In this document: positions 1-64,000 of the stretch, one piece after another | Numbering within the stretch: the stretch's first letter is position 1 | How the letters are laid out: every line of letters begins with the position of its first letter | From: Oxalobacteraceae bacterium OTU3CINTB1 | GTDB taxonomy: Bacteria; Pseudomonadota; Gammaproteobacteria; Burkholderiales; Burkholderiaceae_D | Direction: 5' to 3' | NCBI GenBank assembly: GCA_024123955.1 | Contig: CP099652.1 | Location: 3,720,001-3,784,000 of the forward strand | Length of the DNA: 64,000 bases | Notes under the pieces: model-generated | What the model was told of the DNA's origin: nothing | The model's input: the letters and a program-made list of their open reading frames with translations, nothing else | Databases searched by the model: none | Position numbers and translations under genes: made by a program

Positions 1-822
1 CGGCAGCAGCGCCGGCAGCGCGCCCGCGTATTTCAAGCGGCCCAGGCTGCGCGCGGCGCGCAGCCTGATCTGCCAGTAACTGTCGTCCAGCGCCGCCATC
101 AGGGCGGTGCCGACGGCCGCTGGATTGACCGCGTCGGCGCCGTCCCGGACCAGGGCCAGTTTGCCCAGGGTCGTCGCCGCTTCCTCGCGCACTTGCCATA
201 CGGGGTCGCGCAGCGCGTCGAGCAAGGCCGCGGCGGTGTCCGCGCCGGCGCCGTAACCGACGGCGCCAACCGCCGCGCGCCGCACTTCGGCGTCCGGGTC
301 GCGGCTGACCAGCGCGGTCAGCGCCGGCAGCGCGGCGGGTTGTTTCAGGTAGCCCAGCACGGCGACGGCTTCCCGGCGCACCGTTGCGTCGCTATCGGCA
401 AGCGCCGCCAGCGCCGGCGCGTAGCTGTGCGGCGAACGCAATTCGCGCACGGCGCGCAGCACGGCGGTTTTTACGAAAGGATCGGCGTGCGCGAGGTGCG
501 GCAGCAGCACCTCGGCACTGTCCGGCTGTTTTACTTCGCTCAAGCTTTGGGCCGCTGCTTGCCGCACGCTTTGGTCCTGGTCGCCGAGGAGGAGGGCGAG
601 GCCGGCCACGCCGTCCGGGGTCTCGAACCCTTCGAGCGCGCGCGCGGCTTCGGCGCGCACGGTGGCGTCGGCGTCGCACAGCGCTTGAATGAACAGGTCG
701 GCGTGTTCCTCGCCGGCCCAGTCGGCCAGGTCCAGCAAGGCGATGCGGCGGACGGTGGCGTCGGAGTTGGACAGGCGCTGGCGCAGTTCGTGCAGTTCGG
801 TGTCGTCGTTTACGGTGTTCAT
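1..822 (-). CDS. HEAT-repeat protein, 3' end outside window
   Basis: The frame opens with ATG at 822 and stays open to base 1, giving at least 274 residues. The translation is a chain of roughly 31-residue helical repeats of the HEAT/PBS-lyase type, each with a DATVRR or DPxVR signature followed by an alanine/leucine helix (for example SDATVRRIALLDLADWAG near residues 20-37, and later DPDAEVRRAAVGAVG and DSYWQIRLRAARSLG). No signal peptide or catalytic motif is visible. It starts 9 bases after the stop of the ABC ATPase, so it is the last visible gene of the importer/flavoprotein operon. HEAT proteins usually act as protein-interaction scaffolds. A role in assembling or maturing the operon's redox proteins is inference only. 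The C-terminus is missing, so a further domain cannot be excluded. Confidence 0.8.
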   Translation of the reverse strand, partial: MNTVNDDTELHELRQRLSNSDATVRRIALLDLADWAGEEHADLFIQALCDADATVRAEAARALEGFETPDGVAGLALLLGDQDQSVRQAAAQSLSEVKQPDSAEVLLPHLAHADPFVKTAVLRAVRELRSPHSYAPALAALADSDATVRREAVAVLGYLKQPAALPALTALVSRDPDAEVRRAAVGAVGYGAGADTAAALLDALRDPVWQVREEAATTLGKLALVRDGADAVNPAAVGTALMAALDDSYWQIRLRAARSLGRLKYAGALPALLP

Positions 823-831
823 GGGGTCCTT

Positions 832-1665
832 TTAGATGGCGAATTGCAGTTGGCGCAGCGTAGGCGCGCCCAACGGGCTGAGTCGTTCCAGCGGCAGATC
901 GGCGTTGGCCGGATGCAGCAGTTGCAGGCAGCGCCGCTTGAGCGCCGTGAACTCGGGCGATGTCACCAGCGACGCGTCGCGCGGGCGCGCAAAAGGCACC
1001 GCGATCTGCTCGATGATGCGTCCCGGACGCGGGCTCATCACCAGCACGCGGTCGGCCAGGAACAGCGCCTCGTCGATGTCGTGCGTGATGAAGACGATGG
1101 TGGTGCGGATGCGCGCCCACAAATCCAGCAACAGCTGCTGCATCATCAGGCGCGTTTGCGCGTCGAGCGCGCCGAACGGCTCGTCCATCAGCATCACGCG
1201 CGGATGGTTGATCAGCACGCGCGCGATTTCGACGCGCTGCTTCATGCCGCCCGACAGCTGCGCCGGATAGTGCCCGGCGAACGCCTCCAGTCCCACCAGG
1301 GCCAGCAACTCCAGCGCGCGGCGGCGGCGCTCGGCGCGCGGCACGCCTTGCATCTTCAGGCCGAAGGCGACGTTGTCGACCACTTTTCGCCACGGGAATA
1401 GCGTGTGGTGCTGGAACACCAGGCCCCGTTCGGCGTGCGGGCCGTCAATGGCGCGGCCGTCGACGGTGATGGCGCCACGGCTCGGCCGCAGATGGCCGGC
1501 CAGCGCGCCGAGCAAGGTCGACTTGCCGCAGCCGGAAGGGCCGAGCAGGCAGACAAACTCGCCCGGGGCCACCGTCAGGCTGACGTCCTGCACCGCCTCG
1601 AACGCCTGGGCGCCGTGTCCCACCCGCAGATGCAGCTTGTCGATGTCAATTTGGCCCACGCTCAT
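832..1665 (-). CDS. ABC transporter ATP-binding protein, SsuB/TauB-like
   Basis: This 277-residue ATPase should energise uptake of a small anion (sulfonate, nitrate or taurine class) together with the permease and binding protein upstream. It carries a Walker A motif (GPSGCGKSTL), the ABC signature LSGGMKQRVEIARVL, Walker B MLMDEPFGALD and the switch histidine in FITHDIDEA, so it looks fully active. The C-terminal tail after about residue 205 is typical of the nitrate/sulfonate/taurine ATPase group. I chose the ATG at 1665 because it overlaps the permease stop in an ATGA junction; the frame stays open further upstream, but that extension lies over the permease gene and is not coding. The exact substrate cannot be read from the sequence. 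Confidence 0.92.
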   Translation of the reverse strand: MSVGQIDIDKLHLRVGHGAQAFEAVQDVSLTVAPGEFVCLLGPSGCGKSTLLGALAGHLRPSRGAITVDGRAIDGPHAERGLVFQHHTLFPWRKVVDNVAFGLKMQGVPRAERRRRALELLALVGLEAFAGHYPAQLSGGMKQRVEIARVLINHPRVMLMDEPFGALDAQTRLMMQQLLLDLWARIRTTIVFITHDIDEALFLADRVLVMSPRPGRIIEQIAVPFARPRDASLVTSPEFTALKRRCLQLLHPANADLPLERLSPLGAPTLRQLQFAI

Positions 1666-2528
1666 GGCTTGCCCTCCGGTTGGTGCCAGGGCATCAGGAC
1701 CTGGCCGATGGTTTTGACCAGCGCGCTGCTGCCCATGCCCAGCAGGCCGATGACCAGCATGCCGACGACGATGTCGGCGTAGTTCTGGATCGTGTACGAG
1801 GCCCAGGTGTAGTAGCCGATGCCGAACTGGCCGGAGATCATCTCCGCCGTGACCAGGCAGAACCACGCGGTGCCCATGCCGATCGACAGGCCGGTGACGA
1901 TGCTCGGCGCGGCACCCGGCAGCACCACCTCGGTGAAGATGGCGCGCCGTCCGCCGCCCAGGCTGCGGGCCGAGGCGACCAGGCGCGGATCGATGTTCTC
2001 GACGCCGTGGACGGTGTTGAGCAGGATCGGAAACAGCGCGCCGGTGAAGGTGATGAACACCATCGACAACTCGGACGACGGGAACATCAGGATCGCCAGC
2101 GGTATCCAGGCGACCGCCGGGATCGGCCGCAGCATTTCGAGCGGCGGCATCAGCCAGCTTTCCAGCCGGCGCGAGCGGCCGATGGCCAGGCCGAGCAGGA
2201 TGCCGAGCAGCGCGGCGACCAGGAAGCCGCTGAACACGCGCGCCACGCTGGCCTTCAGGTGGCCCAGCAACTGCGGCGATTGCAGCAGGGTCCAACCGGC
2301 GTGCGCGACCTCGGTCGGCGGCGGCACGTTTTGAAACGTCACCAGGCCGAGGTTCAGGTGGCTGGCCGAGGCCCATTGCCAGGCCAGCAGGCACACCACC
2401 AGGGAGGTGGCGCCGGCGCTCCAGCGGGCGGCGCCTGCGCCAAGGCCGGCACCACTGCCGATGCCGCGGCCCGAGGCACCGACGGCCCCGATGCCGTTGC
2501 CGCCCGGCGCTTGCTGTGTGCTCTCCAT
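1662..2528 (-). CDS. ABC transporter permease, SsuC/TauC-like
   Basis: Integral membrane subunit of 288 residues in the BPD_transp_1 family. After a glycine/alanine-rich N-terminal stretch (about residues 1-45) come hydrophobic segments, the first around SLVVCLLAWQWA, and the cytoplasmic EAA-type loop region (ASARSLGGGRRAIFTEVVLPGA, written here only as a location near residues 195-216) that contacts the ATPase. The start at 2528 is preceded by GGAG at good spacing and lies 10 bases after the binding-protein stop. It overlaps the ATPase gene by four bases. The family handles sulfonates, taurine, nitrate or thiamine precursors; nothing in the sequence alone decides among them. Confidence 0.9.
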   Translation of the reverse strand: MESTQQAPGGNGIGAVGASGRGIGSGAGLGAGAARWSAGATSLVVCLLAWQWASASHLNLGLVTFQNVPPPTEVAHAGWTLLQSPQLLGHLKASVARVFSGFLVAALLGILLGLAIGRSRRLESWLMPPLEMLRPIPAVAWIPLAILMFPSSELSMVFITFTGALFPILLNTVHGVENIDPRLVASARSLGGGRRAIFTEVVLPGAAPSIVTGLSIGMGTAWFCLVTAEMISGQFGIGYYTWASYTIQNYADIVVGMLVIGLLGMGSSALVKTIGQVLMPWHQPEGKP

Positions 2529-2538
2529 CGGCGCGCTC

Positions 2539-3951
2539 CTATTTTGCCGCGAGCGCGGACGTGTTGCCCCGCAACGCGGCGAAGTCGAGTACGGAACCGC
2601 CATTGCGCGCCGCCCACGCGTCGGCCGCCGCGCGCGTCAGGAAGGCGCTGGTGTCGCCCTTGGCGGTGACGAACCAGGCGTCGCGGGCGAACAGCTTCAG
2701 GCCGCTGTCGCGGTCATGGGCGTAGACCACGCGTACCTTCTTGCCGTCCTTCTCGAGCCCGCGCAGGGCGGTGAAGGCGGCGTCGGCGCTGGTGTAATGG
2801 CGCACCAGCGGCTCGCCATCGACCCAGATCTGCACCAGCCGCGAAAAGTCGGTGATCGGCTTTCCGGTCGCCGCGTCCTTGGCCACCAGCGGCAGGCGGT
2901 TGTAGTTCTTCAGCCGGGCCTCGTAGTCCAGGCCGGCCTGCTTGAAGGCGGCGCGGAGGTAGCGGTCGTCGATGAAGGTGTTGACGTCGAGGTCGTTGTC
3001 GGTGCGCTTCATCAACCGCAGCGTGTCGATCGAGGTCTTGACGGCCTGGCGGTATTCCGGTTTCCAGCTGAAGTCGCGCGTCTGCAAGCCCAGCGGGCCG
3101 TGGAACAGGTAGTCGACCTCGGCCTCGATGCCGGTCACCTTGGCGATCAGTTCGCTATATTTCTCCGGCTCGGCCGTGATCAGGCGGTCGGCCTCGATGG
3201 CCGCGCGCAGGAAGGCGGTGACGATCTCCGGATACCTGGCCGCGTAGGAAGCGTCGACCAGGCTGCCGTGCAGGGTGGGGGACTTGGCCTGCGAGCCGTC
3301 GAAGATCTTGCGGGCGTAGCCACGGTGCGGAAACAGTTCGGCGAACGGCACGAAATCGGCGTGCGCGTCGATCTTGTTGCTTTGCAGCGCGGAGCCGGCC
3401 ACTTCCGGCGCCTGCGTGACGACGGTGATGTCCTTGTCCAGTTCCCAGCCTTGCGCCTTGATGGCGCGCAGCAGCATGCCGTGCGCGGTGGAGGCGAACG
3501 GCACCGAGATGGTTTTTCCTTTCAGCTCGGCGAGCGACTGCACGGTCGACGCCTTTGGCACCACGATGCCGTTGCCGCTGCCTTGCACGCTGCCCGACAG
3601 CACGCTGATGAACAGGCTTTTCTTGCCGGCCTTCTCGAAGGCGGCGCCGTTGAAGGAACCGGGGAAGTCGGCCATCGAGCCGATGTCGAGCTTGCCGGCA
3701 ACCATCTCGTTGGTCAGCGGTGCGCCGGACGTGAAGTTTTTCCAAACGATGTCGTATTGCGCGTCCTTGTACTTGCCGTCGCGCGGCAGGTATTTCTCCA
3801 GCAGCTTCAGTTCGCGGATCAACAGGCCGCCGGTGGCGCAGTTGATGGTGGTGTCCTGGGTGCCGATGGCGATGCGGATGGTTTCGGCGTTGGCCGCGCC
3901 GGCGCTCAGGGCCGCCAACAGCAGGGTGGTCGAAGTGCGATGCAAGAACAT
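2539..3951 (-). CDS. ABC transporter periplasmic substrate-binding protein
   Basis: A 470-residue secreted binding protein. The N-terminus MFLHRTSTTLLLAALSAGAANA is a clear Sec signal peptide with AxA cleavage near residue 21. The mature part begins ETIRIAIGTQDTT and follows the SsuA/NMT1 layout (for example APEVAGSALQSNKIDAHADF, a typical cleft segment of the family). It is about 130 residues longer than ordinary SsuA proteins. The extra C-terminal part (about residues 355-470) contains VVYAHDRDSGLKLFARDAWFV and looks like an appended small domain. ATG at 3951 was chosen because the signal peptide begins there. It is 17 bases downstream of the ferredoxin stop, in one operon with the redox genes, which suggests that the imported compound is the redox enzyme's substrate (inference). 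Confidence 0.88.
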   Translation of the reverse strand: MFLHRTSTTLLLAALSAGAANAETIRIAIGTQDTTINCATGGLLIRELKLLEKYLPRDGKYKDAQYDIVWKNFTSGAPLTNEMVAGKLDIGSMADFPGSFNGAAFEKAGKKSLFISVLSGSVQGSGNGIVVPKASTVQSLAELKGKTISVPFASTAHGMLLRAIKAQGWELDKDITVVTQAPEVAGSALQSNKIDAHADFVPFAELFPHRGYARKIFDGSQAKSPTLHGSLVDASYAARYPEIVTAFLRAAIEADRLITAEPEKYSELIAKVTGIEAEVDYLFHGPLGLQTRDFSWKPEYRQAVKTSIDTLRLMKRTDNDLDVNTFIDDRYLRAAFKQAGLDYEARLKNYNRLPLVAKDAATGKPITDFSRLVQIWVDGEPLVRHYTSADAAFTALRGLEKDGKKVRVVYAHDRDSGLKLFARDAWFVTAKGDTSAFLTRAAADAWAARNGGSVLDFAALRGNTSALAAK

Positions 3952-3968
3952 GTCATTCTCCAGAAAGG

Positions 3969-4202
3969 TCAGCGCAACAGGTAAGGAATATCGACCGTGA
4001 CGGCGCCGGTCGGGCAATCTTTTTCGCAGGGCATGCAGTACCAGCATTCGTCGAATTTCATGAAGGCCTTGCCTTTGGTGAAGTCGATGGCCAGCACGTC
4101 AAGCGGGCAGACATCGACGCACACGGTGCAGCCCTTGTCGGCGATGCACAGCTCTTCGTTGACACGGACCGGCACGCTGCTTGGGTTGAGTGCGATGGGC
4201 AT
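3969..4202 (-). CDS. Small 2x[4Fe-4S] ferredoxin
   Basis: A 77-residue ferredoxin with two cysteine clusters: CIADKGCTVCVDVCP and CWYCMPCEKDCP. Each supplies the ligands for a [4Fe-4S] cluster, with the cross-ligated CP arrangement of bacterial ferredoxins. The tail is short (AVTVDIPYLLR). It resembles the ferredoxin-like beta subunits that pair with AprA-type flavoproteins, but lacks the long C-terminal arm of true adenylylsulfate reductase AprB. The gene sits 10 bases after the flavoprotein stop, so the two are very likely co-translated and form an electron-transfer pair (inference). ATG at 4202 gives the MPIALNPSSVPVRV start and has GAGC(T) upstream; an earlier in-frame start would overlap the flavoprotein gene. 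Confidence 0.9.
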   Translation of the reverse strand: MPIALNPSSVPVRVNEELCIADKGCTVCVDVCPLDVLAIDFTKGKAFMKFDECWYCMPCEKDCPTGAVTVDIPYLLR

Positions 4203-4212
4203 GGTGAGCTCC

Positions 4213-5949
4213 TTAAACGGCAAGCGCTTCGGCTTGCGGGGCGGCAATCCGCAGTCGTTGATAGGCCTGCTTCTCCTGTTCGTCGAGGGCGACGATGTAC
4301 GGCTCCAGCGGACGCTTGAAACAGGTCATCTTGCCGTCGACCTTCTTCAGCTGCACGTGGCACAGCCAGTCGGCGTCATTACGCTCGGGATGGTCGACCC
4401 GGTTGTGGTACAGCCCCCAGCGGCTCTCGGTGCGGAACAGCGAGGCGCGCGCGGCCATCTCGGCGCAATCGCGGATCGCGTGCACCTCCAGCGCGCGCAT
4501 CAGCTCGTGCGGACCGGCGGCCGACAAGCGGTCCAGGTCGGCGCGGATGGCCTCGAACCGGGTCAGCCCGATTTCCATCTTGCGGGTGACCTTGGGCGGT
4601 TGCAGGTAGTCGTTGACCATGCGGCGCAGCTTGTATTCGACCTGGGCCGGCGGCAAGCCGTCGGGCCGGTCGAGCGGCGCCCAGACGCGTGTCCGTTCCG
4701 CCTCGACCTGCGCCTCGTCGAGCGGCGCCAGCTCGGTGTCGGCGCAGCGGCGCGCCGCGCTCTCGCCGGCCAGCTTGCCGTAGACGAAGGCGCCCAGCAT
4801 GTAGTTGTGCGGCACGCAAGCCAGGTCGCCGGCCGCGTACAGGCCGGCCACCGTGGTCTCGGCGTGCTCGTTGACCCAGACGCCGGAGGCAGAATGGCCG
4901 CTGCACAGGCCGATCTCCGAGATGTGCATCTCCACCATCTGCTCGCGGTAATCGGTGCCGCGTCCGGCGTGGAAACGGCCGCGGCTTGGCCGCTCGTTGG
5001 TGTGCAGGATGGTTTCGATGGTGCTGATGGTTTCCTCGGCCAGGTGGTCCAGCTTGAGGAACACCGGGCCGTTGCCGCCTTGCAGTTCGTTGTAGAACTC
5101 CTGCATCATCTGGCCGCTCCAGTAATCGCATTCGATGAAGCGCTCGCCCTTGCTATTGGTGGTGAAGCCGCCGAACGGGCCGGTCACATAGGCGCACGCG
5201 GGGCCGTTGTAATCCTTGATCAGCGGATTGATCTGGAAGCATTCGATGCCCGACAGTTCGGCGCCCGCGTGATATGCCATGCTGTAGCCGTCGCCGGCGT
5301 TGGTCGGATTTTCGTAGGTGCCGAACAGGTAGCCCGAGGCCGGCAGTCCCAGCCGCCCGGCGGCGCCGGTGGCCAGCACCACCGCCTTGGCGCGGATCAC
5401 GTGGAAGTCGCCGGTGCGGCAGTCGAAGGACATGGCGCCGGCGATGCTGCCGTCGGCCGCCGTCAGCAGCCGCGTCGCCACCAGCCGGTTGCTGATCTCC
5501 ACGCGCTGGCGCTTGAGGCGGCGGTACAGCACCTTCTTGATGTCGTGGCCCTCGGGCATCGGCAACACGTAGGTGCCCATGTGGTGCACCTTGCGCATCG
5601 CGTAATCGCCGGTTTCGTCCTTCTCGAACTTGACGCCCCAGCGGTCCAGCTCCTCGATCATCGGATAGCTGTTCTGAGCGTAGGCCATCACCGTGCGCTG
5701 GTTGACGATGCCGTCGTTGGCGGTGGTGATCTCCTTGACGTACTGCTCAGGCGTGGCGAAGCCGGGCACGACGGCGTTGTTGAGCCCGTCCATGCCCATG
5801 GAGATGGCGCCGCTGCGTTTGACGTGGGCCTTCTCCAGCAGCAGCACGCGCAGCGTCGGGTCGGCTTCCTTGGCCTTGACGGCGGCCATCGGGCCGGCTG
5901 TGCCGCCGCCGATCACCAGCACGTCGACGGTTTCGATGATGGTTTGCAT
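4213..5949 (-). CDS. AprA/FrdA-family FAD flavoprotein subunit
   Basis: A 578-residue flavoprotein of the succinate dehydrogenase/fumarate reductase/adenylylsulfate reductase superfamily. The dinucleotide-binding motif VLVIGGGTAGP lies at residues 10-20, followed by RSGAISMGMDGLN for the flavin pyrophosphate contact. A second FAD segment, VAGLYAAGDLA, lies near residue 370. The C-terminal segment RTESRWGLYHNRVDHPERND resembles the end of adenylylsulfate reductase alpha subunits more than that of FrdA. No Tat or Sec signal is visible, so it should be cytoplasmic. An in-frame GTG at 5958 exists, but GGAG lies 8 bases before the ATG at 5949, which I prefer. The adjacent ferredoxin suggests a two-subunit oxidoreductase. 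The substrate is unknown; the importer suggests a sulfonate or similar organic acid. Confidence 0.85.
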   Translation of the reverse strand: MQTIIETVDVLVIGGGTAGPMAAVKAKEADPTLRVLLLEKAHVKRSGAISMGMDGLNNAVVPGFATPEQYVKEITTANDGIVNQRTVMAYAQNSYPMIEELDRWGVKFEKDETGDYAMRKVHHMGTYVLPMPEGHDIKKVLYRRLKRQRVEISNRLVATRLLTAADGSIAGAMSFDCRTGDFHVIRAKAVVLATGAAGRLGLPASGYLFGTYENPTNAGDGYSMAYHAGAELSGIECFQINPLIKDYNGPACAYVTGPFGGFTTNSKGERFIECDYWSGQMMQEFYNELQGGNGPVFLKLDHLAEETISTIETILHTNERPSRGRFHAGRGTDYREQMVEMHISEIGLCSGHSASGVWVNEHAETTVAGLYAAGDLACVPHNYMLGAFVYGKLAGESAARRCADTELAPLDEAQVEAERTRVWAPLDRPDGLPPAQVEYKLRRMVNDYLQPPKVTRKMEIGLTRFEAIRADLDRLSAAGPHELMRALEVHAIRDCAEMAARASLFRTESRWGLYHNRVDHPERNDADWLCHVQLKKVDGKMTCFKRPLEPYIVALDEQEKQAYQRLRIAAPQAEALAV

Positions 5950-5983
5950 AGTGTTCACTCCGTGTTGAAAACGACAGGGGCGC

Positions 5984-6727
5984 TCAGCCTCGGCGCGCGA
6001 TCTGCAGGCGATACTGGAAGGCGTCGCCGCGGAAATACAGGTATTCGAAGTCGAGCGGCGTGCCGTCGGCCGCGTGGGTCAGGCGCTCGATGCGCAGCAA
6101 CGCCGTGCCCGCCTCGATGCGCAGCGCGTGGGCCAGCGTGTCGTCGGCCAGCATGGCGTCGATCTGCAGGTCGGCCCGGCCCAGCGCGATGCCGTAATCG
6201 TTTTCCAGGATCAGGAAGATGTCGCGCCCGGCCAGATCCTCGCGGCGCAGGCGCTCGCCGATGTCGGGTGGCAGATAGGTCACCTCCAGCGACACCGGCT
6301 CGCGGTTCAGGTGGCGCACACGCTTGATTTCGGCCACGTCGGCGCCGGGCGCCAAACCCAGCCGCTGCGCCACATGGGCCGGCGCGGCGATGGTCTTGTG
6401 GCTGGTGACCTGGTTGTAGATCTCGTAGCCCATGCGGCCCATGGCCTCGCCGAAGCCCTCGAGCTGGGTCAACTGCTGGAACGCCTTCGGCTTGGAGACG
6501 AATGTGCCCTTGCCGGGGATCTTGAAGATCACGCCTTCCTTTTGCAGGTCGTTGAGCGCCTGGCGCACGGTGATGCGGCTGACGCCGAATATCGTGCTCA
6601 GCTCGCTCTCGGCGGGCAATTTGGCGTGGGCGGGATAACTGCCGTCGAGGATGCGCTCGCGCAGGTTTTCCTTCACCTGCGTATAGAGCGGGACGGGGGA
6701 CAGTTCAACGGTACGAAAATTGGTCAT
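5984..6727 (-). CDS. GntR-family transcriptional regulator (HutC/UTRA type)
   Basis: A 247-residue regulator. The winged helix-turn-helix is at about residues 13-78 (LPAESELSTIFGVSRITVRQALNDL is the core; KIPGKGTFVS is the wing). It is followed by a UTRA ligand-binding domain (HKTIAAPAHVAQRLGLAPGADV through RIERLTHAADGTPLDFEYLYFRGDAFQY). The family responds to small metabolites and usually represses the neighbouring catabolic operon. The start at 6727 is preceded by AGGTG. It lies 34 bases upstream of the flavoprotein gene and reads the same way, so it is likely the first gene of the operon and autoregulated through the palindrome immediately upstream. Confidence 0.92.
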   Translation of the reverse strand: MTNFRTVELSPVPLYTQVKENLRERILDGSYPAHAKLPAESELSTIFGVSRITVRQALNDLQKEGVIFKIPGKGTFVSKPKAFQQLTQLEGFGEAMGRMGYEIYNQVTSHKTIAAPAHVAQRLGLAPGADVAEIKRVRHLNREPVSLEVTYLPPDIGERLRREDLAGRDIFLILENDYGIALGRADLQIDAMLADDTLAHALRIEAGTALLRIERLTHAADGTPLDFEYLYFRGDAFQYRLQIARRG

Positions 6728-6753
6728 CGGTTCACCTGGTCGGCATAAGCCGC

Positions 6754-6777
6754 CATAACCTGTCATAACAGGTCATG
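6754..6777. promoter_or_regulatory. Candidate GntR operator palindrome
   Basis: A perfect 16-bp inverted repeat ACCTGTCATAACAGGT (6758-6773) is extended on both sides by CAT/ATG, with one mismatched pair. It sits 27 bases upstream of the GntR start codon. Spacing and symmetry fit a dimeric GntR operator overlapping the operon promoter. Binding is inferred, not shown. Confidence 0.6.
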
Positions 6778-7229
6778 ACGATCGAAAGAGCTTGCAGTCT
6801 ATCGAGGCTGTTTCGGCGTGTGAACGAATGATTGTGTGTTTGCTTATGCGGAAAATTTTACGCGGCGGGAGGCGCGAGGGGGGCAACAAGGGAGAACGTG
6901 TGCGCAGGCGCGGTTGTGCAACACTTTCCCGGATTCTGCATCCGCAACCGTGTGGGCCGCGCGCCGGAACACCCGCGTAAGGATTTCCCTACAGCGCAAT
7001 CAGGCGCGCCCGATGGCGAACCCGTGGGGATCCGGGCATGCTGCGGCTAGCGCCAGCCGATGCCGACAAGGAGAACGACAATGAGCACAGCAGACACACG
7101 CCGCCCCCCACCACACGCCGTCCGGCAAGGGTTGTTGTAACAATGGAACAGGAAGACGTGACCGGTGTGTTGTCTGGTAGCATGATCGCTACCTTTGATA
7201 CGATTTATTCCGGAGAGTTGCACCCCACC
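6778..7229. other. Divergent intergenic region, 452 bases, no convincing gene
   Basis: This stretch separates the minus-strand GntR operon from the plus-strand response regulator. Short open frames exist in several phases but have no conserved motif and poor ribosome-binding sites. It holds the near-palindrome at 6977-6992 (separate entry). Near 7200-7215 there is CGATTTATTCCGGAGAG, which gives a GGAG about 14 bases before the chosen response-regulator start. Nothing else recognisable. Confidence 0.5.
6977..6992. promoter_or_regulatory. Near-palindrome GTAAGGATTTCCCTAC, copy 1
   Basis: The site follows GTANGGA-WW-TCCNTAC. A second site with the same symmetry (GTACGGAAATCCCTAC) lies upstream of the small orphan gene at the other end of the same signalling cluster. 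It lies about 238 bases before the response-regulator start. The shared design suggests a common regulator, possibly the LuxR-type protein encoded next to it; that is inference. Confidence 0.45.
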
Positions 7230-7862
7230 ATGATAAGAATCCTGATCGCCGACGACCATGCGATCGTACGCGGCGGCCTGCTGCAGCTGTTCGCCCTCGC
7301 GGGCGACGTGACGGTGGTCGCCCAGGCCACCAACGGCGGGCAGGTGATCGAAAGCTTGCGCGGTGTGGCGTGCGATCTGGTGTTGCTGGACATGTCGATG
7401 CCGGGCATCAGCGGCATTGAGCTGATCGGGCGCATCCGCGCCCACGCGCCGACCCTGCCGATCCTGGTGCTGAGCATGCACAACGAGGCGCTGGTGGTGC
7501 GGCGCGCGCTCAAGGCCGGCGCCAACGGCTACATGACCAAGGACGGCGATCCCGAGACCTTGTTGCTGGCCGTGCGCAAGGTCGCCGCAGGCGGGCGCTA
7601 CATCGATCCGGGGTTGGCCGAGCAAATGGTGTTCGAGGGCGAGGCCGGGCAGACCGAGCGGCCCCACGAGCAGTTGTCCAACCGCGAGCTGAGCATCTTC
7701 CGCCTGTTCGTCGGCGGCAAAAGCGTCAACCAGATCGCCGAGGAGCTGGCCATCAGCAACAAAACGGTCAGCACCCACAAGGCGCGCCTGATGCAGAAGA
7801 TGGGTTTCCAGAGCAATGCCGACATGCTGCGATATGGCATCGATCACGCGCTCGGCCAGTAG
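7230..7862 (+). CDS. NarL/FixJ-type response regulator
   Basis: A 210-residue response regulator. The receiver domain (about residues 1-120) has the acidic pair DD at 8-9, phospho-acceptor Asp54 in LVLLDMSMPG and the conserved lysine in YMTKDGD. The C-terminal LuxR-type helix-turn-helix (about 148-208) contains LSNRELSIFRLFVGGKSVNQIAEELAIS and the recognition segment NKTVSTHKARLMQKMGF (positions only as guide). The ATG at 7230 starts exactly at the receiver (MIRILIADDH); the frame is open further upstream, but that part has no domain. The GGAG upstream is rather far away, so the start is probable rather than certain. It is followed after 38 bases by a kinase gene and probably receives phosphate from it. 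Confidence 0.9.
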   Translation: MIRILIADDHAIVRGGLLQLFALAGDVTVVAQATNGGQVIESLRGVACDLVLLDMSMPGISGIELIGRIRAHAPTLPILVLSMHNEALVVRRALKAGANGYMTKDGDPETLLLAVRKVAAGGRYIDPGLAEQMVFEGEAGQTERPHEQLSNRELSIFRLFVGGKSVNQIAEELAISNKTVSTHKARLMQKMGFQSNADMLRYGIDHALGQ

Positions 7863-7900
7863 GCCGGCGATGCCGCCGCGCGCCGCCACGGGGAACCGCC

Positions 7901-9063
7901 ATGCCGGTTGACCTGCACCTGCGCGAGCGCACCATCCTGATCGTCGACGACACGCCGGCCAACCTGACCGTGGCGGTGGCCATGCTGCAGCGCCATGGCC
8001 TGCGCCTGGCGGTGGCGCACAGCGGCGGCGAGGCGCTGCGCCGGGTGGCGTTCGCTCCCCCCGACCTGATCCTGCTCGACGTGATGTTGCCCGACATCGA
8101 CGGCTTCGAGGTGTGCCGCAGGCTCAAGTCCGGCGACGGGCCGGGCGCGGCGGTGCCAGTGATCTTCATGACCGCGCTCACCGGCACGGCCGAGAAGGTG
8201 GCCGGCTTCGCCGCCGGCGCGGTCGACTACGTGACCAAGCCCTTGCAGGCCGAGGAGGTGCTCGCGCGCGTGACCACCCACCTGCGGCTGGCCGCCATGC
8301 GGACTAAGCTGGTCGCGCAGAACGCCCAGCTGGAGGACGAGAACCGCGAACGGCGCGCGGCCGAACGGGTGCTGCAGCAATACCGCGACAGCCTGGAATT
8401 GCAGGTGGCCGAGCGCACCGCCGAGTTGCGCGAGCTCAGCGCCCACCGCGAATGCGCCCGCGAGGACGAGCGCAAGCACATCGCCCGCGAGCTGCACGAC
8501 GAGCTGGGGCAATCGCTAACGGCGCTGCGCATGCAGGCGGCGCTGCTGCGGGTGCGCTTCGGCGCCGACATCCCCGGCCTGAACGAGCAGGTGCGCGGCA
8601 TGACCGAACTGGTCGACCGCACCATCGGCGTGGTGCGCAACGTTGCCACCTGCCTGCGCCCGACCGTGCTCGACCTGGGCATCGGCGCGGCGCTCGAATG
8701 GCTGGTCGACGAGTTCCGCCGCAACAGCGGGCTCGATTGCAGCCTGGCCCTGGCGCTGGGCGACGGTCAGCTCAGCGAGCGCCAGGCCGTGGCCGTGTTC
8801 CGCATCGTGCAGGAGTCGCTCACCAACGTCGCCCGCCACGCCGACGCCAGCGAGACTTCGGTCTCGCTGCGCCTGGCGGCCACGGGCTGCGAATTGGAGG
8901 TCGAGGACGACGGCCGGGGCTTCGACCCGGCGCGCGCGCGGCCGCACTCGTTTGGCCTGCTCGGCATCCGCGAGCGCGTGCTCAGCCTGGACGGCCGGTT
9001 GAGCATCGCCAGCGGGCCGGGCGGCCGCACCCGCATCGTGGTGCAACTGCCGCCGGACCCGGC

Positions 9064-9067
<4 letters not shown>
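7901..9067 (+). CDS. Receiver-linked histidine kinase, HisKA_3 (NarX-like) type
   Basis: A 388-residue cytoplasmic kinase with no membrane segment. Residues 10-125 form a receiver domain (DD at 16-17, phospho-acceptor Asp60 in LILLDVMLPD, lysine in YVTKP). A coiled linker (about 135-185) follows. The HisKA_3 dimerisation domain has its phospho-accepting His199 in IARELHDELGQ. The HATPase domain has an N-box in VQESLTNVARHAD and a G-box in EDDGRGFDP and SFGLLGIRERV. HisKA_3 kinases pair with NarL-type regulators, so the gene just upstream is the expected partner. GGGGAACC sits before the ATG. The 3' end overlaps the next gene's ATG in an ATGA junction, so the two are probably translationally coupled. 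Confidence 0.92.
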
Positions 9068-14499
<5,432 letters not shown>

Positions 14500-14524
14500 A
14501 CCTGATGGCTTGCCCTACACGAAT

Positions 14525-14540
14525 GTACGGAAATCCCTAC
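14525..14540. promoter_or_regulatory. Near-palindrome GTACGGAAATCCCTAC, copy 2
   Basis: Same GTANGGA-WW-TCCNTAC symmetry as the site at 6977-6992. It lies 77 bases upstream of the small gene starting at 14618 and just after the hybrid-kinase stop, a position suitable for promoter control of that gene. Confidence 0.5.
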
Positions 14541-14617
14541 CCCATTTTCCTCCTTGCCTGATAGTGCCCGGCAGCGGCTTGAGGCATTGTCTCGGGACCA
14601 TGGCACAAGGAGTAAAA

Positions 14618-15013
14618 ATGAGGACGGCGTCACTATATGAGCACTACGAGCTGTATGTCAGGGAATACCGGTCGGTCCTGCAGTTGATCGACCGCGGCCT
14701 GAAAGTCCGTGGTTCGGACCCTGCGACTGCGGTGCGGGCGCGGCGCGAGCTGTTGGGCCGTGACGCGCTGGCCGCCTTCATCTACGTCACCGAGCGCATG
14801 CAGGCGGAGGTGTCCGACGGCAAGCTGGAGGTGGATGTCGTGCTGGCGGCGCTGGTGTACGAATGTTGCGACAAACTGACGTTGGCGAACGAGGAGAACG
14901 GCGAAGGCGGGCATGCCGAAAAGGAGTGCGGCCAGCGCCGGCACGGCGTGATTTCCCCGGCCGGGCGCCTGTTCCACGGGGCTTGCCAGCGTTTGCTCAA
15001 GCAGGGCGTCTGA
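14618..15013 (+). CDS. Small conserved-looking protein, function unknown
   Basis: 131 residues, start ATG preceded by AAGGAG at ideal spacing. The frame is open upstream into the kinase gene, but the strong ribosome-binding site decides the start. The sequence is mostly helical and charged (MRTASLYEHYELYVREYRSV at the start; later DALAAFIYVTERMQAEVSDG), with two adjacent cysteines in VYECCDKLT and an acidic/glycine stretch NEENGEGGHAEKECG. No signal peptide, membrane helix or known motif is seen. Because it follows the sensor cluster and carries the same upstream palindrome as the response-regulator gene, it may be an output of that pathway. I do not recognise the family. Confidence 0.75.
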   Translation: MRTASLYEHYELYVREYRSVLQLIDRGLKVRGSDPATAVRARRELLGRDALAAFIYVTERMQAEVSDGKLEVDVVLAALVYECCDKLTLANEENGEGGHAEKECGQRRHGVISPAGRLFHGACQRLLKQGV

Positions 15014-15160
15014 CGCCCCTGCGCCGGCTAAGGCCAAGCTCGATTGCCCGATTCTTAGGACCGCGCTGATTCTAATTAAAAAAACTATCATGCAGAATTG
15101 CTAACTGTATTAAGCTCGCGTTGCGCCGATTTGGCGCGCTCGAAAAATACAGGAGGCACT

Positions 15161-15808
15161 ATGCGCAACTTGTTCTTTGCTATCTGCTTTACGCTGGCCA
15201 GCTTGTTCGGCGGCGCCGCCCATGCGTACCAGTACAACTATATCAGCGAGGTCATTCCGGTCGAGTTCACCTCCATTCGGGGCGACTTCACGTATATCCA
15301 GTACAGCGTCATCACCGCCCATATCTTCACGCCGACGCTGCTGACCGCCGGCTCCACCTGGGCCCCGGGCACCCAGATCCACATGTACCGCTTCAGTGAA
15401 AATTTCGCGCAGCAGGCCCTGATCTACCCGGACCCGAGCGCAGACCCGACTTTTCCGCCAGGCTCGGTGTGGAATCCCAACTATACGGTGACGATGAACA
15501 TCGGCGCCGTCGATGCCAACGGCCTGCCGACGGTGTTCGACATCAGCCTGCAGCGCCAGCTTCGCACGCCGCCGGGCTTTGAAGACCTCAGCAATCTGCT
15601 CGTCTCCAATACCGGCGACCGTGCATGGGGCGGCTACGAAACCTATACGACGTTCAACGGCGCCGCCACCATGCCGGGCACCTGGACCATGGGCGCGGCC
15701 CCGATACCCGAACCGGAAACCTACGCGATGATGCTGGCGGGCATGGCCCTGGTCGGCGCCGTGGCGCGCCGCCGCAGCGCCCGCCGCGGGTCCGGACTGG
15801 CAATTTGA
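15161..15808 (+). CDS. PEP-CTERM sorting-domain protein
   Basis: 215 residues, start ATG with a perfect AGGAGG five bases upstream. An N-terminal signal peptide (MRNLFFAICFTLASLFGGAAHA) precedes a mature region rich in Tyr, Thr and Pro with no known fold that I can name. The C-terminus is a classic PEP-CTERM tag: IPEPETYAMMLAGMALVGAV, then the basic tail ARRRSARRG. Such proteins are exported, cut by exosortase and linked to the cell surface or exopolysaccharide matrix. No exosortase gene lies in this window. Only about 147 bases separate it from the upstream gene, including an AT-rich stretch (TTCTAATTAAAAAAACTATC) that may hold its promoter. Confidence 0.9.
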   Translation: MRNLFFAICFTLASLFGGAAHAYQYNYISEVIPVEFTSIRGDFTYIQYSVITAHIFTPTLLTAGSTWAPGTQIHMYRFSENFAQQALIYPDPSADPTFPPGSVWNPNYTVTMNIGAVDANGLPTVFDISLQRQLRTPPGFEDLSNLLVSNTGDRAWGGYETYTTFNGAATMPGTWTMGAAPIPEPETYAMMLAGMALVGAVARRRSARRGSGLAI

Positions 15809-15865
15809 CCAGGACGGTAGCGCAGGTATCGAAGCGAACACCAGAAGGTGGGTCGGGGTCCCGCA

Positions 15866-15975
15866 GGCCGCATTGATCCCGCCCGCATCGGCGTAATGGG
15901 CTTCTCGCGCGGCGCAGCGGTCGCCTTCCGCAGCGCCATCGAGCAGCTGCGCCATGCCGTCACGGCGCGGCCGGT
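15866..15975 (+). pseudogene. Remnant of a dienelactone-hydrolase-like alpha/beta hydrolase
   Basis: About 36 in-frame residues read GRIDPARIGVMGFSRGAAVA and continue with FRSAIEQLRHAV. The GFSRG pentapeptide is the nucleophile elbow of dienelactone-hydrolase-type alpha/beta hydrolases, and the preceding DPARIGVMG is typical of the strand before it. There is no start, catalytic Asp or His, and the frame then runs into the vapBC region. It is therefore a broken fragment left between the PEP-CTERM gene and the toxin-antitoxin pair. Identification rests on the single motif and its context. Confidence 0.55.
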
Positions 15976-16049
15976 GAGGCATATGTCTTGCCTATGCTAT
16001 GATCGGCTGCTATATAGAAGATGTCCGCCATATATTTGGGAGTTGCCTT

Positions 16050-16280
16050 ATGCGTACTGTCTCAATTTTCAAAAACGGAAAGAATCAAGCAATCCGCCTC
16101 CCTGCCGACATGTCTTATGAGGGTGTCGGCGAGCTGGAAATCACGCGCAGCGGTGACACCATTACACTGCGTCCTGTTCGCCCGAGTTGGTCATCGCTGG
16201 CTGAATTGCCCAAGGCCGATGCCGACTTTCTGCAAGAGCGTCAGGCCGTTGTCAATGACGAAGGCAGGTTTGGTCTGTGA
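16050..16280 (+). CDS. vapB: VapB-type antitoxin (AbrB/SpoVT fold)
   Basis: 76 residues. The N-terminus MRTVSIFKNGKNQAIRLPAD is the swapped-hairpin DNA-binding domain of VapB antitoxins (FKNGxSQAVRLP pattern). The C-terminal segment, rich in Trp, Leu and acidic residues (about 45-76), should wrap the toxin. Start chosen at 16050 because the domain begins there and GGGAG lies 7 bases upstream. The stop overlaps the vapC start (GTGA), the usual coupled arrangement. Expected role: neutralise VapC and repress the operon. Confidence 0.9.
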   Translation: MRTVSIFKNGKNQAIRLPADMSYEGVGELEITRSGDTITLRPVRPSWSSLAELPKADADFLQERQAVVNDEGRFGL

Positions 16281-16696
16281 CCACGTACATGCTGGATACC
16301 TACATCTGCTCGTTCATTATGCGCGAGCACCCAGTGTCTGTTTTGCAACGATTGACCGAAAAGGTGGCGCAGAACAATCGGATCGTAATTTCGGCAGCTA
16401 CCTATGCCGAAATGCGCTACGGGCAGATCGGCAAGAAGGCATCGCCCAAGCATAAAAACCTGGTTGATGAGTTCGTGAAGCGCCTGGACGCGGTCTTGCC
16501 ATGGGATCAGGCCGCCGTTGATGCGACGATAGAGGTGAAGACCCAACTAACCAAGGCAGGATCGGTCATTGGCGAGAACGACATCGCAATTGCCGGGCAC
16601 GCTATTTCTACGGGTTGTGTGGTGGTTACAAATAACGTACGTGAATTCAGCCGCGTACCTGGTCTGTCGTATGAGGATTGGGGGGCATCAACATGA
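16277..16696 (+). CDS. vapC: VapC-type PIN-domain ribonuclease toxin
   Basis: 139 residues, starting with GTG overlapping the vapB stop. PIN-domain acidic residues are visible: Asp7 in YMLDTYICSF, Glu45 in SAATYAEMRYG and Asp102 in IGENDIAIAGHA. The end has the VTNNVREFSRVPGL motif of enteric-type VapC proteins that cleave initiator tRNA. Position 9 is Tyr where most relatives have Asn (DTN), a possible change near the metal site. Base composition is visibly lower in GC than in the flanking genes, consistent with acquisition. It sits beside a broken hydrolase gene. Confidence 0.9.
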   Translation: MTTYMLDTYICSFIMREHPVSVLQRLTEKVAQNNRIVISAATYAEMRYGQIGKKASPKHKNLVDEFVKRLDAVLPWDQAAVDATIEVKTQLTKAGSVIGENDIAIAGHAISTGCVVVTNNVREFSRVPGLSYEDWGAST

Positions 16697-16771
16697 GTAG
16701 GCTTCATAGCCGGCGCCAGGCCAGTCGGGCGTGAACGTGGTGAGCCGGTGTAAGGCGGTTGCTGTGCTCAC

Positions 16772-16822
16772 GTTTAGCGTACGCCCCGGTCCAGCCGGGG
16801 TTTAGCACACCCCACGCTAAAC
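16772..16822. repeat. Nested inverted repeats upstream of the GH5 gene
   Basis: An outer 9-bp pair GTTTAGCGT (16772-16780) and ACGCTAAAC (16814-16822) encloses an inner CCCCGG-TCCAG-CCGGGG hairpin (16784-16800). A further short GC hairpin AGGGG-CTT-CCCCT lies at 16881-16893 just before the gene's ribosome-binding site. It could be a vapBC terminator, a REP-like element or a leader structure; the sequence does not decide. Confidence 0.45.
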
Positions 16823-16917
16823 TGATTGTAAAAACCGCCTCATCGAAAATTCACACCATTTGCTTCCATATAATTAAACGAGGGGCTTCCCCTTAATAAC
16901 AATACTGGAGAGCATGG

Positions 16918-18060
16918 ATGAAAAAGTATATCAAGCAGTTGTTGATCGCCGGCGCGATCGTGTTGTCGGCGGTGGGGCAGGCCCAAGCCCAAGCTACGCC
17001 GACTTGTTCGAGCGCGGCGTCCGATCCGGACGGTGACGGCTGGGGCTGGGAGAACAACCAGTCCTGCAAGGTGGCGCCCAAGTGCGCGAGCGCCTCGTCG
17101 GACCCGGATGGCGATGGTTGGGGCTGGGAAAACAATCAATCTTGCATGGTGGTCGCCAGCGCGCCGAAGGGGTTCACAGTGTCCGGCAGCGTGCTGAAGG
17201 ACGCCAATGGCAACGCCTTCATCGCCCGTGGCGTCAACAACCCGCATGCGTGGTACGACACCCAGTCCGTCAACGTGTTGCCGAATCTGGCGGCGCGCAA
17301 GACCAACCTGATACGCGTCGTCTGGACCATGAACGGCACCGCGTCGCGCCTCGACCAGATCCTGACCGCCATCGAAGCGCAGAAGATGGTGTCCATCGTC
17401 GAACTGCATGACGGCACCGGAAGCAACAGCACAGCGGTGCTTCAGCGCATGGCAAACTACTGGGTGCGCAGCGATGTCGCCGCCGTGCTCAAGAAGCACG
17501 AGCGCAGCACCATGATCAACATCGCCAACGAGTGGGGCGACAACGACATGACACCGCTGCAGTGGCGCAACGCCTACATGCAGCCGATCACCACCCTGCG
17601 CAACGCCGGCTTTACCACCACCATCGTGATCGACAGTCCCGCGTGGGGCCAGGACGCCAGCGCGGGCTTGTTGTACGGCTGGGACCTGCTCAACCACGAC
17701 CCACGGCACAACCTGCTGTTCTCGGTGCACGCGTACGTCCGGTTCAACAACCCGAACGACATCTACAACATGATGAACAACTACAAGAGCAATAACCTGG
17801 CCTTGTTAATCGGCGAGTTCGGCTACAACTACAACAACGGCAACAACAATCTGGGCTCCAAGGTTGACGCGCCGCTGCTGATGCAGTATGCCCAGCAATT
17901 CGGCGTCGGCTACGTGGCGTGGTCGACGCAGGGCAATGATGCCGCCAACGCCTGGCTCGACTTGATGACCAACTGGTCCACCACCACCAGCTGGGGCAAC
18001 ACGGTGTGGTACGGCCAGCATGGCATCAGCAACACGGCGAAGAAAGCGTCGATCTACTAA
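16918..18060 (+). CDS. Secreted GH5 glycoside hydrolase, beta-mannanase-like, with two CBM10-like motifs
   Basis: 380 residues, GGAG 7 bases before the ATG. The signal peptide MKKYIKQLLIAGAIVLSAVG ends with QAQA near residue 25. Then come two near-identical 23-residue units, each containing SDPDGDGWGWENNQSC (about residues 35-50 and 61-76). The GWGWENNxSC part matches CBM10 cellulose-binding modules, while DPDGDG looks like a calcium loop. The catalytic domain (about 85-380) starts GFTVSGSVLKDANGNAFIAR, contains RGVNNPHAWY, and has general acid Glu205 in NIANEWGD and nucleophile Glu300 in LLIGEFGYN. The start pattern is that of GH5 subfamily 8 mannanases, but substrate is inferred. It is monocistronic, converging on the ROK gene. 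Confidence 0.88.
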   Translation: MKKYIKQLLIAGAIVLSAVGQAQAQATPTCSSAASDPDGDGWGWENNQSCKVAPKCASASSDPDGDGWGWENNQSCMVVASAPKGFTVSGSVLKDANGNAFIARGVNNPHAWYDTQSVNVLPNLAARKTNLIRVVWTMNGTASRLDQILTAIEAQKMVSIVELHDGTGSNSTAVLQRMANYWVRSDVAAVLKKHERSTMINIANEWGDNDMTPLQWRNAYMQPITTLRNAGFTTTIVIDSPAWGQDASAGLLYGWDLLNHDPRHNLLFSVHAYVRFNNPNDIYNMMNNYKSNNLALLIGEFGYNYNNGNNNLGSKVDAPLLMQYAQQFGVGYVAWSTQGNDAANAWLDLMTNWSTTTSWGNTVWYGQHGISNTAKKASIY

Positions 18061-18080
18061 CCGTCAGGCAAGCTGTACGC

Positions 18081-19346
18081 CTACTTGTCGGACTTGAGGA
18101 ACAGGTCGCTGTCCGGGGCGAAGTTGGCGTACAGCGGGAGCAGGGCGCCGCCGATGGCGCGGGCGTCCGAGCCGATGGTGCCGCCCAGCACCGACGGCCG
18201 CGACACGCCTTCCCAGCTGTAGTAGCCCAGCGCGGCCTCCACCTGCGGCAGCAGCTCGTCGAGCAGGCTGCGCTCGCACGAGCCGTCGATGATCACGCTG
18301 TCGAGGTCGAGCAGGCAGGCGGCGCTGTTGATGGTCAGCGCGATGGCGCGCGCGGCATGGTCCAGCCAGGCCATCGTGTGCGGTCGCCACGGTTCGCGCA
18401 GCGCGCGGCCGTCGAAACAGGCCGCTTCGTCGAGCCCGGCGGCGATGAACGATCGCTCCAGGCTGAACAAGGAGGCGTCGCTGAGCAGTTGCGCCGGTTG
18501 GGTGGCGTCGCCGCGCCGCGCCAGGCCCAGCGGGATCGAGCCGATGGCGCCGGCGTTGCCGTGCAGGCCGCCGCGCAAATTGCTGTCGATGACCAGGCCG
18601 CCGCCGATAAAGGTATCGACGTACACGTACAGGAAACTCTTGACGCTGCGTCCCCGCCCGGCAACCAGTTCGGCCACGCAGGCGGCGGCGGTGTCCTTGA
18701 CGAATTGCACCGGCAAGCCGGTCATCGCCTGCACCCGTTCGCGGATGTCGATGCGGTTCCATTTTTCCGCCTGCTCGGGGGCGATGCCGAGCAGCTTCTG
18801 CCAGCCGCCCAGGGCCAGCGGGGCGGCGATGCCGATCCCGCTCAGGCGCTTGGCGCGCACCGGGCCGAGCCGCTCATGGATCAGCGCCAGTTGCTTTTCG
18901 ATTTCGACGAACAGCGTGTCCGGATCGGGGAAGGTGTACGACAGCGACGAGCGCTCGCGCGTCTTGCCGACGAAGTCGATCAGCAGCACGTCCAGGCTGC
19001 GCCGCGCGATCTTGATGCCGATCGAAAACGCGCCGTCCGGGTCCAGCGCGATCGGCACCGACGGTTGCCCGACCTTGCCGCGCAGCGCTTCCAGTTTAAG
19101 CACCAAACCTTCTTCGAGCAGGCGGTTGATGATCAGCGAGATGGTCTGCGTGCTGAGATTGGTCTGCCTGGCCAGATCGGCTTTCGGCATTGGGCCCTGC
19201 AAGCGGATGGTTTGCAGCACGACCCGTTCGTTGAACTGGCTCATGCCGATCTGGTTGGAGCCGCGCGGGCGCAGCGTCCGGATGTCAGCCTCGGTGGAAA
19301 CCCCACCAGGCGCGGTCTCTCTTTGTAATTTTTGATTGTTTGGCAT
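18081..19346 (-). CDS. ROK-family transcriptional regulator
   Basis: 421 residues. An N-terminal winged helix-turn-helix (about residues 35-95: FNERVVLQTIRLQGPMPKAD, then LARQTNLSTQTISLIINRLL) is followed by a ROK sugar-kinase-like domain from about residue 105. That domain has the GGGLVIDSNLRGGLHGNAGA glycine motif but an atypical zinc-binding region: I see no clear CxCGxxGC cluster, so the usual ROK zinc site seems missing. ROK regulators respond to sugars and control transport operons. The gene begins 7 bases after the mutarotase stop and reads the same way, making it the last gene of the frc operon. It probably acts on the palindrome at 22701-22729. Confidence 0.88.
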   Translation of the reverse strand: MPNNQKLQRETAPGGVSTEADIRTLRPRGSNQIGMSQFNERVVLQTIRLQGPMPKADLARQTNLSTQTISLIINRLLEEGLVLKLEALRGKVGQPSVPIALDPDGAFSIGIKIARRSLDVLLIDFVGKTRERSSLSYTFPDPDTLFVEIEKQLALIHERLGPVRAKRLSGIGIAAPLALGGWQKLLGIAPEQAEKWNRIDIRERVQAMTGLPVQFVKDTAAACVAELVAGRGRSVKSFLYVYVDTFIGGGLVIDSNLRGGLHGNAGAIGSIPLGLARRGDATQPAQLLSDASLFSLERSFIAAGLDEAACFDGRALREPWRPHTMAWLDHAARAIALTINSAACLLDLDSVIIDGSCERSLLDELLPQVEAALGYYSWEGVSRPSVLGGTIGSDARAIGGALLPLYANFAPDSDLFLKSDK

Positions 19347-19353
19347 TATTTAA

Positions 19354-19798
19354 TTATGCCAGAGCGGCACCGATCACGCCCTTCTTAAAAATGAAGTTGG
19401 CGTACGGTTGCGCCTCGCCGGTTTGCACGATGGCGTAGGCGCCGGCGACCCGGTCGTAGAAGGCGAAACGCTCGACGGCGGCGCATTGTCCGGGCGCGGC
19501 CGAGGCCAGTTCGCTGGCCAGCGCGATGACCGAGCGCTGCACGGCGGAGGCGTAGCCTTCGGGCGTATGCTCGACCTTCATGTAGGCCACCGGTTGCTCC
19601 ACCGACTGGTCCAGCGGGAACACCGACAGCACCGCCTGGCAGGCGCGGCGCAGATCGATGCCCGGCATGCGGATGACCGGCTTGCCACGGCCCAGCGACG
19701 CCGCCGTGAAGTTGGCGTCCACCACCACGATCTCGTCGCCGTGCCCCATCTCGCACAACACCTTCAGCAACTCGGGCGTGAGCGCGGCATCGATTCCT

Positions 19799-19806
<8 letters not shown>
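19354..19806 (-). CDS. RbsD/FucU-family sugar mutarotase
   Basis: About 150 residues. The family hallmark near the N-terminus, LKGIDAALTPELLKVLCEMG followed by HGDEIVVVDANF, contains the catalytic-region histidine. The centre and end (FAFYDRVAGAYAIVQTGE, then QPYANFIFKKGV) are typical of FucU-type proteins. Such enzymes interconvert sugar anomers so that the imported form can be phosphorylated. An ATG at 19812 is also possible, but GGAAG is better placed for the ATG at 19806, which overlaps the ATPase gene by 8 bases. It belongs to the frcBCA operon, supporting a pentose/hexose pathway role. Confidence 0.88.
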
Positions 19807-20593
<787 letters not shown>

Positions 20594-20595
20594 GA

Positions 20596-21603
20596 TTAAC
20601 CCTTCTTGTGGGTGAGTTGGTCGGTGGCCACAGCCAGGATCACCAGCACGCCCGTGACCAGTACCTGATACACCGAGGGCACGCCCATCAGCGTCAAACC
20701 ATTGCGGAACACGCCGACGATCAGCACGCCGATCAGGGTGCCGACGATCGAGCCGCGACCGCCGAACAGGCTGGTGCCGCCGATAACGACGGCGGTGATG
20801 CTGTCGAGGTTGTCCGTGGCGCCGGCCTGCGGATCGCCGACGCCCATGCGGGCCACCGACAACATCGAGGCGATGCCGTAGAACAGGCCCGCAGCCATGT
20901 ACACGCCCAGCATGACCTTGCCGGTGGCGATGCCGGTCAGCCGCGCCGACTCGGGATTGTTGCCGACGGCGTAGACGTGACGGCCCGGCGCCGTATCGCG
21001 CAGGAACAGCCAGGTCAGGATGTACAGCGCGATCATCAGCACCGTGCCGTAGGTGATCGCGGTCTGGCCGAGCTGGAAGGTGTTCCCGAAGAACATCATC
21101 GATTCCGGCACGTCGGTGACGGTTTGCGCGCCCGAGTAGATTTGCGTCAGCGCGAAGGCGATGTTCATCGTGCCCAAGGTAACGATAAAGGCGGGCAGTT
21201 TAATCCGGGTCACCAGCGCGCCGTTGAGCGCGCCGATGGCGGTGCAAACGGCGATGCCGCAGGCGATGGCAACATAGGGATCGATGCCCATGTCGACGGC
21301 GAACTTGCTCATCACGACCGAGCCGAGCGCCATCACCATGCCGCACGACAGGTCGATGCCGGCGGTCAGCACGATCAAGGTTTGGCCGAGGGCGATCACG
21401 CCGACGATCATCACCTGTTGCAGGATCAGCGAGAAGTTCTGGCCGCTCAAAAAGCGGTCCGATTGCGACGCGAAGAACAGCGAGGCGACCACCAAGGCGA
21501 TGAACGGCCCCAGCGTGGAAACGGGTGGCAGACGGTCGAGCAGGCGGGCGTTCATGGTGGCGTCCTTGGTGAGGGGCAGGGAGCCCTGCAGGCGGGTATT
21601 CAT
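20596..21603 (-). CDS. frcC: Sugar ABC transporter permease, FrcC-like
   Basis: 335 residues with about ten hydrophobic segments in the BPD_transp_2 (RbsC/FrcC) family. Characteristic parts are GQTLIVLTAGIDLSCGMVMA in the first half and AVVIGGTSLFGGRGSIVGTL near the end, the family's signature loop. AAGGAG sits 8 bases before the ATG at 21603. A second ATG 16 codons later would still keep the first membrane helix. It is the membrane pore for the sugar bound by the adjacent FrcB-like protein, with 12 bases between the genes. Confidence 0.93.
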   Translation of the reverse strand: MNTRLQGSLPLTKDATMNARLLDRLPPVSTLGPFIALVVASLFFASQSDRFLSGQNFSLILQQVMIVGVIALGQTLIVLTAGIDLSCGMVMALGSVVMSKFAVDMGIDPYVAIACGIAVCTAIGALNGALVTRIKLPAFIVTLGTMNIAFALTQIYSGAQTVTDVPESMMFFGNTFQLGQTAITYGTVLMIALYILTWLFLRDTAPGRHVYAVGNNPESARLTGIATGKVMLGVYMAAGLFYGIASMLSVARMGVGDPQAGATDNLDSITAVVIGGTSLFGGRGSIVGTLIGVLIVGVFRNGLTLMGVPSVYQVLVTGVLVILAVATDQLTHKKG

Positions 21604-21615
21604 GGTCGCGGCTCC

Positions 21616-22593
21616 TTATTTACGGCCCCAGCAGGCGTCAAGGCCGGCCTGGGTGTCCTTGCTATCCACACCCGTCACCGGCTTGTCGGTGATGAGGGTG
21701 ACGCCGGTGTCGACATAGCCGCTGGCCTTCTTGCCGGTCCTGGCGTAGAGCAGGCCGGCTTCGACGCCGAGCGCCGCCATCTTCAGCGGGTATTGCTGCG
21801 CAGTCGCCGCGATCTTGCCGCTTTTGACATCGCGCACACCGGTGCAGCCGCCGTCGACCGACACCAGCAACACGCCCTTGTCCTTGCCGGCGGCCTTCAG
21901 CGCCTTGAACGCGCCGGCGGCTGCCGGTTCGTTGATGGCGTATACCAGGTTGATGCCGGGGTTCTTCTGCAGGCAGTTTTCCATCGCGGTCTGGCCCTTG
22001 GCCTGGTCACCGTAGCTGTCCTGCATACAGACGATGCTGGCGTCGCCTTTCTTGATGCCGAAGCCTTCCAGGAAGCCGGCCAGGCGCTGGATGCCGACCG
22101 GGTGGCCTGGGAACAGGTCGAGCGCGGCGATCTTGACCGGCTTGCCGGCGAACGAGGCCTTGGCGTAGCGTCCGATCAGCACGCCGGCCTTGTGGTTGTC
22201 GGTGCTGAAGAGGGCGTCGGCGGCTTCCATCGGCTCGGTCGGGCTGTCCATGGCGATAACCATCACGCCTTTGTCGCGTGCTTTTTTGATCGACGGCACG
22301 ATGGCCTTGGCGTCGCTCGGGGTGATGAGGATGGTCTTGGCGCCGGCCGCGATCATGTTCTCGATGGCGGTAACCTGGCCGGCGTTGTCGCCGTCGGATT
22401 TGCCGGCGCCGGTCAGCAGCTTGGCGCCGCCGGCTTGGGCCGCCTGCTGCGCGCCTTCCTTCATCTTGACGAAGAAGGGGTTGATCTCGGTCTTGGTGAT
22501 CAAGCCGATCACCGGCTGCTCTGCGGTTGCGGCTGCGGCCATGGCCGTGACGGTGCCGAGCGCACTCAGCGCCAGGAATGATTTCAATGTCAT
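21616..22593 (-). CDS. frcB: Sugar ABC transporter substrate-binding protein, FrcB-like
   Basis: 325 residues. The signal peptide MTLKSFLALSALGTVTAMAA with AxA-type cleavage near residue 24 is followed by the mature start QPVIGLITKTEINPFFVKM, closely matching the FrcB pattern of the Peripla_BP_4 family. Other sugar-cleft segments are TAIENMIAAGAKTILITPSD and VVSVDGG-like VLLVSVDGGCTGV. AGGAGA precedes the ATG. It is the first gene of the operon, directly downstream of the intergenic palindrome. Fructose is the best-supported ligand from family resemblance and the divergent kinase; a pentose released by the enzymes elsewhere in the window is an alternative. Confidence 0.92.
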   Translation of the reverse strand: MTLKSFLALSALGTVTAMAAAATAEQPVIGLITKTEINPFFVKMKEGAQQAAQAGGAKLLTGAGKSDGDNAGQVTAIENMIAAGAKTILITPSDAKAIVPSIKKARDKGVMVIAMDSPTEPMEAADALFSTDNHKAGVLIGRYAKASFAGKPVKIAALDLFPGHPVGIQRLAGFLEGFGIKKGDASIVCMQDSYGDQAKGQTAMENCLQKNPGINLVYAINEPAAAGAFKALKAAGKDKGVLLVSVDGGCTGVRDVKSGKIAATAQQYPLKMAALGVEAGLLYARTGKKASGYVDTGVTLITDKPVTGVDSKDTQAGLDACWGRK

Positions 22594-22700
22594 GCGATGT
22601 CTCCTCTGATTTTCTGGGTCGCCGCGCCTGTCGGCGGGGCACGGTCCGGTAGAAGTGATAACGCTTTACTACCGAACCGATTAGGAATATATTCGCAACA

Positions 22701-22729
22701 AATTAATAAATCAAGTTGTTTTATTAATT
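22701..22729. promoter_or_regulatory. 29-bp palindromic operator between frcB and the kinase gene
   Basis: Perfect 10-bp arms AATTAATAAA and TTTATTAATT flank a 9-base centre. The element is AT-rich in an otherwise GC-rich genome and sits in the middle of the divergent intergenic region (22594-22799), about 107 bases from frcB and 71 from the kinase gene. The obvious candidate regulator is the ROK protein of the operon. A divergent pair of promoters probably overlaps it. Confidence 0.6.
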
Positions 22730-22799
22730 AAACCGCCGACCCAACACACGCTTCTGGCGTGCCGGCTAGAGTAGTTTTTCTAATGCAACTTACGAGGAC

Positions 22800-23699
22800 A
22801 TGATGATCGCAACCTTAGGCGAGGCCTTGGTGGACATGATCGAACAGCCCGACGGACGCTTCCAGGCATGCCTGGGCGGTTCGGTTTTTAACTCCGCCAT
22901 TGGGCTTGCGCGGCAGGGCGTGCCCACCGCTTATCTCAACCCCCTGTCCACGGACAAATTCGGCGGCAGGTTCGCAGCGCTGCTGCGCGCCAGCGACGTG
23001 CTGCCGGCCGCGCGCGCACCCAGCCCACGGCCGACTTCGCTCGCCATTGTCAGCATCGACGCCAACGGCGCGCCGACCTACGCCTTCCACCGGGAGCGGG
23101 TGGCCGACCGCGACGTCAGCGCCGCGTCGCTGATCGCCAGCTTTCCCCCGCAACTGGCGCTGCTGCACACAGGCGGGCTGGCGCTGGTGCCGGAGGACGG
23201 CGAGACGCTGCTGCCGGCGCTGCGTGCCGCCGCCGAACGTGGCGCGCTGATCTCCATCGACGCCAACCTGCGGCCGCTGGTGGCCGACGATTTGCCGCGC
23301 TACCTGGACGCCGTCAGGCGAGCGCTGAAGCAAGCGCATATCGTCAAGGTCAGCGACGAGGACCTGGCGCATCTGGGGCTGGATGCCGCCAATGTGCAGG
23401 AAGTCGCCGACGCGCTGTTCCATGAATCGCCGGTGCAATTGATTGCCGTCACGCGCGGCGGCCTGGCGGCAGCGCTGATGTCGCGCAACCGCCGGATCGA
23501 GCTGCCGACACCGGCCAACCTGGCGCTGGTCGACACTGTCGGCGCAGGCGACTGCTTCCAGGCCGGCCTGATCGCGTATCTGTACCGTGAAAGAGCGTTG
23601 TCCAGCGCCGCCGCGCTGCAAGAGCTCAACGAGGAAATGCTGCACGGCGCACTCAAACACGCCATTTGCGCAGCCAGCATCAACGTCACGCGCGCCTGA
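22800..23699 (+). CDS. PfkB-family sugar kinase (fructokinase-like)
   Basis: 299 residues. The N-terminal IATLGEALVDMIE and LGGSVFNSAIGLARQG form the first PfkB signature region and the sugar-binding site. The C-terminal signature LVDTVGAGDCFQAGLIAYL contains the catalytic aspartate (the D of GAGD) and anion hole. SIDANLRP is the expected strand before the ATP site. Two in-frame ATGs are adjacent at 22800 and 22803; GAGG lies just upstream and fits the second slightly better. It is divergent from the frc operon across a shared operator, so it most likely phosphorylates the imported sugar. Confidence 0.9.
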   Translation: MMIATLGEALVDMIEQPDGRFQACLGGSVFNSAIGLARQGVPTAYLNPLSTDKFGGRFAALLRASDVLPAARAPSPRPTSLAIVSIDANGAPTYAFHRERVADRDVSAASLIASFPPQLALLHTGGLALVPEDGETLLPALRAAAERGALISIDANLRPLVADDLPRYLDAVRRALKQAHIVKVSDEDLAHLGLDAANVQEVADALFHESPVQLIAVTRGGLAAALMSRNRRIELPTPANLALVDTVGAGDCFQAGLIAYLYRERALSSAAALQELNEEMLHGALKHAICAASINVTRA

Positions 23700-23756
23700 T
23701 GCGATCCGGCCACGTGGGAGGAAACCGTGCAATTCGAAACCTGCTGACGGAGACAC

Positions 23757-23848
23757 GTAGGGCGGATTAGGCGGAACGCCGTAATCCGCCAATTCATGAG
23801 TCGCCGAGACGCAGGCATGGCGGATTACGCTGCGCTAATCCGCCCTAC
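23757..23848. repeat. REP/BIME-like palindromic element
   Basis: The 92-bp unit begins GTAGGGCGGATTA and ends TAATCCGCCCTAC, and contains two internal hairpins, GGCGGATTA...TAATCCGCC on each side (23761-23790 and 23819-23845). It lies in the 236-base gap between the kinase and porin genes. This GGCGGATTA-type palindrome is a familiar extragenic repeat style in betaproteobacteria. It may stabilise the kinase transcript's 3' end. Confidence 0.7.
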
Positions 23849-23935
23849 TAGCAAAGCCGTACCCGGCCTGGACGCGCCAAACACCACCAGAACAAATAAC
23901 AACAGACAAGACAACAAACACTGGAGACCAGACAA

Positions 23936-25279
23936 ATGAAAAATATCATGCAACGCTTCACACCCAAATTCCCCCTGATGCAAACGGCGCTGGCCGCCAG
24001 CGCCATGGCATGCTGCCTGCCGGCGGTCGCGCTTGACTATCAAGGCTACTTCCGCGCGTTGGCCGGTTCCAATTCATCCCACGGCGGCGCCAGCTGCTTC
24101 CAACTGGCGGGCGCGCTGGCCAAGTACCGCCTCGGCAACGAATGCGAGGTCTACGGCGAGTTCTGGCTGGGCCAGCAAGTCGGGAAGGTCGCCGACGATG
24201 GCGCCGTCTTCAACGCCAACATCATGCTGTCCTATTACAGCCCGAACGCGTCATCGAAGTCCGACGCCGACCTGCCGCAGATCTACGTGCAAGGCGATAA
24301 AATTCCCGAACTGAACGGCGGCAGCGTATGGCTGGGCCGCAAATACTACAAGCGCGAAGGCTTGGGCGCCAACGACTTTATCTACTGGAGCGGCCGCGGC
24401 TTCGGCGGCGGCGTGGAGGACGTGCCGGTGGTGGGCGACTTGAAGTTCAGCTACGCTTTGCTGCGCAAGGATAATCTGGTCACCACCACCAGCGGCCTGC
24501 TGCCGGCGACCGGCGCGCTGGCCGACAACGGCAGCAACTCGGCCACCCGTCATGACTTTCAACTGCGCGGCATTCCCGTCAACAACGGCGGCGCGCTGGA
24601 GCTGGGCATGAGCTTCATCGTCAAGGATGCCAAGGGCAACGCCGAAGAATCGGCCGATCGCCTCCACTCCGGCTATGGCGTGACGATCCAGCACCGGCAG
24701 TCCGGCATCAACGGCGATGGCGAGAACAAGTTCGCGCTTCAATACGGCAAAGGACCGGGCACCGGCGGCGCCGACCAGGCCATCGGCGCAATCGGCAACC
24801 TGCGCGACGACACGAACGTCAGCCGCCTGAGGGTGGTCGAAGGCTTGTACACTCAGTTCACCCCGCGTTGGGGCGCCGAACTGGTGGCAATCTACCAGAA
24901 GGACAAGGGCTTCACCGCCGACCGCACCGTGTTGGGCGTGGCCGAGAACAAGGTGTGGACCAGCGTGGGCGGACATCTGGTCTACGGCATCTCGCGGCGC
25001 TTCAAGATCGGCATGGATCTGGGTGTCGACACCATCCGGCCGGACGACGGCCCCACGCGCAGGATGACCAAGTTCACCATCGCCCCGACCATCTCGTCGG
25101 GTCCCGGCCTGACCGCGCGGCCCGATTTGCGCCTGTTCTACACCTACGCCAAATGGAACGACGCGGCACGGATGGCCGCCGACAGCGCCGCTCCGGGCAG
25201 CGCATTGTCCTCGACGGGCGCGTTCGGCGTGGCCAAATCCGGTTCGATGATCGGCGTGCAGGCCGACGTCTGCTTCTAA
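23936..25279 (+). CDS. LamB/ScrY-like carbohydrate porin
   Basis: 447 residues. A signal peptide (about residues 1-32, ending LPAVA) precedes a mature start LDYQGYFRALAGSNSSHGGA, followed by the small disulfide loop SCFQLAGALAKYRLGNECEV typical of maltoporin-family proteins. VWLGRKYYKREGLGANDFIY is another hallmark of this 18-strand family. The chain ends in DVCF with terminal phenylalanine, the outer-membrane assembly signal. GGAG lies 9 bases upstream of the ATG. It follows the sugar kinase on the same strand after a REP element, so it probably admits the sugar handled by the frc importer. Confidence 0.9.
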   Translation: MKNIMQRFTPKFPLMQTALAASAMACCLPAVALDYQGYFRALAGSNSSHGGASCFQLAGALAKYRLGNECEVYGEFWLGQQVGKVADDGAVFNANIMLSYYSPNASSKSDADLPQIYVQGDKIPELNGGSVWLGRKYYKREGLGANDFIYWSGRGFGGGVEDVPVVGDLKFSYALLRKDNLVTTTSGLLPATGALADNGSNSATRHDFQLRGIPVNNGGALELGMSFIVKDAKGNAEESADRLHSGYGVTIQHRQSGINGDGENKFALQYGKGPGTGGADQAIGAIGNLRDDTNVSRLRVVEGLYTQFTPRWGAELVAIYQKDKGFTADRTVLGVAENKVWTSVGGHLVYGISRRFKIGMDLGVDTIRPDDGPTRRMTKFTIAPTISSGPGLTARPDLRLFYTYAKWNDAARMAADSAAPGSALSSTGAFGVAKSGSMIGVQADVCF

Positions 25280-25308
25280 CCGGAGGGCGTCACTGGCCGT
25301 AAGTCGGG

Positions 25309-26706
25309 CTATTTCCTTCGCGGTAGCCAAACGCTGAAGAGCGCTCCGCCTTGCGGCTGGTTCGCCACCTCGATTCTTCCGCCGGTGGCGCGCAGGATGG
25401 CCTGGCACAGGGCCAGCCCCAAGCCGACACCGTCGATGCCGTCGGCGCGCGCACCATCGCCACGGAAAAACCGATCGAACAGGAACGGCAGTTCGTCATC
25501 GCCGATGCCCGGTCCCTGGTCGGCCACCGTCAGCACCGTTCCGGTCGCGCCACCGTCGATGCGCACGTCGATGCGGCCGCCCGGCGGCGAGAACTTGATG
25601 GCGTTGTCGAGGATGTTGCGCAATACCAGTCCGAGTGGCGCGCCGTCGACCTCCACGGCCTCCGGCAACTCGTCGATCAGCACGATGTCGATGCCGCGCT
25701 CGCGAGTGTGCGGCGCCAACCGCTCGATGGTGTCGCGCGCCAGCCCGGCCAGCGACACCGGCTCGGCCGATCCGCGTTCCTGGCCGGCGTCGATCCGGGC
25801 CAGCATCAGCAACTCCTCCACCAGTGTGGTCAGACGTTCGACTTCCTCCAGGCACGAACGCAGCGCGGTGACATAGTCGCCACTGTCGCGCGGACGCCGC
25901 AGCGTGATTTCGATCTCGGCGCGCAGCCGTGACAAAGGCGATCGCAATTCATGCGAGGCGTCGGCCGTGAAGCGGCGTTGGGTATCGAACGCGTGCTCGA
26001 TCCGTTCCAGCATCGCGTTCAGGGTCTGGACCAAGTGGCCGATCTCGTCGTCGTCGCCGGGATGCGGCAAGCGCCGATGCAGGTTGCCGTCCTCGATCTC
26101 GCGGGCCTGGTCGACGATGTTCTCGATGGCGACGAACAGTTTGCTGGAGAGGCGGGCGCCGGCCCAGCCCAGGGCTGCGAGCAAAGCCGCCGCCATCAAG
26201 GCGAACAGCATGGCGGCCGAGCGCAGGATCTGGTTCACGTCGTCCAGCGAGCCGGCCACCTGCACGGCGAAACGCTGGCCGCCCACCCGCGTGGGCAGCG
26301 ACACCATGCGCAGCGGTTCCTCGCTGGTGTCGGGCAGCGTTTCAAACACGGTCCTGCCGGCGGAGAGCTGTTCCAGCAGATGGGGAAGGGCGGGCAGGTT
26401 CTCCGAGCCCAGATTGGCGCTGCGGGCCACCACGCGGCCCTGGCCATCGATGATCTGGACCAGGCGGTCGAGCCGCGTCAACGAGGGCGGCGCGCTGCCG
26501 ACCGGCGCCTCATGAACGTGGATGGCCACACCGTCGCTGTCCGCCAGCATGGCCGCTTCGGCTTCGGCCAGGGCCAGCAGCGCGCCGTCCAGTTGACGGT
26601 TGACGGAACGCGACATCATCCACCAGCCCGCGCCCGCCGTGGCGCCAACGGCGACCAGGATCGCCAGCATGTGCAGCAGCACCAGCCGCCGGCGCATGCT
26701 AAGCAT
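25309..26706 (-). CDS. Membrane sensor histidine kinase, heavy-metal (CusS/CzcS) type
   Basis: About 465 residues. Two membrane helices (about 8-30 and 163-183) flank a periplasmic domain with an AIHVHEA segment whose two histidines could contact metal. HAMP follows (about 184-240), then HisKA with His252 in ADASHELRSPLSRLRAEIE. The HATPase domain has LRNILDNAIKFSPP, VADQGPGIGDDELP and DGVGLGLAL. The start at 26706 overlaps the response-regulator stop; ATG at 26697 is an alternative, and neither has a strong ribosome-binding site. It is divergent from an HME-RND operon, so sensing of periplasmic metal ions is the natural inference. Confidence 0.9.
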   Translation of the reverse strand: MLSMRRRLVLLHMLAILVAVGATAGAGWWMMSRSVNRQLDGALLALAEAEAAMLADSDGVAIHVHEAPVGSAPPSLTRLDRLVQIIDGQGRVVARSANLGSENLPALPHLLEQLSAGRTVFETLPDTSEEPLRMVSLPTRVGGQRFAVQVAGSLDDVNQILRSAAMLFALMAAALLAALGWAGARLSSKLFVAIENIVDQAREIEDGNLHRRLPHPGDDDEIGHLVQTLNAMLERIEHAFDTQRRFTADASHELRSPLSRLRAEIEITLRRPRDSGDYVTALRSCLEEVERLTTLVEELLMLARIDAGQERGSAEPVSLAGLARDTIERLAPHTRERGIDIVLIDELPEAVEVDGAPLGLVLRNILDNAIKFSPPGGRIDVRIDGGATGTVLTVADQGPGIGDDELPFLFDRFFRGDGARADGIDGVGLGLALCQAILRATGGRIEVANQPQGGALFSVWLPRRK

Positions 26707-27391
26707 CGCCGGCCTGCGGCGCGTCGGGCGCGGCGAGGCGGAAGCCACGGCCGCGCATCGTTTCGATCAGCGCCGGCAGTTCGGGCGGGTCGACCTTGCG
26801 GCGCAGGTTCTTCATATGCACGTCGATGAGATTGTCGATGGCGATCAAGTCCGCATGCCAGACATGCTCCGCCAGTTGCAGCCGGCTGACGACGGCGCCG
26901 GGACGCCGCATCAGCAGTTCGAGGATGGCATACTCCTTGGGCGTGAGGTCGAAACCGGCGGCGGCGCGGCCGGCGGCCCGCGTGCCCGGATCGAGCCACA
27001 AATCGGCCACCCGCAGCGTGGCCGGCTGCGCGCGTTCGGTGCGCCGCAGCAGCGCCCGCACGCGCGCCAGCAGCTCGTCGAAGACGAAAGGCTTGGTCAG
27101 GTAGTCGTCGGCGCCCGTATTGAGGCCGGTGATGCGGTCGGCCACGGCGTCGCGCGCGGTCAGCATCAATACCGGCAGCAGGTGTCCGGCCTGGCGCCAT
27201 TCGGCGCACAGCGCGACGCCGTCTTTACCCGGCATCATCCAGTCTAGGATGGCCATGTCGAACCGCGCCAGCGCGTGGGTGGCGGCTTCCTGCGCCGAGT
27301 GCGCGACCACGACCTGGAAACCTTCCTCCTCCAGACCGCGCGCCAGCAGCCGCGCCGCTTTGTGATCGTCTTCCACCAACAGAATATGCAT
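26699..27391 (-). CDS. OmpR-family response regulator, CusR/CzcR-like
   Basis: 230 residues. The receiver (1-115) has the acidic pair at 8-9, phospho-acceptor Asp50 in MAILDWMMPG and lysine in YLTKPF. The C-terminal winged helix (about 125-220) has LTPKEYAILELLMRRPGAVV and VDVHMKNLRRKVD-type recognition (here LIDVHMKNLRRKVD). GAGGAC precedes the ATG; upstream in-frame codons have no domain. It is cotranscribed with the kinase and divergent from the efflux operon, whose promoter region holds a 20-bp palindrome that may be its binding site. Confidence 0.93.
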   Translation of the reverse strand: MHILLVEDDHKAARLLARGLEEEGFQVVVAHSAQEAATHALARFDMAILDWMMPGKDGVALCAEWRQAGHLLPVLMLTARDAVADRITGLNTGADDYLTKPFVFDELLARVRALLRRTERAQPATLRVADLWLDPGTRAAGRAAAGFDLTPKEYAILELLMRRPGAVVSRLQLAEHVWHADLIAIDNLIDVHMKNLRRKVDPPELPALIETMRGRGFRLAAPDAPQAGDA

Positions 27392-27440
27392 AAAACGTCC
27401 TCGGCAAGAGCCGGAGTATAGCAGCGTCGGCACGGCCCTT

Positions 27441-27460
27441 TCCTGAAGAAGAATTCAGGA
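27441..27460. promoter_or_regulatory. Candidate response-regulator operator TCCTGAA-N6-TTCAGGA
   Basis: Perfect 7-bp inverted arms with a 6-base centre lie in the 116-base divergent region, 49 bases upstream of the regulator start and 47 bases upstream of the adaptor start. The geometry would allow one OmpR-type dimer to control both promoters. Inferred only. Confidence 0.5.
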
Positions 27461-27507
27461 TGCAGTGCAGCAAAATTTCGTAACATCCCGGCCCAAGGGA
27501 GAACCAC

Positions 27508-28641
27508 ATGAAAAAACCATCACTGCACAAAGCAATCTTGCCCGGCTTCTTGGGTCTGGCCGCATTCGGACTGACCGGCTGGGGGCTGCTTGGCCTGCAC
27601 GCCAAGGAGGCGCCGCCGGAAGCCGTCGCGCCGGTCCTCGTTCACGACGGGGATGCGCTGCTGATACCGGAAAAATCCCCGCTCAGAAAATCGCTGTTGG
27701 TGGCCCCGGTGTCGCAGCAAAGCGTCGCGGTGCCGTTCACCTTGCCCGCCGTGGTGGAAGCCGATCCGGCGCGCCTGGTCAAGGTGGTGCCGCCGCTGGC
27801 GGGCCGCATCGTTAAGCTCAACAAACAGCTGGGCGACCAGGTCAAGGCCGGCGACGTCTTGTTTACGATGGATTCCCCGGATTTCGCCCAGGCCACCGCC
27901 GACGCGGCCAAGGCGCGCGCCGCGTTGACCCTGGCCGCGCATGGACTGGAGCGCCAGCGAGAACTCGACAAGTCGGACCTCGCCGTCCGCCGCGATCTGG
28001 AACAGGCGCAGAGCGACTTCGCGCAAGCCACCAGCGAGGCGGCGCGGGCCGAGGCCCGGCTGCGCCAGACCGGCGCCCGCGCCGCCGCCGATGGCAAGCT
28101 GGCGGTACGCTCGCCGATCGCCGGCCGCGTGGTGGACCTGGCGGCCGCTGAAGGCGCCTACTGGAACGACGCCACAGCGCCGCTGATGATGGTGGCCGAC
28201 CTGTCCCGCGTCTTCGTCAGCGCCAACGCGCAGGAAAAGGACTTGGCGCGGCTGTTCGTTGGCCAGCAGGCCAGCGTCAAGCTGGATGCCTATGCTGCGC
28301 CACTGACCGGCCAGGTGCGCTACGTCGGCGACCTGCTGGATGCGGAGACCCGCACGGTCAAGGTCCGTCTGCCGTTCGACAACCGCGATGGCCGCCTCAA
28401 ACCAGGCATGTTCGCCGAGGCCACGTTGTCGTCGCAGCCGCACCAAGGCATCCTGGTGCCGATGGCGGCGGTGGTCGAGGGCGGATTTTCCAGCCACGCT
28501 TTCGTTGAGGTCTCGCCATGGCGCTTCGCCCCGCGCGAGGTCAAACTGGGCGCCCAGATCGGCCAGCAGGTCGAGGTGTTGGACGGGTTAAAGGCGGGCG
28601 AGCGCATCGTCGTCAAGGATGGAGTGCTGCTCAATGATTGA
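27508..28641 (+). CDS. RND efflux periplasmic adaptor (CzcB/CusB type)
   Basis: 377 residues of the membrane-fusion protein family. An N-terminal membrane anchor (about 9-30, PGFLGLAAFGLTGWGLLG) is followed by a lipoyl half-motif PPLAGRIVKLNKQLGDQVKA. A coiled-coil hairpin occupies about residues 130-195 and ends with the second lipoyl half (AVRSPIAGRVVDLAAAEGA). The beta-barrel and membrane-proximal domains end in LKAGERIVVKDGVL. AAGGGAG precedes the ATG. It links the inner-membrane pump to the outer-membrane factor. No extra metal-binding N-terminal domain is seen. Its last codons overlap the pump start by 8 bases. Confidence 0.92.
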   Translation: MKKPSLHKAILPGFLGLAAFGLTGWGLLGLHAKEAPPEAVAPVLVHDGDALLIPEKSPLRKSLLVAPVSQQSVAVPFTLPAVVEADPARLVKVVPPLAGRIVKLNKQLGDQVKAGDVLFTMDSPDFAQATADAAKARAALTLAAHGLERQRELDKSDLAVRRDLEQAQSDFAQATSEAARAEARLRQTGARAAADGKLAVRSPIAGRVVDLAAAEGAYWNDATAPLMMVADLSRVFVSANAQEKDLARLFVGQQASVKLDAYAAPLTGQVRYVGDLLDAETRTVKVRLPFDNRDGRLKPGMFAEATLSSQPHQGILVPMAAVVEGGFSSHAFVEVSPWRFAPREVKLGAQIGQQVEVLDGLKAGERIVVKDGVLLND

Positions 28642-31600
28642 TCGCATCGTCACCCTGTGTTTCAAGCGGCGCGGCATCGTCGCGCTGATCTTCCTGCTGG
28701 TAACGCTGTATGGCGGCTATTGCTGGAGCCAGTTGCCGCTGGAAGCCTACCCGGACATCGCCGACACCACCTCGCAGGTGGTCACCCAGGTCAACGGCCT
28801 GGCCGCCGAGGAAGTCGAGCAGCAGATCACCATTCCGCTCGAACGCGAGATCATGGGCACGCCCGGCATGCATGTGATGCGCTCGAAGTCCACCTTCGGC
28901 CTGTCGCTGATCACGGTGGTGTTCGAGGACGGCGCTGAAGATTATTGGTCGCGCCAGCGCCTGCAGGAGCGCATCGCCGCCGTCAGCCTGCCTTACGGCG
29001 CGCAGCCGGGGCTCGACGCCCTGACGTCGCCGATCGGCGAAATCTACCGCTACACGCTGGAATCGAAGACGCGCAGCCTGCGCGAACTGTCCGAGCTTCA
29101 GCGCTGGAAGGTGATACCGCGCCTGAAACAGGCGGCCGGCGTGGTCGATGTCACCAACTTCGGTGGCCTGAGCACGCAATTCCTGCTGGAGTTCGATCCG
29201 CTCAAGCTGTCCAAATACCACTTGTCGCTGACGCAGATCACGCAGGCCATCGCCGCCAACAACGCCAACGCCGGCGGCAGCGTGATGACGCGCGGCGAAC
29301 AAGGCCTGGTGGTGCGCGGCGTGGGCCTGATCCACAGCCTGGACGACCTGGGTAACATCGTCGTCGCGCAGAAGAACGGCGTGCCGGTGCTGGTCAAGGA
29401 CCTGGGCAACGTCAGCTTGGGTCACCAGGAGCGGCACGGAGTGCTGGGCAAGGACCATGTGTCGGATACCGTGTCCGGCATCGTGCTGCTGCTGAAGAAC
29501 GAGAATCCTTCGCGCGTGATCGCCGGCGTGCACGAAGCGGTGCGCGAGTTGAACGAGCACCTGCTGCCCAAGGACGTCAGAGTGGTGCCGTACATGGACC
29601 GCAGCACCCTGGTGCAAGCCACCGTGCACACAGTCGGCAAGACCCTGATCGAAGGCGTGGTGCTGGTGACGCTGGTGCTGGCGCTGTTCCTGGGCAGCGT
29701 GCGCGCGGCGCTGATCGCGGCGGCCGCCATCCCGGTGTCGCTGATGGTTGCTTTCGTCCTGATGCACCACTTTAAGATCCCGGCCAACCTGCTGTCGCTG
29801 GGCGCGATCGACTTCGGCATCATCGTCGACGGCGCCATCTTCGTGCTCGAAGCGGTGCTGCGCCGCCGCGAGGAACAGCCCGAGGGCATCATGAGCGCGG
29901 AGGACGCGACCGGCGCCGCCTTGCAGGTGATGAAACCGACGTGCTTCGGCATGCTGGTCATCATGGTCGCCTACCTGCCGCTGTTCGCCTTCCAGCGCAT
30001 CGAGTACAAGCTGTTTTCTCCGATGGCGTTCGCGGTGGGCTTCGCCCTGCTGGGCGCCTTGCTGATGACGATGATGCTGATACCCGGGATGGCCTACCAG
30101 GCCTTCCGCAAGCCGCGCAAGATCTTCCACAATCCGGTGCTGGCATGGCTGTTGCCGCGCTACGAAGGGCTGCTGCGCCGGCTGGTCGGCAAGACGCGGC
30201 TGGTGTTGGCCATGGCTGCGGCGACGCTGGTGGCGGTGATCGTGCTGGGTGGCGCCATCGGCCGCGACTTCCTGCCGACCCTCGACGAGGGTTCGATCTG
30301 GCTGCAGGTGACGCTGCCGCCGGGGATTTCGCTGGCTAAGGCCACGCAAATGGCGGACGCGCTGCGCGAAGCGACGCTCAAGGAGCCGCAGGTCGCGCAC
30401 GTGGTCACGCAATTGGGCCGTAACGACGAGGGCACCGATCCGTTCACGCCGTCGCACATCGAATGCGCGGTGACCCTGCATCCCTACAGCGAGTGGCCGT
30501 CCGGCATGGTCAAGCAGGACCTGGTCGACAAGCTGTCGGCGCGCTTCCGCGAGCTGCCGCGCACCGAGGTGGGATTCTCCCAGCCGATGATCGACGGTGT
30601 GCTCGATAAACTGGCCGGCGCCCACAGCGATCTGGTGGTCAAGGTCTACGGCGAGGATTTCCGCGAGACGCGCAAGCTGGCCGGCGCCGTCGAGCATCTG
30701 CTGCGCGGCGTGCCGGGCGCCCAGGACGTGATCATCGACCAGGAACCGCCGCTGCCGCAGGTGCGCATCGACGTCGACCGCGCCGCCGCCGCGCGGCTGG
30801 GCATCAACGTGGCCGACATCATGGCGCTGATCCAGACCGGCATCGGCGGCAGCCCGGTGACGCAGGTCTATGTGGACGACCGCAGCTACGACGTCGCCGC
30901 GCGCTTCAGCGGCGCCACGCGCAACGACCCGCAGGCCATCGGCGATCTGGTGCTGAGCGCCGCCAACGGCGCGCAGGTGGCGCTGTCGCAGGTGGCGCAT
31001 ATCGGCCTGGCCGAAGGCGAAACCACCATCACGCGCGAGATGAACCGCCGCCACCTGACCGTGCGCACCAACTTGCGGGGCCGCGACCTGTCCACTTTCC
31101 TGGCCGAGGCCCAGGGCCGGATCGAGCGCGAGATCCCTTACGATCACGCGCACTACCAGATCACCTGGGGCGGCCAGTTCGAAAACCAGCAGCGCGCCCA
31201 GGCCCGCCTGGCGGTGATTGTGCCGGCGGTGCTGGCGCTGATGTTCGTAATGCTGTTTTCGGCGTTCGGCAATCTGCGCCAGCCGGGGTTGATCCTTTTG
31301 GCGGTGCCGCTGTCGCTGCTGGGCGGGCTGGTGGCGCTGCAATTGCGCGGCATGACCTTGAACGTGTCGTCCGCGGTCGGGTTCATCGCGTTGTTCGGCG
31401 TCTCGGTGCTGAACGCGGTGGTGATGCTGTCGAACCTCAACCGCTGGCGCGTGCTGCTGCCGAACGATCTGCGCTCCGCCGTCATCAACGGCGCGCGCGA
31501 GCGGGTGCGCCCGGTGCTGACCACCGCCACCGTGGCGGCGCTTGGCCTGGTGCCGGCGGCGCTGGCCCATGGCCTGGGCAGCGACGTCCAGCGCCCGTTG

Positions 31601-31753
31601 GCGACGGTGGTCGTGGGCGGGCTGCTGACGGCGACGGTGCTGACGCTGGTCCTGCTGCCGGCGCTGTACTACCTGATAGAGGAATACGTCTCGCGGCGCC
31701 AGCGCCGGGCAGGCAATGCGACCATGGAAGCGGTCGAAGGAGAAGGCGCATGA
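28634..31753 (+). CDS. HME-family RND efflux pump (CzcA/NccA-like)
   Basis: 1039 residues with the twelve-helix RND layout. It begins MIDRIVTLCFKRRGIVALIF, has the periplasmic segment QLPLEAYPDIADTTSQVVTQ typical of heavy-metal RND pumps, and carries the fourth-helix proton-relay motif SLGAIDFGIIVDGAIFVLEA with its conserved aspartates. That DFG..VDGA form marks the divalent-cation clade (Zn/Co/Ni/Cd) rather than CusA. It exports metal ions with protons, together with the adaptor and outer-membrane factor encoded on each side. The ATG at 28634 was chosen over an earlier in-frame codon because translation begins at the membrane helix. Specific metal is not decidable. Confidence 0.93.
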   Translation: MIDRIVTLCFKRRGIVALIFLLVTLYGGYCWSQLPLEAYPDIADTTSQVVTQVNGLAAEEVEQQITIPLEREIMGTPGMHVMRSKSTFGLSLITVVFEDGAEDYWSRQRLQERIAAVSLPYGAQPGLDALTSPIGEIYRYTLESKTRSLRELSELQRWKVIPRLKQAAGVVDVTNFGGLSTQFLLEFDPLKLSKYHLSLTQITQAIAANNANAGGSVMTRGEQGLVVRGVGLIHSLDDLGNIVVAQKNGVPVLVKDLGNVSLGHQERHGVLGKDHVSDTVSGIVLLLKNENPSRVIAGVHEAVRELNEHLLPKDVRVVPYMDRSTLVQATVHTVGKTLIEGVVLVTLVLALFLGSVRAALIAAAAIPVSLMVAFVLMHHFKIPANLLSLGAIDFGIIVDGAIFVLEAVLRRREEQPEGIMSAEDATGAALQVMKPTCFGMLVIMVAYLPLFAFQRIEYKLFSPMAFAVGFALLGALLMTMMLIPGMAYQAFRKPRKIFHNPVLAWLLPRYEGLLRRLVGKTRLVLAMAAATLVAVIVLGGAIGRDFLPTLDEGSIWLQVTLPPGISLAKATQMADALREATLKEPQVAHVVTQLGRNDEGTDPFTPSHIECAVTLHPYSEWPSGMVKQDLVDKLSARFRELPRTEVGFSQPMIDGVLDKLAGAHSDLVVKVYGEDFRETRKLAGAVEHLLRGVPGAQDVIIDQEPPLPQVRIDVDRAAAARLGINVADIMALIQTGIGGSPVTQVYVDDRSYDVAARFSGATRNDPQAIGDLVLSAANGAQVALSQVAHIGLAEGETTITREMNRRHLTVRTNLRGRDLSTFLAEAQGRIEREIPYDHAHYQITWGGQFENQQRAQARLAVIVPAVLALMFVMLFSAFGNLRQPGLILLAVPLSLLGGLVALQLRGMTLNVSSAVGFIALFGVSVLNAVVMLSNLNRWRVLLPNDLRSAVINGARERVRPVLTTATVAALGLVPAALAHGLGSDVQRPLATVVVGGLLTATVLTLVLLPALYYLIEEYVSRRQRRAGNATMEAVEGEGA

Positions 31754-33192
31754 GGAAAACTTTACCAGTAAAACTGGTCGCCATGTTGTCGGCGGCCCTA
31801 GTGACCGGCTGCGCGGCCGGTCCCGATTTCGTAAAACCGGCCGCCCCGGTGGCGCAGCGCTACACCGCCGAGCCGCTGGCGCCGGAAACCGCCGCCGCAG
31901 CGGTAGGCGGCGGTGCGGCCCAGCGCTTCGTCGAGGGGCAGGAGTTGCCGGCGCATTGGTGGACGGCGTTCGGCTCCGACGATTTGAACCGATTGGTCGA
32001 CGCGGCGCTGGCGGCCAATCCGGACCTGGCGGCAGCGGAAGCGGGCCTGCGCGCGGCGCAGGAAACCGCCGCCGCGCAACGCGGCGCATTCTTCCCCGGG
32101 GGCGACCTGCATCTGACGCCGACCCGCCAGCGGATTGCCGATCCGCTCTCCAGCCCGACCGCGTCGGGCGCCAATCTGTACACGCTGCATACCGCGCAAC
32201 TCAGCGTCGGCTACGCGCCGGACGTCTTCGGCGGCGTGCGGCGCCAGGTCGAGGCGGCCGATGCGCAGACCGACGTAACGCGCTTCCAGCGCGACGCGGC
32301 CCGCTCGACGCTGATTTCAAACCTGGTCGCAGCCGTCATCGGCGAGGCGGCGCTGCGCGCCCAACTCGAGGCCACGCGCGAACTGGTGGACATGGCGCGC
32401 GCGCAGCTCGACGCCGTGCGCAAGCAGCAGCACGCCGGCCAGTTGGGCGCGGCCGACGTGGCGGCGCAGGAGGCGCTGGTGGCCCAGATGGAAGGCGGTC
32501 TGCCGCCGCTGGAAAAGCAGTTGGCCCAGCAAGGCGACCTGCTGGCCGTGCTGGCCGGGCGCCTGCCCAGCGAGGGTGATTCGCCGCGCGTTGCCTTCGA
32601 CAGCCTTATGTTGACGGAGACCCTGCCACTGAGCCTGCCGGCGCGGCTGGTGGAGCGGCGGCCGGACATTCGCGCCGCCGAAGCCCAGCTGCACGCGGCC
32701 AGCGCGCAGATCGGCATCGCACAAGCGGCCCGGCTGCCGAATATTTCGTTGACGGCCACCGTGGGCAGCTCGGCGCTGAGCGCCGGCACGCTGTTCAAGG
32801 CCGGCACCGGCTTCTGGAGCATCGGCGCCGATCTGCTGCAGCCGCTATTTAAGGGTGGGACGCTGATGCATCAGCAGCGTGCCGCCGAGGCGACCTACGA
32901 ACAAGCCGCCGCCCAGTATCGCTCGGTGGTGCTGCTGGCGTTCCAGAACGTCGCCGGCGCGCTGCACGCGATCGAAGCGGACGCCAAAACCTTGCAGGCG
33001 GCGTCGGCCACCGAGCGCGCCGCCCGCAGGAGCCTGACGATCGCCCAGCGGCAGTGGCGGTTGGGCGCGATCGGCTATCCGGCCGTCCTCCAGGCCCAGC
33101 AGGCATATCAACAGGCGGCGATCGCCTTGATACCGGCCCGCGCCGCGCGCTACGCCGACACCGTCGCCTTGTTCCAGGCGCTGGGCGGTTGA
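31750..33192 (+). CDS. Outer-membrane efflux lipoprotein, NodT/OprM type
   Basis: 480 residues. The signal peptide ends in the lipobox LVTGC (Cys near residue 21), so it is a lipidated TolC-like channel. Two repeated OEP halves are visible, each with the long helical segment and the family phrases GYAPDVFGGVRRQVEAADAQ (first half) and SLPARLVERRPDIRAAEAQL (middle). QAARLPNISLTATVG follows. The ATG overlaps the pump stop (ATGA), making this the third gene of the efflux operon. It forms the exit duct for metal ions. Confidence 0.93.
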   Translation: MRKTLPVKLVAMLSAALVTGCAAGPDFVKPAAPVAQRYTAEPLAPETAAAAVGGGAAQRFVEGQELPAHWWTAFGSDDLNRLVDAALAANPDLAAAEAGLRAAQETAAAQRGAFFPGGDLHLTPTRQRIADPLSSPTASGANLYTLHTAQLSVGYAPDVFGGVRRQVEAADAQTDVTRFQRDAARSTLISNLVAAVIGEAALRAQLEATRELVDMARAQLDAVRKQQHAGQLGAADVAAQEALVAQMEGGLPPLEKQLAQQGDLLAVLAGRLPSEGDSPRVAFDSLMLTETLPLSLPARLVERRPDIRAAEAQLHAASAQIGIAQAARLPNISLTATVGSSALSAGTLFKAGTGFWSIGADLLQPLFKGGTLMHQQRAAEATYEQAAAQYRSVVLLAFQNVAGALHAIEADAKTLQAASATERAARRSLTIAQRQWRLGAIGYPAVLQAQQAYQQAAIALIPARAARYADTVALFQALGG

Positions 33193-33194
33193 GC

Positions 33195-34727
33195 TCAACG
33201 GCCCATGAACGGAATCACACCACACACCAGCGCGGCGGTGAGCATGACCAGCGAGGCGGAGATGGCCCACATCAAGGTGTAGCGCTGATGGTCGCCGAAC
33301 TCGATTTTCGCCATCCCCACCAGCAGGTAGGTCGACGCGACCAGAGGGCTGAGCAGGTGGACCGGCTGGCCGATGATGGAAGCGCGGCCGATTTCGGCGC
33401 CGGTGATGCCATACACGGCGGCCGCCTTGGCCAGGATCGGCACCACGCCGAAGTAGAACGCGTCGTTCGAGATGAAGAAGGTGAACGGGATGCTCAGGAT
33501 GCCGGTGACGATGGCCAGGTACGGTCCCATCCAGGTCGGAATGGCGGTGATCACGCTGGCGGCGATGGCGTCGACCATCTTGGTGCCCTGCAAGATGCCG
33601 ACGAAGATACCGGCGGCAAAGATCAGCGACACGACCGGCAGCACGTTGGCCGCGTGGGCCGTCAGGCGTTCCTTCTGGTCTTCCAGCTTCGGGTAGTTAA
33701 TCATGATGGCGATCGCGAAGGCGATCATGAACAGCACCGGCAGCGGCAGCACGCCCTTGATCAGCATCCCCATCAGCAGCAAGGTCAGCGCGAGGTTAAT
33801 CCAGATCAGTTTAGGCCGCGCGGTTTGCGGGTCGGTCAGGTTGATCTCGTCGCCGGAGCCGCCGCTGTCGGCGCCCGTGGTTGGCGCGCCGTGCAGGTGC
33901 ACCACCTTGCCGAACGCCGGGGCCTGATCGGCGGCGGCGTTGCGCGGACGGCCGGCGATGCCGATTTGGCCCGAGCCGCCCATCGTCCCGTGCATGCCCA
34001 TGGCAGCGTTCACTTGCTGCAGCTGGGCGACGCCGGTGTAGGCCGGCTGCACGCCGACGGCGTCGACTTCCGCCGCCACGGCCTTGGTCGCCTTCGATGG
34101 CAGCATCTCGACCACGCCGAGACGGTTGCGCTCTTTGCGGCCCAGCACATAGGCGACGAACAGCACCCAGCAGACGCCGGCGATCATGGCCGGAATCATC
34201 GGCACGAAGATGTCGCTGACCTCGACGCCCAGCGCGCTGGCGGCGCGGGCGGTCGGGCCGCCCCAAGGAAGGATGTTGAACACGCCGCCGGCCAGCATGA
34301 TCACGCACGCCATGACCAGGCGGCTGATGCCCAGGCGCTGGTACAGCGGCAGCATGGCCGAGACGGTGATCATATAGGTGGTGGCGCCGTCGCCGTCGAG
34401 CGAGACGATCATCGTCAGCACGGCGGTGCCGACCACGATCTTCATCGGGTCGCCCTTGACCAGTTTGAGGATGAGCCGCACGACCGGGTCGAACAGGCCG
34501 GCGTCGATCATGACGCCGAAGTAAAGGATGGCGAACATCAGCATGACGCCGGTGGGCGCCAGCTGTTTGATGCCCGCGAGCATCATCGGGCCCAGCTCGC
34601 CGCCGAAGCCGCCGATCAGGCCGAAACCGATCGGCACCAGGATCAGCGCGACCATCGCCGGCAGGCGCTTGGTCATGATCAAAAACATAAAGACTACGAC
34701 CATCGAGTAGGCGAGTAGGGTCAACAT
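33195..34727 (-). CDS. CitMHS-family citrate/metal:H+ symporter
   Basis: 510 residues of the CitM/CitH citrate-divalent metal transporter family, with about 11-12 hydrophobic helices. The N-terminus MLTLLAYSMVVVFMFLIMTK, the SLDGDGATTYMITVSAMLPL segment and FNILPWGGPTARAASALGV are strongly conserved in CitMHS. It is roughly 70 residues longer than usual because of a hydrophilic, Gly/Ala/His-containing loop around residues 200-290 (containing MGMHGTMGGSGQ). The end is a normal final helix. GAGGAG precedes the ATG. It is divergent from a GGDEF-EAL gene across a palindromic operator and convergent with the efflux operon. Confidence 0.92.
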   Translation of the reverse strand: MLTLLAYSMVVVFMFLIMTKRLPAMVALILVPIGFGLIGGFGGELGPMMLAGIKQLAPTGVMLMFAILYFGVMIDAGLFDPVVRLILKLVKGDPMKIVVGTAVLTMIVSLDGDGATTYMITVSAMLPLYQRLGISRLVMACVIMLAGGVFNILPWGGPTARAASALGVEVSDIFVPMIPAMIAGVCWVLFVAYVLGRKERNRLGVVEMLPSKATKAVAAEVDAVGVQPAYTGVAQLQQVNAAMGMHGTMGGSGQIGIAGRPRNAAADQAPAFGKVVHLHGAPTTGADSGGSGDEINLTDPQTARPKLIWINLALTLLLMGMLIKGVLPLPVLFMIAFAIAIMINYPKLEDQKERLTAHAANVLPVVSLIFAAGIFVGILQGTKMVDAIAASVITAIPTWMGPYLAIVTGILSIPFTFFISNDAFYFGVVPILAKAAAVYGITGAEIGRASIIGQPVHLLSPLVASTYLLVGMAKIEFGDHQRYTLMWAISASLVMLTAALVCGVIPFMGR

Positions 34728-34781
34728 TTAATTCTCCTCAGTATCATCCACCGGCGTGATGGCTTGCCGGCGTTATAGTTT

Positions 34782-34807
34782 TTATGCATAAGCTGCATAA
34801 GTTATGC
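34782..34807. promoter_or_regulatory. Compound palindromic operator between citrate transporter and GGDEF-EAL gene
   Basis: Two palindromes abut: TTATGCATAA (34782-34791) and GCATAAGTTATGC (34795-34807), giving three or four TTATGC/GCATAA half-sites on one face. A plus-strand TATAAT sits at 34814-34819, and on the minus strand a TATAAC lies between the operator and the transporter gene. The design fits a dimeric repressor or activator controlling both divergent genes. Confidence 0.6.
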
Positions 34808-34933
34808 GAATACTATAATTGGCCCAAGCTTTCAATTGACTTTCAGTGCGGGCAATCGTGCGAAGAAGACCATGCCGAATTGAAAGTTCAGCGGCATTGC
34901 TTAAACCTTCCCACTGAGGCATATTGCTTATTT

Positions 34934-37216
34934 ATGAATGTATCGCCCCACACATATATCCTGTTTTCGCTCGGCGCCGACCTTATTTTGTGCGCGGTGC
35001 TGGTGTTCCTGTGGTGGCGTCATAGCGACGAAAAGCATGCGATCGCCTGGGCGGCGGGCCAACTGGCGATGACCGCGGGCAGCCTTTTTTGGTACATGGG
35101 GCCGCCGGACTGGCCGCGGCACGCGCTCGCGGCCGTCACGCTCACCGTCGCCGTGGCCGGATACTGGGCCGGCACCGAGTTTTTCCTTGGTAACCTCAAA
35201 CGCCGCCATGTGCGTGTCGCCGCGTTGTCGTTCGTGCTGTTCGGCTGCGCCGTCTATGCGGCGTGGACCACGCTTGAGCGTTCGGTCGAGACCATCACCG
35301 CCTACACCTACGGCCTGACCTTCCTCTGGGTCGGCTGGCGTCTGGCGGGAAAGCGCAACCAATACCGGTTGCTGGGCCTGATCATGGTGGCGCGCGGCGT
35401 GTTCAACCTTGCAAACGGCATGGACCTGGTGCCGGCGGTGTTCGAATTCTGGTTCCTCTGGTCCTTCCTGGTCAAGGCAAGCTCGATGTTGTGCCTGATC
35501 CACGCGGTGCAGGAAAAGGTGCAGCAGCGCTATACCCACGCGATCGACAGCCTGAGCAAGGGTTTCCTGGTGCTCGACAGCGACGGCCGCATCCGCTCCG
35601 CCAACGAAAGCAGCGCCCGCCTGCTCGGCGCCCCAGGCGTCAAGCAACTGCTCGGCACCCGTGTCGCCGATTGGCTGCCGTCCGTTAGCCGCCAGGACGT
35701 GGCCGCCCACTTCCAACGTTTCGCCGCCGCCACGCGCTATCCGCACGTCGAAACGGCGCTCATCATCGACGGCGCCGGGCGCGAGCTGCCGCTCGAGATC
35801 ATCGCCTCGCCGCACTACGAAGCCGGCCAGCTCCATTGCCTGATGCTGGTGATGGACATCACCGAGCGCAAGAAGAACGACGACCTGCTGCAGCGCGCCG
35901 CCAACTATGACGGCGTCACCGGCCTGCTGAACCGGCATGGCCTGTCGGTGCGGCTGGCCGCCGCGCTGTCGCAGGCGGGCGCCAGCGGCAACGCCTGCGC
36001 GGTGCTGTTCATCGACATCGACAAGTTCAAGCGCGTCAACGATTGCTTCGGCCATGCGGCCGGCGACCAGTTGCTGACCCAGATGGCGCAGTTGCTGCGC
36101 GGGCAGGCGCGCGATGGCGACCTGCTGGGCCGCTTCGGCGGCGACGAGTTCGTCGTGGTGCTGCAGGGACTGGCGAAGGCCGACGTCGCCGGCGCCGCGT
36201 CGGCGCGCGGGCAAGACATCCTGCGCGCCCTGGGCGCCGGCTTCCAGCTGTCGCCGCAACTGATCACCGTCTCGGCCAGCATCGGCGTGGCGTGCTTCCC
36301 CGCCGACGGTGACGACGCCGACACGCTGACCCGCAACGCCGACATCGCCATGCACGACGTCAAGCAGTCCGGCCGGGGCGAGCTGCGCTTCTTCGATGCG
36401 GCCATGAGCGCGTACACGCGCGACGCGCTGGTGATCGACGGCGCGCTGCGCGGCGCCATCCTGGCCGGTGAGCTCAGCCTTGCGTACCAGCCGATCACCA
36501 ACGCCGTCAGCGGCCGCATGGACAAGGTCGAGGCGCTGCTGCGCTGGCACAGCGCCTCGCTGGGCACGGTCGCGCCGGACCGCTTCATCCCGGTGGCCGA
36601 GGACAGCGGCCTGATCATCGAACTGGGCGCCTGGGTGCTCGACGAGGCCTGCCGCCAGCTGGCGTGCTGGCGCGACAGCCTGCCGGAACTAGTGGTCAGC
36701 ATCAACGTGTCCGCGCGGCAGTTGCTGGACCCGGCGTTTTTCGGCATGGTCGAGCGCGCCTTGGCGGCCAACGGCTTGGCGCCCGGGCGGCTGGAGCTCG
36801 AGCTGACCGAGCGCGTGCTCATCAGCGATGGCGCGCAGGTGCGGGTTGCGCTGGGCAGGTTGCGCGAGCTGGGTGTCAGCCTGTCGCTCGACGATTTCGG
36901 CACCGGTTACTCGTCGCTCAGCTACCTGACGCAATTTCAGATCAACACGCTCAAGATCGACCGCGCCTTCGTCACCGACATGGTCGACAGTCCGCGCAGC
37001 AACGCGCTGGTGGCCACCATCATCGCCATGGGCCACAGCCTGGGCCTGCAACTGGTGGCCGAGGGCGTGGAGACGGCGGGCCAGGCGCGCGCGCTCGAAG
37101 CCATGGGCTGTCATTACTTGCAGGGATACCATATCTCGCGGCCGGTCGGCGCGGCGGCGCTGCCGCTGTTCGCCGTCCCGTCCGAGGCCGAGCCGCCGCC
37201 CACCGTTCTGCTTTGA
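34934..37216 (+). CDS. Membrane PAS-GGDEF-EAL cyclic-di-GMP protein
   Basis: About 760 residues. Seven hydrophobic helices (about 10-200) form the sensory N-terminus, followed by a PAS-like domain (about 210-325: AIDSLSKGFLVLDSDGRIRS). GGDEF has its GGDEF sequence at 402-406 and the DIDKFKRVND site upstream. EAL has VEALLRW at 532-538 and DDFGTGYSSLSYL, with the DFGTGYSS loop intact. Both catalytic signatures are complete, so either synthesis or breakdown of c-di-GMP is possible. The ATG at 34934 begins at the first helix; an earlier in-frame ATG lies inside the operator and adds a cysteine-rich non-domain stretch. The ribosome-binding site is weak (GAGG, about 17 bases away). Confidence 0.9.
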   Translation: MNVSPHTYILFSLGADLILCAVLVFLWWRHSDEKHAIAWAAGQLAMTAGSLFWYMGPPDWPRHALAAVTLTVAVAGYWAGTEFFLGNLKRRHVRVAALSFVLFGCAVYAAWTTLERSVETITAYTYGLTFLWVGWRLAGKRNQYRLLGLIMVARGVFNLANGMDLVPAVFEFWFLWSFLVKASSMLCLIHAVQEKVQQRYTHAIDSLSKGFLVLDSDGRIRSANESSARLLGAPGVKQLLGTRVADWLPSVSRQDVAAHFQRFAAATRYPHVETALIIDGAGRELPLEIIASPHYEAGQLHCLMLVMDITERKKNDDLLQRAANYDGVTGLLNRHGLSVRLAAALSQAGASGNACAVLFIDIDKFKRVNDCFGHAAGDQLLTQMAQLLRGQARDGDLLGRFGGDEFVVVLQGLAKADVAGAASARGQDILRALGAGFQLSPQLITVSASIGVACFPADGDDADTLTRNADIAMHDVKQSGRGELRFFDAAMSAYTRDALVIDGALRGAILAGELSLAYQPITNAVSGRMDKVEALLRWHSASLGTVAPDRFIPVAEDSGLIIELGAWVLDEACRQLACWRDSLPELVVSINVSARQLLDPAFFGMVERALAANGLAPGRLELELTERVLISDGAQVRVALGRLRELGVSLSLDDFGTGYSSLSYLTQFQINTLKIDRAFVTDMVDSPRSNALVATIIAMGHSLGLQLVAEGVETAGQARALEAMGCHYLQGYHISRPVGAAALPLFAVPSEAEPPPTVLL

Positions 37217-37283
37217 GTAACCGTGCCGGTCTTTAATCTGGTCGAGCACGCGATAGCCAGCGCAGCCGTCAACTAAAGCAACT

Positions 37284-37371
37284 CCGGGGTCAGGTCCGCC
37301 ATTTCTACACGAGCTCGGCCCTAGGGCTTGCCAGCGTCGGGCTCGTGTAGAATTGGTGGACCTGACCCCGG
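37284..37371. repeat. REP-like palindrome of the CCGGGGTCA type, copy 1
   Basis: Two 31-bp arms (37284-37314 and 37341-37371) differ at two positions. The outer ends read CCGGGGTCAGGTCC and GGACCTGACCCCGG. The second arm covers the last codons of the KefB/C-type gene, so its C-terminal residues (about the last 17) are encoded by repeat sequence. A related element lies at 46206-46293, also touching the 3' end of a minus-strand gene. CCGGGGTCA...TGACCCCGG palindromes are typical targets of REP-associated tyrosine transposases; no such gene is in this window. Confidence 0.7.
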
Positions 37372-39162
37372 ATGGTTTTCGGCGTTTTTGAAGGCGGCGG
37401 CGTCGCCGGCGAACATCTCCTCCAGCTCGAGCCGTCCCTTGCGCGTGAGCGAGACCATTTCGTCTTGGTCTTGCTGGTGCGGATACACTTCCATCAGCAT
37501 CTTGAGGTTGTGCGTGCGGAAGGTGCGGGCGGCGTGCTCGGCGCGCTCGGCGGCGAAGCCGAGCTGCTGCAACACCTTGGCGCCCAGCTGCAGCGACGCT
37601 TCGAAGGTTTCGCGCTCGATCAACGTGACGCCACGGTCGAGCAGTTCGTAGTAGTGGCTGACGTTGCGCGCCCGGGCCAGGATCGTCAGCGCGGGGTAGC
37701 GCTCGCGCACGGCGTCGACCAGCGCCAGGCTGTCTTCGACGTTGTCGATCGCGATCACCAGGGTGGTGGCCTTGCCGATGCCGGCCGCCTCCAGCAAGTC
37801 GATGCGGGTGGCGTCGCCGTAAAATACCTCGTAGCCGAATTTGCGCAGCAACTCGATCTGGTCGGGATCGTGATCGAGCACCGTGACGCCGATGCGATTG
37901 GCCGAGAGCAAACGGCCGATGATCTGGCCGAAACGCCCGAAACCGGCGATGATGACCGGATGCTCGACCGTGATCTTGTCGGCCTCGCGTTTCTTTTTCG
38001 CCGTGCGCAGGCGCGGCGCCGCCAGCTTGTCGTACAGCAGCAGCAACAGCGGCGTGGCTACCATCGACAAGGTCACCACCATCACCAGCATGGCCGAGGT
38101 CTCCGGCGCCAGCACCCTGGCCTCGACGGCCGTGCCGAACACCACGAACGCGAATTCGCCGCCCTGCGACATCAGCAGCGCGAAGAACAGGCGCTGGCCG
38201 CGCGGAATGTCGAACCAGAACGACATGCCGTACAGCAGGCCGCCCTTGAGCAATAACAGCCCGCAGGTCAGCCCCACCACAAGCAACGGATGGGCCAGCA
38301 GCACGCCGAAGTCGGCCGACATGCCGACCGCCATGAAGAACAGGCCCAGCAGCAGCCCCTTGAACGGTTCCAGATCGCTGACCAGTTGATGGCGGTATTC
38401 CGAGTCGGCCAGCAGCACGCCGGCGGTAAAGGTGCCCAGCGCCAGCGACAGCCCGACCGATTCCATCAGCAGGCAGATGCCGATCACCAGCAGCAGCGCA
38501 AAGGCCGTAAACAGCTCGCGCAGGCCGGTGCGCGCCAGGAAACGCATCACCGGATTGACCAGGCAGCGGCCGAAGGCGACCAGGGTCAGCAGCACCGCCA
38601 CCAGCTTGACGGCGCGCATCCAGCCGCCGCTGGCATGTTCGGCGGCCACGCCGGCCAGCAACGGCACCAGCGCGATCATCGGGATCGCCGCGATGTCCTG
38701 GAACAGCAAGATGGAAAAGCTGGCCGAGCCGGCCGGGCTGGGCATCAGCTTGCGCTCGCCCAGGGTGGCCAGCACGATGGCGGTCGACGATAGCGACATG
38801 CCGAGGCCGGCGACCAGCGCGATTTTCCAGTCGACGCCGAACGCCATGGCCGCCGCCGTGAGCGCGGCGCTGACGATGAGCACCTGCACGCCACCCCAGC
38901 CGAAGATGGGCCGGCGCAGCGACCACAGCTTTTTCGGCTCCAGCTCGAGGCCGATCAGGAACAGCATCAGCACCACGCCGAACTCGGAGACGCTCAGCAC
39001 GTCCTCGACGTTACCGATCAGCGACAGGCCCCACGGGCCGATGAGGGCGCCGGCGGCCAGATAGCCGAGCACCGCGCCCATGCCGGCCCGCTTGGCCAGC
39101 GGCACCAGCACGACGGCCGCCACCAGATAAAACACCATGTGTAAGAGAAAGCCGTGTGCCAT
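37321..39162 (-). CDS. KefB/KefC-type K+/H+ antiporter with RCK domain
   Basis: 613 residues. Residues 1-380 carry the CPA2 exchanger helices, with VVLMLFLIGLELEPKKLW, LGMSLSSTAIVLATLGERKL and LFFMAVGMSADFGVLL, the usual Kef landmarks. The TrkA-N (RCK) domain starts near residue 400: HPVIIAGFGRFGQIIGRLLS is the Rossmann GxGxxG, and DHDPDQ supplies the acidic end of strand two. Function: glutathione-adduct- or NAD(H)-gated potassium efflux. The C-terminal tail HPGSGPPILHEPDAGKP lies in a REP-like element and is unlikely to be native. The gene is monocistronic. Confidence 0.9.
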   Translation of the reverse strand: MAHGFLLHMVFYLVAAVVLVPLAKRAGMGAVLGYLAAGALIGPWGLSLIGNVEDVLSVSEFGVVLMLFLIGLELEPKKLWSLRRPIFGWGGVQVLIVSAALTAAAMAFGVDWKIALVAGLGMSLSSTAIVLATLGERKLMPSPAGSASFSILLFQDIAAIPMIALVPLLAGVAAEHASGGWMRAVKLVAVLLTLVAFGRCLVNPVMRFLARTGLRELFTAFALLLVIGICLLMESVGLSLALGTFTAGVLLADSEYRHQLVSDLEPFKGLLLGLFFMAVGMSADFGVLLAHPLLVVGLTCGLLLLKGGLLYGMSFWFDIPRGQRLFFALLMSQGGEFAFVVFGTAVEARVLAPETSAMLVMVVTLSMVATPLLLLLYDKLAAPRLRTAKKKREADKITVEHPVIIAGFGRFGQIIGRLLSANRIGVTVLDHDPDQIELLRKFGYEVFYGDATRIDLLEAAGIGKATTLVIAIDNVEDSLALVDAVRERYPALTILARARNVSHYYELLDRGVTLIERETFEASLQLGAKVLQQLGFAAERAEHAARTFRTHNLKMLMEVYPHQQDQDEMVSLTRKGRLELEEMFAGDAAAFKNAENHPGSGPPILHEPDAGKP

Positions 39163-39382
39163 AGGGGTCCATTGATGCGCGCCGCTGCCGGCGCTGATTG
39201 TCGAGCTTGCAACGAGCTTGCCAGTATCTCATCTGGCGGACCGTGGCGTCCACCACCTGAAATGGGGAGGGAAGGGCGGTATCCGTAAAAAAGTGACAAG
39301 TTTATTGAACTATTCCCAAGTTCTCGGGAATGTACGGTACGGCAGCCGACCGGCGCCTCACACAACGATAAGGATGACAACA

Positions 39383-40012
39383 ATGAACAAGCTGTTACGC
39401 AAGACTTTGGCCGTGGCCGCCGTGGCCGCCCTGGCCCTTTCCGCCAACGCCCACGCGGTGACCGATGTGTCCGGCGATTTCCTGGCAGGCTACACCGGCA
39501 GCCGCGATGCCGCCTTCGACGTCCTGTCGGCCGACGTCAGCTTCAACGCCGCCACCAATGAGTTCGTGTTCAGCACCACGGCGGCGGGCGCGATCGCCGG
39601 CGTCAACGGTGCCGCTTACGTCTTCGGCCTGGACGCCGGCGGCACCACCGTTGCGCCGTTCACGTCGGTCGGCCTGCCGGGCGCGGTGTTCAACCGCACG
39701 GTGACCTTGCGCGCCAACGGCACGGCCGGCGTCGGTGCGACGCCGATCACCGAGCAAATCGTCGGTAACCGGATTTTCGCCACCGTATCGGCATCGTTGT
39801 TGCCATCGAACGGCCTGGCGTTCAAGGACTACACCTGGACCGTGTGGTCGATCGACACCAACGTCGCCGGACTCGGCCGACTGGCGGACTTCGCGCCGAA
39901 CGCCAACATCAACGTCACGGCCGTGCCGGAACCGGCGACCTATGGGATGTTGCTCGCCGGACTGGGCATGCTGGGCATGGTGGCCCGCCGCCGCGCGCGC
40001 GCCGAGGGCTAA
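39383..40012 (+). CDS. PEP-CTERM sorting-domain protein, second copy type
   Basis: 209 residues. ATG at 39383 has AAGGA 8 bases upstream; an in-frame ATG at 39374 is inside that site. The signal peptide MNKLLRKTLAVAAVAALALS ends ANAHA. The mature part is a small beta-rich domain (TDVSGDFLAGYTGSRDAAFD, then FVFSTTAAGAIAGVNG). The tail VPEPATYGMLLAGLGMLGMV followed by ARRRARAEG is a complete PEP-CTERM signal. The proximal upstream region has TTCCC-AAGTTCTC-GGGAA (39312-39329), a possible control palindrome. No exosortase is nearby. Likely a surface or matrix protein of unknown function. Confidence 0.9.
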   Translation: MNKLLRKTLAVAAVAALALSANAHAVTDVSGDFLAGYTGSRDAAFDVLSADVSFNAATNEFVFSTTAAGAIAGVNGAAYVFGLDAGGTTVAPFTSVGLPGAVFNRTVTLRANGTAGVGATPITEQIVGNRIFATVSASLLPSNGLAFKDYTWTVWSIDTNVAGLGRLADFAPNANINVTAVPEPATYGMLLAGLGMLGMVARRRARAEG

Positions 40013-40128
40013 ATTTTTAACGGTGCCTGATTAAAATCGACCAGGCGGTGGCCGGCGGCGACCAACAGCGGCACGGCCCGTTCGAGGTCGCCGCGCTGCA
40101 CCAGCAAGTGATCGCCGTCGACGGTACC
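40009..40128 (-). pseudogene. Gene remnant, C-terminal fragment of unknown protein
   Basis: Reading minus from 40128, 39 codons give VDGDHLLVQRGDLERAVPLL then VAAGHRLVDFNQAPLKI and a TAG that overlaps the PEP-CTERM stop. The composition looks like genuine coding sequence (an amphipathic helix between two strands), but there is no start codon and the frame ends upstream in noncoding sequence. I do not recognise the parent family. Confidence 0.35.
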
Positions 40129-40212
40129 CTACGCCAAGCATGGGTTGTTGACTTCAGCCACCTCTCAAAATAATCCCCTCATCAGCCAGAGATAGTACAT
40201 AATACGTGGTAT

Positions 40213-40224
40213 GTAACACGTTAC
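40213..40224. promoter_or_regulatory. Candidate autoregulatory operator of the KfrA-like gene
   Basis: GTAACACGTTAC is an inverted repeat GTAAC-AC-GTTAC located 20 bases before the start codon, and ACGTG/CACGT arms (40205-40221) overlap it. KfrA proteins are known to bind inverted repeats in their own promoter, so this is the natural site. Confidence 0.45.
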
Positions 40225-40244
40225 ACTATCAATTGGGGGAGAGC

Positions 40245-41153
40245 ATGGCGAGAGCGGGACTGGAAAAATCGGACGTGAAAAGGGCGCGGGACGGCTTAAT
40301 CGCGCAGTCACAGTACCCATCGGTGGACGCGGTTCGAATTGCGCTCGGCAATACAGGCTCCAAGACCACCATCCACAAGTACCTCAAGGAGCTTGACGAG
40401 GAAGAGGGCGACCGCAGCGGCCACAAGGCCTCAATCAGCGAAGCGCTGCAGGACCTTGTCGAACGCCTGGCCGCACGGCTTACCGAAGAAGCCGAGGTGC
40501 GGATCGAGCAGTTGAACGATGAGTTCCGCGCCAAGGAGCAAGTCCATGCGCAAGCCATCCAGCAGCTGGAGAAGGACCTGCAGGCCGCGCGACAGGCCAA
40601 TGACAGTCTTGAGACACGCCTGCAGAGCGAAATGACCGGCCACGCCAAGACGCGTGCCGCTTTGCAGGCCGAAACCGTCGCGCGCCATACGGCCGGACAG
40701 CAGGTCACCGACTTAAAGGACCGTCTGGAGCAAACCAAGATAGAGGTGCGCCAGCAGCAACTGGCTGTGCGGGGCAAGCAGGACGAAATCAGCAAACTTA
40801 ATCAGGAGGGCGCGCGCCTGGTGCTGGAGCTCTCCCACACTAAGCAGTCGCTTTACGAGCAGCTGACAAACGGCCGCAAGCTGGAACAGAAAATCGAACA
40901 GCTTCAGGCAGCCCATGTGCAAACCGGCGATCTCGAGCGCCAGCTTGTCAGCAAGATGGCGGAAGCCGAGGTGCTGAGCGAGCAATTGAAGGCCGCCGAG
41001 GCGCAACTGGAACCTGCCAAGGCGAAGGCACGCGAATTTGAGCTGTTACTCGCGCAGGCGAATGCCAAGGCTGAGGCTCAGGACCAGATCGGCGAGCAGA
41101 TGCAAGCCTATCTCGACAAAATGACGGCGGGTTCAAAGACTAAAGCTAAGTAA
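40245..41153 (+). CDS. KfrA-like DNA-binding coiled-coil protein
   Basis: 302 residues, GGGGGAG before the ATG. The N-terminus (about 1-60: LEKSDVKRARDGLIAQSQYP, then SVDAVRIALGNTGSKTTIHKYL) is a KfrA_N helix-turn-helix. From about residue 60 to 290 the chain is almost purely alpha-helical coiled coil with heptads of Leu/Ala and charged residues (for example QLEKDLQAARQANDSLETRL). The end is a basic tail. KfrA on broad-host-range plasmids represses its own gene and helps partitioning. Here it is an orphan on what looks like chromosome, so a nucleoid-type or plasmid-remnant role is possible. Confidence 0.88.
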   Translation: MARAGLEKSDVKRARDGLIAQSQYPSVDAVRIALGNTGSKTTIHKYLKELDEEEGDRSGHKASISEALQDLVERLAARLTEEAEVRIEQLNDEFRAKEQVHAQAIQQLEKDLQAARQANDSLETRLQSEMTGHAKTRAALQAETVARHTAGQQVTDLKDRLEQTKIEVRQQQLAVRGKQDEISKLNQEGARLVLELSHTKQSLYEQLTNGRKLEQKIEQLQAAHVQTGDLERQLVSKMAEAEVLSEQLKAAEAQLEPAKAKAREFELLLAQANAKAEAQDQIGEQMQAYLDKMTAGSKTKAK

Positions 41154-41196
41154 CCTTCCGAGTAGCTGCCGGCAAGAAGCGGTTACCCCCAAAAGC

Positions 41197-42855
41197 TTAT
41201 TCAGCCGCTTGAACATAGGGGCCGATGATGACGCCGACAAAGCCCTTGGCTTTTTGCGTGGACAGGAATGTCACATCGACGTCCTTCGTGAGCGCCTTGA
41301 CCTGGCCGCCGCTGCGGTAGCTGTAAGCCGAACGGCCACCGCGCATCTCCATGATCAGCTCGACACGCTTGTCCGTGACCGGTGCGGATTCCAGCAAGGT
41401 TTCCTTGCCATCCTCGTATTTGTACAGCGCAACCATGCGGCGGCCGGCCGTCTGCGTCACGCCCATGAACAGATAGTTGGCGTCGTTCTGGATGGCGACC
41501 AGGCCGGCGCGGTCGCCGTCGCGCCGTGGCGCATAGTCGACCACGGTGGAAACGGTGGCGTCGTGGTGTTGCTGGCGCCGGCCGATAAAGCCTGGCACGC
41601 CGTCCAGCTTGCCCAGCGGCTGGCCGGATTGCAGCACCAGGTCGCCCTTGTCAATCTTGTAGAGCTGGCTGCGCGGCGTGCGCATGCCGATCCAGGCGGC
41701 GGAAAGCGGCTTGTCGAATTCATCGACGTAGCTGAAATCACCATTCATCGGCAGCGCGGGCGCCGGCTGGGCCGGCAGCTTCGGCTTGGCCAGCGTGTAC
41801 GGCACCGACTTGCCTTGTTCGAGTATCATCGGCCAACCGTCTTTCCACGTCACCGGCAGCAGGAAGGTTTCTCGGCCGATATTGTAGAAATTGCCGGGAT
41901 AGGGGCGGGTGGCCAGGAAAACGGCCCACCAGTCGCCTTGCTGGGTCTGCACCAGCTTGGCGTGGCCGGTGGTAGTGACCGGATTGGCCCGCGCCGGATC
42001 CAGGTCGCGCTGGGTCAGGATGGGGTTGGCAGGGCCGGGCACATACGGCCCAATGACGTCCATGGAACGCAGTATCACTTCGGAGTGGTTGTCCCCGGTC
42101 CCGCCTTCGGCGCACATCAAATAATAGTAGCCGTCCTTCTTCAGCAAATGCGGGCCTTCGATCCAGATCGGATTCTTGGCCGGCACCACGCCGCCGTCGA
42201 TCAGCACCTTCGGCGTGCCGATGCGCTGGAAGCTGGCCGGGTCGATCTCGGTGATCCAGATGGCGCGGTGGCCGTCGTAGCGCGGCGTTCCCACGGGCGC
42301 GTCGTTATGGACGACGTAGGCCTTGTCGCCGTCCCAGAAGATCGACGGGTCGATGCCGTTCAAACCTTTGATGGTGACCGGTTTGGACCACGGCCCGGAC
42401 GGCTTGTCCGCCGTGATGACGAAGTTGCCCATGCCGCCTGGGCAGCTGGAACAGGTGGTGATGATGTGGTAGCGGCCGTTGTGGAACGAGATGTCCGGCG
42501 CATAAATACCCTGCGAACCGCGCACGCCGGTGAAATCGACCTGCTCGGGGCGGTCCAGCGCGTTGCCGATTTGCGTCCACGTGACCAGATCCCTGGAATG
42601 CATGATCGGCAAACCGGGGAAATTGGTGAACGAGGAGTTGACAATGTAGTAGTCGTCGCCCACGCGGGCGATCGACGGGTCGGGGAAATAGCCCGACAGG
42701 ATGGGGTTGAGGAATTCGCCGGCGCGCGGCTTGGCCTGCTCCTGCGACTTGCCCGCGTAGCTGAAGCGCTCGAAGCGCGCGCTCGCGGCGGTGTCGGCGG
42801 CCTGAGCCCCCGACACCGCGCACAGTGCCGCGACAAGTAAGATTTTCTGATTCAT
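41197..42855 (-). CDS. Secreted GH43 arabinofuranosidase/xylosidase
   Basis: 552 residues. The signal peptide MNQKILLVAALCAVSGAQAA is followed by a five-bladed GH43 catalytic domain with general base Asp59 in GYFPDPSIARVG, pKa-modulating Asp169 in LNGIDPSIFWD and general acid Glu233 in PIWIEGPHLLKKDGYYYL. A C-terminal concanavalin-like beta-sandwich (about 370-552) is typical of GH43 subfamilies with the beta-xylosidase C2 domain; the N-terminal pattern NPILSGYFPDPSI suggests GH43_12 or a neighbour. It removes arabinose or xylose from hemicellulose fragments, probably in the periplasm. It lies 32 bases downstream of TonB receptor 1 and is its operon partner. Confidence 0.9.
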   Translation of the reverse strand: MNQKILLVAALCAVSGAQAADTAASARFERFSYAGKSQEQAKPRAGEFLNPILSGYFPDPSIARVGDDYYIVNSSFTNFPGLPIMHSRDLVTWTQIGNALDRPEQVDFTGVRGSQGIYAPDISFHNGRYHIITTCSSCPGGMGNFVITADKPSGPWSKPVTIKGLNGIDPSIFWDGDKAYVVHNDAPVGTPRYDGHRAIWITEIDPASFQRIGTPKVLIDGGVVPAKNPIWIEGPHLLKKDGYYYLMCAEGGTGDNHSEVILRSMDVIGPYVPGPANPILTQRDLDPARANPVTTTGHAKLVQTQQGDWWAVFLATRPYPGNFYNIGRETFLLPVTWKDGWPMILEQGKSVPYTLAKPKLPAQPAPALPMNGDFSYVDEFDKPLSAAWIGMRTPRSQLYKIDKGDLVLQSGQPLGKLDGVPGFIGRRQQHHDATVSTVVDYAPRRDGDRAGLVAIQNDANYLFMGVTQTAGRRMVALYKYEDGKETLLESAPVTDKRVELIMEMRGGRSAYSYRSGGQVKALTKDVDVTFLSTQKAKGFVGVIIGPYVQAAE

Positions 42856-42887
42856 GTATTAACCCTAAAAGTGCGGCACTGGCTGCG

Positions 42888-45800
42888 TTAGAACTTCATG
42901 CGCAGACCGACGGCGAAGGTACGGCCCGGATCATACTGGGACATCGTGGCGTTCGGGAACTGGAAGTAACCGCGACGCTTGGCCTTGTTCAGGTTGACGA
43001 TGTCGAAGGTGATCATCGGCAGGCCCTCGCGGTCGAACACCTGGTCGAGCTCGATGCTCGACGAGAAGTCCCACTGCTTGTAGGTGTCGCTGAACAGCGC
43101 CGCCTGGGTGATGCCGCTCTGGTTCGCCGTCGCCACCTGGCTGCCCTGCGAGTAGGTGTGCATGAAGCGCGCCATGTAGCCGTGGTTCTCGTAGTAGACG
43201 CCGAAGTTGTTGGTCTTCTTCGGCACGCCCAGTGCGATGAAACCGTTCGAGCCTTCGCCGCTGGCCTTCTGGTTGATCAGGGTCAGCGTTTCGTTGAAAC
43301 CGAAGCCCTTGATCGGCAGCAGCTTGTCGAGCGGCTGGACCCAGCCCACTTCCAGGCCGCGGATGCGCAGGATGCCTTCGGCGTTGCGTGGACGGGTCAT
43401 GACGACGGTGGCGACGTCCGGGCCGCCGCGCGAATCGATCGCCAGCTGCTGGGTCGGAATCAGGGTGCCGTAGTTGATGCCGTACTGCGCCAGCGCGGAG
43501 AACGGCAACGTGACGTTCTCGTCGATGGTGAAGCCATTGACGCGCTTCTGGAAGCCGGTGACCGAGACATAACCCTCGCGGCCGGTGTACCAGTCGATGC
43601 CCAGGTCGATGTTATCCGACAGGTAAGGCTTCAGGTTCGGATTGCCCTGGGTGCCGGTGTCCGCCGACACGCCGGAGAAGTTAACGCCCGGACGCAGCGA
43701 ATTCGGATTCACGCGCGTCATGCTGCGCGAGAGCGCGGCGCGCACCACCACATCCTTCATTACGTCAACGGCGATGGTGCCCGACGGCAGCGTGTTGCTG
43801 TACTCGGAATCCTGGTAGACCCACGAATCGATGTTCGGATACTTGCTGCCGTTCAGCGGCAAGGTGGCGTTGCGCGGATCGCTGAACGAATTGCGCGAAC
43901 CGACCTGCTGCTGGGTACGCACGTAGCGCACGCCCACGTTCCAGCGGGTGTTGAAGCCGGCTGGCGCCAATTCGCCGCTCGCCTCCAGGTAGACCGCCTT
44001 CGACTTCTCCCGGATGTAGCCGGCGCTGGCGCCGGTCGACGACGCGCCCGTGTCCGGCGCGGTGCTGTTGAAGTAGTCGTACTTGGAATCCTGGCGGAAG
44101 CGATCCCAGTCCAGCGCCAGGTTGCCGTACTGGCCGGGCGTCAGATAGCCCGGCAGCGCCGCGTTGGTGATCAGCGAACCCTGGTAGGTGAGGGGCGCGG
44201 TCTGGCCGGCCGTGTAGCCGGTGCCGTAGCCTGGATACAGGCCGGCGGCGCTGGCGCCCGGGGTGCTGGCGCCGTTGCATGGCGGCGCGCCGTTCGGGCC
44301 TTGGAGGAACACCGACGGATTGTTGCCGCAGACGGCAGCCTGCCAGGCGGCGGAGTTGTCCTGTCCACGGATGGTGCGGTCGATGTCATCCCAGGCGAAA
44401 CCGCCTTTGACAGTCAGCTTCTTGTCGCCCCAGGCCAGGTTGGTGTGGAAGCCCTTGGTTTCGGTCTCGCGCAACTCGTTCTGCACGTTGACGCGGCCGC
44501 CGACCCACTGGTAGTTGGCCGGATTGTTGAGGTCCATGTTCGAGACGATGGACGGCACGCCGCCACCGTTCGAGTAGGTGATCGTGTTGCCGCTGTTGGG
44601 CGCGGTGATCGGCATGACCGTCGGCGCCTCGTGCGTGAAGCGGCTGCGGTTCCAGTTACCGGCGACGTCGAGCGACAGCTTCGGCGTGATCTTCCATTCC
44701 ATGCCCGGGTTGATGCCCAGCAGGTCGACCTTGTCTTTGCGCGGGCCGAATTCGATAAAGTTGAGCGAGTTGGCGAAGGTACCGGAGGTGACCGTGCAGC
44801 CGTTGGTGCAATCGGTCTTGTCGACCTGCATGTTCAGCGGAATGGCGCCGTTGTTACGCACCGCCCACGTGTAGCCGTTGCGCGTCATGTCGTCGTCCTT
44901 CTTGCTGTACATGGTGTCCAGATAGAAGTGCAGGTCTTGCGTCGGACGGTATTCGGCCGCGAGCACGCCCGAGATCTTGTCCTTGGTGCCGTAGTACTCC
45001 ATGGTGCGGCCGAGGCGCGGAATGATGGCGTTATCAATTTGGCCGATGGTCAGGCCCGGATTGTGCGCCAGCAGGAACGCCTGGTCGATCGGCGTGCCCG
45101 CCACCAGGCCGTTGCCGGCGCCGGCCGGTACGGTCGCCGGGATGGTCCAGTTGCCGCCGCCGGTGTTGTTGCGGGACGGCGAGCTGCTCTGCGACGCGGT
45201 CAGGTTGGGATTGGTCCAGCCCACGGTCTCGAAGCCGGTGGTGCGGGCCTGCTGGCGCGAGAACGAGATACCGCCCAGGAGACCGAACTTGCCGTCCCAG
45301 GTGTTGCTGCCGATGATATTGCCGCGCATGCCGGCCTTGTCGGCGATCTGCTGCTTGGTGCCCGTCAGGCCCATGGAAAGCTGTTTGCCTTCCTTGTCGA
45401 ACGGCCGCGCGCTGCGCAGGTTGACGACACCGGCGGCGCCGCCCTCGATCTGGCCGGCGGTCGGGCTCTTGCTGACGGTGAGCTTGGTGAACAGGTCGGT
45501 CGGCAGCAGGTCCAGATCGACTTCGCGGTTCGTGTTAGCGCCATCAATCGGGCCGGAGGAGGCCACGGCGATCGGGGAATTATTCAGCAGAATCTTGGTG
45601 AACGACGAACCCAGGCCACGGATCTGGATGGTCATGCCCTCGCCGGTGACGTCGCGCGACACGCCGACGCCAGGAACGCGGCTGAGCGACTCGGCCAGGT
45701 TTTTGTCCGGGAATTTACCAAAATCTTCGGCGTTGATCGAATCCTGGAAGCCGACGGATTCCTTCTTGTCGCGGGCCGAGGACAGCAAGCTGTTGCGGTA

Positions 45801-45974
45801 ACCGGTGACCTGGACGCTGGTGATCGGCGCCTCCGCGGTGGCAGCGGGCGTGGTGGCGGTGGTTTCCGCGGCGGGGGCTGGGGCGGTTTGCTGGGCGTAG
45901 GCCTGGGCGATCATGCTGGCCATGACGGTCAGCCCAAGCGCGGCGCGCCGGCTGGCGGTCGTTCGTTGATTCAT
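42888..45974 (-). CDS. TonB-dependent receptor 1 (carbohydrate type)
   Basis: 1028 residues. The signal peptide ends near residue 28 (QAYAQQ). A TonB-box-like ITSVQVTGYRNSL precedes the plug domain with FPDKNLAESLSRVPGVGVSR and EGMTIQIRGLGSSFTKILLN, as in the carbohydrate receptors of Caulobacter and Xanthomonas. The 22-strand barrel ends in GRTFAVGLRMKF with terminal Phe. AGGAGACC precedes the ATG. It imports oligosaccharides across the outer membrane with energy from TonB/ExbBD. No SusD partner is adjacent. It is followed by a GH43 gene, and its promoter carries a duplicated 20-bp motif. Confidence 0.93.
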   Translation of the reverse strand: MNQRTTASRRAALGLTVMASMIAQAYAQQTAPAPAAETTATTPAATAEAPITSVQVTGYRNSLLSSARDKKESVGFQDSINAEDFGKFPDKNLAESLSRVPGVGVSRDVTGEGMTIQIRGLGSSFTKILLNNSPIAVASSGPIDGANTNREVDLDLLPTDLFTKLTVSKSPTAGQIEGGAAGVVNLRSARPFDKEGKQLSMGLTGTKQQIADKAGMRGNIIGSNTWDGKFGLLGGISFSRQQARTTGFETVGWTNPNLTASQSSSPSRNNTGGGNWTIPATVPAGAGNGLVAGTPIDQAFLLAHNPGLTIGQIDNAIIPRLGRTMEYYGTKDKISGVLAAEYRPTQDLHFYLDTMYSKKDDDMTRNGYTWAVRNNGAIPLNMQVDKTDCTNGCTVTSGTFANSLNFIEFGPRKDKVDLLGINPGMEWKITPKLSLDVAGNWNRSRFTHEAPTVMPITAPNSGNTITYSNGGGVPSIVSNMDLNNPANYQWVGGRVNVQNELRETETKGFHTNLAWGDKKLTVKGGFAWDDIDRTIRGQDNSAAWQAAVCGNNPSVFLQGPNGAPPCNGASTPGASAAGLYPGYGTGYTAGQTAPLTYQGSLITNAALPGYLTPGQYGNLALDWDRFRQDSKYDYFNSTAPDTGASSTGASAGYIREKSKAVYLEASGELAPAGFNTRWNVGVRYVRTQQQVGSRNSFSDPRNATLPLNGSKYPNIDSWVYQDSEYSNTLPSGTIAVDVMKDVVVRAALSRSMTRVNPNSLRPGVNFSGVSADTGTQGNPNLKPYLSDNIDLGIDWYTGREGYVSVTGFQKRVNGFTIDENVTLPFSALAQYGINYGTLIPTQQLAIDSRGGPDVATVVMTRPRNAEGILRIRGLEVGWVQPLDKLLPIKGFGFNETLTLINQKASGEGSNGFIALGVPKKTNNFGVYYENHGYMARFMHTYSQGSQVATANQSGITQAALFSDTYKQWDFSSSIELDQVFDREGLPMITFDIVNLNKAKRRGYFQFPNATMSQYDPGRTFAVGLRMKF

Positions 45975-46083
45975 TGCTGGTCTCCTGTTTTATCGGTACT
46001 GGCGTGCTTTTCCTGTATTTTTTTAGCACGACAGCGCCAAGTCTAGGAGGCGGCTTGAGCAAAGTCAACAACTTCAAACAAAA

Positions 46084-46192
46084 TTTGATAAGCGCAACCA
46101 TTTTGAACAACACAAGGCGTGGCGGGGTATGGGTCTGTGTTATGCGGTGCGGAAACGAAGTGTGAAGCGCGGTTTGATATGCGTAACCATTT
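46084..46192. promoter_or_regulatory. Duplicated 20-bp motif upstream of TonB receptor 1
   Basis: TTTGATAAGCGCAACCATTT (46084-46103) and TTTGATATGCGTAACCATTT (46173-46192) agree at 18 of 20 positions and are spaced 89 bp apart, about eight and a half DNA turns. They lie 110-218 bases before the receptor start. A central CG with flanking TGGTT/ATCA on the minus strand resembles LacI-type operators. Two copies could support looping by one sugar regulator. Confidence 0.5.
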
Positions 46193-46205
46193 GGCCCCAT
46201 AAACA

Positions 46206-46293
46206 CCGGGGTCAAGTCTGTCATTCAGACAGGAGCTGGACAGTAAAGCGTTCTACGGTCGAACCCGTGTCCGAATGACAGACTTGACCCCGG
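46206..46293. repeat. REP-like palindrome of the CCGGGGTCA type, copy 2
   Basis: Perfect 21-bp arms CCGGGGTCAAGTCTGTCATT(C) at 46206-46226 and their complement at 46273-46293, with imperfect pairing continuing inward. It matches the element at 37284-37371 in its termini (CCGGGGTCA...TGACCCCGG) and in the flanking GGTTTTC just outside. It abuts the stop codon of rlhA. Confidence 0.7.
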
Positions 46294-46299
46294 AGGTTT

Positions 46300-48279
46300 T
46301 CAGGTCGTGGCGCGCGGGCGTTGGCGGTGGAAGACCAGAGGGCTGTACGGGATGTTAGACGGCGGAGGGGACTTCAGGATGTTCGGCTTCATGGCGCCAA
46401 CCACGTGCATCTCGCACGGTTTGCAGTCGAAACGCAAGGTGTAGGTGTGGTCGCCGCTGACCAGGGTCATCGGCTCTGCACGCACCTGGCCCTGCACGCC
46501 TTGCACGCCCTTGGCCTGCTTCGGGCACAGGTTGAACGAGAACCGCAGGCAGTGCTTGGTGATCATCAGCGGCACTTCGCCCGGTTCCTCGTGCGATTCG
46601 TAAGCCGCGGCGACCAGTTTCACGCCGTGCTTGTGGTAGAACGCGCGCGCCTTCTCGTTGTAGACGTTGGCGAGGTAGCTAAGCTGGGTATCGGGATAGA
46701 CCGCCGGCGGTTCGGCAGCAGGCTTGCGCGTCGGACGGTCCCATGCGGCCAGGCGCGCGGCTTCGTGCGCTTCGATGGCGTCGCGGCGCAGCGCGTTGAT
46801 GGCGGCCGCCGGCACGAACCACGGCTTGGACAGGTCCAGTTGCACGCTCGCGGCCGAGAACATCGTGCCACCGAGCTTCCCCAGGCTGGCGCGCAGCGAG
46901 CTCTCGGCCTGCTCGGCTTGCTGCGCGGGCTGGAAGGCGATGGCGGCGTCGGTGGCGCTGACGATGCCATCTTCGTCGCGTAACGACAGACGCAGGCCGT
47001 GCTCGTGTTCGCTCAAAGCCAGGTGGAGGTCGACCTTGCGGTCGGCGGATTTCTTGCTCAGCGCGCCTTCCCAGTGATGGTCGCGGTTGCGCAGGATGGC
47101 GGCGCCGACCTTGAAGCCGGTCAGCAGGCCGATCGTCTCGTTCGGGAACACGCGCCACTGCTCGCCATCGGCGCTGGCGCCGATTTTCTTCACCGTGTTG
47201 GCCTGGATGCCGAACGACTCGCGCTTGTACATGTAATTCAAGCCGTCGCCGTTGGCCATCGGCGCGTTGGTGGTGATGTCGAAGTGGTCGGTGGCGATGC
47301 GGGTGACCGTACCCAGTTCCACGCCAACATATTTAGGGCTGTCGAAGGCGCCGATGTCTCCCTCCTCGCGGCCGTGGGCGAAGTAATCCGTATGGCCCCG
47401 GTGGAAGGTTTTGTCCACATCGGGCGTGAACATGATCTCGGTGCGGCCGCTGGCGGCGCGCGTGAATTCCGTGCGGCGCTCCAGAATTTCGTCGAGCAGC
47501 AGGCGGTAGTGGGCCGTGATGTTTTTCACGTAGCCCATGTCCTTGTAGCGGCCCTCGATCTTGAACGAGCGGATGCCGGCGTCGACCAGCGCCTCCAGAT
47601 TGCGGCTCTGGTCGTTATCCTTCATCGACAGCAGGTGTTTTTCGTATGCCACGACGCGGCCTTTGGTGTCGCTCAGCGTGTACGGCAGGCGGCAGGCCTG
47701 CGAGCAGTCGCCGCGATTGGCGCTGCGGCCGGTGTCGGCGTGCGAAATGTAGCATTGGCCGGAATAGGCCACGCACAGCGCACCATGGATGAAGTATTCG
47801 AGCGGGGTGTCGACCTCGGCGCGGATCTTGCGGATTTGTTCGATGGTCAGCTCGCGCGCCAGCACCAGCTGCGAGAAGCCGACGTCGCCCAGGAACTTGG
47901 CCTTTTCCATCGTGCGGATGTCGCACTGGGTACTGGCGTGCAGCTGGATCGGCGGCAGGTCCATCTCCAGCAGGCCCATGTCCTGCACGATCAGCGCGTC
48001 CACGCCGGCTTCGTACAGCTGCCAGATCTGCGCGCGGGCGGCGTCCAGCTCGGCGTCATGCAGGATGGTGTTGAGCGTGACAAAGATGCGCGATCGGTAG
48101 CGGTGCGCGAACGCCACCAGTTTGGAGATTTCCTCGATCGAATTACTGGCGTTATGGCGCGCGCCGAAGGCGGGGCCGCCGATATAGACAGCGTCGGCGC
48201 CGTGCAAAATGGCTTCGCGGCCGATTTCAGCGGTTTTGGCGGGCGACAGCAGTTCGAGCTGATGGGCTAGCAAAGTCAT
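46300..48279 (-). CDS. rlhA: Peptidase-U32-family 23S rRNA hydroxylase RlhA
   Basis: 659 residues, close to the length of E. coli RlhA (YdcP). The N-terminus ELLSPAKTAEIGREAILHGA then DAVYIGGPAFGARHNASN is the U32 family signature. Four cysteines, C169, C176, C192 and C196 in EYFIHGALCVAYSGQCYISH and DCSQACRLPY, are the likely iron-sulfur ligands. RlhA forms 5-hydroxycytidine in 23S rRNA (C2501 in E. coli), with prephenate-dependent chemistry. The C-terminal DUF3656-like part has FDCKPCEMHVVG. It sits between two carbohydrate units but has no evident link to them. A REP element lies directly at its 3' end. Confidence 0.88.
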   Translation of the reverse strand: MTLLAHQLELLSPAKTAEIGREAILHGADAVYIGGPAFGARHNASNSIEEISKLVAFAHRYRSRIFVTLNTILHDAELDAARAQIWQLYEAGVDALIVQDMGLLEMDLPPIQLHASTQCDIRTMEKAKFLGDVGFSQLVLARELTIEQIRKIRAEVDTPLEYFIHGALCVAYSGQCYISHADTGRSANRGDCSQACRLPYTLSDTKGRVVAYEKHLLSMKDNDQSRNLEALVDAGIRSFKIEGRYKDMGYVKNITAHYRLLLDEILERRTEFTRAASGRTEIMFTPDVDKTFHRGHTDYFAHGREEGDIGAFDSPKYVGVELGTVTRIATDHFDITTNAPMANGDGLNYMYKRESFGIQANTVKKIGASADGEQWRVFPNETIGLLTGFKVGAAILRNRDHHWEGALSKKSADRKVDLHLALSEHEHGLRLSLRDEDGIVSATDAAIAFQPAQQAEQAESSLRASLGKLGGTMFSAASVQLDLSKPWFVPAAAINALRRDAIEAHEAARLAAWDRPTRKPAAEPPAVYPDTQLSYLANVYNEKARAFYHKHGVKLVAAAYESHEEPGEVPLMITKHCLRFSFNLCPKQAKGVQGVQGQVRAEPMTLVSGDHTYTLRFDCKPCEMHVVGAMKPNILKSPPPSNIPYSPLVFHRQRPRATT

Positions 48280-48370
48280 GGCGTGATCCGTTGCGATGAA
48301 AGCAGCAATTATAGCGAGATCACCCCCTTCAACAAACGCCTTTCTGGTGAGAACCGCGCCATCGGCTAAA

Positions 48371-48396
48371 AGCCGGCTTCCTGCACGAAGCCGGCT
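48371..48396 (-). terminator. Rho-independent terminator of the carbohydrate operon
   Basis: A perfect 10-bp stem AGCCGGCTTC/GAAGCCGGCT with a 6-base loop lies 15 bases after the GH5 stop (reading minus) and is followed by TTTTAG. It marks the end of the operon that begins with the lipoprotein at 60195. Confidence 0.8.
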
Positions 48397-48410
48397 GCCA
48401 GGCGTAAACT

Positions 48411-50024
48411 TTATTGAGCCAGCTTGATGGTCGCTCTTTTGATGGCCACGGAACCCGCCGTTCCGGGGAATTGGATACCTACGCCGACCGCATTCTGGAC
48501 GCTAAAACCCGAACATGTGAATGCCGTATCCTGCCCAGCCACCAGCACTTTATTGGCCGTCCAGCACTTAAATTCGTAAGCCGCCCAATTGGCGGAATAA
48601 GTAAAGAACTGCAAGAAGCCATCGGCTCCGCCATTTCGATTCGAGATAAACGCTTGATCGAAATTCAGCACCATGTTCAAAGTCGCGCCGCTCCAATTCA
48701 CCGGATGGGTAAAATTATAGGTCGCACCGGCCCCCGCCTGGCTAAGGGTAAGTTGCATATTGGTGGCTGTACTGCTATTTGTGGCGCCACCACCCAAGGT
48801 CCAGCTATTTGGACCCGTGGGCAGGATGACGGATTTCCCGGCTCCGACTAACAGCCCGTCCAATATTTGCTGGTCGCCCACGGCCGGAATGGTGCGATTA
48901 AACAGCAGGCCCGGATCCATCCCGATCTCCCAGTAGAACGGCAGCATGCCATTCGCCAACGCCGCCTTGGTCACATATTGAGAGTAATACGCTCGCGACG
49001 CGCGGTGCAAGGCGAGGTCGGCGCCAGTCAGTTGGGTGCGCAATGTTGCCGCAAATTCCCCCAGCACGACCGGAATCCCCTGGTCCACAAACTTCGTCTT
49101 CATTTTGGCGAATTGCGCATCGACATATGGCTCTTCCTCCCGCGTGGAGTTGCGATAAGGATCGGTGCTCGAATGGTAGCCATTTCCCCAGTAATAGAAC
49201 ACCTGCGAGTAATCCGCGTCTTCAGCCTGGTTGGTGAAACTCCACGGGTAAAAATGGACTTCGGCCATTTGGCGGCCGGCCACAGTATCCGACGGCATCG
49301 CATGCCAATCATTGGCGGCACGATCGATATCGGTCAACGGGGCTTGAATCACCAGCACGCGATAAGCGTTTTTACCGCCCGTCGAACGAACCGCGTTGAC
49401 AAATGTTTGGTGAAAGCCGTCGAGGATGGCTATTTGCTCAGGGGTTTTCGCTTCGGGTTCGTTGGCGCTGGCAAATAGGACATGCTCGTCAAAGTCACGC
49501 AGCTTCGTCGCAATTTGCTCCCAGTAGGCTTTTTGTTTGGCGTTGACGGCAACTTTCTTTTCTTCGGTGATGTTCCGCTCCAGCCAACCGCCGTCCCAAT
49601 GAATGTTGACGATCACGTAAAGCCCGTTATCCACCGCGTACTGCACCACTTGCTTCACGCGGTTGAGCCAGGCATCGCTAATTTTTCCGGTGGTCTGATC
49701 GGCATACTGATCCCAGGAGACGGGAATCCGGATCGCGTCGAAACCGCTGTCTTTCACCAATTTGACATAGGCGGCGGAAACGGCAGGATTGCCCCAGCAA
49801 GTCTCGCCCGGAGTGCTGCAACCGTAAGCGTCCAGCGTGTTGCCAATGTTCGTTCCCAGCTTCACCTTGGCGGCCAACTGTACGGCGTTACTGCTCATGC
49901 CGGTCGCGTTGGGGGCGGCAGGACTGGTGTTGTAATTCGGATAGGACGTCTGGGCGTGCACGCTCACGACGCTTCCTAACAACGCGACAAGCATGGTCCG
50001 AACGACTAAATTTGGTTTCTTCAT
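48411..50024 (-). CDS. Secreted GH5 endoglucanase-like enzyme with C-terminal beta-sandwich module
   Basis: 537 residues. The signal peptide (about 1-24, ending VHAQ) is followed by a short linker and the GH5 barrel with KLGTNIGNTLDAYG near residue 55, IRIPVSWDQY, general acid Glu189 in FASANEPEAK and nucleophile Glu323 in PVVLGEFAATLRT. After about residue 395 comes a non-catalytic beta-rich module (SWTLGGGATNSSTATNMQLT onward) with two cysteines, probably carbohydrate-binding. GGAGACA precedes the ATG. Likely attacks beta-1,4-glucan or mixed glucan/xylan backbones. It is the last gene before the terminator. Base composition is somewhat poorer in GC than its neighbours, which may indicate separate origin. 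Confidence 0.88.
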   Translation of the reverse strand: MKKPNLVVRTMLVALLGSVVSVHAQTSYPNYNTSPAAPNATGMSSNAVQLAAKVKLGTNIGNTLDAYGCSTPGETCWGNPAVSAAYVKLVKDSGFDAIRIPVSWDQYADQTTGKISDAWLNRVKQVVQYAVDNGLYVIVNIHWDGGWLERNITEEKKVAVNAKQKAYWEQIATKLRDFDEHVLFASANEPEAKTPEQIAILDGFHQTFVNAVRSTGGKNAYRVLVIQAPLTDIDRAANDWHAMPSDTVAGRQMAEVHFYPWSFTNQAEDADYSQVFYYWGNGYHSSTDPYRNSTREEEPYVDAQFAKMKTKFVDQGIPVVLGEFAATLRTQLTGADLALHRASRAYYSQYVTKAALANGMLPFYWEIGMDPGLLFNRTIPAVGDQQILDGLLVGAGKSVILPTGPNSWTLGGGATNSSTATNMQLTLSQAGAGATYNFTHPVNWSGATLNMVLNFDQAFISNRNGGADGFLQFFTYSANWAAYEFKCWTANKVLVAGQDTAFTCSGFSVQNAVGVGIQFPGTAGSVAIKRATIKLAQ

Positions 50025-50098
50025 TTCAATGTCTCCGATTTATTAATATTGTTGAACTGAAATCCCAGCGCGCGGGTGGTGCATGCGCCAAGCGCTTA

Positions 50099-51625
50099 CT
50101 ACTCCAAAGCGACCACCATCACAGACTTGGAAGGCACCTTGATCGAGAGCTTGCCACCCGCCGCGCGCGTGCTGAACGCCGCCGGCTTGATGACCTGCGG
50201 ATGCTGGAACGAGTTGTGCGCATCCATCGCGGCCGAGGTCAGCACCTTGCCGGCCGCGCCTTTTGCTTTTGTGCCGGCGACATCGACTGCGACATCCACC
50301 GCCTTATGCGGATCGGTGTTGACCAGCGCCAGGTAGACCTTGCCGTCCTTGGCGCGCGCCGCCGTCGCGCTCACGCCGGGAATGGTCGTCGCGCCCAGGG
50401 TGTAGCTGGTGTTGTCCTTGATCGCCAGCGGCAGCGATTTGGCATCCTGGAACGGCACATACATCTGGAAGGCGTAGTAGGTCGGCGTCAGGACCATCTT
50501 GTCCTTGTCGGTCAGGATCATCGATTGCAGGACGTTGACCATCTGGGCGATGGTGGTCATGGTGACCCGCTCCGCGTGCTCATGGAAGATGTTGAAGGTG
50601 AGCGCCGCCACCAGCGCGTCGCGCAGGGAGTTCTGCTGGAACAGGGCGCTGCTGCTGGTGTCCGCATCCGCATACCAGGTCCCCCATTCGTCGACCATCA
50701 GCCCGATCTTCTTCTCGGGATCGTTCTTGTCCAGCACGGCCAGGTGGTCTTTGACCATCCGATCCATTTTCGAGGCATTGGCAAGCGTCGATATCCATTC
50801 GCCCTCGTCGAAGCCGACGGCCTTGCCCTTGACATCCCAGTTGCCGGTCGGGACCGTATATTGGTGGATGGTGATGCCCGTCGTGCGCCCCTTCAGTTCC
50901 TTGCTCAGGATCTCGGTCCACGACAAGTCGCCGCCCGCAGCGATCATTTTCGGCTTGTTTGGCTCCGGCGCCCTGAGGAAGTTCTCGTAATTCCGGTACA
51001 GGCCGGCGTAGTACTCGGGCTTGACGTTGCCGCCGCAACCCCACATCTCGTTGCCGATACCGAAGAAGGCGACTTTCCACGGCTTGGCGCGGCCGTTCTG
51101 GGCACGCAGCCTGGCCAGGGGTGAGCCGCCGTCCGACGTCATGTACTCGACCCAATCGGACATCTCCTGCACGGTGCCTGTGCCGACGTTGCCGTTGATG
51201 TAAGCATCGGCGCCCAGCATGTCGATCAGGTCGAAGAATTCGTGGGTGCCGACGGCGTTGAACTGGTCCACGCGGTCACCGTGGATGTTGCTCGGGCGCT
51301 TGTCCTGCGGGCCGACGCCGTCGCGCCAATGGTAGGTGTCGGCGAAGCAGCCGCCCGGCCAGCGCACCAGCGGCACATGCAACTCCTTGAGGGCGCCGAC
51401 GACGTCGTTGCGCCAGCCGTTGGTGTTCGGGATGGTCGACTTCGCGCCGACCCACATGCCTTCGTAGACGCCGGTGCCGAGCTGTTCGGCGAATTGGCCG
51501 TACACGTACTTGTTGATGACCGGACCGGGTTTGCCGGCGTCGATGCTGACGCTGACCTGGCCGGCGGCGAATGCCGGCGCCACGATCATGCCCAGAACGG
51601 CGAGGCTGTGTTTGATGCTATTCAT
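50099..51625 (-). CDS. Secreted GH51 alpha-L-arabinofuranosidase
   Basis: 508 residues. The signal peptide MNSIKHSLAVLGMIVAPAFA is followed by the GH51 barrel: the opening INKYVYGQFAEQLGTGVYEG, VRWPGGCFADTYHWRDGVGP, general acid Glu193 in FFGIGNEMWGCGGN and nucleophile Glu313 in LMVDEWGTWYAD. The C-terminal jelly-roll (about 385-508) completes the family layout. It releases arabinose from arabinan or arabinoxylan. GGAG lies 8 bases before the ATG. Most GH51 enzymes of Gram-negatives are cytoplasmic or periplasmic; the clear signal peptide indicates the periplasm here. It lies between the TonB-like/PA14 gene and the GH5 gene in the same operon. Confidence 0.92.
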   Translation of the reverse strand: MNSIKHSLAVLGMIVAPAFAAGQVSVSIDAGKPGPVINKYVYGQFAEQLGTGVYEGMWVGAKSTIPNTNGWRNDVVGALKELHVPLVRWPGGCFADTYHWRDGVGPQDKRPSNIHGDRVDQFNAVGTHEFFDLIDMLGADAYINGNVGTGTVQEMSDWVEYMTSDGGSPLARLRAQNGRAKPWKVAFFGIGNEMWGCGGNVKPEYYAGLYRNYENFLRAPEPNKPKMIAAGGDLSWTEILSKELKGRTTGITIHQYTVPTGNWDVKGKAVGFDEGEWISTLANASKMDRMVKDHLAVLDKNDPEKKIGLMVDEWGTWYADADTSSSALFQQNSLRDALVAALTFNIFHEHAERVTMTTIAQMVNVLQSMILTDKDKMVLTPTYYAFQMYVPFQDAKSLPLAIKDNTSYTLGATTIPGVSATAARAKDGKVYLALVNTDPHKAVDVAVDVAGTKAKGAAGKVLTSAAMDAHNSFQHPQVIKPAAFSTRAAGGKLSIKVPSKSVMVVALE

Positions 51626-51683
51626 GCAGGTGTCTCCAGACAGTTGGTATTGAGGATTGCTATGAAGCCGACTGCTACAAGGC

Positions 51684-52565
51684 TCATTCTTTGGGTAGGA
51701 GCGCGGCCAGCGTGCCTGCCGGCGGTCGGCCGATCAGCTTGCGCGGCAGGTAGTCGAAATCGGCCGCGCCGGGCTTGCGCCACCCCAGGATCAACGCGAG
51801 GTTGAATCCCGGCCCCTGGAAGTAGCGCACGCGGAAGTTGCGCAAGCCCTTCTCCAGCTTGACCTTTGCCGTCTCCGGCAATGCTCCATGGATGCCGTCG
51901 TTGTTAATGACGTCCTGATCGTCGATGCTGAGGATGGCGCCGTCGTCGGACAACAGCATCAGCTCCCATGTGCCGGCTTCGGCGACATTGACGGTGAAGC
52001 GGATATCCAGGCCAAACCATTCGTTGGTCGTGCCCAGGCCCGGAAAGCCTTCGCGAAAATCGCGTGGGGCGATATTGAGCTGGGCCAGGCAAACGCGCTT
52101 GACCGGCTTGCGGTGGCGCATTTCCGTCACCGACTGGGTCCCGGTGCGAAGGTTGTAGACATCGGCAACCATGTTCCGGTCCGGCGAGTCCGCGCATTCT
52201 TCGAACACCTTGGGCGGCGTGGCCGCCGCTTTGACTTCGGGCGGCGGCGGGGGAGGCGGGGGCGGGGGCGCGACCACGACCGGCGCCGGGATGGCCTGGG
52301 CCACAGACGGCGGGGCCACCGGGATGTCGGCGACCTTGACGGGAGGCAGTTCCGGCAGGGCGGGGACCTGTACCGGAGGAGGATCGACCTTGCGTGGCTC
52401 GGGCACAGCTTCGGGAATCTTCTTCTCGGGCACTTTCACCTCGAATAGCACGACCTCGACGGTGCGCGGCTCCGGTTTAAGCGCGGGCCGCAATCTAGAC
52501 AGCATCAGGAACGCCCCCAGCGCCAAGTGGAGCAGAATTACAAGGACGATGGCGTAGCGCTTCAC
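51684..52565 (-). CDS. TonB-like anchored proline-rich protein with PA14 head
   Basis: 293 residues. Start GTG overlaps the previous stop (GTGA). An uncleaved membrane helix (about 4-22: YAIVLVILLHLALGAFLML) carries His13, as TonB does in its helix, but lacks the serine four residues earlier. Residues 30-120 are Pro/Glu/Lys/Val-rich, including ten consecutive prolines at 100-109, like the TonB rod. In place of the TonB C-terminal domain there is a PA14-type domain (about 125-280) with LMLLSDDGAILSIDDQ, VINNDGIHG, and VRYFQGPGFNLALILGW. Predicted topology: inner-membrane anchor, rod across the periplasm, glycan-binding head. Function unknown; possibilities are periplasmic oligosaccharide capture, a TonB variant specialised for receptor 2, or a sensor. 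Confidence 0.85.
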   Translation of the reverse strand: MKRYAIVLVILLHLALGAFLMLSRLRPALKPEPRTVEVVLFEVKVPEKKIPEAVPEPRKVDPPPVQVPALPELPPVKVADIPVAPPSVAQAIPAPVVVAPPPPPPPPPPEVKAAATPPKVFEECADSPDRNMVADVYNLRTGTQSVTEMRHRKPVKRVCLAQLNIAPRDFREGFPGLGTTNEWFGLDIRFTVNVAEAGTWELMLLSDDGAILSIDDQDVINNDGIHGALPETAKVKLEKGLRNFRVRYFQGPGFNLALILGWRKPGAADFDYLPRKLIGRPPAGTLAALLPKE

Positions 52566-55500
52566 CGGGCACCGCCGCTTTGTCCGACCCGGTAGTAATC
52601 GAAGTCGACGCGGCCGCCGGCGGTCTTAGTCGAATAGAAGAACAGCGCGTAGCGGTACCCCATGAAGTGCGGGAAGGTGTAGACCAGGTGTGAAGGACGC
52701 CCGATGGGCCTCCAGGATTTGCCGTCGAGGCTGTAGGAGAAGCGGGCCACCTCAGGCGCGCCTGGTAAGCCGTAGGTCTTGCCGCGACCCTCGTCGGCGC
52801 TGAAGCGGGCGTCTTCCGGCGCGGACTGGAATGTGCTGTCGACCTTGAGGTGAACGGTGTTGCCGGAAAGCGGAATGGCGGCGATCTCCTCGGGCTGGCC
52901 GGAGTCGGCGCTGACCATGACGAGCGATTTGGCGCCGCCGCTCATCTTCACGCCGACGAAACCATAGTTTTTCTGAAAAGCGGACAGGCCGGCCCAGTCG
53001 CCGTCTTTCATGCCGCGCACGTCGATGCTGGTGGTGGCGGAACTGTCGGGGCCGAAGGTGCGCTGGGTGAGGGTATTCCTGGCCTCGGGCAGGGTGGCAT
53101 CGACCCGGCTGGTGACGAAGCTCAGGTAGCCCGGGCGCTTGGTGAGCGACCAGTTGCGCGGCTCGGGATTGTGATTCCATTGCCAGGCCAGCGGCAGGGC
53201 GGGGGCGCCCGGCCGGCGGTCGAACTCGTCGGAGGCGACGATGCCGGAGGCGCCGGACGCGCCCTGTGCGCCGGCGGCGATGTCGAGCGTCATGGGCACC
53301 TCGCCGTCCTGGCCGAGCACGGGCCAGCCATCCTTCCAGGTCACGGGTATCAGGTAGGGGATGCGGCCGACGGCGCCGTTGTCCTTGAACAGATAGGCAT
53401 ACCATTTGCCGTCCGGCGTGTCGATCAGGCCGCCCTGGGCGATGCCGCGATCGTCGAGCGCGATGCGTCCCTCGTACGGACCGGTGATGGTGTCGGCGCG
53501 ATGGACGATGGCGGTACGCGCCCAGCGGCTGCCGGGCGAGGCGATGTTGAAGAGGTAGTAGCGGCCGTTGATCTTGGAGAGCTGCGAGCCCTCGCCTTTA
53601 AGTCCGCCCTGGTCGGGGCCGAACAGGGCGTTGACGTTTTCGACGATGACCTGGTTCACGCCGCCGGGCTTGATGCCGGAAAGATCGGGGAGCAGCTCGA
53701 TCAGCGAGATGCGGCCGCCCCCTTGCACCATGTACACGCGGCCGTCGTCGTCGAAAAACAGGCTGTGGTCGCCCAGCGACGGCTTGAAACTGCTCTCTTT
53801 CCACGGGCCGCGATCCGGATCACGCGTGGTGTAGATGTGGGTGCGTTCCGTGTTGGCGGAAAAAGTCGAGGCATGGAACACGCCGTCGTGGTAACGCAGG
53901 CTGCTGGCCCAGGAACCCGCACCGTAGGCATTTTTGCCGTTTTCGAGGCGGAAGGCTTCGTCGTCGACCAGGGTCTCATACGCGTAGGAGGCCATGCTCC
54001 AGTTGACCAGGTCGGTCGATTTCATGATCGGCAGGCCCGGGCTCATGTGCATCGTCGTACTGCTCATGTAGTAGGTCTTACCGACACGGATGACCGCGAT
54101 GTCCGGGACGTCGGCCCAGATCAGCGGATTGTGGGCAAGGTTGGCGCTTGCCGCCGTACGGGGCCGGGAGGCGACTGCGGGATCGTGCCGGGAAAACTGC
54201 CAGTAATCGAACTTGAACAATTCTTCGCCCGCCGCGCCGCGGAACACGAAGTAGAGATCGTGGACGCCGGCGGCTGCGGAGATCCTGGCGGACAGTCGCT
54301 TCCACTCGCCGCCGGTGCCCCGGACCGGCAACGTACCGATCAACTGTCCGTCGAGCTTGTCCAACCGGATCTCGATCCTCGCGCCGGTGGTGTCGATCGC
54401 CTTGGCTTTGCTGGAGAGGATGGCCATGAAGGCGCGCGCGCCGTCGTTACCGAAATCGACATTCCGCACCTGGATGTGGTCGCCGTCGTGGATGTCGCGC
54501 ACATTCTGGCCGCCGGCGCTGTTGGGCTCGATTTTGACACCGGACGACCAGGCGATGGTCTCCGCTTCCACGCGCTTGTAGGGATCGAGCGTGGCAACCG
54601 GCGCCGGCCCCTCCCTGGTCGGCTGCACCGTCTGAACCGAGCCATCCGGATTGAACTTCAACTCATCGACAGCCACGGAACGCTTGAAGCCGTCGCCTCC
54701 CGGCAGCGCGGCGTTGTGGTAGAAGAGGTAGGTCTTGCCCTTGTAATCGACCACGCCTGCATGGTTGGTGAAGGCGCTTTGCGGCGGCATGACAACGCCG
54801 CCGTAAGTCCACGGGCCTTCCGGCGTGGGGCCGGTCGAGTAGGCGAGATGCTCGGGTATAGGGCCGCCGGCAAAAAACAGGTAGTTGAGATTCTTGCGCT
54901 TGTACAGCCAGGGACCTTCCTCGTAGGAGGTGCCGCGCAAGGCGGGCTTCGGCAGCGTCACGCCTGCTTTGTCCGGAGGGTTGCGCTCGCCCAGGGCCTT
55001 GACGGTCATCGGATAGCGAATGATGCCGTTCTCCCCGACGCTGGTGTCGTAGGAAATCATGTCCTTGTTGAGCTTTACCGACCACAGGTTGGGATTGCCC
55101 CAGGCGAGATAGGCCTGGCCCTTGTCGTCGATGGTGACGGTCGGATCGATGCTGTCGTACAGGCCGCCGGCCTGACCGGCGATCAGCGGTTTCTTGATCG
55201 GGTCCGTGTAGGGGCCGAGGGGACTGTCGGCCACCAGCACGCCGATGCCCCGGCCGTGCACCGGGGCATAGAGATACCATTTGCCTTCCCGCTCGATCGC
55301 CTGGGGTGCCCAGGCGCCGTTGTCGACACCGTCCCAGCCGGAGATTTCCTTGGCCGCCCAGGGGAAATCCCTGAGCGAGGCGATCACGCCATGCTGGGTC
55401 CAGTTCACCATGTCCGTGGTCGTGGCGAGCACCCAGTTCTTCATGTTGAAATTGTTCTTTTCGCCGACCTCTTCGTCGTGGCTGGAAAACAGGTAGAGCG

Positions 55501-55633
55501 TGCCGTTATGGACCATCGGGGCCGGATCGGCGGTATACATCGTTTGAATGACCGGGTTGAGCGCGAACGACGCCAAGGGCAGCGACGTCAACGCGGACAG
55601 GAGAACAGCAGCGGAGCGGGTGGATTTTTTCAT
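52562..55633 (-). CDS. Two-headed GH43-CBM6-GH43 enzyme
   Basis: 1023 residues. The signal peptide (1-24: MKKSTRSAAVLLSALTSLPL, ending SFA) is followed by GH43 domain 1 with Asp36 in YTADPAPMVHNG, Asp163 in YDSIDPTVTID and Glu239 in SYEEGPWLYK. A CBM6-like module occupies about 352-482 (VEAETIAWSSGVKIEPNSAG). GH43 domain 2 starts near 500 with Asp511 in ADVPDIAVIRVGKTYYMSS, and a C-terminal concanavalin-like module ends the chain. Both catalytic sets look complete, so it probably removes two kinds of side-chain or linkage (arabinose plus xylose is the usual combination). The ATG at 55633 begins the signal peptide, although its ribosome-binding site is weak. It follows TonB receptor 2 after a hairpin. 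Confidence 0.88.
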   Translation of the reverse strand: MKKSTRSAAVLLSALTSLPLASFALNPVIQTMYTADPAPMVHNGTLYLFSSHDEEVGEKNNFNMKNWVLATTTDMVNWTQHGVIASLRDFPWAAKEISGWDGVDNGAWAPQAIEREGKWYLYAPVHGRGIGVLVADSPLGPYTDPIKKPLIAGQAGGLYDSIDPTVTIDDKGQAYLAWGNPNLWSVKLNKDMISYDTSVGENGIIRYPMTVKALGERNPPDKAGVTLPKPALRGTSYEEGPWLYKRKNLNYLFFAGGPIPEHLAYSTGPTPEGPWTYGGVVMPPQSAFTNHAGVVDYKGKTYLFYHNAALPGGDGFKRSVAVDELKFNPDGSVQTVQPTREGPAPVATLDPYKRVEAETIAWSSGVKIEPNSAGGQNVRDIHDGDHIQVRNVDFGNDGARAFMAILSSKAKAIDTTGARIEIRLDKLDGQLIGTLPVRGTGGEWKRLSARISAAAGVHDLYFVFRGAAGEELFKFDYWQFSRHDPAVASRPRTAASANLAHNPLIWADVPDIAVIRVGKTYYMSSTTMHMSPGLPIMKSTDLVNWSMASYAYETLVDDEAFRLENGKNAYGAGSWASSLRYHDGVFHASTFSANTERTHIYTTRDPDRGPWKESSFKPSLGDHSLFFDDDGRVYMVQGGGRISLIELLPDLSGIKPGGVNQVIVENVNALFGPDQGGLKGEGSQLSKINGRYYLFNIASPGSRWARTAIVHRADTITGPYEGRIALDDRGIAQGGLIDTPDGKWYAYLFKDNGAVGRIPYLIPVTWKDGWPVLGQDGEVPMTLDIAAGAQGASGASGIVASDEFDRRPGAPALPLAWQWNHNPEPRNWSLTKRPGYLSFVTSRVDATLPEARNTLTQRTFGPDSSATTSIDVRGMKDGDWAGLSAFQKNYGFVGVKMSGGAKSLVMVSADSGQPEEIAAIPLSGNTVHLKVDSTFQSAPEDARFSADEGRGKTYGLPGAPEVARFSYSLDGKSWRPIGRPSHLVYTFPHFMGYRYALFFYSTKTAGGRVDFDYYRVGQSGGAR

Positions 55634-55669
55634 GGGGAAGCGAAAAGGGAGCGTTTGGCCGGTAGCGAA

Positions 55670-55703
55670 GCGGCCCCCCGCGAGAAAAAAGGGGGGGGGC
55701 CGC
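55670..55703. repeat. GC-rich hairpin between receptor 2 and the two-headed GH43 gene
   Basis: Arms GCGGCCCCCC (55670-55679) and GGGGGGCCGC (55694-55703) enclose a 14-base loop containing AAAAAA and part of a nine-G run. It lies in the 81-base gap after the receptor stop. Likely an intra-operon attenuator or mRNA-stability element that separates the receptor message from the enzyme messages; the G9 run is also a place where a sequencing or replication slip could occur. Confidence 0.6.
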
Positions 55704-55714
55704 CTCGCCACGTC

Positions 55715-58700
55715 CTAGTACGTGTAGCGCAACGACAGGCGATAACTGCGGCCTGGCTCGAACCAGGCGCGGTTCATGTTGCCGATGGTTTGCTGTTGGG
55801 TCTGCCTGACAACGTCGTCCAACAGGTTGCTTGCCGAAAAACTGGCCTGGATGTGGTCGTTGAAGCGGTAGTCGAAGCCGAAGTCCAGCTGTCCGGCCGC
55901 TTCCTGCCAGGTCGGCAAGCCCCAGCCGACGTCGCGCGGATAGACCGTCTTGCCGTCGACCACCGTGGCGCGGGTCGGATCTGCGCTGGTGCCGGTGTCG
56001 CCCTGCGTGCCGTTGACGGAGACGCCCTGCAGGAAACGGCTGCGCCAGCTGTAGGCCAGGCGCATCGACATCGGCCCCTGGTCGTACATCAGCATGAAGT
56101 TGTAGGCGTTTTTCGACAGGTACTGCAATGGCATGTCGGTGAACGGCAGGCCGTTGGTGTCGCAGCCCAGCACGTTCAGGGAACTGTTGTTAAACGAACC
56201 GGCGGCCGGGCAGTACTTCAGATCGAACGGATGGTGCAGCGTCTGCTTGCTCTTGATATACGTGTAGTTCGCCGAGACGCCAAAGCCCTTGGCCCAATCC
56301 GGCAGCACGCGCGACAACCCCGGCACGTTGTTGAAGTAGGTTTGGCCGGCGAGTTCCAAACCGGTCACCGAACCGTCGGACGCATTGTCCGGCGCGGTGA
56401 TCGTGAAGGTTTGCGCATTGCCGGCCAGATCGTTGTAATCGCGGGTATAGGCCGAGCGCATGATGATGTCGGTCACCTTTTTGTAGAAGGCGGTGGCCGT
56501 CAGCGAACTGCCGTTGCCAGGATACCACTCAAGCGCCAGGTCGAAACTGTTGGCCTTGGTGGGCTTCAAATGGACGTTGCCCTTGTTCTCGCCCCGGTAA
56601 TTGACGTTCTGCAGCGGGCCGCCGTCGGGCGCATAGATCACATTCTGCTTCAGCTCGATGTACTCGTTCAGGTCGGCAAAACTCGGCCGATACATCGACT
56701 TGCCGAAGGCGAAGCGCGCTTGCACCTGCGGGGTGAATTCCACCTTCAGGTTCACGCTCGGCAGCACGTCGACGGCGCTTTTGCCGTCGTTGATCGGCTG
56801 GTTGATCGGTCCGAACTTCGGCACCGACGGCGGCGCGTTGGTGCTGTAGACCGGCAGGAACACGGTGTAGCCGTGGGCCACCGTCTTGGTATGGACCACG
56901 CGCACGCCGGCGCTGCCCTCAACCGGGAAGCGCAGATCGTCGAAGCCGAAGCGCGTCGACAGGTAGCCGGCTTCGGTCCGCTCCGCCTGGCGGCTGGTTT
57001 TGGACGGCGCGCCGTCGTAGACCAGCGGTTTCCAGGGGTCGTCCATGGCCGAGCAGTCGCGGTTGGTGCCGAACGCCACGTTGGCGTCCTGGCATTGCAT
57101 CTTCTTCAGGTCGTTCACACCCGCGTAGGCGTTGGGATAGTCCTTGACCGAGGCCAGCGTCGGCACCACCAGCGCGCCCGGCGTCGGGATCTTGCCGTTG
57201 AAGAAGTTCTTAAAGTCGTAGGTGGTGGTTGGCGTCAGGGCCGCGTAGCGCGGGTCGCTCAGGTAACTGAAATTGGCGCGACTGCCGCCGCCCGGGTCCG
57301 TCGCCATGGCAGGCTGCCCCGGCGTGGACGTCGGCTTGACTTCCCATGGCAGCGAGGCGCTGTACCAGGTCGATCCGCTTGCCTCGACGCGCTCCGCCTT
57401 GCGCCGGGTGGCGCGCACGCCGAAGCGCAGGTCGCGCAGGATCGGATGGTCGAACTTGAAGCGCACGTCGGTTTTCCACGCATACAGGTCGGCCTCGGCC
57501 TTGTTCTTGCCCGGCATGAAGTTCTCCAGGTAGTAGTTGCCCGGATCCTTCAGGAAGGCCTTGGCCTTGTCGTCGAAGGTGATCTGGCCGGGATTGCCGG
57601 TCAGGTCGATATTCATGCTCGGCACGAAGGTGGCCAAGGTGATGTTGCCGTTCCAACTCTTGTTGGTCGAGTGAACCCATTGCAGGTCGTTCTGCAACGA
57701 CCAGCGCTCGTCGATATTCCACTTGGCGTTCCAGGCGACTTCCCGCGTCTGCGAGCGCCGGTCGCTGTAAGTCTGATTGGAGTTGAAACCCAGCCCGCCC
57801 TCGACGAAATTGTTCGAGCCCCGGCCGCCGGTCGGATAGGTGTACCTGGCCGATTGCAGCACGCCCCGGCTATCGAACACCGGATCGATCAGCTTGGTCT
57901 TGTACGGGTCCTCGACACCCGTGTACAGCGCGTTCTCGGTGCCGGTTTCGTTGTAGGCGGAGTGGAAGTAGGTGAGGGCGGACTGAAGGCCGCCCTTTTT
58001 CCACTGCAGCGCGCCATATGCGCCGACGCGGTCGTTCTTGCTGGTATTGGTGCGCCACGAGGCCGATTTGGGCACCCACATGGTTTGTCCGGGGGCGAAG
58101 TCGGTGCGGGGGAAGTAGGCGTCGACTTGCACCGTGTCGTTGTGGGAATTGGTCCGGTTGCCCGACAGGTTGAGCAGCGCGCCCCATTGGCCGAAATCGT
58201 TTTCCCAGCGTTTCGACACCAGGCCGGACAGGGCGGGCGAGGTCTTCGCGCCAAGCTCGTTGTAGTTGACGTAGGTCGAGGCGGCGAATTTATCGCCCTT
58301 GTAGTCGAACGGCAGCGCGGTGCGCAAGTCGACCTGGCCGCTGACGCCGCCTTCGATCAAGTCCGCCGGCGGGTTCTTGTGCACCACCACGGCCGACATC
58401 AGTTCGGCCGGAATGTCGCCCCAGCTCAACTCGCGCCCCGGATAGCCGGCCGAGAACGATTCGCGGCCGTTCAGGGTGGACGAACCCCAGGTCAGGCCGC
58501 GCACCGAGATGCCAGAGCCCTCGACCGAGAAATGCTCCGGGTCGCCGCGCGAGCGGTTGCGGTCCATCGTCACGCCGACGATGCGCTGCAGCACCTCGGT
58601 GATCGACTTGTCGGGCAGCTTGCCGGCCTCTTCGGCGACGACGCCGTCGACGATCTCCTCGGCATTCTGTTTGAGCTTGGTGGCCGACTGCATCGCCGCG

Positions 58701-58873
58701 CGCTGGCCGCTCACGACCACGCTGACGACTTCCTCGTCCTTGGCCGGCGGTGCGGCGGGCGCCGTCTGCGCCTGCGCCGCGCCGCTGTAGAGCGCCGCGA
58801 CCTGCGCCGCCGCGAGCGCCAGCGCGGTCATCCGCAAGGGTTCCCGCTTGATCTTGGTTCCGATTGTCTTCAT
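55715..58873 (-). CDS. TonB-dependent receptor 2 (carbohydrate type)
   Basis: 1052 residues. The signal peptide ends near residue 36 (GAAQAQ). The TonB box region EEVVSVVVSGQRAAMQSAT precedes the plug, with GKLPDKSITEVLQRIVGVTM and GSGISVRGLTWGSSTLNGRE. The barrel ends GRSYRLSLRYTY with an aromatic final residue. GGAGACA precedes the ATG at 58873. The pattern LPDKSITEVLQRIxGV is that of proteobacterial carbohydrate receptors. It is preceded in the operon by a surface-type lipoprotein and followed by the two-headed GH43, a TonB-like/PA14 protein, GH51 and GH5, so an arabinose/xylose-containing oligosaccharide is the expected ligand. Confidence 0.93.
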   Translation of the reverse strand: MKTIGTKIKREPLRMTALALAAAQVAALYSGAAQAQTAPAAPPAKDEEVVSVVVSGQRAAMQSATKLKQNAEEIVDGVVAEEAGKLPDKSITEVLQRIVGVTMDRNRSRGDPEHFSVEGSGISVRGLTWGSSTLNGRESFSAGYPGRELSWGDIPAELMSAVVVHKNPPADLIEGGVSGQVDLRTALPFDYKGDKFAASTYVNYNELGAKTSPALSGLVSKRWENDFGQWGALLNLSGNRTNSHNDTVQVDAYFPRTDFAPGQTMWVPKSASWRTNTSKNDRVGAYGALQWKKGGLQSALTYFHSAYNETGTENALYTGVEDPYKTKLIDPVFDSRGVLQSARYTYPTGGRGSNNFVEGGLGFNSNQTYSDRRSQTREVAWNAKWNIDERWSLQNDLQWVHSTNKSWNGNITLATFVPSMNIDLTGNPGQITFDDKAKAFLKDPGNYYLENFMPGKNKAEADLYAWKTDVRFKFDHPILRDLRFGVRATRRKAERVEASGSTWYSASLPWEVKPTSTPGQPAMATDPGGGSRANFSYLSDPRYAALTPTTTYDFKNFFNGKIPTPGALVVPTLASVKDYPNAYAGVNDLKKMQCQDANVAFGTNRDCSAMDDPWKPLVYDGAPSKTSRQAERTEAGYLSTRFGFDDLRFPVEGSAGVRVVHTKTVAHGYTVFLPVYSTNAPPSVPKFGPINQPINDGKSAVDVLPSVNLKVEFTPQVQARFAFGKSMYRPSFADLNEYIELKQNVIYAPDGGPLQNVNYRGENKGNVHLKPTKANSFDLALEWYPGNGSSLTATAFYKKVTDIIMRSAYTRDYNDLAGNAQTFTITAPDNASDGSVTGLELAGQTYFNNVPGLSRVLPDWAKGFGVSANYTYIKSKQTLHHPFDLKYCPAAGSFNNSSLNVLGCDTNGLPFTDMPLQYLSKNAYNFMLMYDQGPMSMRLAYSWRSRFLQGVSVNGTQGDTGTSADPTRATVVDGKTVYPRDVGWGLPTWQEAAGQLDFGFDYRFNDHIQASFSASNLLDDVVRQTQQQTIGNMNRAWFEPGRSYRLSLRYTY

Positions 58874-58923
58874 TGTCTCCGTCCTGTTGAAATCTTGTAG
58901 TTGTTTTGTCTGGCCGCGCGCCA

Positions 58924-60195
58924 TCACTGGATCGTGATCGGTCCGGTCAGCGTGATCGTGGTCGGGTAATTCGGCGCCGGCAAAGTCCTGCTCGGCACTT
59001 TGGCGTTGCCGTTCGCGGAGGCGAACCGTATCGCGACGACCGGATAATCCTGCATCTCGAACCAGGGGTTCAGATCGGTCAATTCGCACGACTCCGAGAC
59101 GGTGAAGTCCTTGAGGTTGAGGCTGTAGCTGGCCGGCGCCGGGGAGTTCGGCTTGAAACTCGCGCGTACCCGCACGTTGCAGTTGCCGTTGTCCTTCTTA
59201 CGGTTGTAGTGGCCGAGGATCAAATCGACTTCGACCACGTTGTCGCCCGTATCGAACCATTCCTGGTTCTGCGAGAGGTTAAACTTGACCGCCGCTTGCG
59301 CATCGATGCGCACGCCGTCCGGCGTGTCCCCCGTGGTCGAGATCTGCGTGACCTTGGGCGCAAAGACGTCCAGTTCCGCGAACACCTTCCACCAGCGTCC
59401 GTCGGTGTAGGGCTCCTGCTTCCACGTGTAGGTATCGCTGATGCTGGCGCCGTCCGCCGACACGCTGGCATCGCACCAGCCGTTACACCACCAATCCCTG
59501 GTGCTGCTGCCGCCGTGCGGATCGACTTTGCCATCCTCGTTGGTGGTGGTCGTGTTCTTGTAGCCGCTCAAGAACTTGATCTCGGGCGCCAGCGCGCTTC
59601 CGACCGGTATGGTCTTGACCACTTTCGCCGTCTCGTAGATATCGGCGCCGTCCGCCGTGGCGGTGACGACGCACAACCCGTTGGCAAGCTTTTGCATCGT
59701 GTTGCCGCTGACCGAGCACACCTCCGGCGTGCTGGTGGTAAAAACGACCGGGAGGGCAGCATTGGAACTTGCCACCAGCGGCACGGGCACCGTGTCCAGC
59801 GGCAGCCCGCCCGGGTTACGGAAGGAGACCGACGCCGGCCGCTTGGGAATGACGAACAGCTGGCGCGCCGTGGCCGGGGCGTAGCCATCGCCACCGGCTT
59901 GGTTGGCGTTCAACGAACACTCGCCCGCCTTGAGCAGCGACACCGTGGCGCCGCTGATGGAACAGGTGCCCGGCGTGTTCGACACGTAGGTGACCGGGCC
60001 GCCGGAACTGGCCGTCGCCTTCAGGGTGATGGTCGCGACGGTCGGCGGCACACCGATCACTTCCCCGCCCGGGAACGGGAAGGAAACCGATTGCGCCATC
60101 CCGCCTTCGCCGCCGCCACCTCCGCCGCCACCGCCTCCGCAGGCCGCCAGCAGCGTGGCGCAGGCCAGCCCGATGGCCGTGAACTGGAATTTCAT
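58924..60195 (-). CDS. Ig-repeat lipoprotein, possible receptor-associated glycan binder
   Basis: 423 residues. The lipobox LAAC gives lipidated Cys19, followed by ten glycines (20-29), a flexible tether common in surface lipoproteins. Two similar beta modules follow (about 38-120 and 125-205), each with a paired-cysteine pattern such as PGTCSISGATVSLLKAGECS and PEVCSVSGNTMQKLANGLCV. The rest (205-423) is an unrecognised beta-rich domain with RDWWCNGWCDASVSADGASI. GAGGGGAC is well placed for the ATG at 60195; an in-frame ATG 15 bases earlier lacks a site. It is the first gene of the operon, immediately before TonB receptor 2, a position where SusD-like proteins occur in Bacteroidetes; a similar glycan-capture role is inference. 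Confidence 0.75.
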   Translation of the reverse strand: MKFQFTAIGLACATLLAACGGGGGGGGGGEGGMAQSVSFPFPGGEVIGVPPTVATITLKATASSGGPVTYVSNTPGTCSISGATVSLLKAGECSLNANQAGGDGYAPATARQLFVIPKRPASVSFRNPGGLPLDTVPVPLVASSNAALPVVFTTSTPEVCSVSGNTMQKLANGLCVVTATADGADIYETAKVVKTIPVGSALAPEIKFLSGYKNTTTTNEDGKVDPHGGSSTRDWWCNGWCDASVSADGASISDTYTWKQEPYTDGRWWKVFAELDVFAPKVTQISTTGDTPDGVRIDAQAAVKFNLSQNQEWFDTGDNVVEVDLILGHYNRKKDNGNCNVRVRASFKPNSPAPASYSLNLKDFTVSESCELTDLNPWFEMQDYPVVAIRFASANGNAKVPSRTLPAPNYPTTITLTGPITIQ

Positions 60196-60454
60196 TTGTT
60201 GTCCCCTCATGATTTTATCGTTCCTCTCTGTTGCGTTTACTACGAGCCGCTCGTCATCGGCGACGCCGCCGCCGAGTAAAAATTTGCCGACGCCGCGCTG
60301 CCTGACTGGATATTATGTGGAGTGAAAATCGTTGCCGCAATTACAAAAAAACTCAATACAACAGATGAAATTCGGTAATGCGCCCCGGTCATTGACAGCG
60401 CGCTTGCGGACGCGCAGCATGCCTTCCCAGTACGTCTAAACAGGACCGCAAGCC

Positions 60455-61963
60455 ATGCAAACCAACCACGTCGGCCACGCCTTGAAGCCTCCCTTCAACC
60501 GCATCGTGGTGGTGGGCGGCGGCGCGGCCGGGTGGATGACGGCCACCGCGCTGGCCACCGCGCTCGAAGGCGGGACCGTCGTCGAGCTGGTCGAGTCGGA
60601 GGAGATCGGCATCGTCGGCGTGGGGGAGGCGACCTTTCCTTCGATCCGCAATTTCCACCGGCTGCTCGGCATCGACGAGGCCGAGTTTCTGCGCGCCACC
60701 AACGGCACTTACAAGCTGGGCATCCAGTTTTGCGGCTGGCGCGCGGAAGGCGAACGCTATTTCCACACCTTCGGCGATTTCGGCGAACTGAGCGGATCGC
60801 ACGCGGTGTGGGGCCAGTACCGCCGGCTGGGCGAGGCCGGCCTGGGGTCGCTGGGCGAGCAATGCCTGTCGAGCGTGATGGCCGAGCAGGGGCGCTTCGC
60901 GCTGCCGGGTGAAGCCGACCGCTACGATTACGCCTACCACTTCGACGCCGCGTTGTACGCCGCCTTCCTGCGCAAGCTGGCGGAGCGGCGCGGCGTACGC
61001 CGCACCGAAGGACGCATCGTCGACGTGGCGCGGCGCGCCGACGGCGGCGTCGACCGGCTCACCCTGGCCGACGGGCGCGTGGTGGCCGGCGACCTGTACA
61101 TCGACTGCTCCGGCTTCGCGTCGCTGCTGCTGGGGCGTACCCTGGCCGAGCCGTTCGTCGACTTCAGCCACTGGCTGCCGGTGGACCGGGCCTGGGCCTG
61201 TCCGACCGAACGGATCGTTACCGAACTGACGCCGTACACGCGCGCCACAGCGCTGGAGGCGGGCTGGGCGTGGCGGATTCCGCTGCAAAGCCGCACCGGC
61301 AACGGCCACGTGTTCGCCAGCCGCTACATCGACGAGGAGCGCGCGCGCGAACAGTTGCTGGGGCGACTGGACGGCCCGGCGCTAGCCGAACCGCGCCTGC
61401 TGCGCTTCCAGACCGGCCACCGCGCGCGCGCCTGGGTGCACAATGTGGTCGCGCTGGGCCTGGCCGGAGGCTTCCTCGAGCCGCTCGAATCGACCAGCAT
61501 CTTCCTGGTCCAGCGCGCCATGGGGCGGCTGATCGATTTGCTGTTGTCGGGCGCGCCGCTCACCGAGCGGGTAATGGCCGACTACAACGGTGAAGTCGCA
61601 CGCCAGTTCGCGCGCGTGCGCGATTTCATCATCCTGCATTACTGCCTGAGCGCGCGCCGCGACAGCGCGCTGTGGCGGGCGATGACTACCATGGAGCTGC
61701 CCGAGACGCTGGCGTTCAAGCTGCACGCATGGCGCCAGGCCGGCGCGCTGCACCAGTACGACCTGGAGGGCTTCGACGCGACCAGCTGGCTGGCCATCCA
61801 TGCCGGCATGGGGCATTGGCCCGAGCGCGCCGATCCTTCGCTGGGCGATGTCGAGCGCGCGGTGGCGCTGCAGGGATTGCTGTGGCGCCGCGAATGCATC
61901 GCCACAGCAGTGGCGGCCATGCCGCACCACGACGCCTATTTGCGCGGCATGCTTGGCCGCTGA
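60455..61963 (+). CDS. Flavin-dependent halogenase-family (tryptophan halogenase-like) protein
   Basis: 502 residues. The FAD motif IVVVGGGAAGWMTATALA is at 17-34. VGVGEATFPSIRNFHRLLGI follows, then the candidate catalytic Lys87 in NGTYKLGI. The halogenase hallmark WAWRIP is at 271-276, and GFLEPLEST at 339-347 has the conserved glutamates. All known flavin-halogenase signatures are thus present. AGGA lies 9 bases before the ATG. Relatives of this branch are often found beside TonB-dependent receptors in carbohydrate loci, where halogenation has not been demonstrated. It is divergent from the lipoprotein/receptor operon across 259 bases, with no partner flavin reductase in the window. Confidence 0.88.
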   Translation: MQTNHVGHALKPPFNRIVVVGGGAAGWMTATALATALEGGTVVELVESEEIGIVGVGEATFPSIRNFHRLLGIDEAEFLRATNGTYKLGIQFCGWRAEGERYFHTFGDFGELSGSHAVWGQYRRLGEAGLGSLGEQCLSSVMAEQGRFALPGEADRYDYAYHFDAALYAAFLRKLAERRGVRRTEGRIVDVARRADGGVDRLTLADGRVVAGDLYIDCSGFASLLLGRTLAEPFVDFSHWLPVDRAWACPTERIVTELTPYTRATALEAGWAWRIPLQSRTGNGHVFASRYIDEERAREQLLGRLDGPALAEPRLLRFQTGHRARAWVHNVVALGLAGGFLEPLESTSIFLVQRAMGRLIDLLLSGAPLTERVMADYNGEVARQFARVRDFIILHYCLSARRDSALWRAMTTMELPETLAFKLHAWRQAGALHQYDLEGFDATSWLAIHAGMGHWPERADPSLGDVERAVALQGLLWRRECIATAVAAMPHHDAYLRGMLGR

Positions 61964-61998
61964 ACTAAACTCTTGCCCACGAGCCAATCCTCTAATTT

Positions 61999-63453
61999 AT
62001 GAAAGACATGATGCGACTACTGCCAATCACTGCCACGCTGGCGGCGTTTTTGACCTGCGCGCCTGCCATCGGCCTGGCCGAACCAAAACAACGCCTGATA
62101 GTGCTCAGCGATATCGAGGCCGATCCCGACGACAGCCAATCACTGGTGCGCTTGCTTCTGTACGCGAACCAGATCGATATCGAGGGCCTCGTGGCCACCA
62201 CCTCGACCCATCAAAAGTCGCGTATCGCACCGGCATCCATGCAGGCAATTATCGACGCCTACGGCCGGGTACAGCCCAATCTGTTGAAGCACGAACCGGG
62301 TTTCCCGAAAGCGGCAGCGCTGAAAGCGCTGGTGCGCGCCGGCTCGCAGCTCTACGGCATGCAAGGTGTGGGCGATGGCAAGGACTCGCCGGGATCGGAC
62401 GCCATCATCAAGGCGCTGGAGAAAAACGATGCGCGGCCGTTATGGGTGGCGGTCTGGGGCGGCGCCAACACGCTTGCCCAAGCGTTGTATCGGATCGGCC
62501 ACGACCGGACGCCCGAGCAGGCCGCCCGCCTGGTGAACAAGCTGCGCGTCTACACGATTTCCGATCAGGACGATTCTGGTATCTGGATGCGCACCAGGTT
62601 TCCCGAGCTGTTTTACATCGTCAGCCCCGGCGGCTATGGCAATGGCACCTGGACGGGCATGCACTCGACCGAGCCGGGTTTCGACAGCACGGAGATCAGC
62701 AACCACTGGATCGCCGAGCATATCCAACAGGGGCATGGACCGCTGGGCGCGGTGTATCCGGACGTCTCGTTTGGCGTGGAGGGCGACACGCCATCGTTCA
62801 TGTCCTTGATACCGAACGGCCTGAACGCACCGGAGCATCCGGACTGGGGCGGCTGGGGAGGGCGCTACGAGTTGTACACGCCGGCGCTGGAGACCACCGA
62901 TCCGAAGGGCTTTACCGGCAACGTGCCTGTTTTGCAGGAGCCGCGCGCCATCTGGACCAATGCGGTGGATAGTTACAGGCCGTGGGTGCATCAGGATTAT
63001 GGCCGCAACGTCAAGCCGCACGACAAGGTCTCCACCGGATACCGGACCACCATCTGGCGCTGGCGCAAAGACTTCCAGAACGATTTCGCGGCGCGCATGG
63101 ATTGGACCACCAAGCCGTACAAAGAGGCGAATCATCCGCCGGTCGTCAAGCTCAACCAGGGCGACCGCCTGACCGTCAAATCCGGCGAAAACTTCACGAT
63201 GAGCGCCGCCGGCAGCTCGGACCCGGATGGAGACAGCTTGACCTACCTGTGGTTTCAGTATCCCGAAGCCGGCAGCTACAAACAGGAGATCAAGCTGGGG
63301 TACGCGGAGAATTATCATACCGTTTCGGGGCAGGCGCCGGTGGTCAGCAAGGCGGAGACCGCGCACTTTATCGTGAAGGTGAGCGATAGGGGTAGTCCGG
63401 CGCTGACGCGTTATCGGCGGGTGATCGTCACTATAGTGCCGGCTACGCCCTGA
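61999..63453 (+). CDS. Secreted DUF1593 protein (Sde182/nucleoside-hydrolase-like)
   Basis: 484 residues. A signal peptide (about 1-27, ending GLA) precedes an N-terminal domain with LSDIEADPDDSQSLVRLLLY (Asp38, 42, 44, 45), an acidic cluster like the calcium site of inosine-uridine nucleoside hydrolases. The domain matches DUF1593, which includes cellulose-binding protein Sde182 from Saccharophagus. A C-terminal Ig/PKD-like module (about 378-484) has NHPPVVKLNQGDRLTVKSGE and SSDPDGDSLTYLWFQYPEAG. It follows the halogenase-family gene by 35 bases on the same strand and is probably cotranscribed. Likely acts on or binds plant cell-wall material; an N-glycoside hydrolase activity is possible. 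Start codon is uncertain among three nearby ATGs. Confidence 0.85.
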   Translation: MKDMMRLLPITATLAAFLTCAPAIGLAEPKQRLIVLSDIEADPDDSQSLVRLLLYANQIDIEGLVATTSTHQKSRIAPASMQAIIDAYGRVQPNLLKHEPGFPKAAALKALVRAGSQLYGMQGVGDGKDSPGSDAIIKALEKNDARPLWVAVWGGANTLAQALYRIGHDRTPEQAARLVNKLRVYTISDQDDSGIWMRTRFPELFYIVSPGGYGNGTWTGMHSTEPGFDSTEISNHWIAEHIQQGHGPLGAVYPDVSFGVEGDTPSFMSLIPNGLNAPEHPDWGGWGGRYELYTPALETTDPKGFTGNVPVLQEPRAIWTNAVDSYRPWVHQDYGRNVKPHDKVSTGYRTTIWRWRKDFQNDFAARMDWTTKPYKEANHPPVVKLNQGDRLTVKSGENFTMSAAGSSDPDGDSLTYLWFQYPEAGSYKQEIKLGYAENYHTVSGQAPVVSKAETAHFIVKVSDRGSPALTRYRRVIVTIVPATP

Positions 63454-63551
63454 GAGGCCTGCAACTTGCGCCTACGCCATCCCCCTGTGCGGCGCCGGGT
63501 CGCAGAACGTCAAGAATTTCGTTCCACTCACTCCATCAGGAGGAACAGAAA

Positions 63552-63686
63552 ATTTCCAATTGGAATCTAATTGGGATTTTTCTATTCGTCCTACTTGGCA
63601 TGTCGATAATCTCCTTGGCGCTCTATCTGGGTTCGGTAAAACTTAGCGAAAAAGGCACTTCGCAGTTTGGCCGCGCGGAGCAGTAG
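63552..63686 (+). CDS. Possible 44-residue membrane protein with ATT start
   Basis: AGGAGG (63538-63543) is followed after exactly 8 bases by ATT, and the frame from there reads SNWNLIGIFLFVLLGMSIIS, LALYLGSV, then KLSEKGTSQFGRAEQ and TAG. This is one hydrophobic helix (about residues 6-29) with a short basic/polar tail. No ATG, GTG or TTG occurs in frame upstream; an internal ATG would remove half of the helix. Either a noncanonical ATT start (as in infC) or a decayed ATG is possible. It is less GC-rich than the flanking genes. The stop codon lies in a hairpin loop. No family recognised. Confidence 0.4.
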   Translation: MSNWNLIGIFLFVLLGMSIISLALYLGSVKLSEKGTSQFGRAEQ

Positions 63687-63696
63687 CGCTGCTCCG
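63676..63696. terminator. Hairpin overlapping the small gene's stop
   Basis: CGGAGCAG and CTGCTCCG form a perfect 8-bp stem with the 5-base loop TAGCG, which contains the stop of the small open frame. No T tract follows, so it may stabilise a 3' end rather than terminate strongly. Confidence 0.5.
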
Positions 63697-63763
63697 ACCG
63701 GCCACTGAGCGACAGTTAACGGCTGCGGACATAAAATAGGCTGGGAATTGGGTCATTGGGGAC

Positions 63764-63785
63764 TATAATGTTAAATATACTTAAC
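63764..63785 (+). promoter_or_regulatory. Promoter and operator of the HipB-like gene
   Basis: A consensus -10 TATAAT (63764-63769) is directly followed by GTTAAATATACTTAAC (63770-63785), a palindrome with one mismatched pair. A convincing -35 is not obvious. The position at the transcription start suits autorepression by the helix-turn-helix protein encoded 18 bases later. Confidence 0.55.
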
Positions 63786-63802
63786 ATGAATGGATAGATC
63801 AA

Positions 63803-64000
63803 ATGAACCTGGCACAGATCGGCGGCGAAATCCATAGCAAGCGTATTCAGGCGGGCCTGCTGCAGGAGCACGTGGCCAAGTTCGCCGGTCTGTCCCGGGT
63901 GACGATCAACCAGTTGGAGAATGGAACGCTTAAGGACCTTGGTTACACCAAGCTAAAGGCCGTGATGGATGTTCTGGGTCTCGACATGGAGACCGTGCAA
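63803..64000 (+). CDS. XRE/HipB-like antitoxin-type regulator, 3' end outside window
   Basis: 66 residues are visible and run to the window edge. The segment GGEIHSKRIQAGLLQEHVAK then FAGLSRVTINQLENGTLKDL is a Cro/C1-type helix-turn-helix with the pattern seen in HipB antitoxins (LSRVTINQLENG). The frame is open at base 64000, so the C-terminus is unknown. HipB genes are commonly followed by a hipA kinase toxin gene; that would lie beyond the window. No ribosome-binding site is obvious before the ATG. Confidence 0.8.
   Translation, partial: MNLAQIGGEIHSKRIQAGLLQEHVAKFAGLSRVTINQLENGTLKDLGYTKLKAVMDVLGLDMETVQ

Follow-up and report, generated by a model that had tools for sequence, protein, structure and literature searches.

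The gene row around the PA14 rod

We analysed a stretch of 64,000 nucleotides from Oxalobacteraceae bacterium OTU3CINTB1 (the window). Its minus strand contains a row of genes in the order 428-aa protein, TonB receptor, GH43-CBM6-GH43 enzyme, PA14-headed TonB-like protein (the PA14 rod), GH51-type arabinofuranosidase and GH5-CBM15 enzyme. The features are as follows.

48411..50024, minus strand: GH5 with CBM15 (Pfam)
50099..51625, minus strand: alpha-L-arabinofuranosidase gene, assigned to the GH51 type from its Pfam C-terminal domain and next downstream of the PA14 rod gene
51684..52565, minus strand: PA14-headed TonB-like protein, 293 aa, GTG start (ORF, Pfam, homologues, structure prediction)
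51687..52211, minus strand: PA14 head, residues 119-293 (Pfam residues 175-268; predicted structure residues 125-291)
51942..51947, minus strand: Asp207-Asp208, at the place of the D-cis-D calcium motif and the same in all 63 members (motif as given in the cited passage of PMC6650083)
52212..52496, minus strand: Pro/Glu/Lys-rich linker, residues 24-118 (sequence; low pLDDT in the predicted structure)
52239..52268, minus strand: run of ten prolines, residues 100-109 (sequence)
52497..52559, minus strand: N-terminal membrane helix, residues 3-23 (predicted structure and hydropathy)
52527..52529, minus strand: His13 inside the helix, invariant in 63/63 aligned family members
52562..52565, minus strand: GTGA, four-base overlap with the GH43 gene (sequence)
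52562..55711, minus strand: GH43-CBM6-GH43 enzyme gene, next upstream of the PA14 rod gene (Pfam)
55715..59089, minus strand: TonB-dependent receptor (Xanthomonas/Caulobacter type), the receptor gene nearest to the PA14 rod gene and immediately upstream of GH43-CBM6-GH43
58924..60210, minus strand: 428-aa protein without a Pfam family, on the upstream side of the receptor; its start resembles that of a lipoprotein and it contains a Gly run

An earlier note on this DNA had described a single N-terminal membrane helix containing a histidine, a Pro/Glu/Lys-rich linker of about 90 residues with ten prolines in a row, and the GTGA overlap with the two-headed GH43 gene. All of these were recovered, the linker having about 95 residues (94 by one measure) with 32% Pro and a longest proline run of exactly 10. 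The PA14 rod gene is single-copy in its own genome.

In a search for relatives, as the note had proposed for the helix-proline-PA14 architecture, 228 homologues were found at E<=1e-3 by single sequence, and at least 233 by profile. The few hosts named among the matches listed (the best 120 of each search) are Duganella, Pseudoduganella, Massilia, Roseateles/Pelomonas and one Devosia. Full-length matches were observed in 7 of 74 genomes of the genus. Among 294 genomes drawn from the taxonomic family, one outside the genus has such a match (G667). A sample of 399 genomes from the order gave none besides the own genome; here at most five candidates were scored per genome, so that misses are possible. 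An internal TAG in the G444 copy is most likely the ordinary gene end, since an intact ORF is seen there in L111. It is very improbable that the gene is a functionless remnant of a TonB gene with a lost end and an acquired PA14 piece. The extension seen at the N-terminus of relatives is missing from the window copy, and the copy at L006:10001-10601 is split in two frames and has ambiguous bases, but more than 200 homologues exist and both anchor and head retain invariant residues.

Fourteen distinct loci were compared (window, L001=L108, L002=L112, L003, L004=L145, L005, L006, L007, L106, L107, L109, L110, L111, L113). The neighbour counts are lower bounds, as contig ends cut several stretches and the tblastn queries were the window proteins only: arabinoxylan-type glycoside hydrolase genes occur near the PA14 rod in all 14 loci (in L006 by tblastn only, at 23-41% identity), the GH43-CBM6-GH43 gene or its orthologue (79-87% identity) in 8, window included and as two ORFs in L005, and a TonB receptor in 6, in the flanks available (window, L005, L106, L109, L110, L111). 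The order of the window, from the 428-aa gene through GH51, is repeated in L110, and in L109 and L110 relatives of the 428-aa protein occupy the corresponding position. The PA14 rod is conserved and tied to hemicellulose genes, and the linkage of its homologues to hydrolases and TonB receptors foreseen in the note is present.

In four loci from Pelomonas and Burkholderiales, the gene directly after the PA14 rod gene encodes another protein anchored at its N-terminus, about 335 aa long and with an Ala/Pro linker (L003:10560-11570, L004:10550-11560, L006:10687-11679, L007:10551-11540). The one from L004 was tested and has no Pfam family.

The anchor helix and the linker

The membrane helix has a hydropathy of 2.62. 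Ala5 and His13 are its only invariant positions in 63 aligned sequences; Leu16 is kept in 61, and the remaining positions drift. In a wider survey of 127 members, the head motif is present in 121, of which 110 also show a clear helix (score >1.6), and all 110 have a histidine in the helix. The 17 members left out, 181 to 322 residues long, are 6 without the head motif as written and 11 without a helix score above 1.6. In the 110 members the linker has 87-113 residues with a median of 33% Pro. Judging by its length, it would be able to span the periplasm.

In TonB of E. coli, a serine stands four residues ahead of the helix histidine. This position is occupied by Val (46), Ala (15) or Met (2) in the 63 members of the PA14 rod family, where Ser-x3-His is absent. 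The HasB helix, as printed in the cited part of PMC9008036, also lacks this serine, and the window helix ranks first of 216 segments when compared with it; the comparison uses a single reference helix, picked after the resemblance had been noticed, and omits loci L008, L024 and L054. This resemblance supports, without proving, an ExbB-type partner for the PA14 rod. Histidine occurs within the helix in 7 of 34 segments of the own genome and 32 of 116 segments of relatives, a background biased by the choice of stretches around exbD/tonB genes and the PA14 rod family. By eye, these background matches are TonB/TolA-type proteins, the PA14 rod family, the A2 family considered below, signal-peptide ends resembling Ala-His-Ala, and doubtful ORFs.

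No TonB domain (PF03544 or PF13103) was matched by any of the 63 members at E<=1, which bears out the description of a TonB-like anchor and rod without that domain. The N-terminal half of the family profile also picks up TonB and other TonB-like anchors in other genomes. Among 21 weak N-terminal matches, 18 have a central ORF and 3 do not. Five of the 18 ORFs end in an apparent TonB domain (L039, L040, L041, L067, L086); nine have similar anchors and other ends, and four are wrong frames from a crude gene caller. Proteins with a His-bearing N-terminal helix, a Pro-rich linker and ends unlike TonB were seen in L071, L072, L073, L075, L076, L081, L087, L089 and L094.

The N-terminal part of the PA14 rod also has sub-threshold similarity to TolA and GltJ. 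One possibility is an envelope-organising rod of this type, powered through ExbBD or TolQR, whose PA14 head would bind peptidoglycan, LPS or an outer-membrane protein and not nutrient glycans; the role of PA14 domains in adhesion would fit. However, the patchy distribution within the genus and the order (the latter with the restricted scoring given above) and the constant hydrolase neighbours favour a dietary role, and we regard an envelope rod as improbable.

The window copy has 4 residues before the helix, against a median of 27 in its relatives (110 members). No in-frame upstream start (ATG, GTG or TTG) of the 51684-52565 ORF is present within the window. Thus either the cytoplasmic tail of the window copy is very short or its start is unusual. 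Judged by eye, the helix is probably an anchor rather than a cleaved signal: the histidine is invariant, the N-terminus is long in relatives, and in the window protein the helix is not directly followed by a small-x-small motif, although some relatives have Ser-Arg-Ala at that place.

The PA14 head

The window protein matches PF07691 with E 5.6e-9 (36.4 bits, cut-off 24), and all 63 members match at E<=1, the best at 5e-14. The landmarks on which the note had based a PA14-type domain are SDDGA (206-210), NNDGIHG (221-227) and YFQGPG (248-253). In the structure prediction, proposed in the note as a comparison with PA14 folds, residues 125-291 form a predicted PA14 beta-sandwich. Invariant Cys124 and Cys159 perhaps form a disulfide holding the head.

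The closest solved fold is the PA14 pair of RsgI anti-sigma factors. This likeness could point to a biomass sensor akin to RsgI, a reading that we consider highly improbable: the protein has no cytoplasmic signalling domain, the segment before the helix being short both here and in the family, and no anti-sigma Pfam match was obtained.

All 63 aligned members have the Asp-Asp-Gly motif known from calcium-dependent PA14 lectins (Asp207-Asp208, the cis bond itself being putative). In MhPA14, according to the cited part of PMC6650083, Asp181 is a further calcium ligand and Gln182 a sugar contact. By a two-step sequence alignment through an adhesin PA14, these residues correspond to Gln250 and Gly251, both invariant in 63/63. 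The Asp181 position varies in other PA14 domains, with Glu in the adhesin piece and Asn in 6qdi. The Gln250/Gly251 pair may mean that sugar binding by the head is different or lost, calcium binding being still possible. Sugar binding as such is plausible, with uncertain chemistry. The passages cited for other PA14 domains state that MpPA14 does not bind xylan or arabinan (PMC8092209) and, in a review-type text, that pectin is the ligand of the RsgI PA14 (PMC6116742).

The family profile also found giant adhesin-like open frames of 6,100 and 12,678 residues with PA14 domains in L025 and L027. The PA14 tested from these frames resembles the PA14 pairs of 6qdi/6qe7.

ExbB/ExbD genes and candidate functions

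The window contains no exbB or exbD. Both genes were found in the row of the PA14 rod in 1 of 14 loci only, L004, where exbB and exbD are followed by their own TonB-like protein, a GH2 gene and then the PA14 gene. They were not found by tblastn in the other 12 loci, the L054 pair serving as the sole query. The own genome has seven exbD genes. One of them, at L054:3497-6256 (G000:C1, about 4426496-4429255), belongs to an exbB-exbD pair followed by a TonB-like protein of 511 aa (A2) with a Ser-x3-His helix, a long stalk and a C-terminal head without a Pfam family. All 17 further loci examined in the genus have the trio too, and Ser-x3-His is present in 35 of 35 A2 helices. Thus these bacteria do have rods that carry a non-TonB head and are encoded next to a dedicated exbBD pair. 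The trio occurs in 4 of 7 genomes of the genus with the PA14 rod and in 12 of 67 without it (p 0.035). It is missing from 2 of the 6 genomes reached by PA14 rod loci, and therefore the PA14 rod does not depend on it.

Like TonB, HasB and TolA, which are coupled to ExbBD or TolQR, the PA14 rod has a single His-bearing N-terminal helix, a Pro-rich linker of periplasmic length and a periplasmic head. Unlike them, it has a PA14 head instead of TonB_C or TonB_2, no serine four residues before the histidine, and adjoining exbBD in a single locus. The PA14 rod differs from MpPA14, MhPA14, RsgI3 and the Flo/Epa adhesins in that its PA14 domain is carried on a membrane rod. The A2 family shares the TonB-type anchor and the non-TonB head. 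FusB of Pectobacterium, as presented in the cited part of PMC7593965, is a TonB-like protein that binds its ferredoxin cargo as well as the TonB box of its receptor, and it is presumed to pull this cargo through. Both FusB and the PA14 rod are encoded with an uptake system, and the direct grip on the substrate shown for FusB would have its counterpart in the PA14 head. However, FusB has a TonB-box-binding C-terminal domain and a protein substrate, whereas the PA14 rod has a PA14 head and, presumably, a sugar substrate. In the cited part of PMC10734418, growth of Teredinibacter on cellulose needs one or other of two TonB genes. The parts of the PA14 rod are known, and we have not seen their combination in print: in the matches listed from the open-licence PMC literature, a PA14 head on a TonB-type anchor is nowhere mentioned, and the available parts of PMC6851124, PMC12484212 and PMC6116742 do not describe the protein.

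Our tentative interpretation, to which we give somewhat less than an even chance, is an inner-membrane TonB-type rod for energised glycan handling, in which a lectin-type PA14 domain replaces the receptor-binding TonB domain. Its foundations come directly from the analysis: the architecture, the gene context, the fold as predicted, the conservation within the family and the absence of a TonB domain. Firstly, the His-bearing helix would probably dock on ExbB/ExbD, and the proline-rich rod, given its length, would cross the periplasm. Secondly, an ordinary TonB of the genome, not the PA14 rod, would open the receptor plug. Thirdly, the PA14 head, probably a binder of arabinoxylan-derived glycans, would take hold of the glycan as it arrives, at the receptor encoded in the same row or beneath it. 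Finally, proton-motive force might draw the glycan in or pass it to the GH43/GH51 enzymes. The earlier note had suggested a protein reaching across the periplasm for oligosaccharides delivered by one of the TonB receptors; the anchor, the rod, the PA14 fold and the linkage to hydrolases and receptors stand, whereas a tie of the PA14 rod to one receptor is not in evidence.

Several observations weaken the energised rod: the near-absence of neighbouring exbB/exbD, which in L004 already have a rod of their own; the dispensability of the A2 trio; and Val, Ala or Met instead of Ser before the histidine. The glycan grip is weakened by Gln250/Gly251 in place of the Asp and Gln cited for MhPA14, and by the statements cited on MpPA14 (no binding of xylan or arabinan) and RsgI (pectin). 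The mechanism is further weakened by the TonB-box-binding domain that FusB, as described in the passage cited, retains and the PA14 rod lacks.

A passive tether is possible, if rather unlikely. The helix would then serve as an anchor only, and the head on its rod would raise the periplasmic concentration of arabinoxylan oligosaccharides, or of the GH43/GH51 enzymes, with no input of energy. In its favour, 13 of 14 loci have no detected exbBD next to the gene, PA14 is frequent as a binding module in glycosidases and adhesins, and the enzymes come from the same gene row. However, a tether leaves unexplained both the invariant histidine in an otherwise drifting helix and the resemblance to the HasB, TonB and TolA helices.

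The energised reading can be taken further, to a sugar gripper driven by proton-motive force: an ExbBD-coupled, lectin-headed rod that, behind a TonB-dependent receptor, physically pulls fragments of hemicellulose or delivers them, and that would be, with A2, one of several TonB-type motors whose heads are not for the TonB box. In this full form the proposal is doubtful. A TonB-like rod with a PA14 tip among the hemicellulose genes of a soil-type bacterium suggests, without proving, a membrane-powered sugar gripper, and the ExbBD-type anchor may be a socket for various periplasmic heads. This touches on the passage of large glycans through TonB-dependent receptors and on the contact of an energised rod with its cargo. 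A natural lectin-headed TonB-type rod in the hemicellulose rows of bacteria with cultured relatives makes cargo contact testable with sugars.

The own genome also encodes, at L057:4016-4798, two tandem small proteins, each with a short N-terminal hydrophobic segment and little more than a TonB C-terminal domain.
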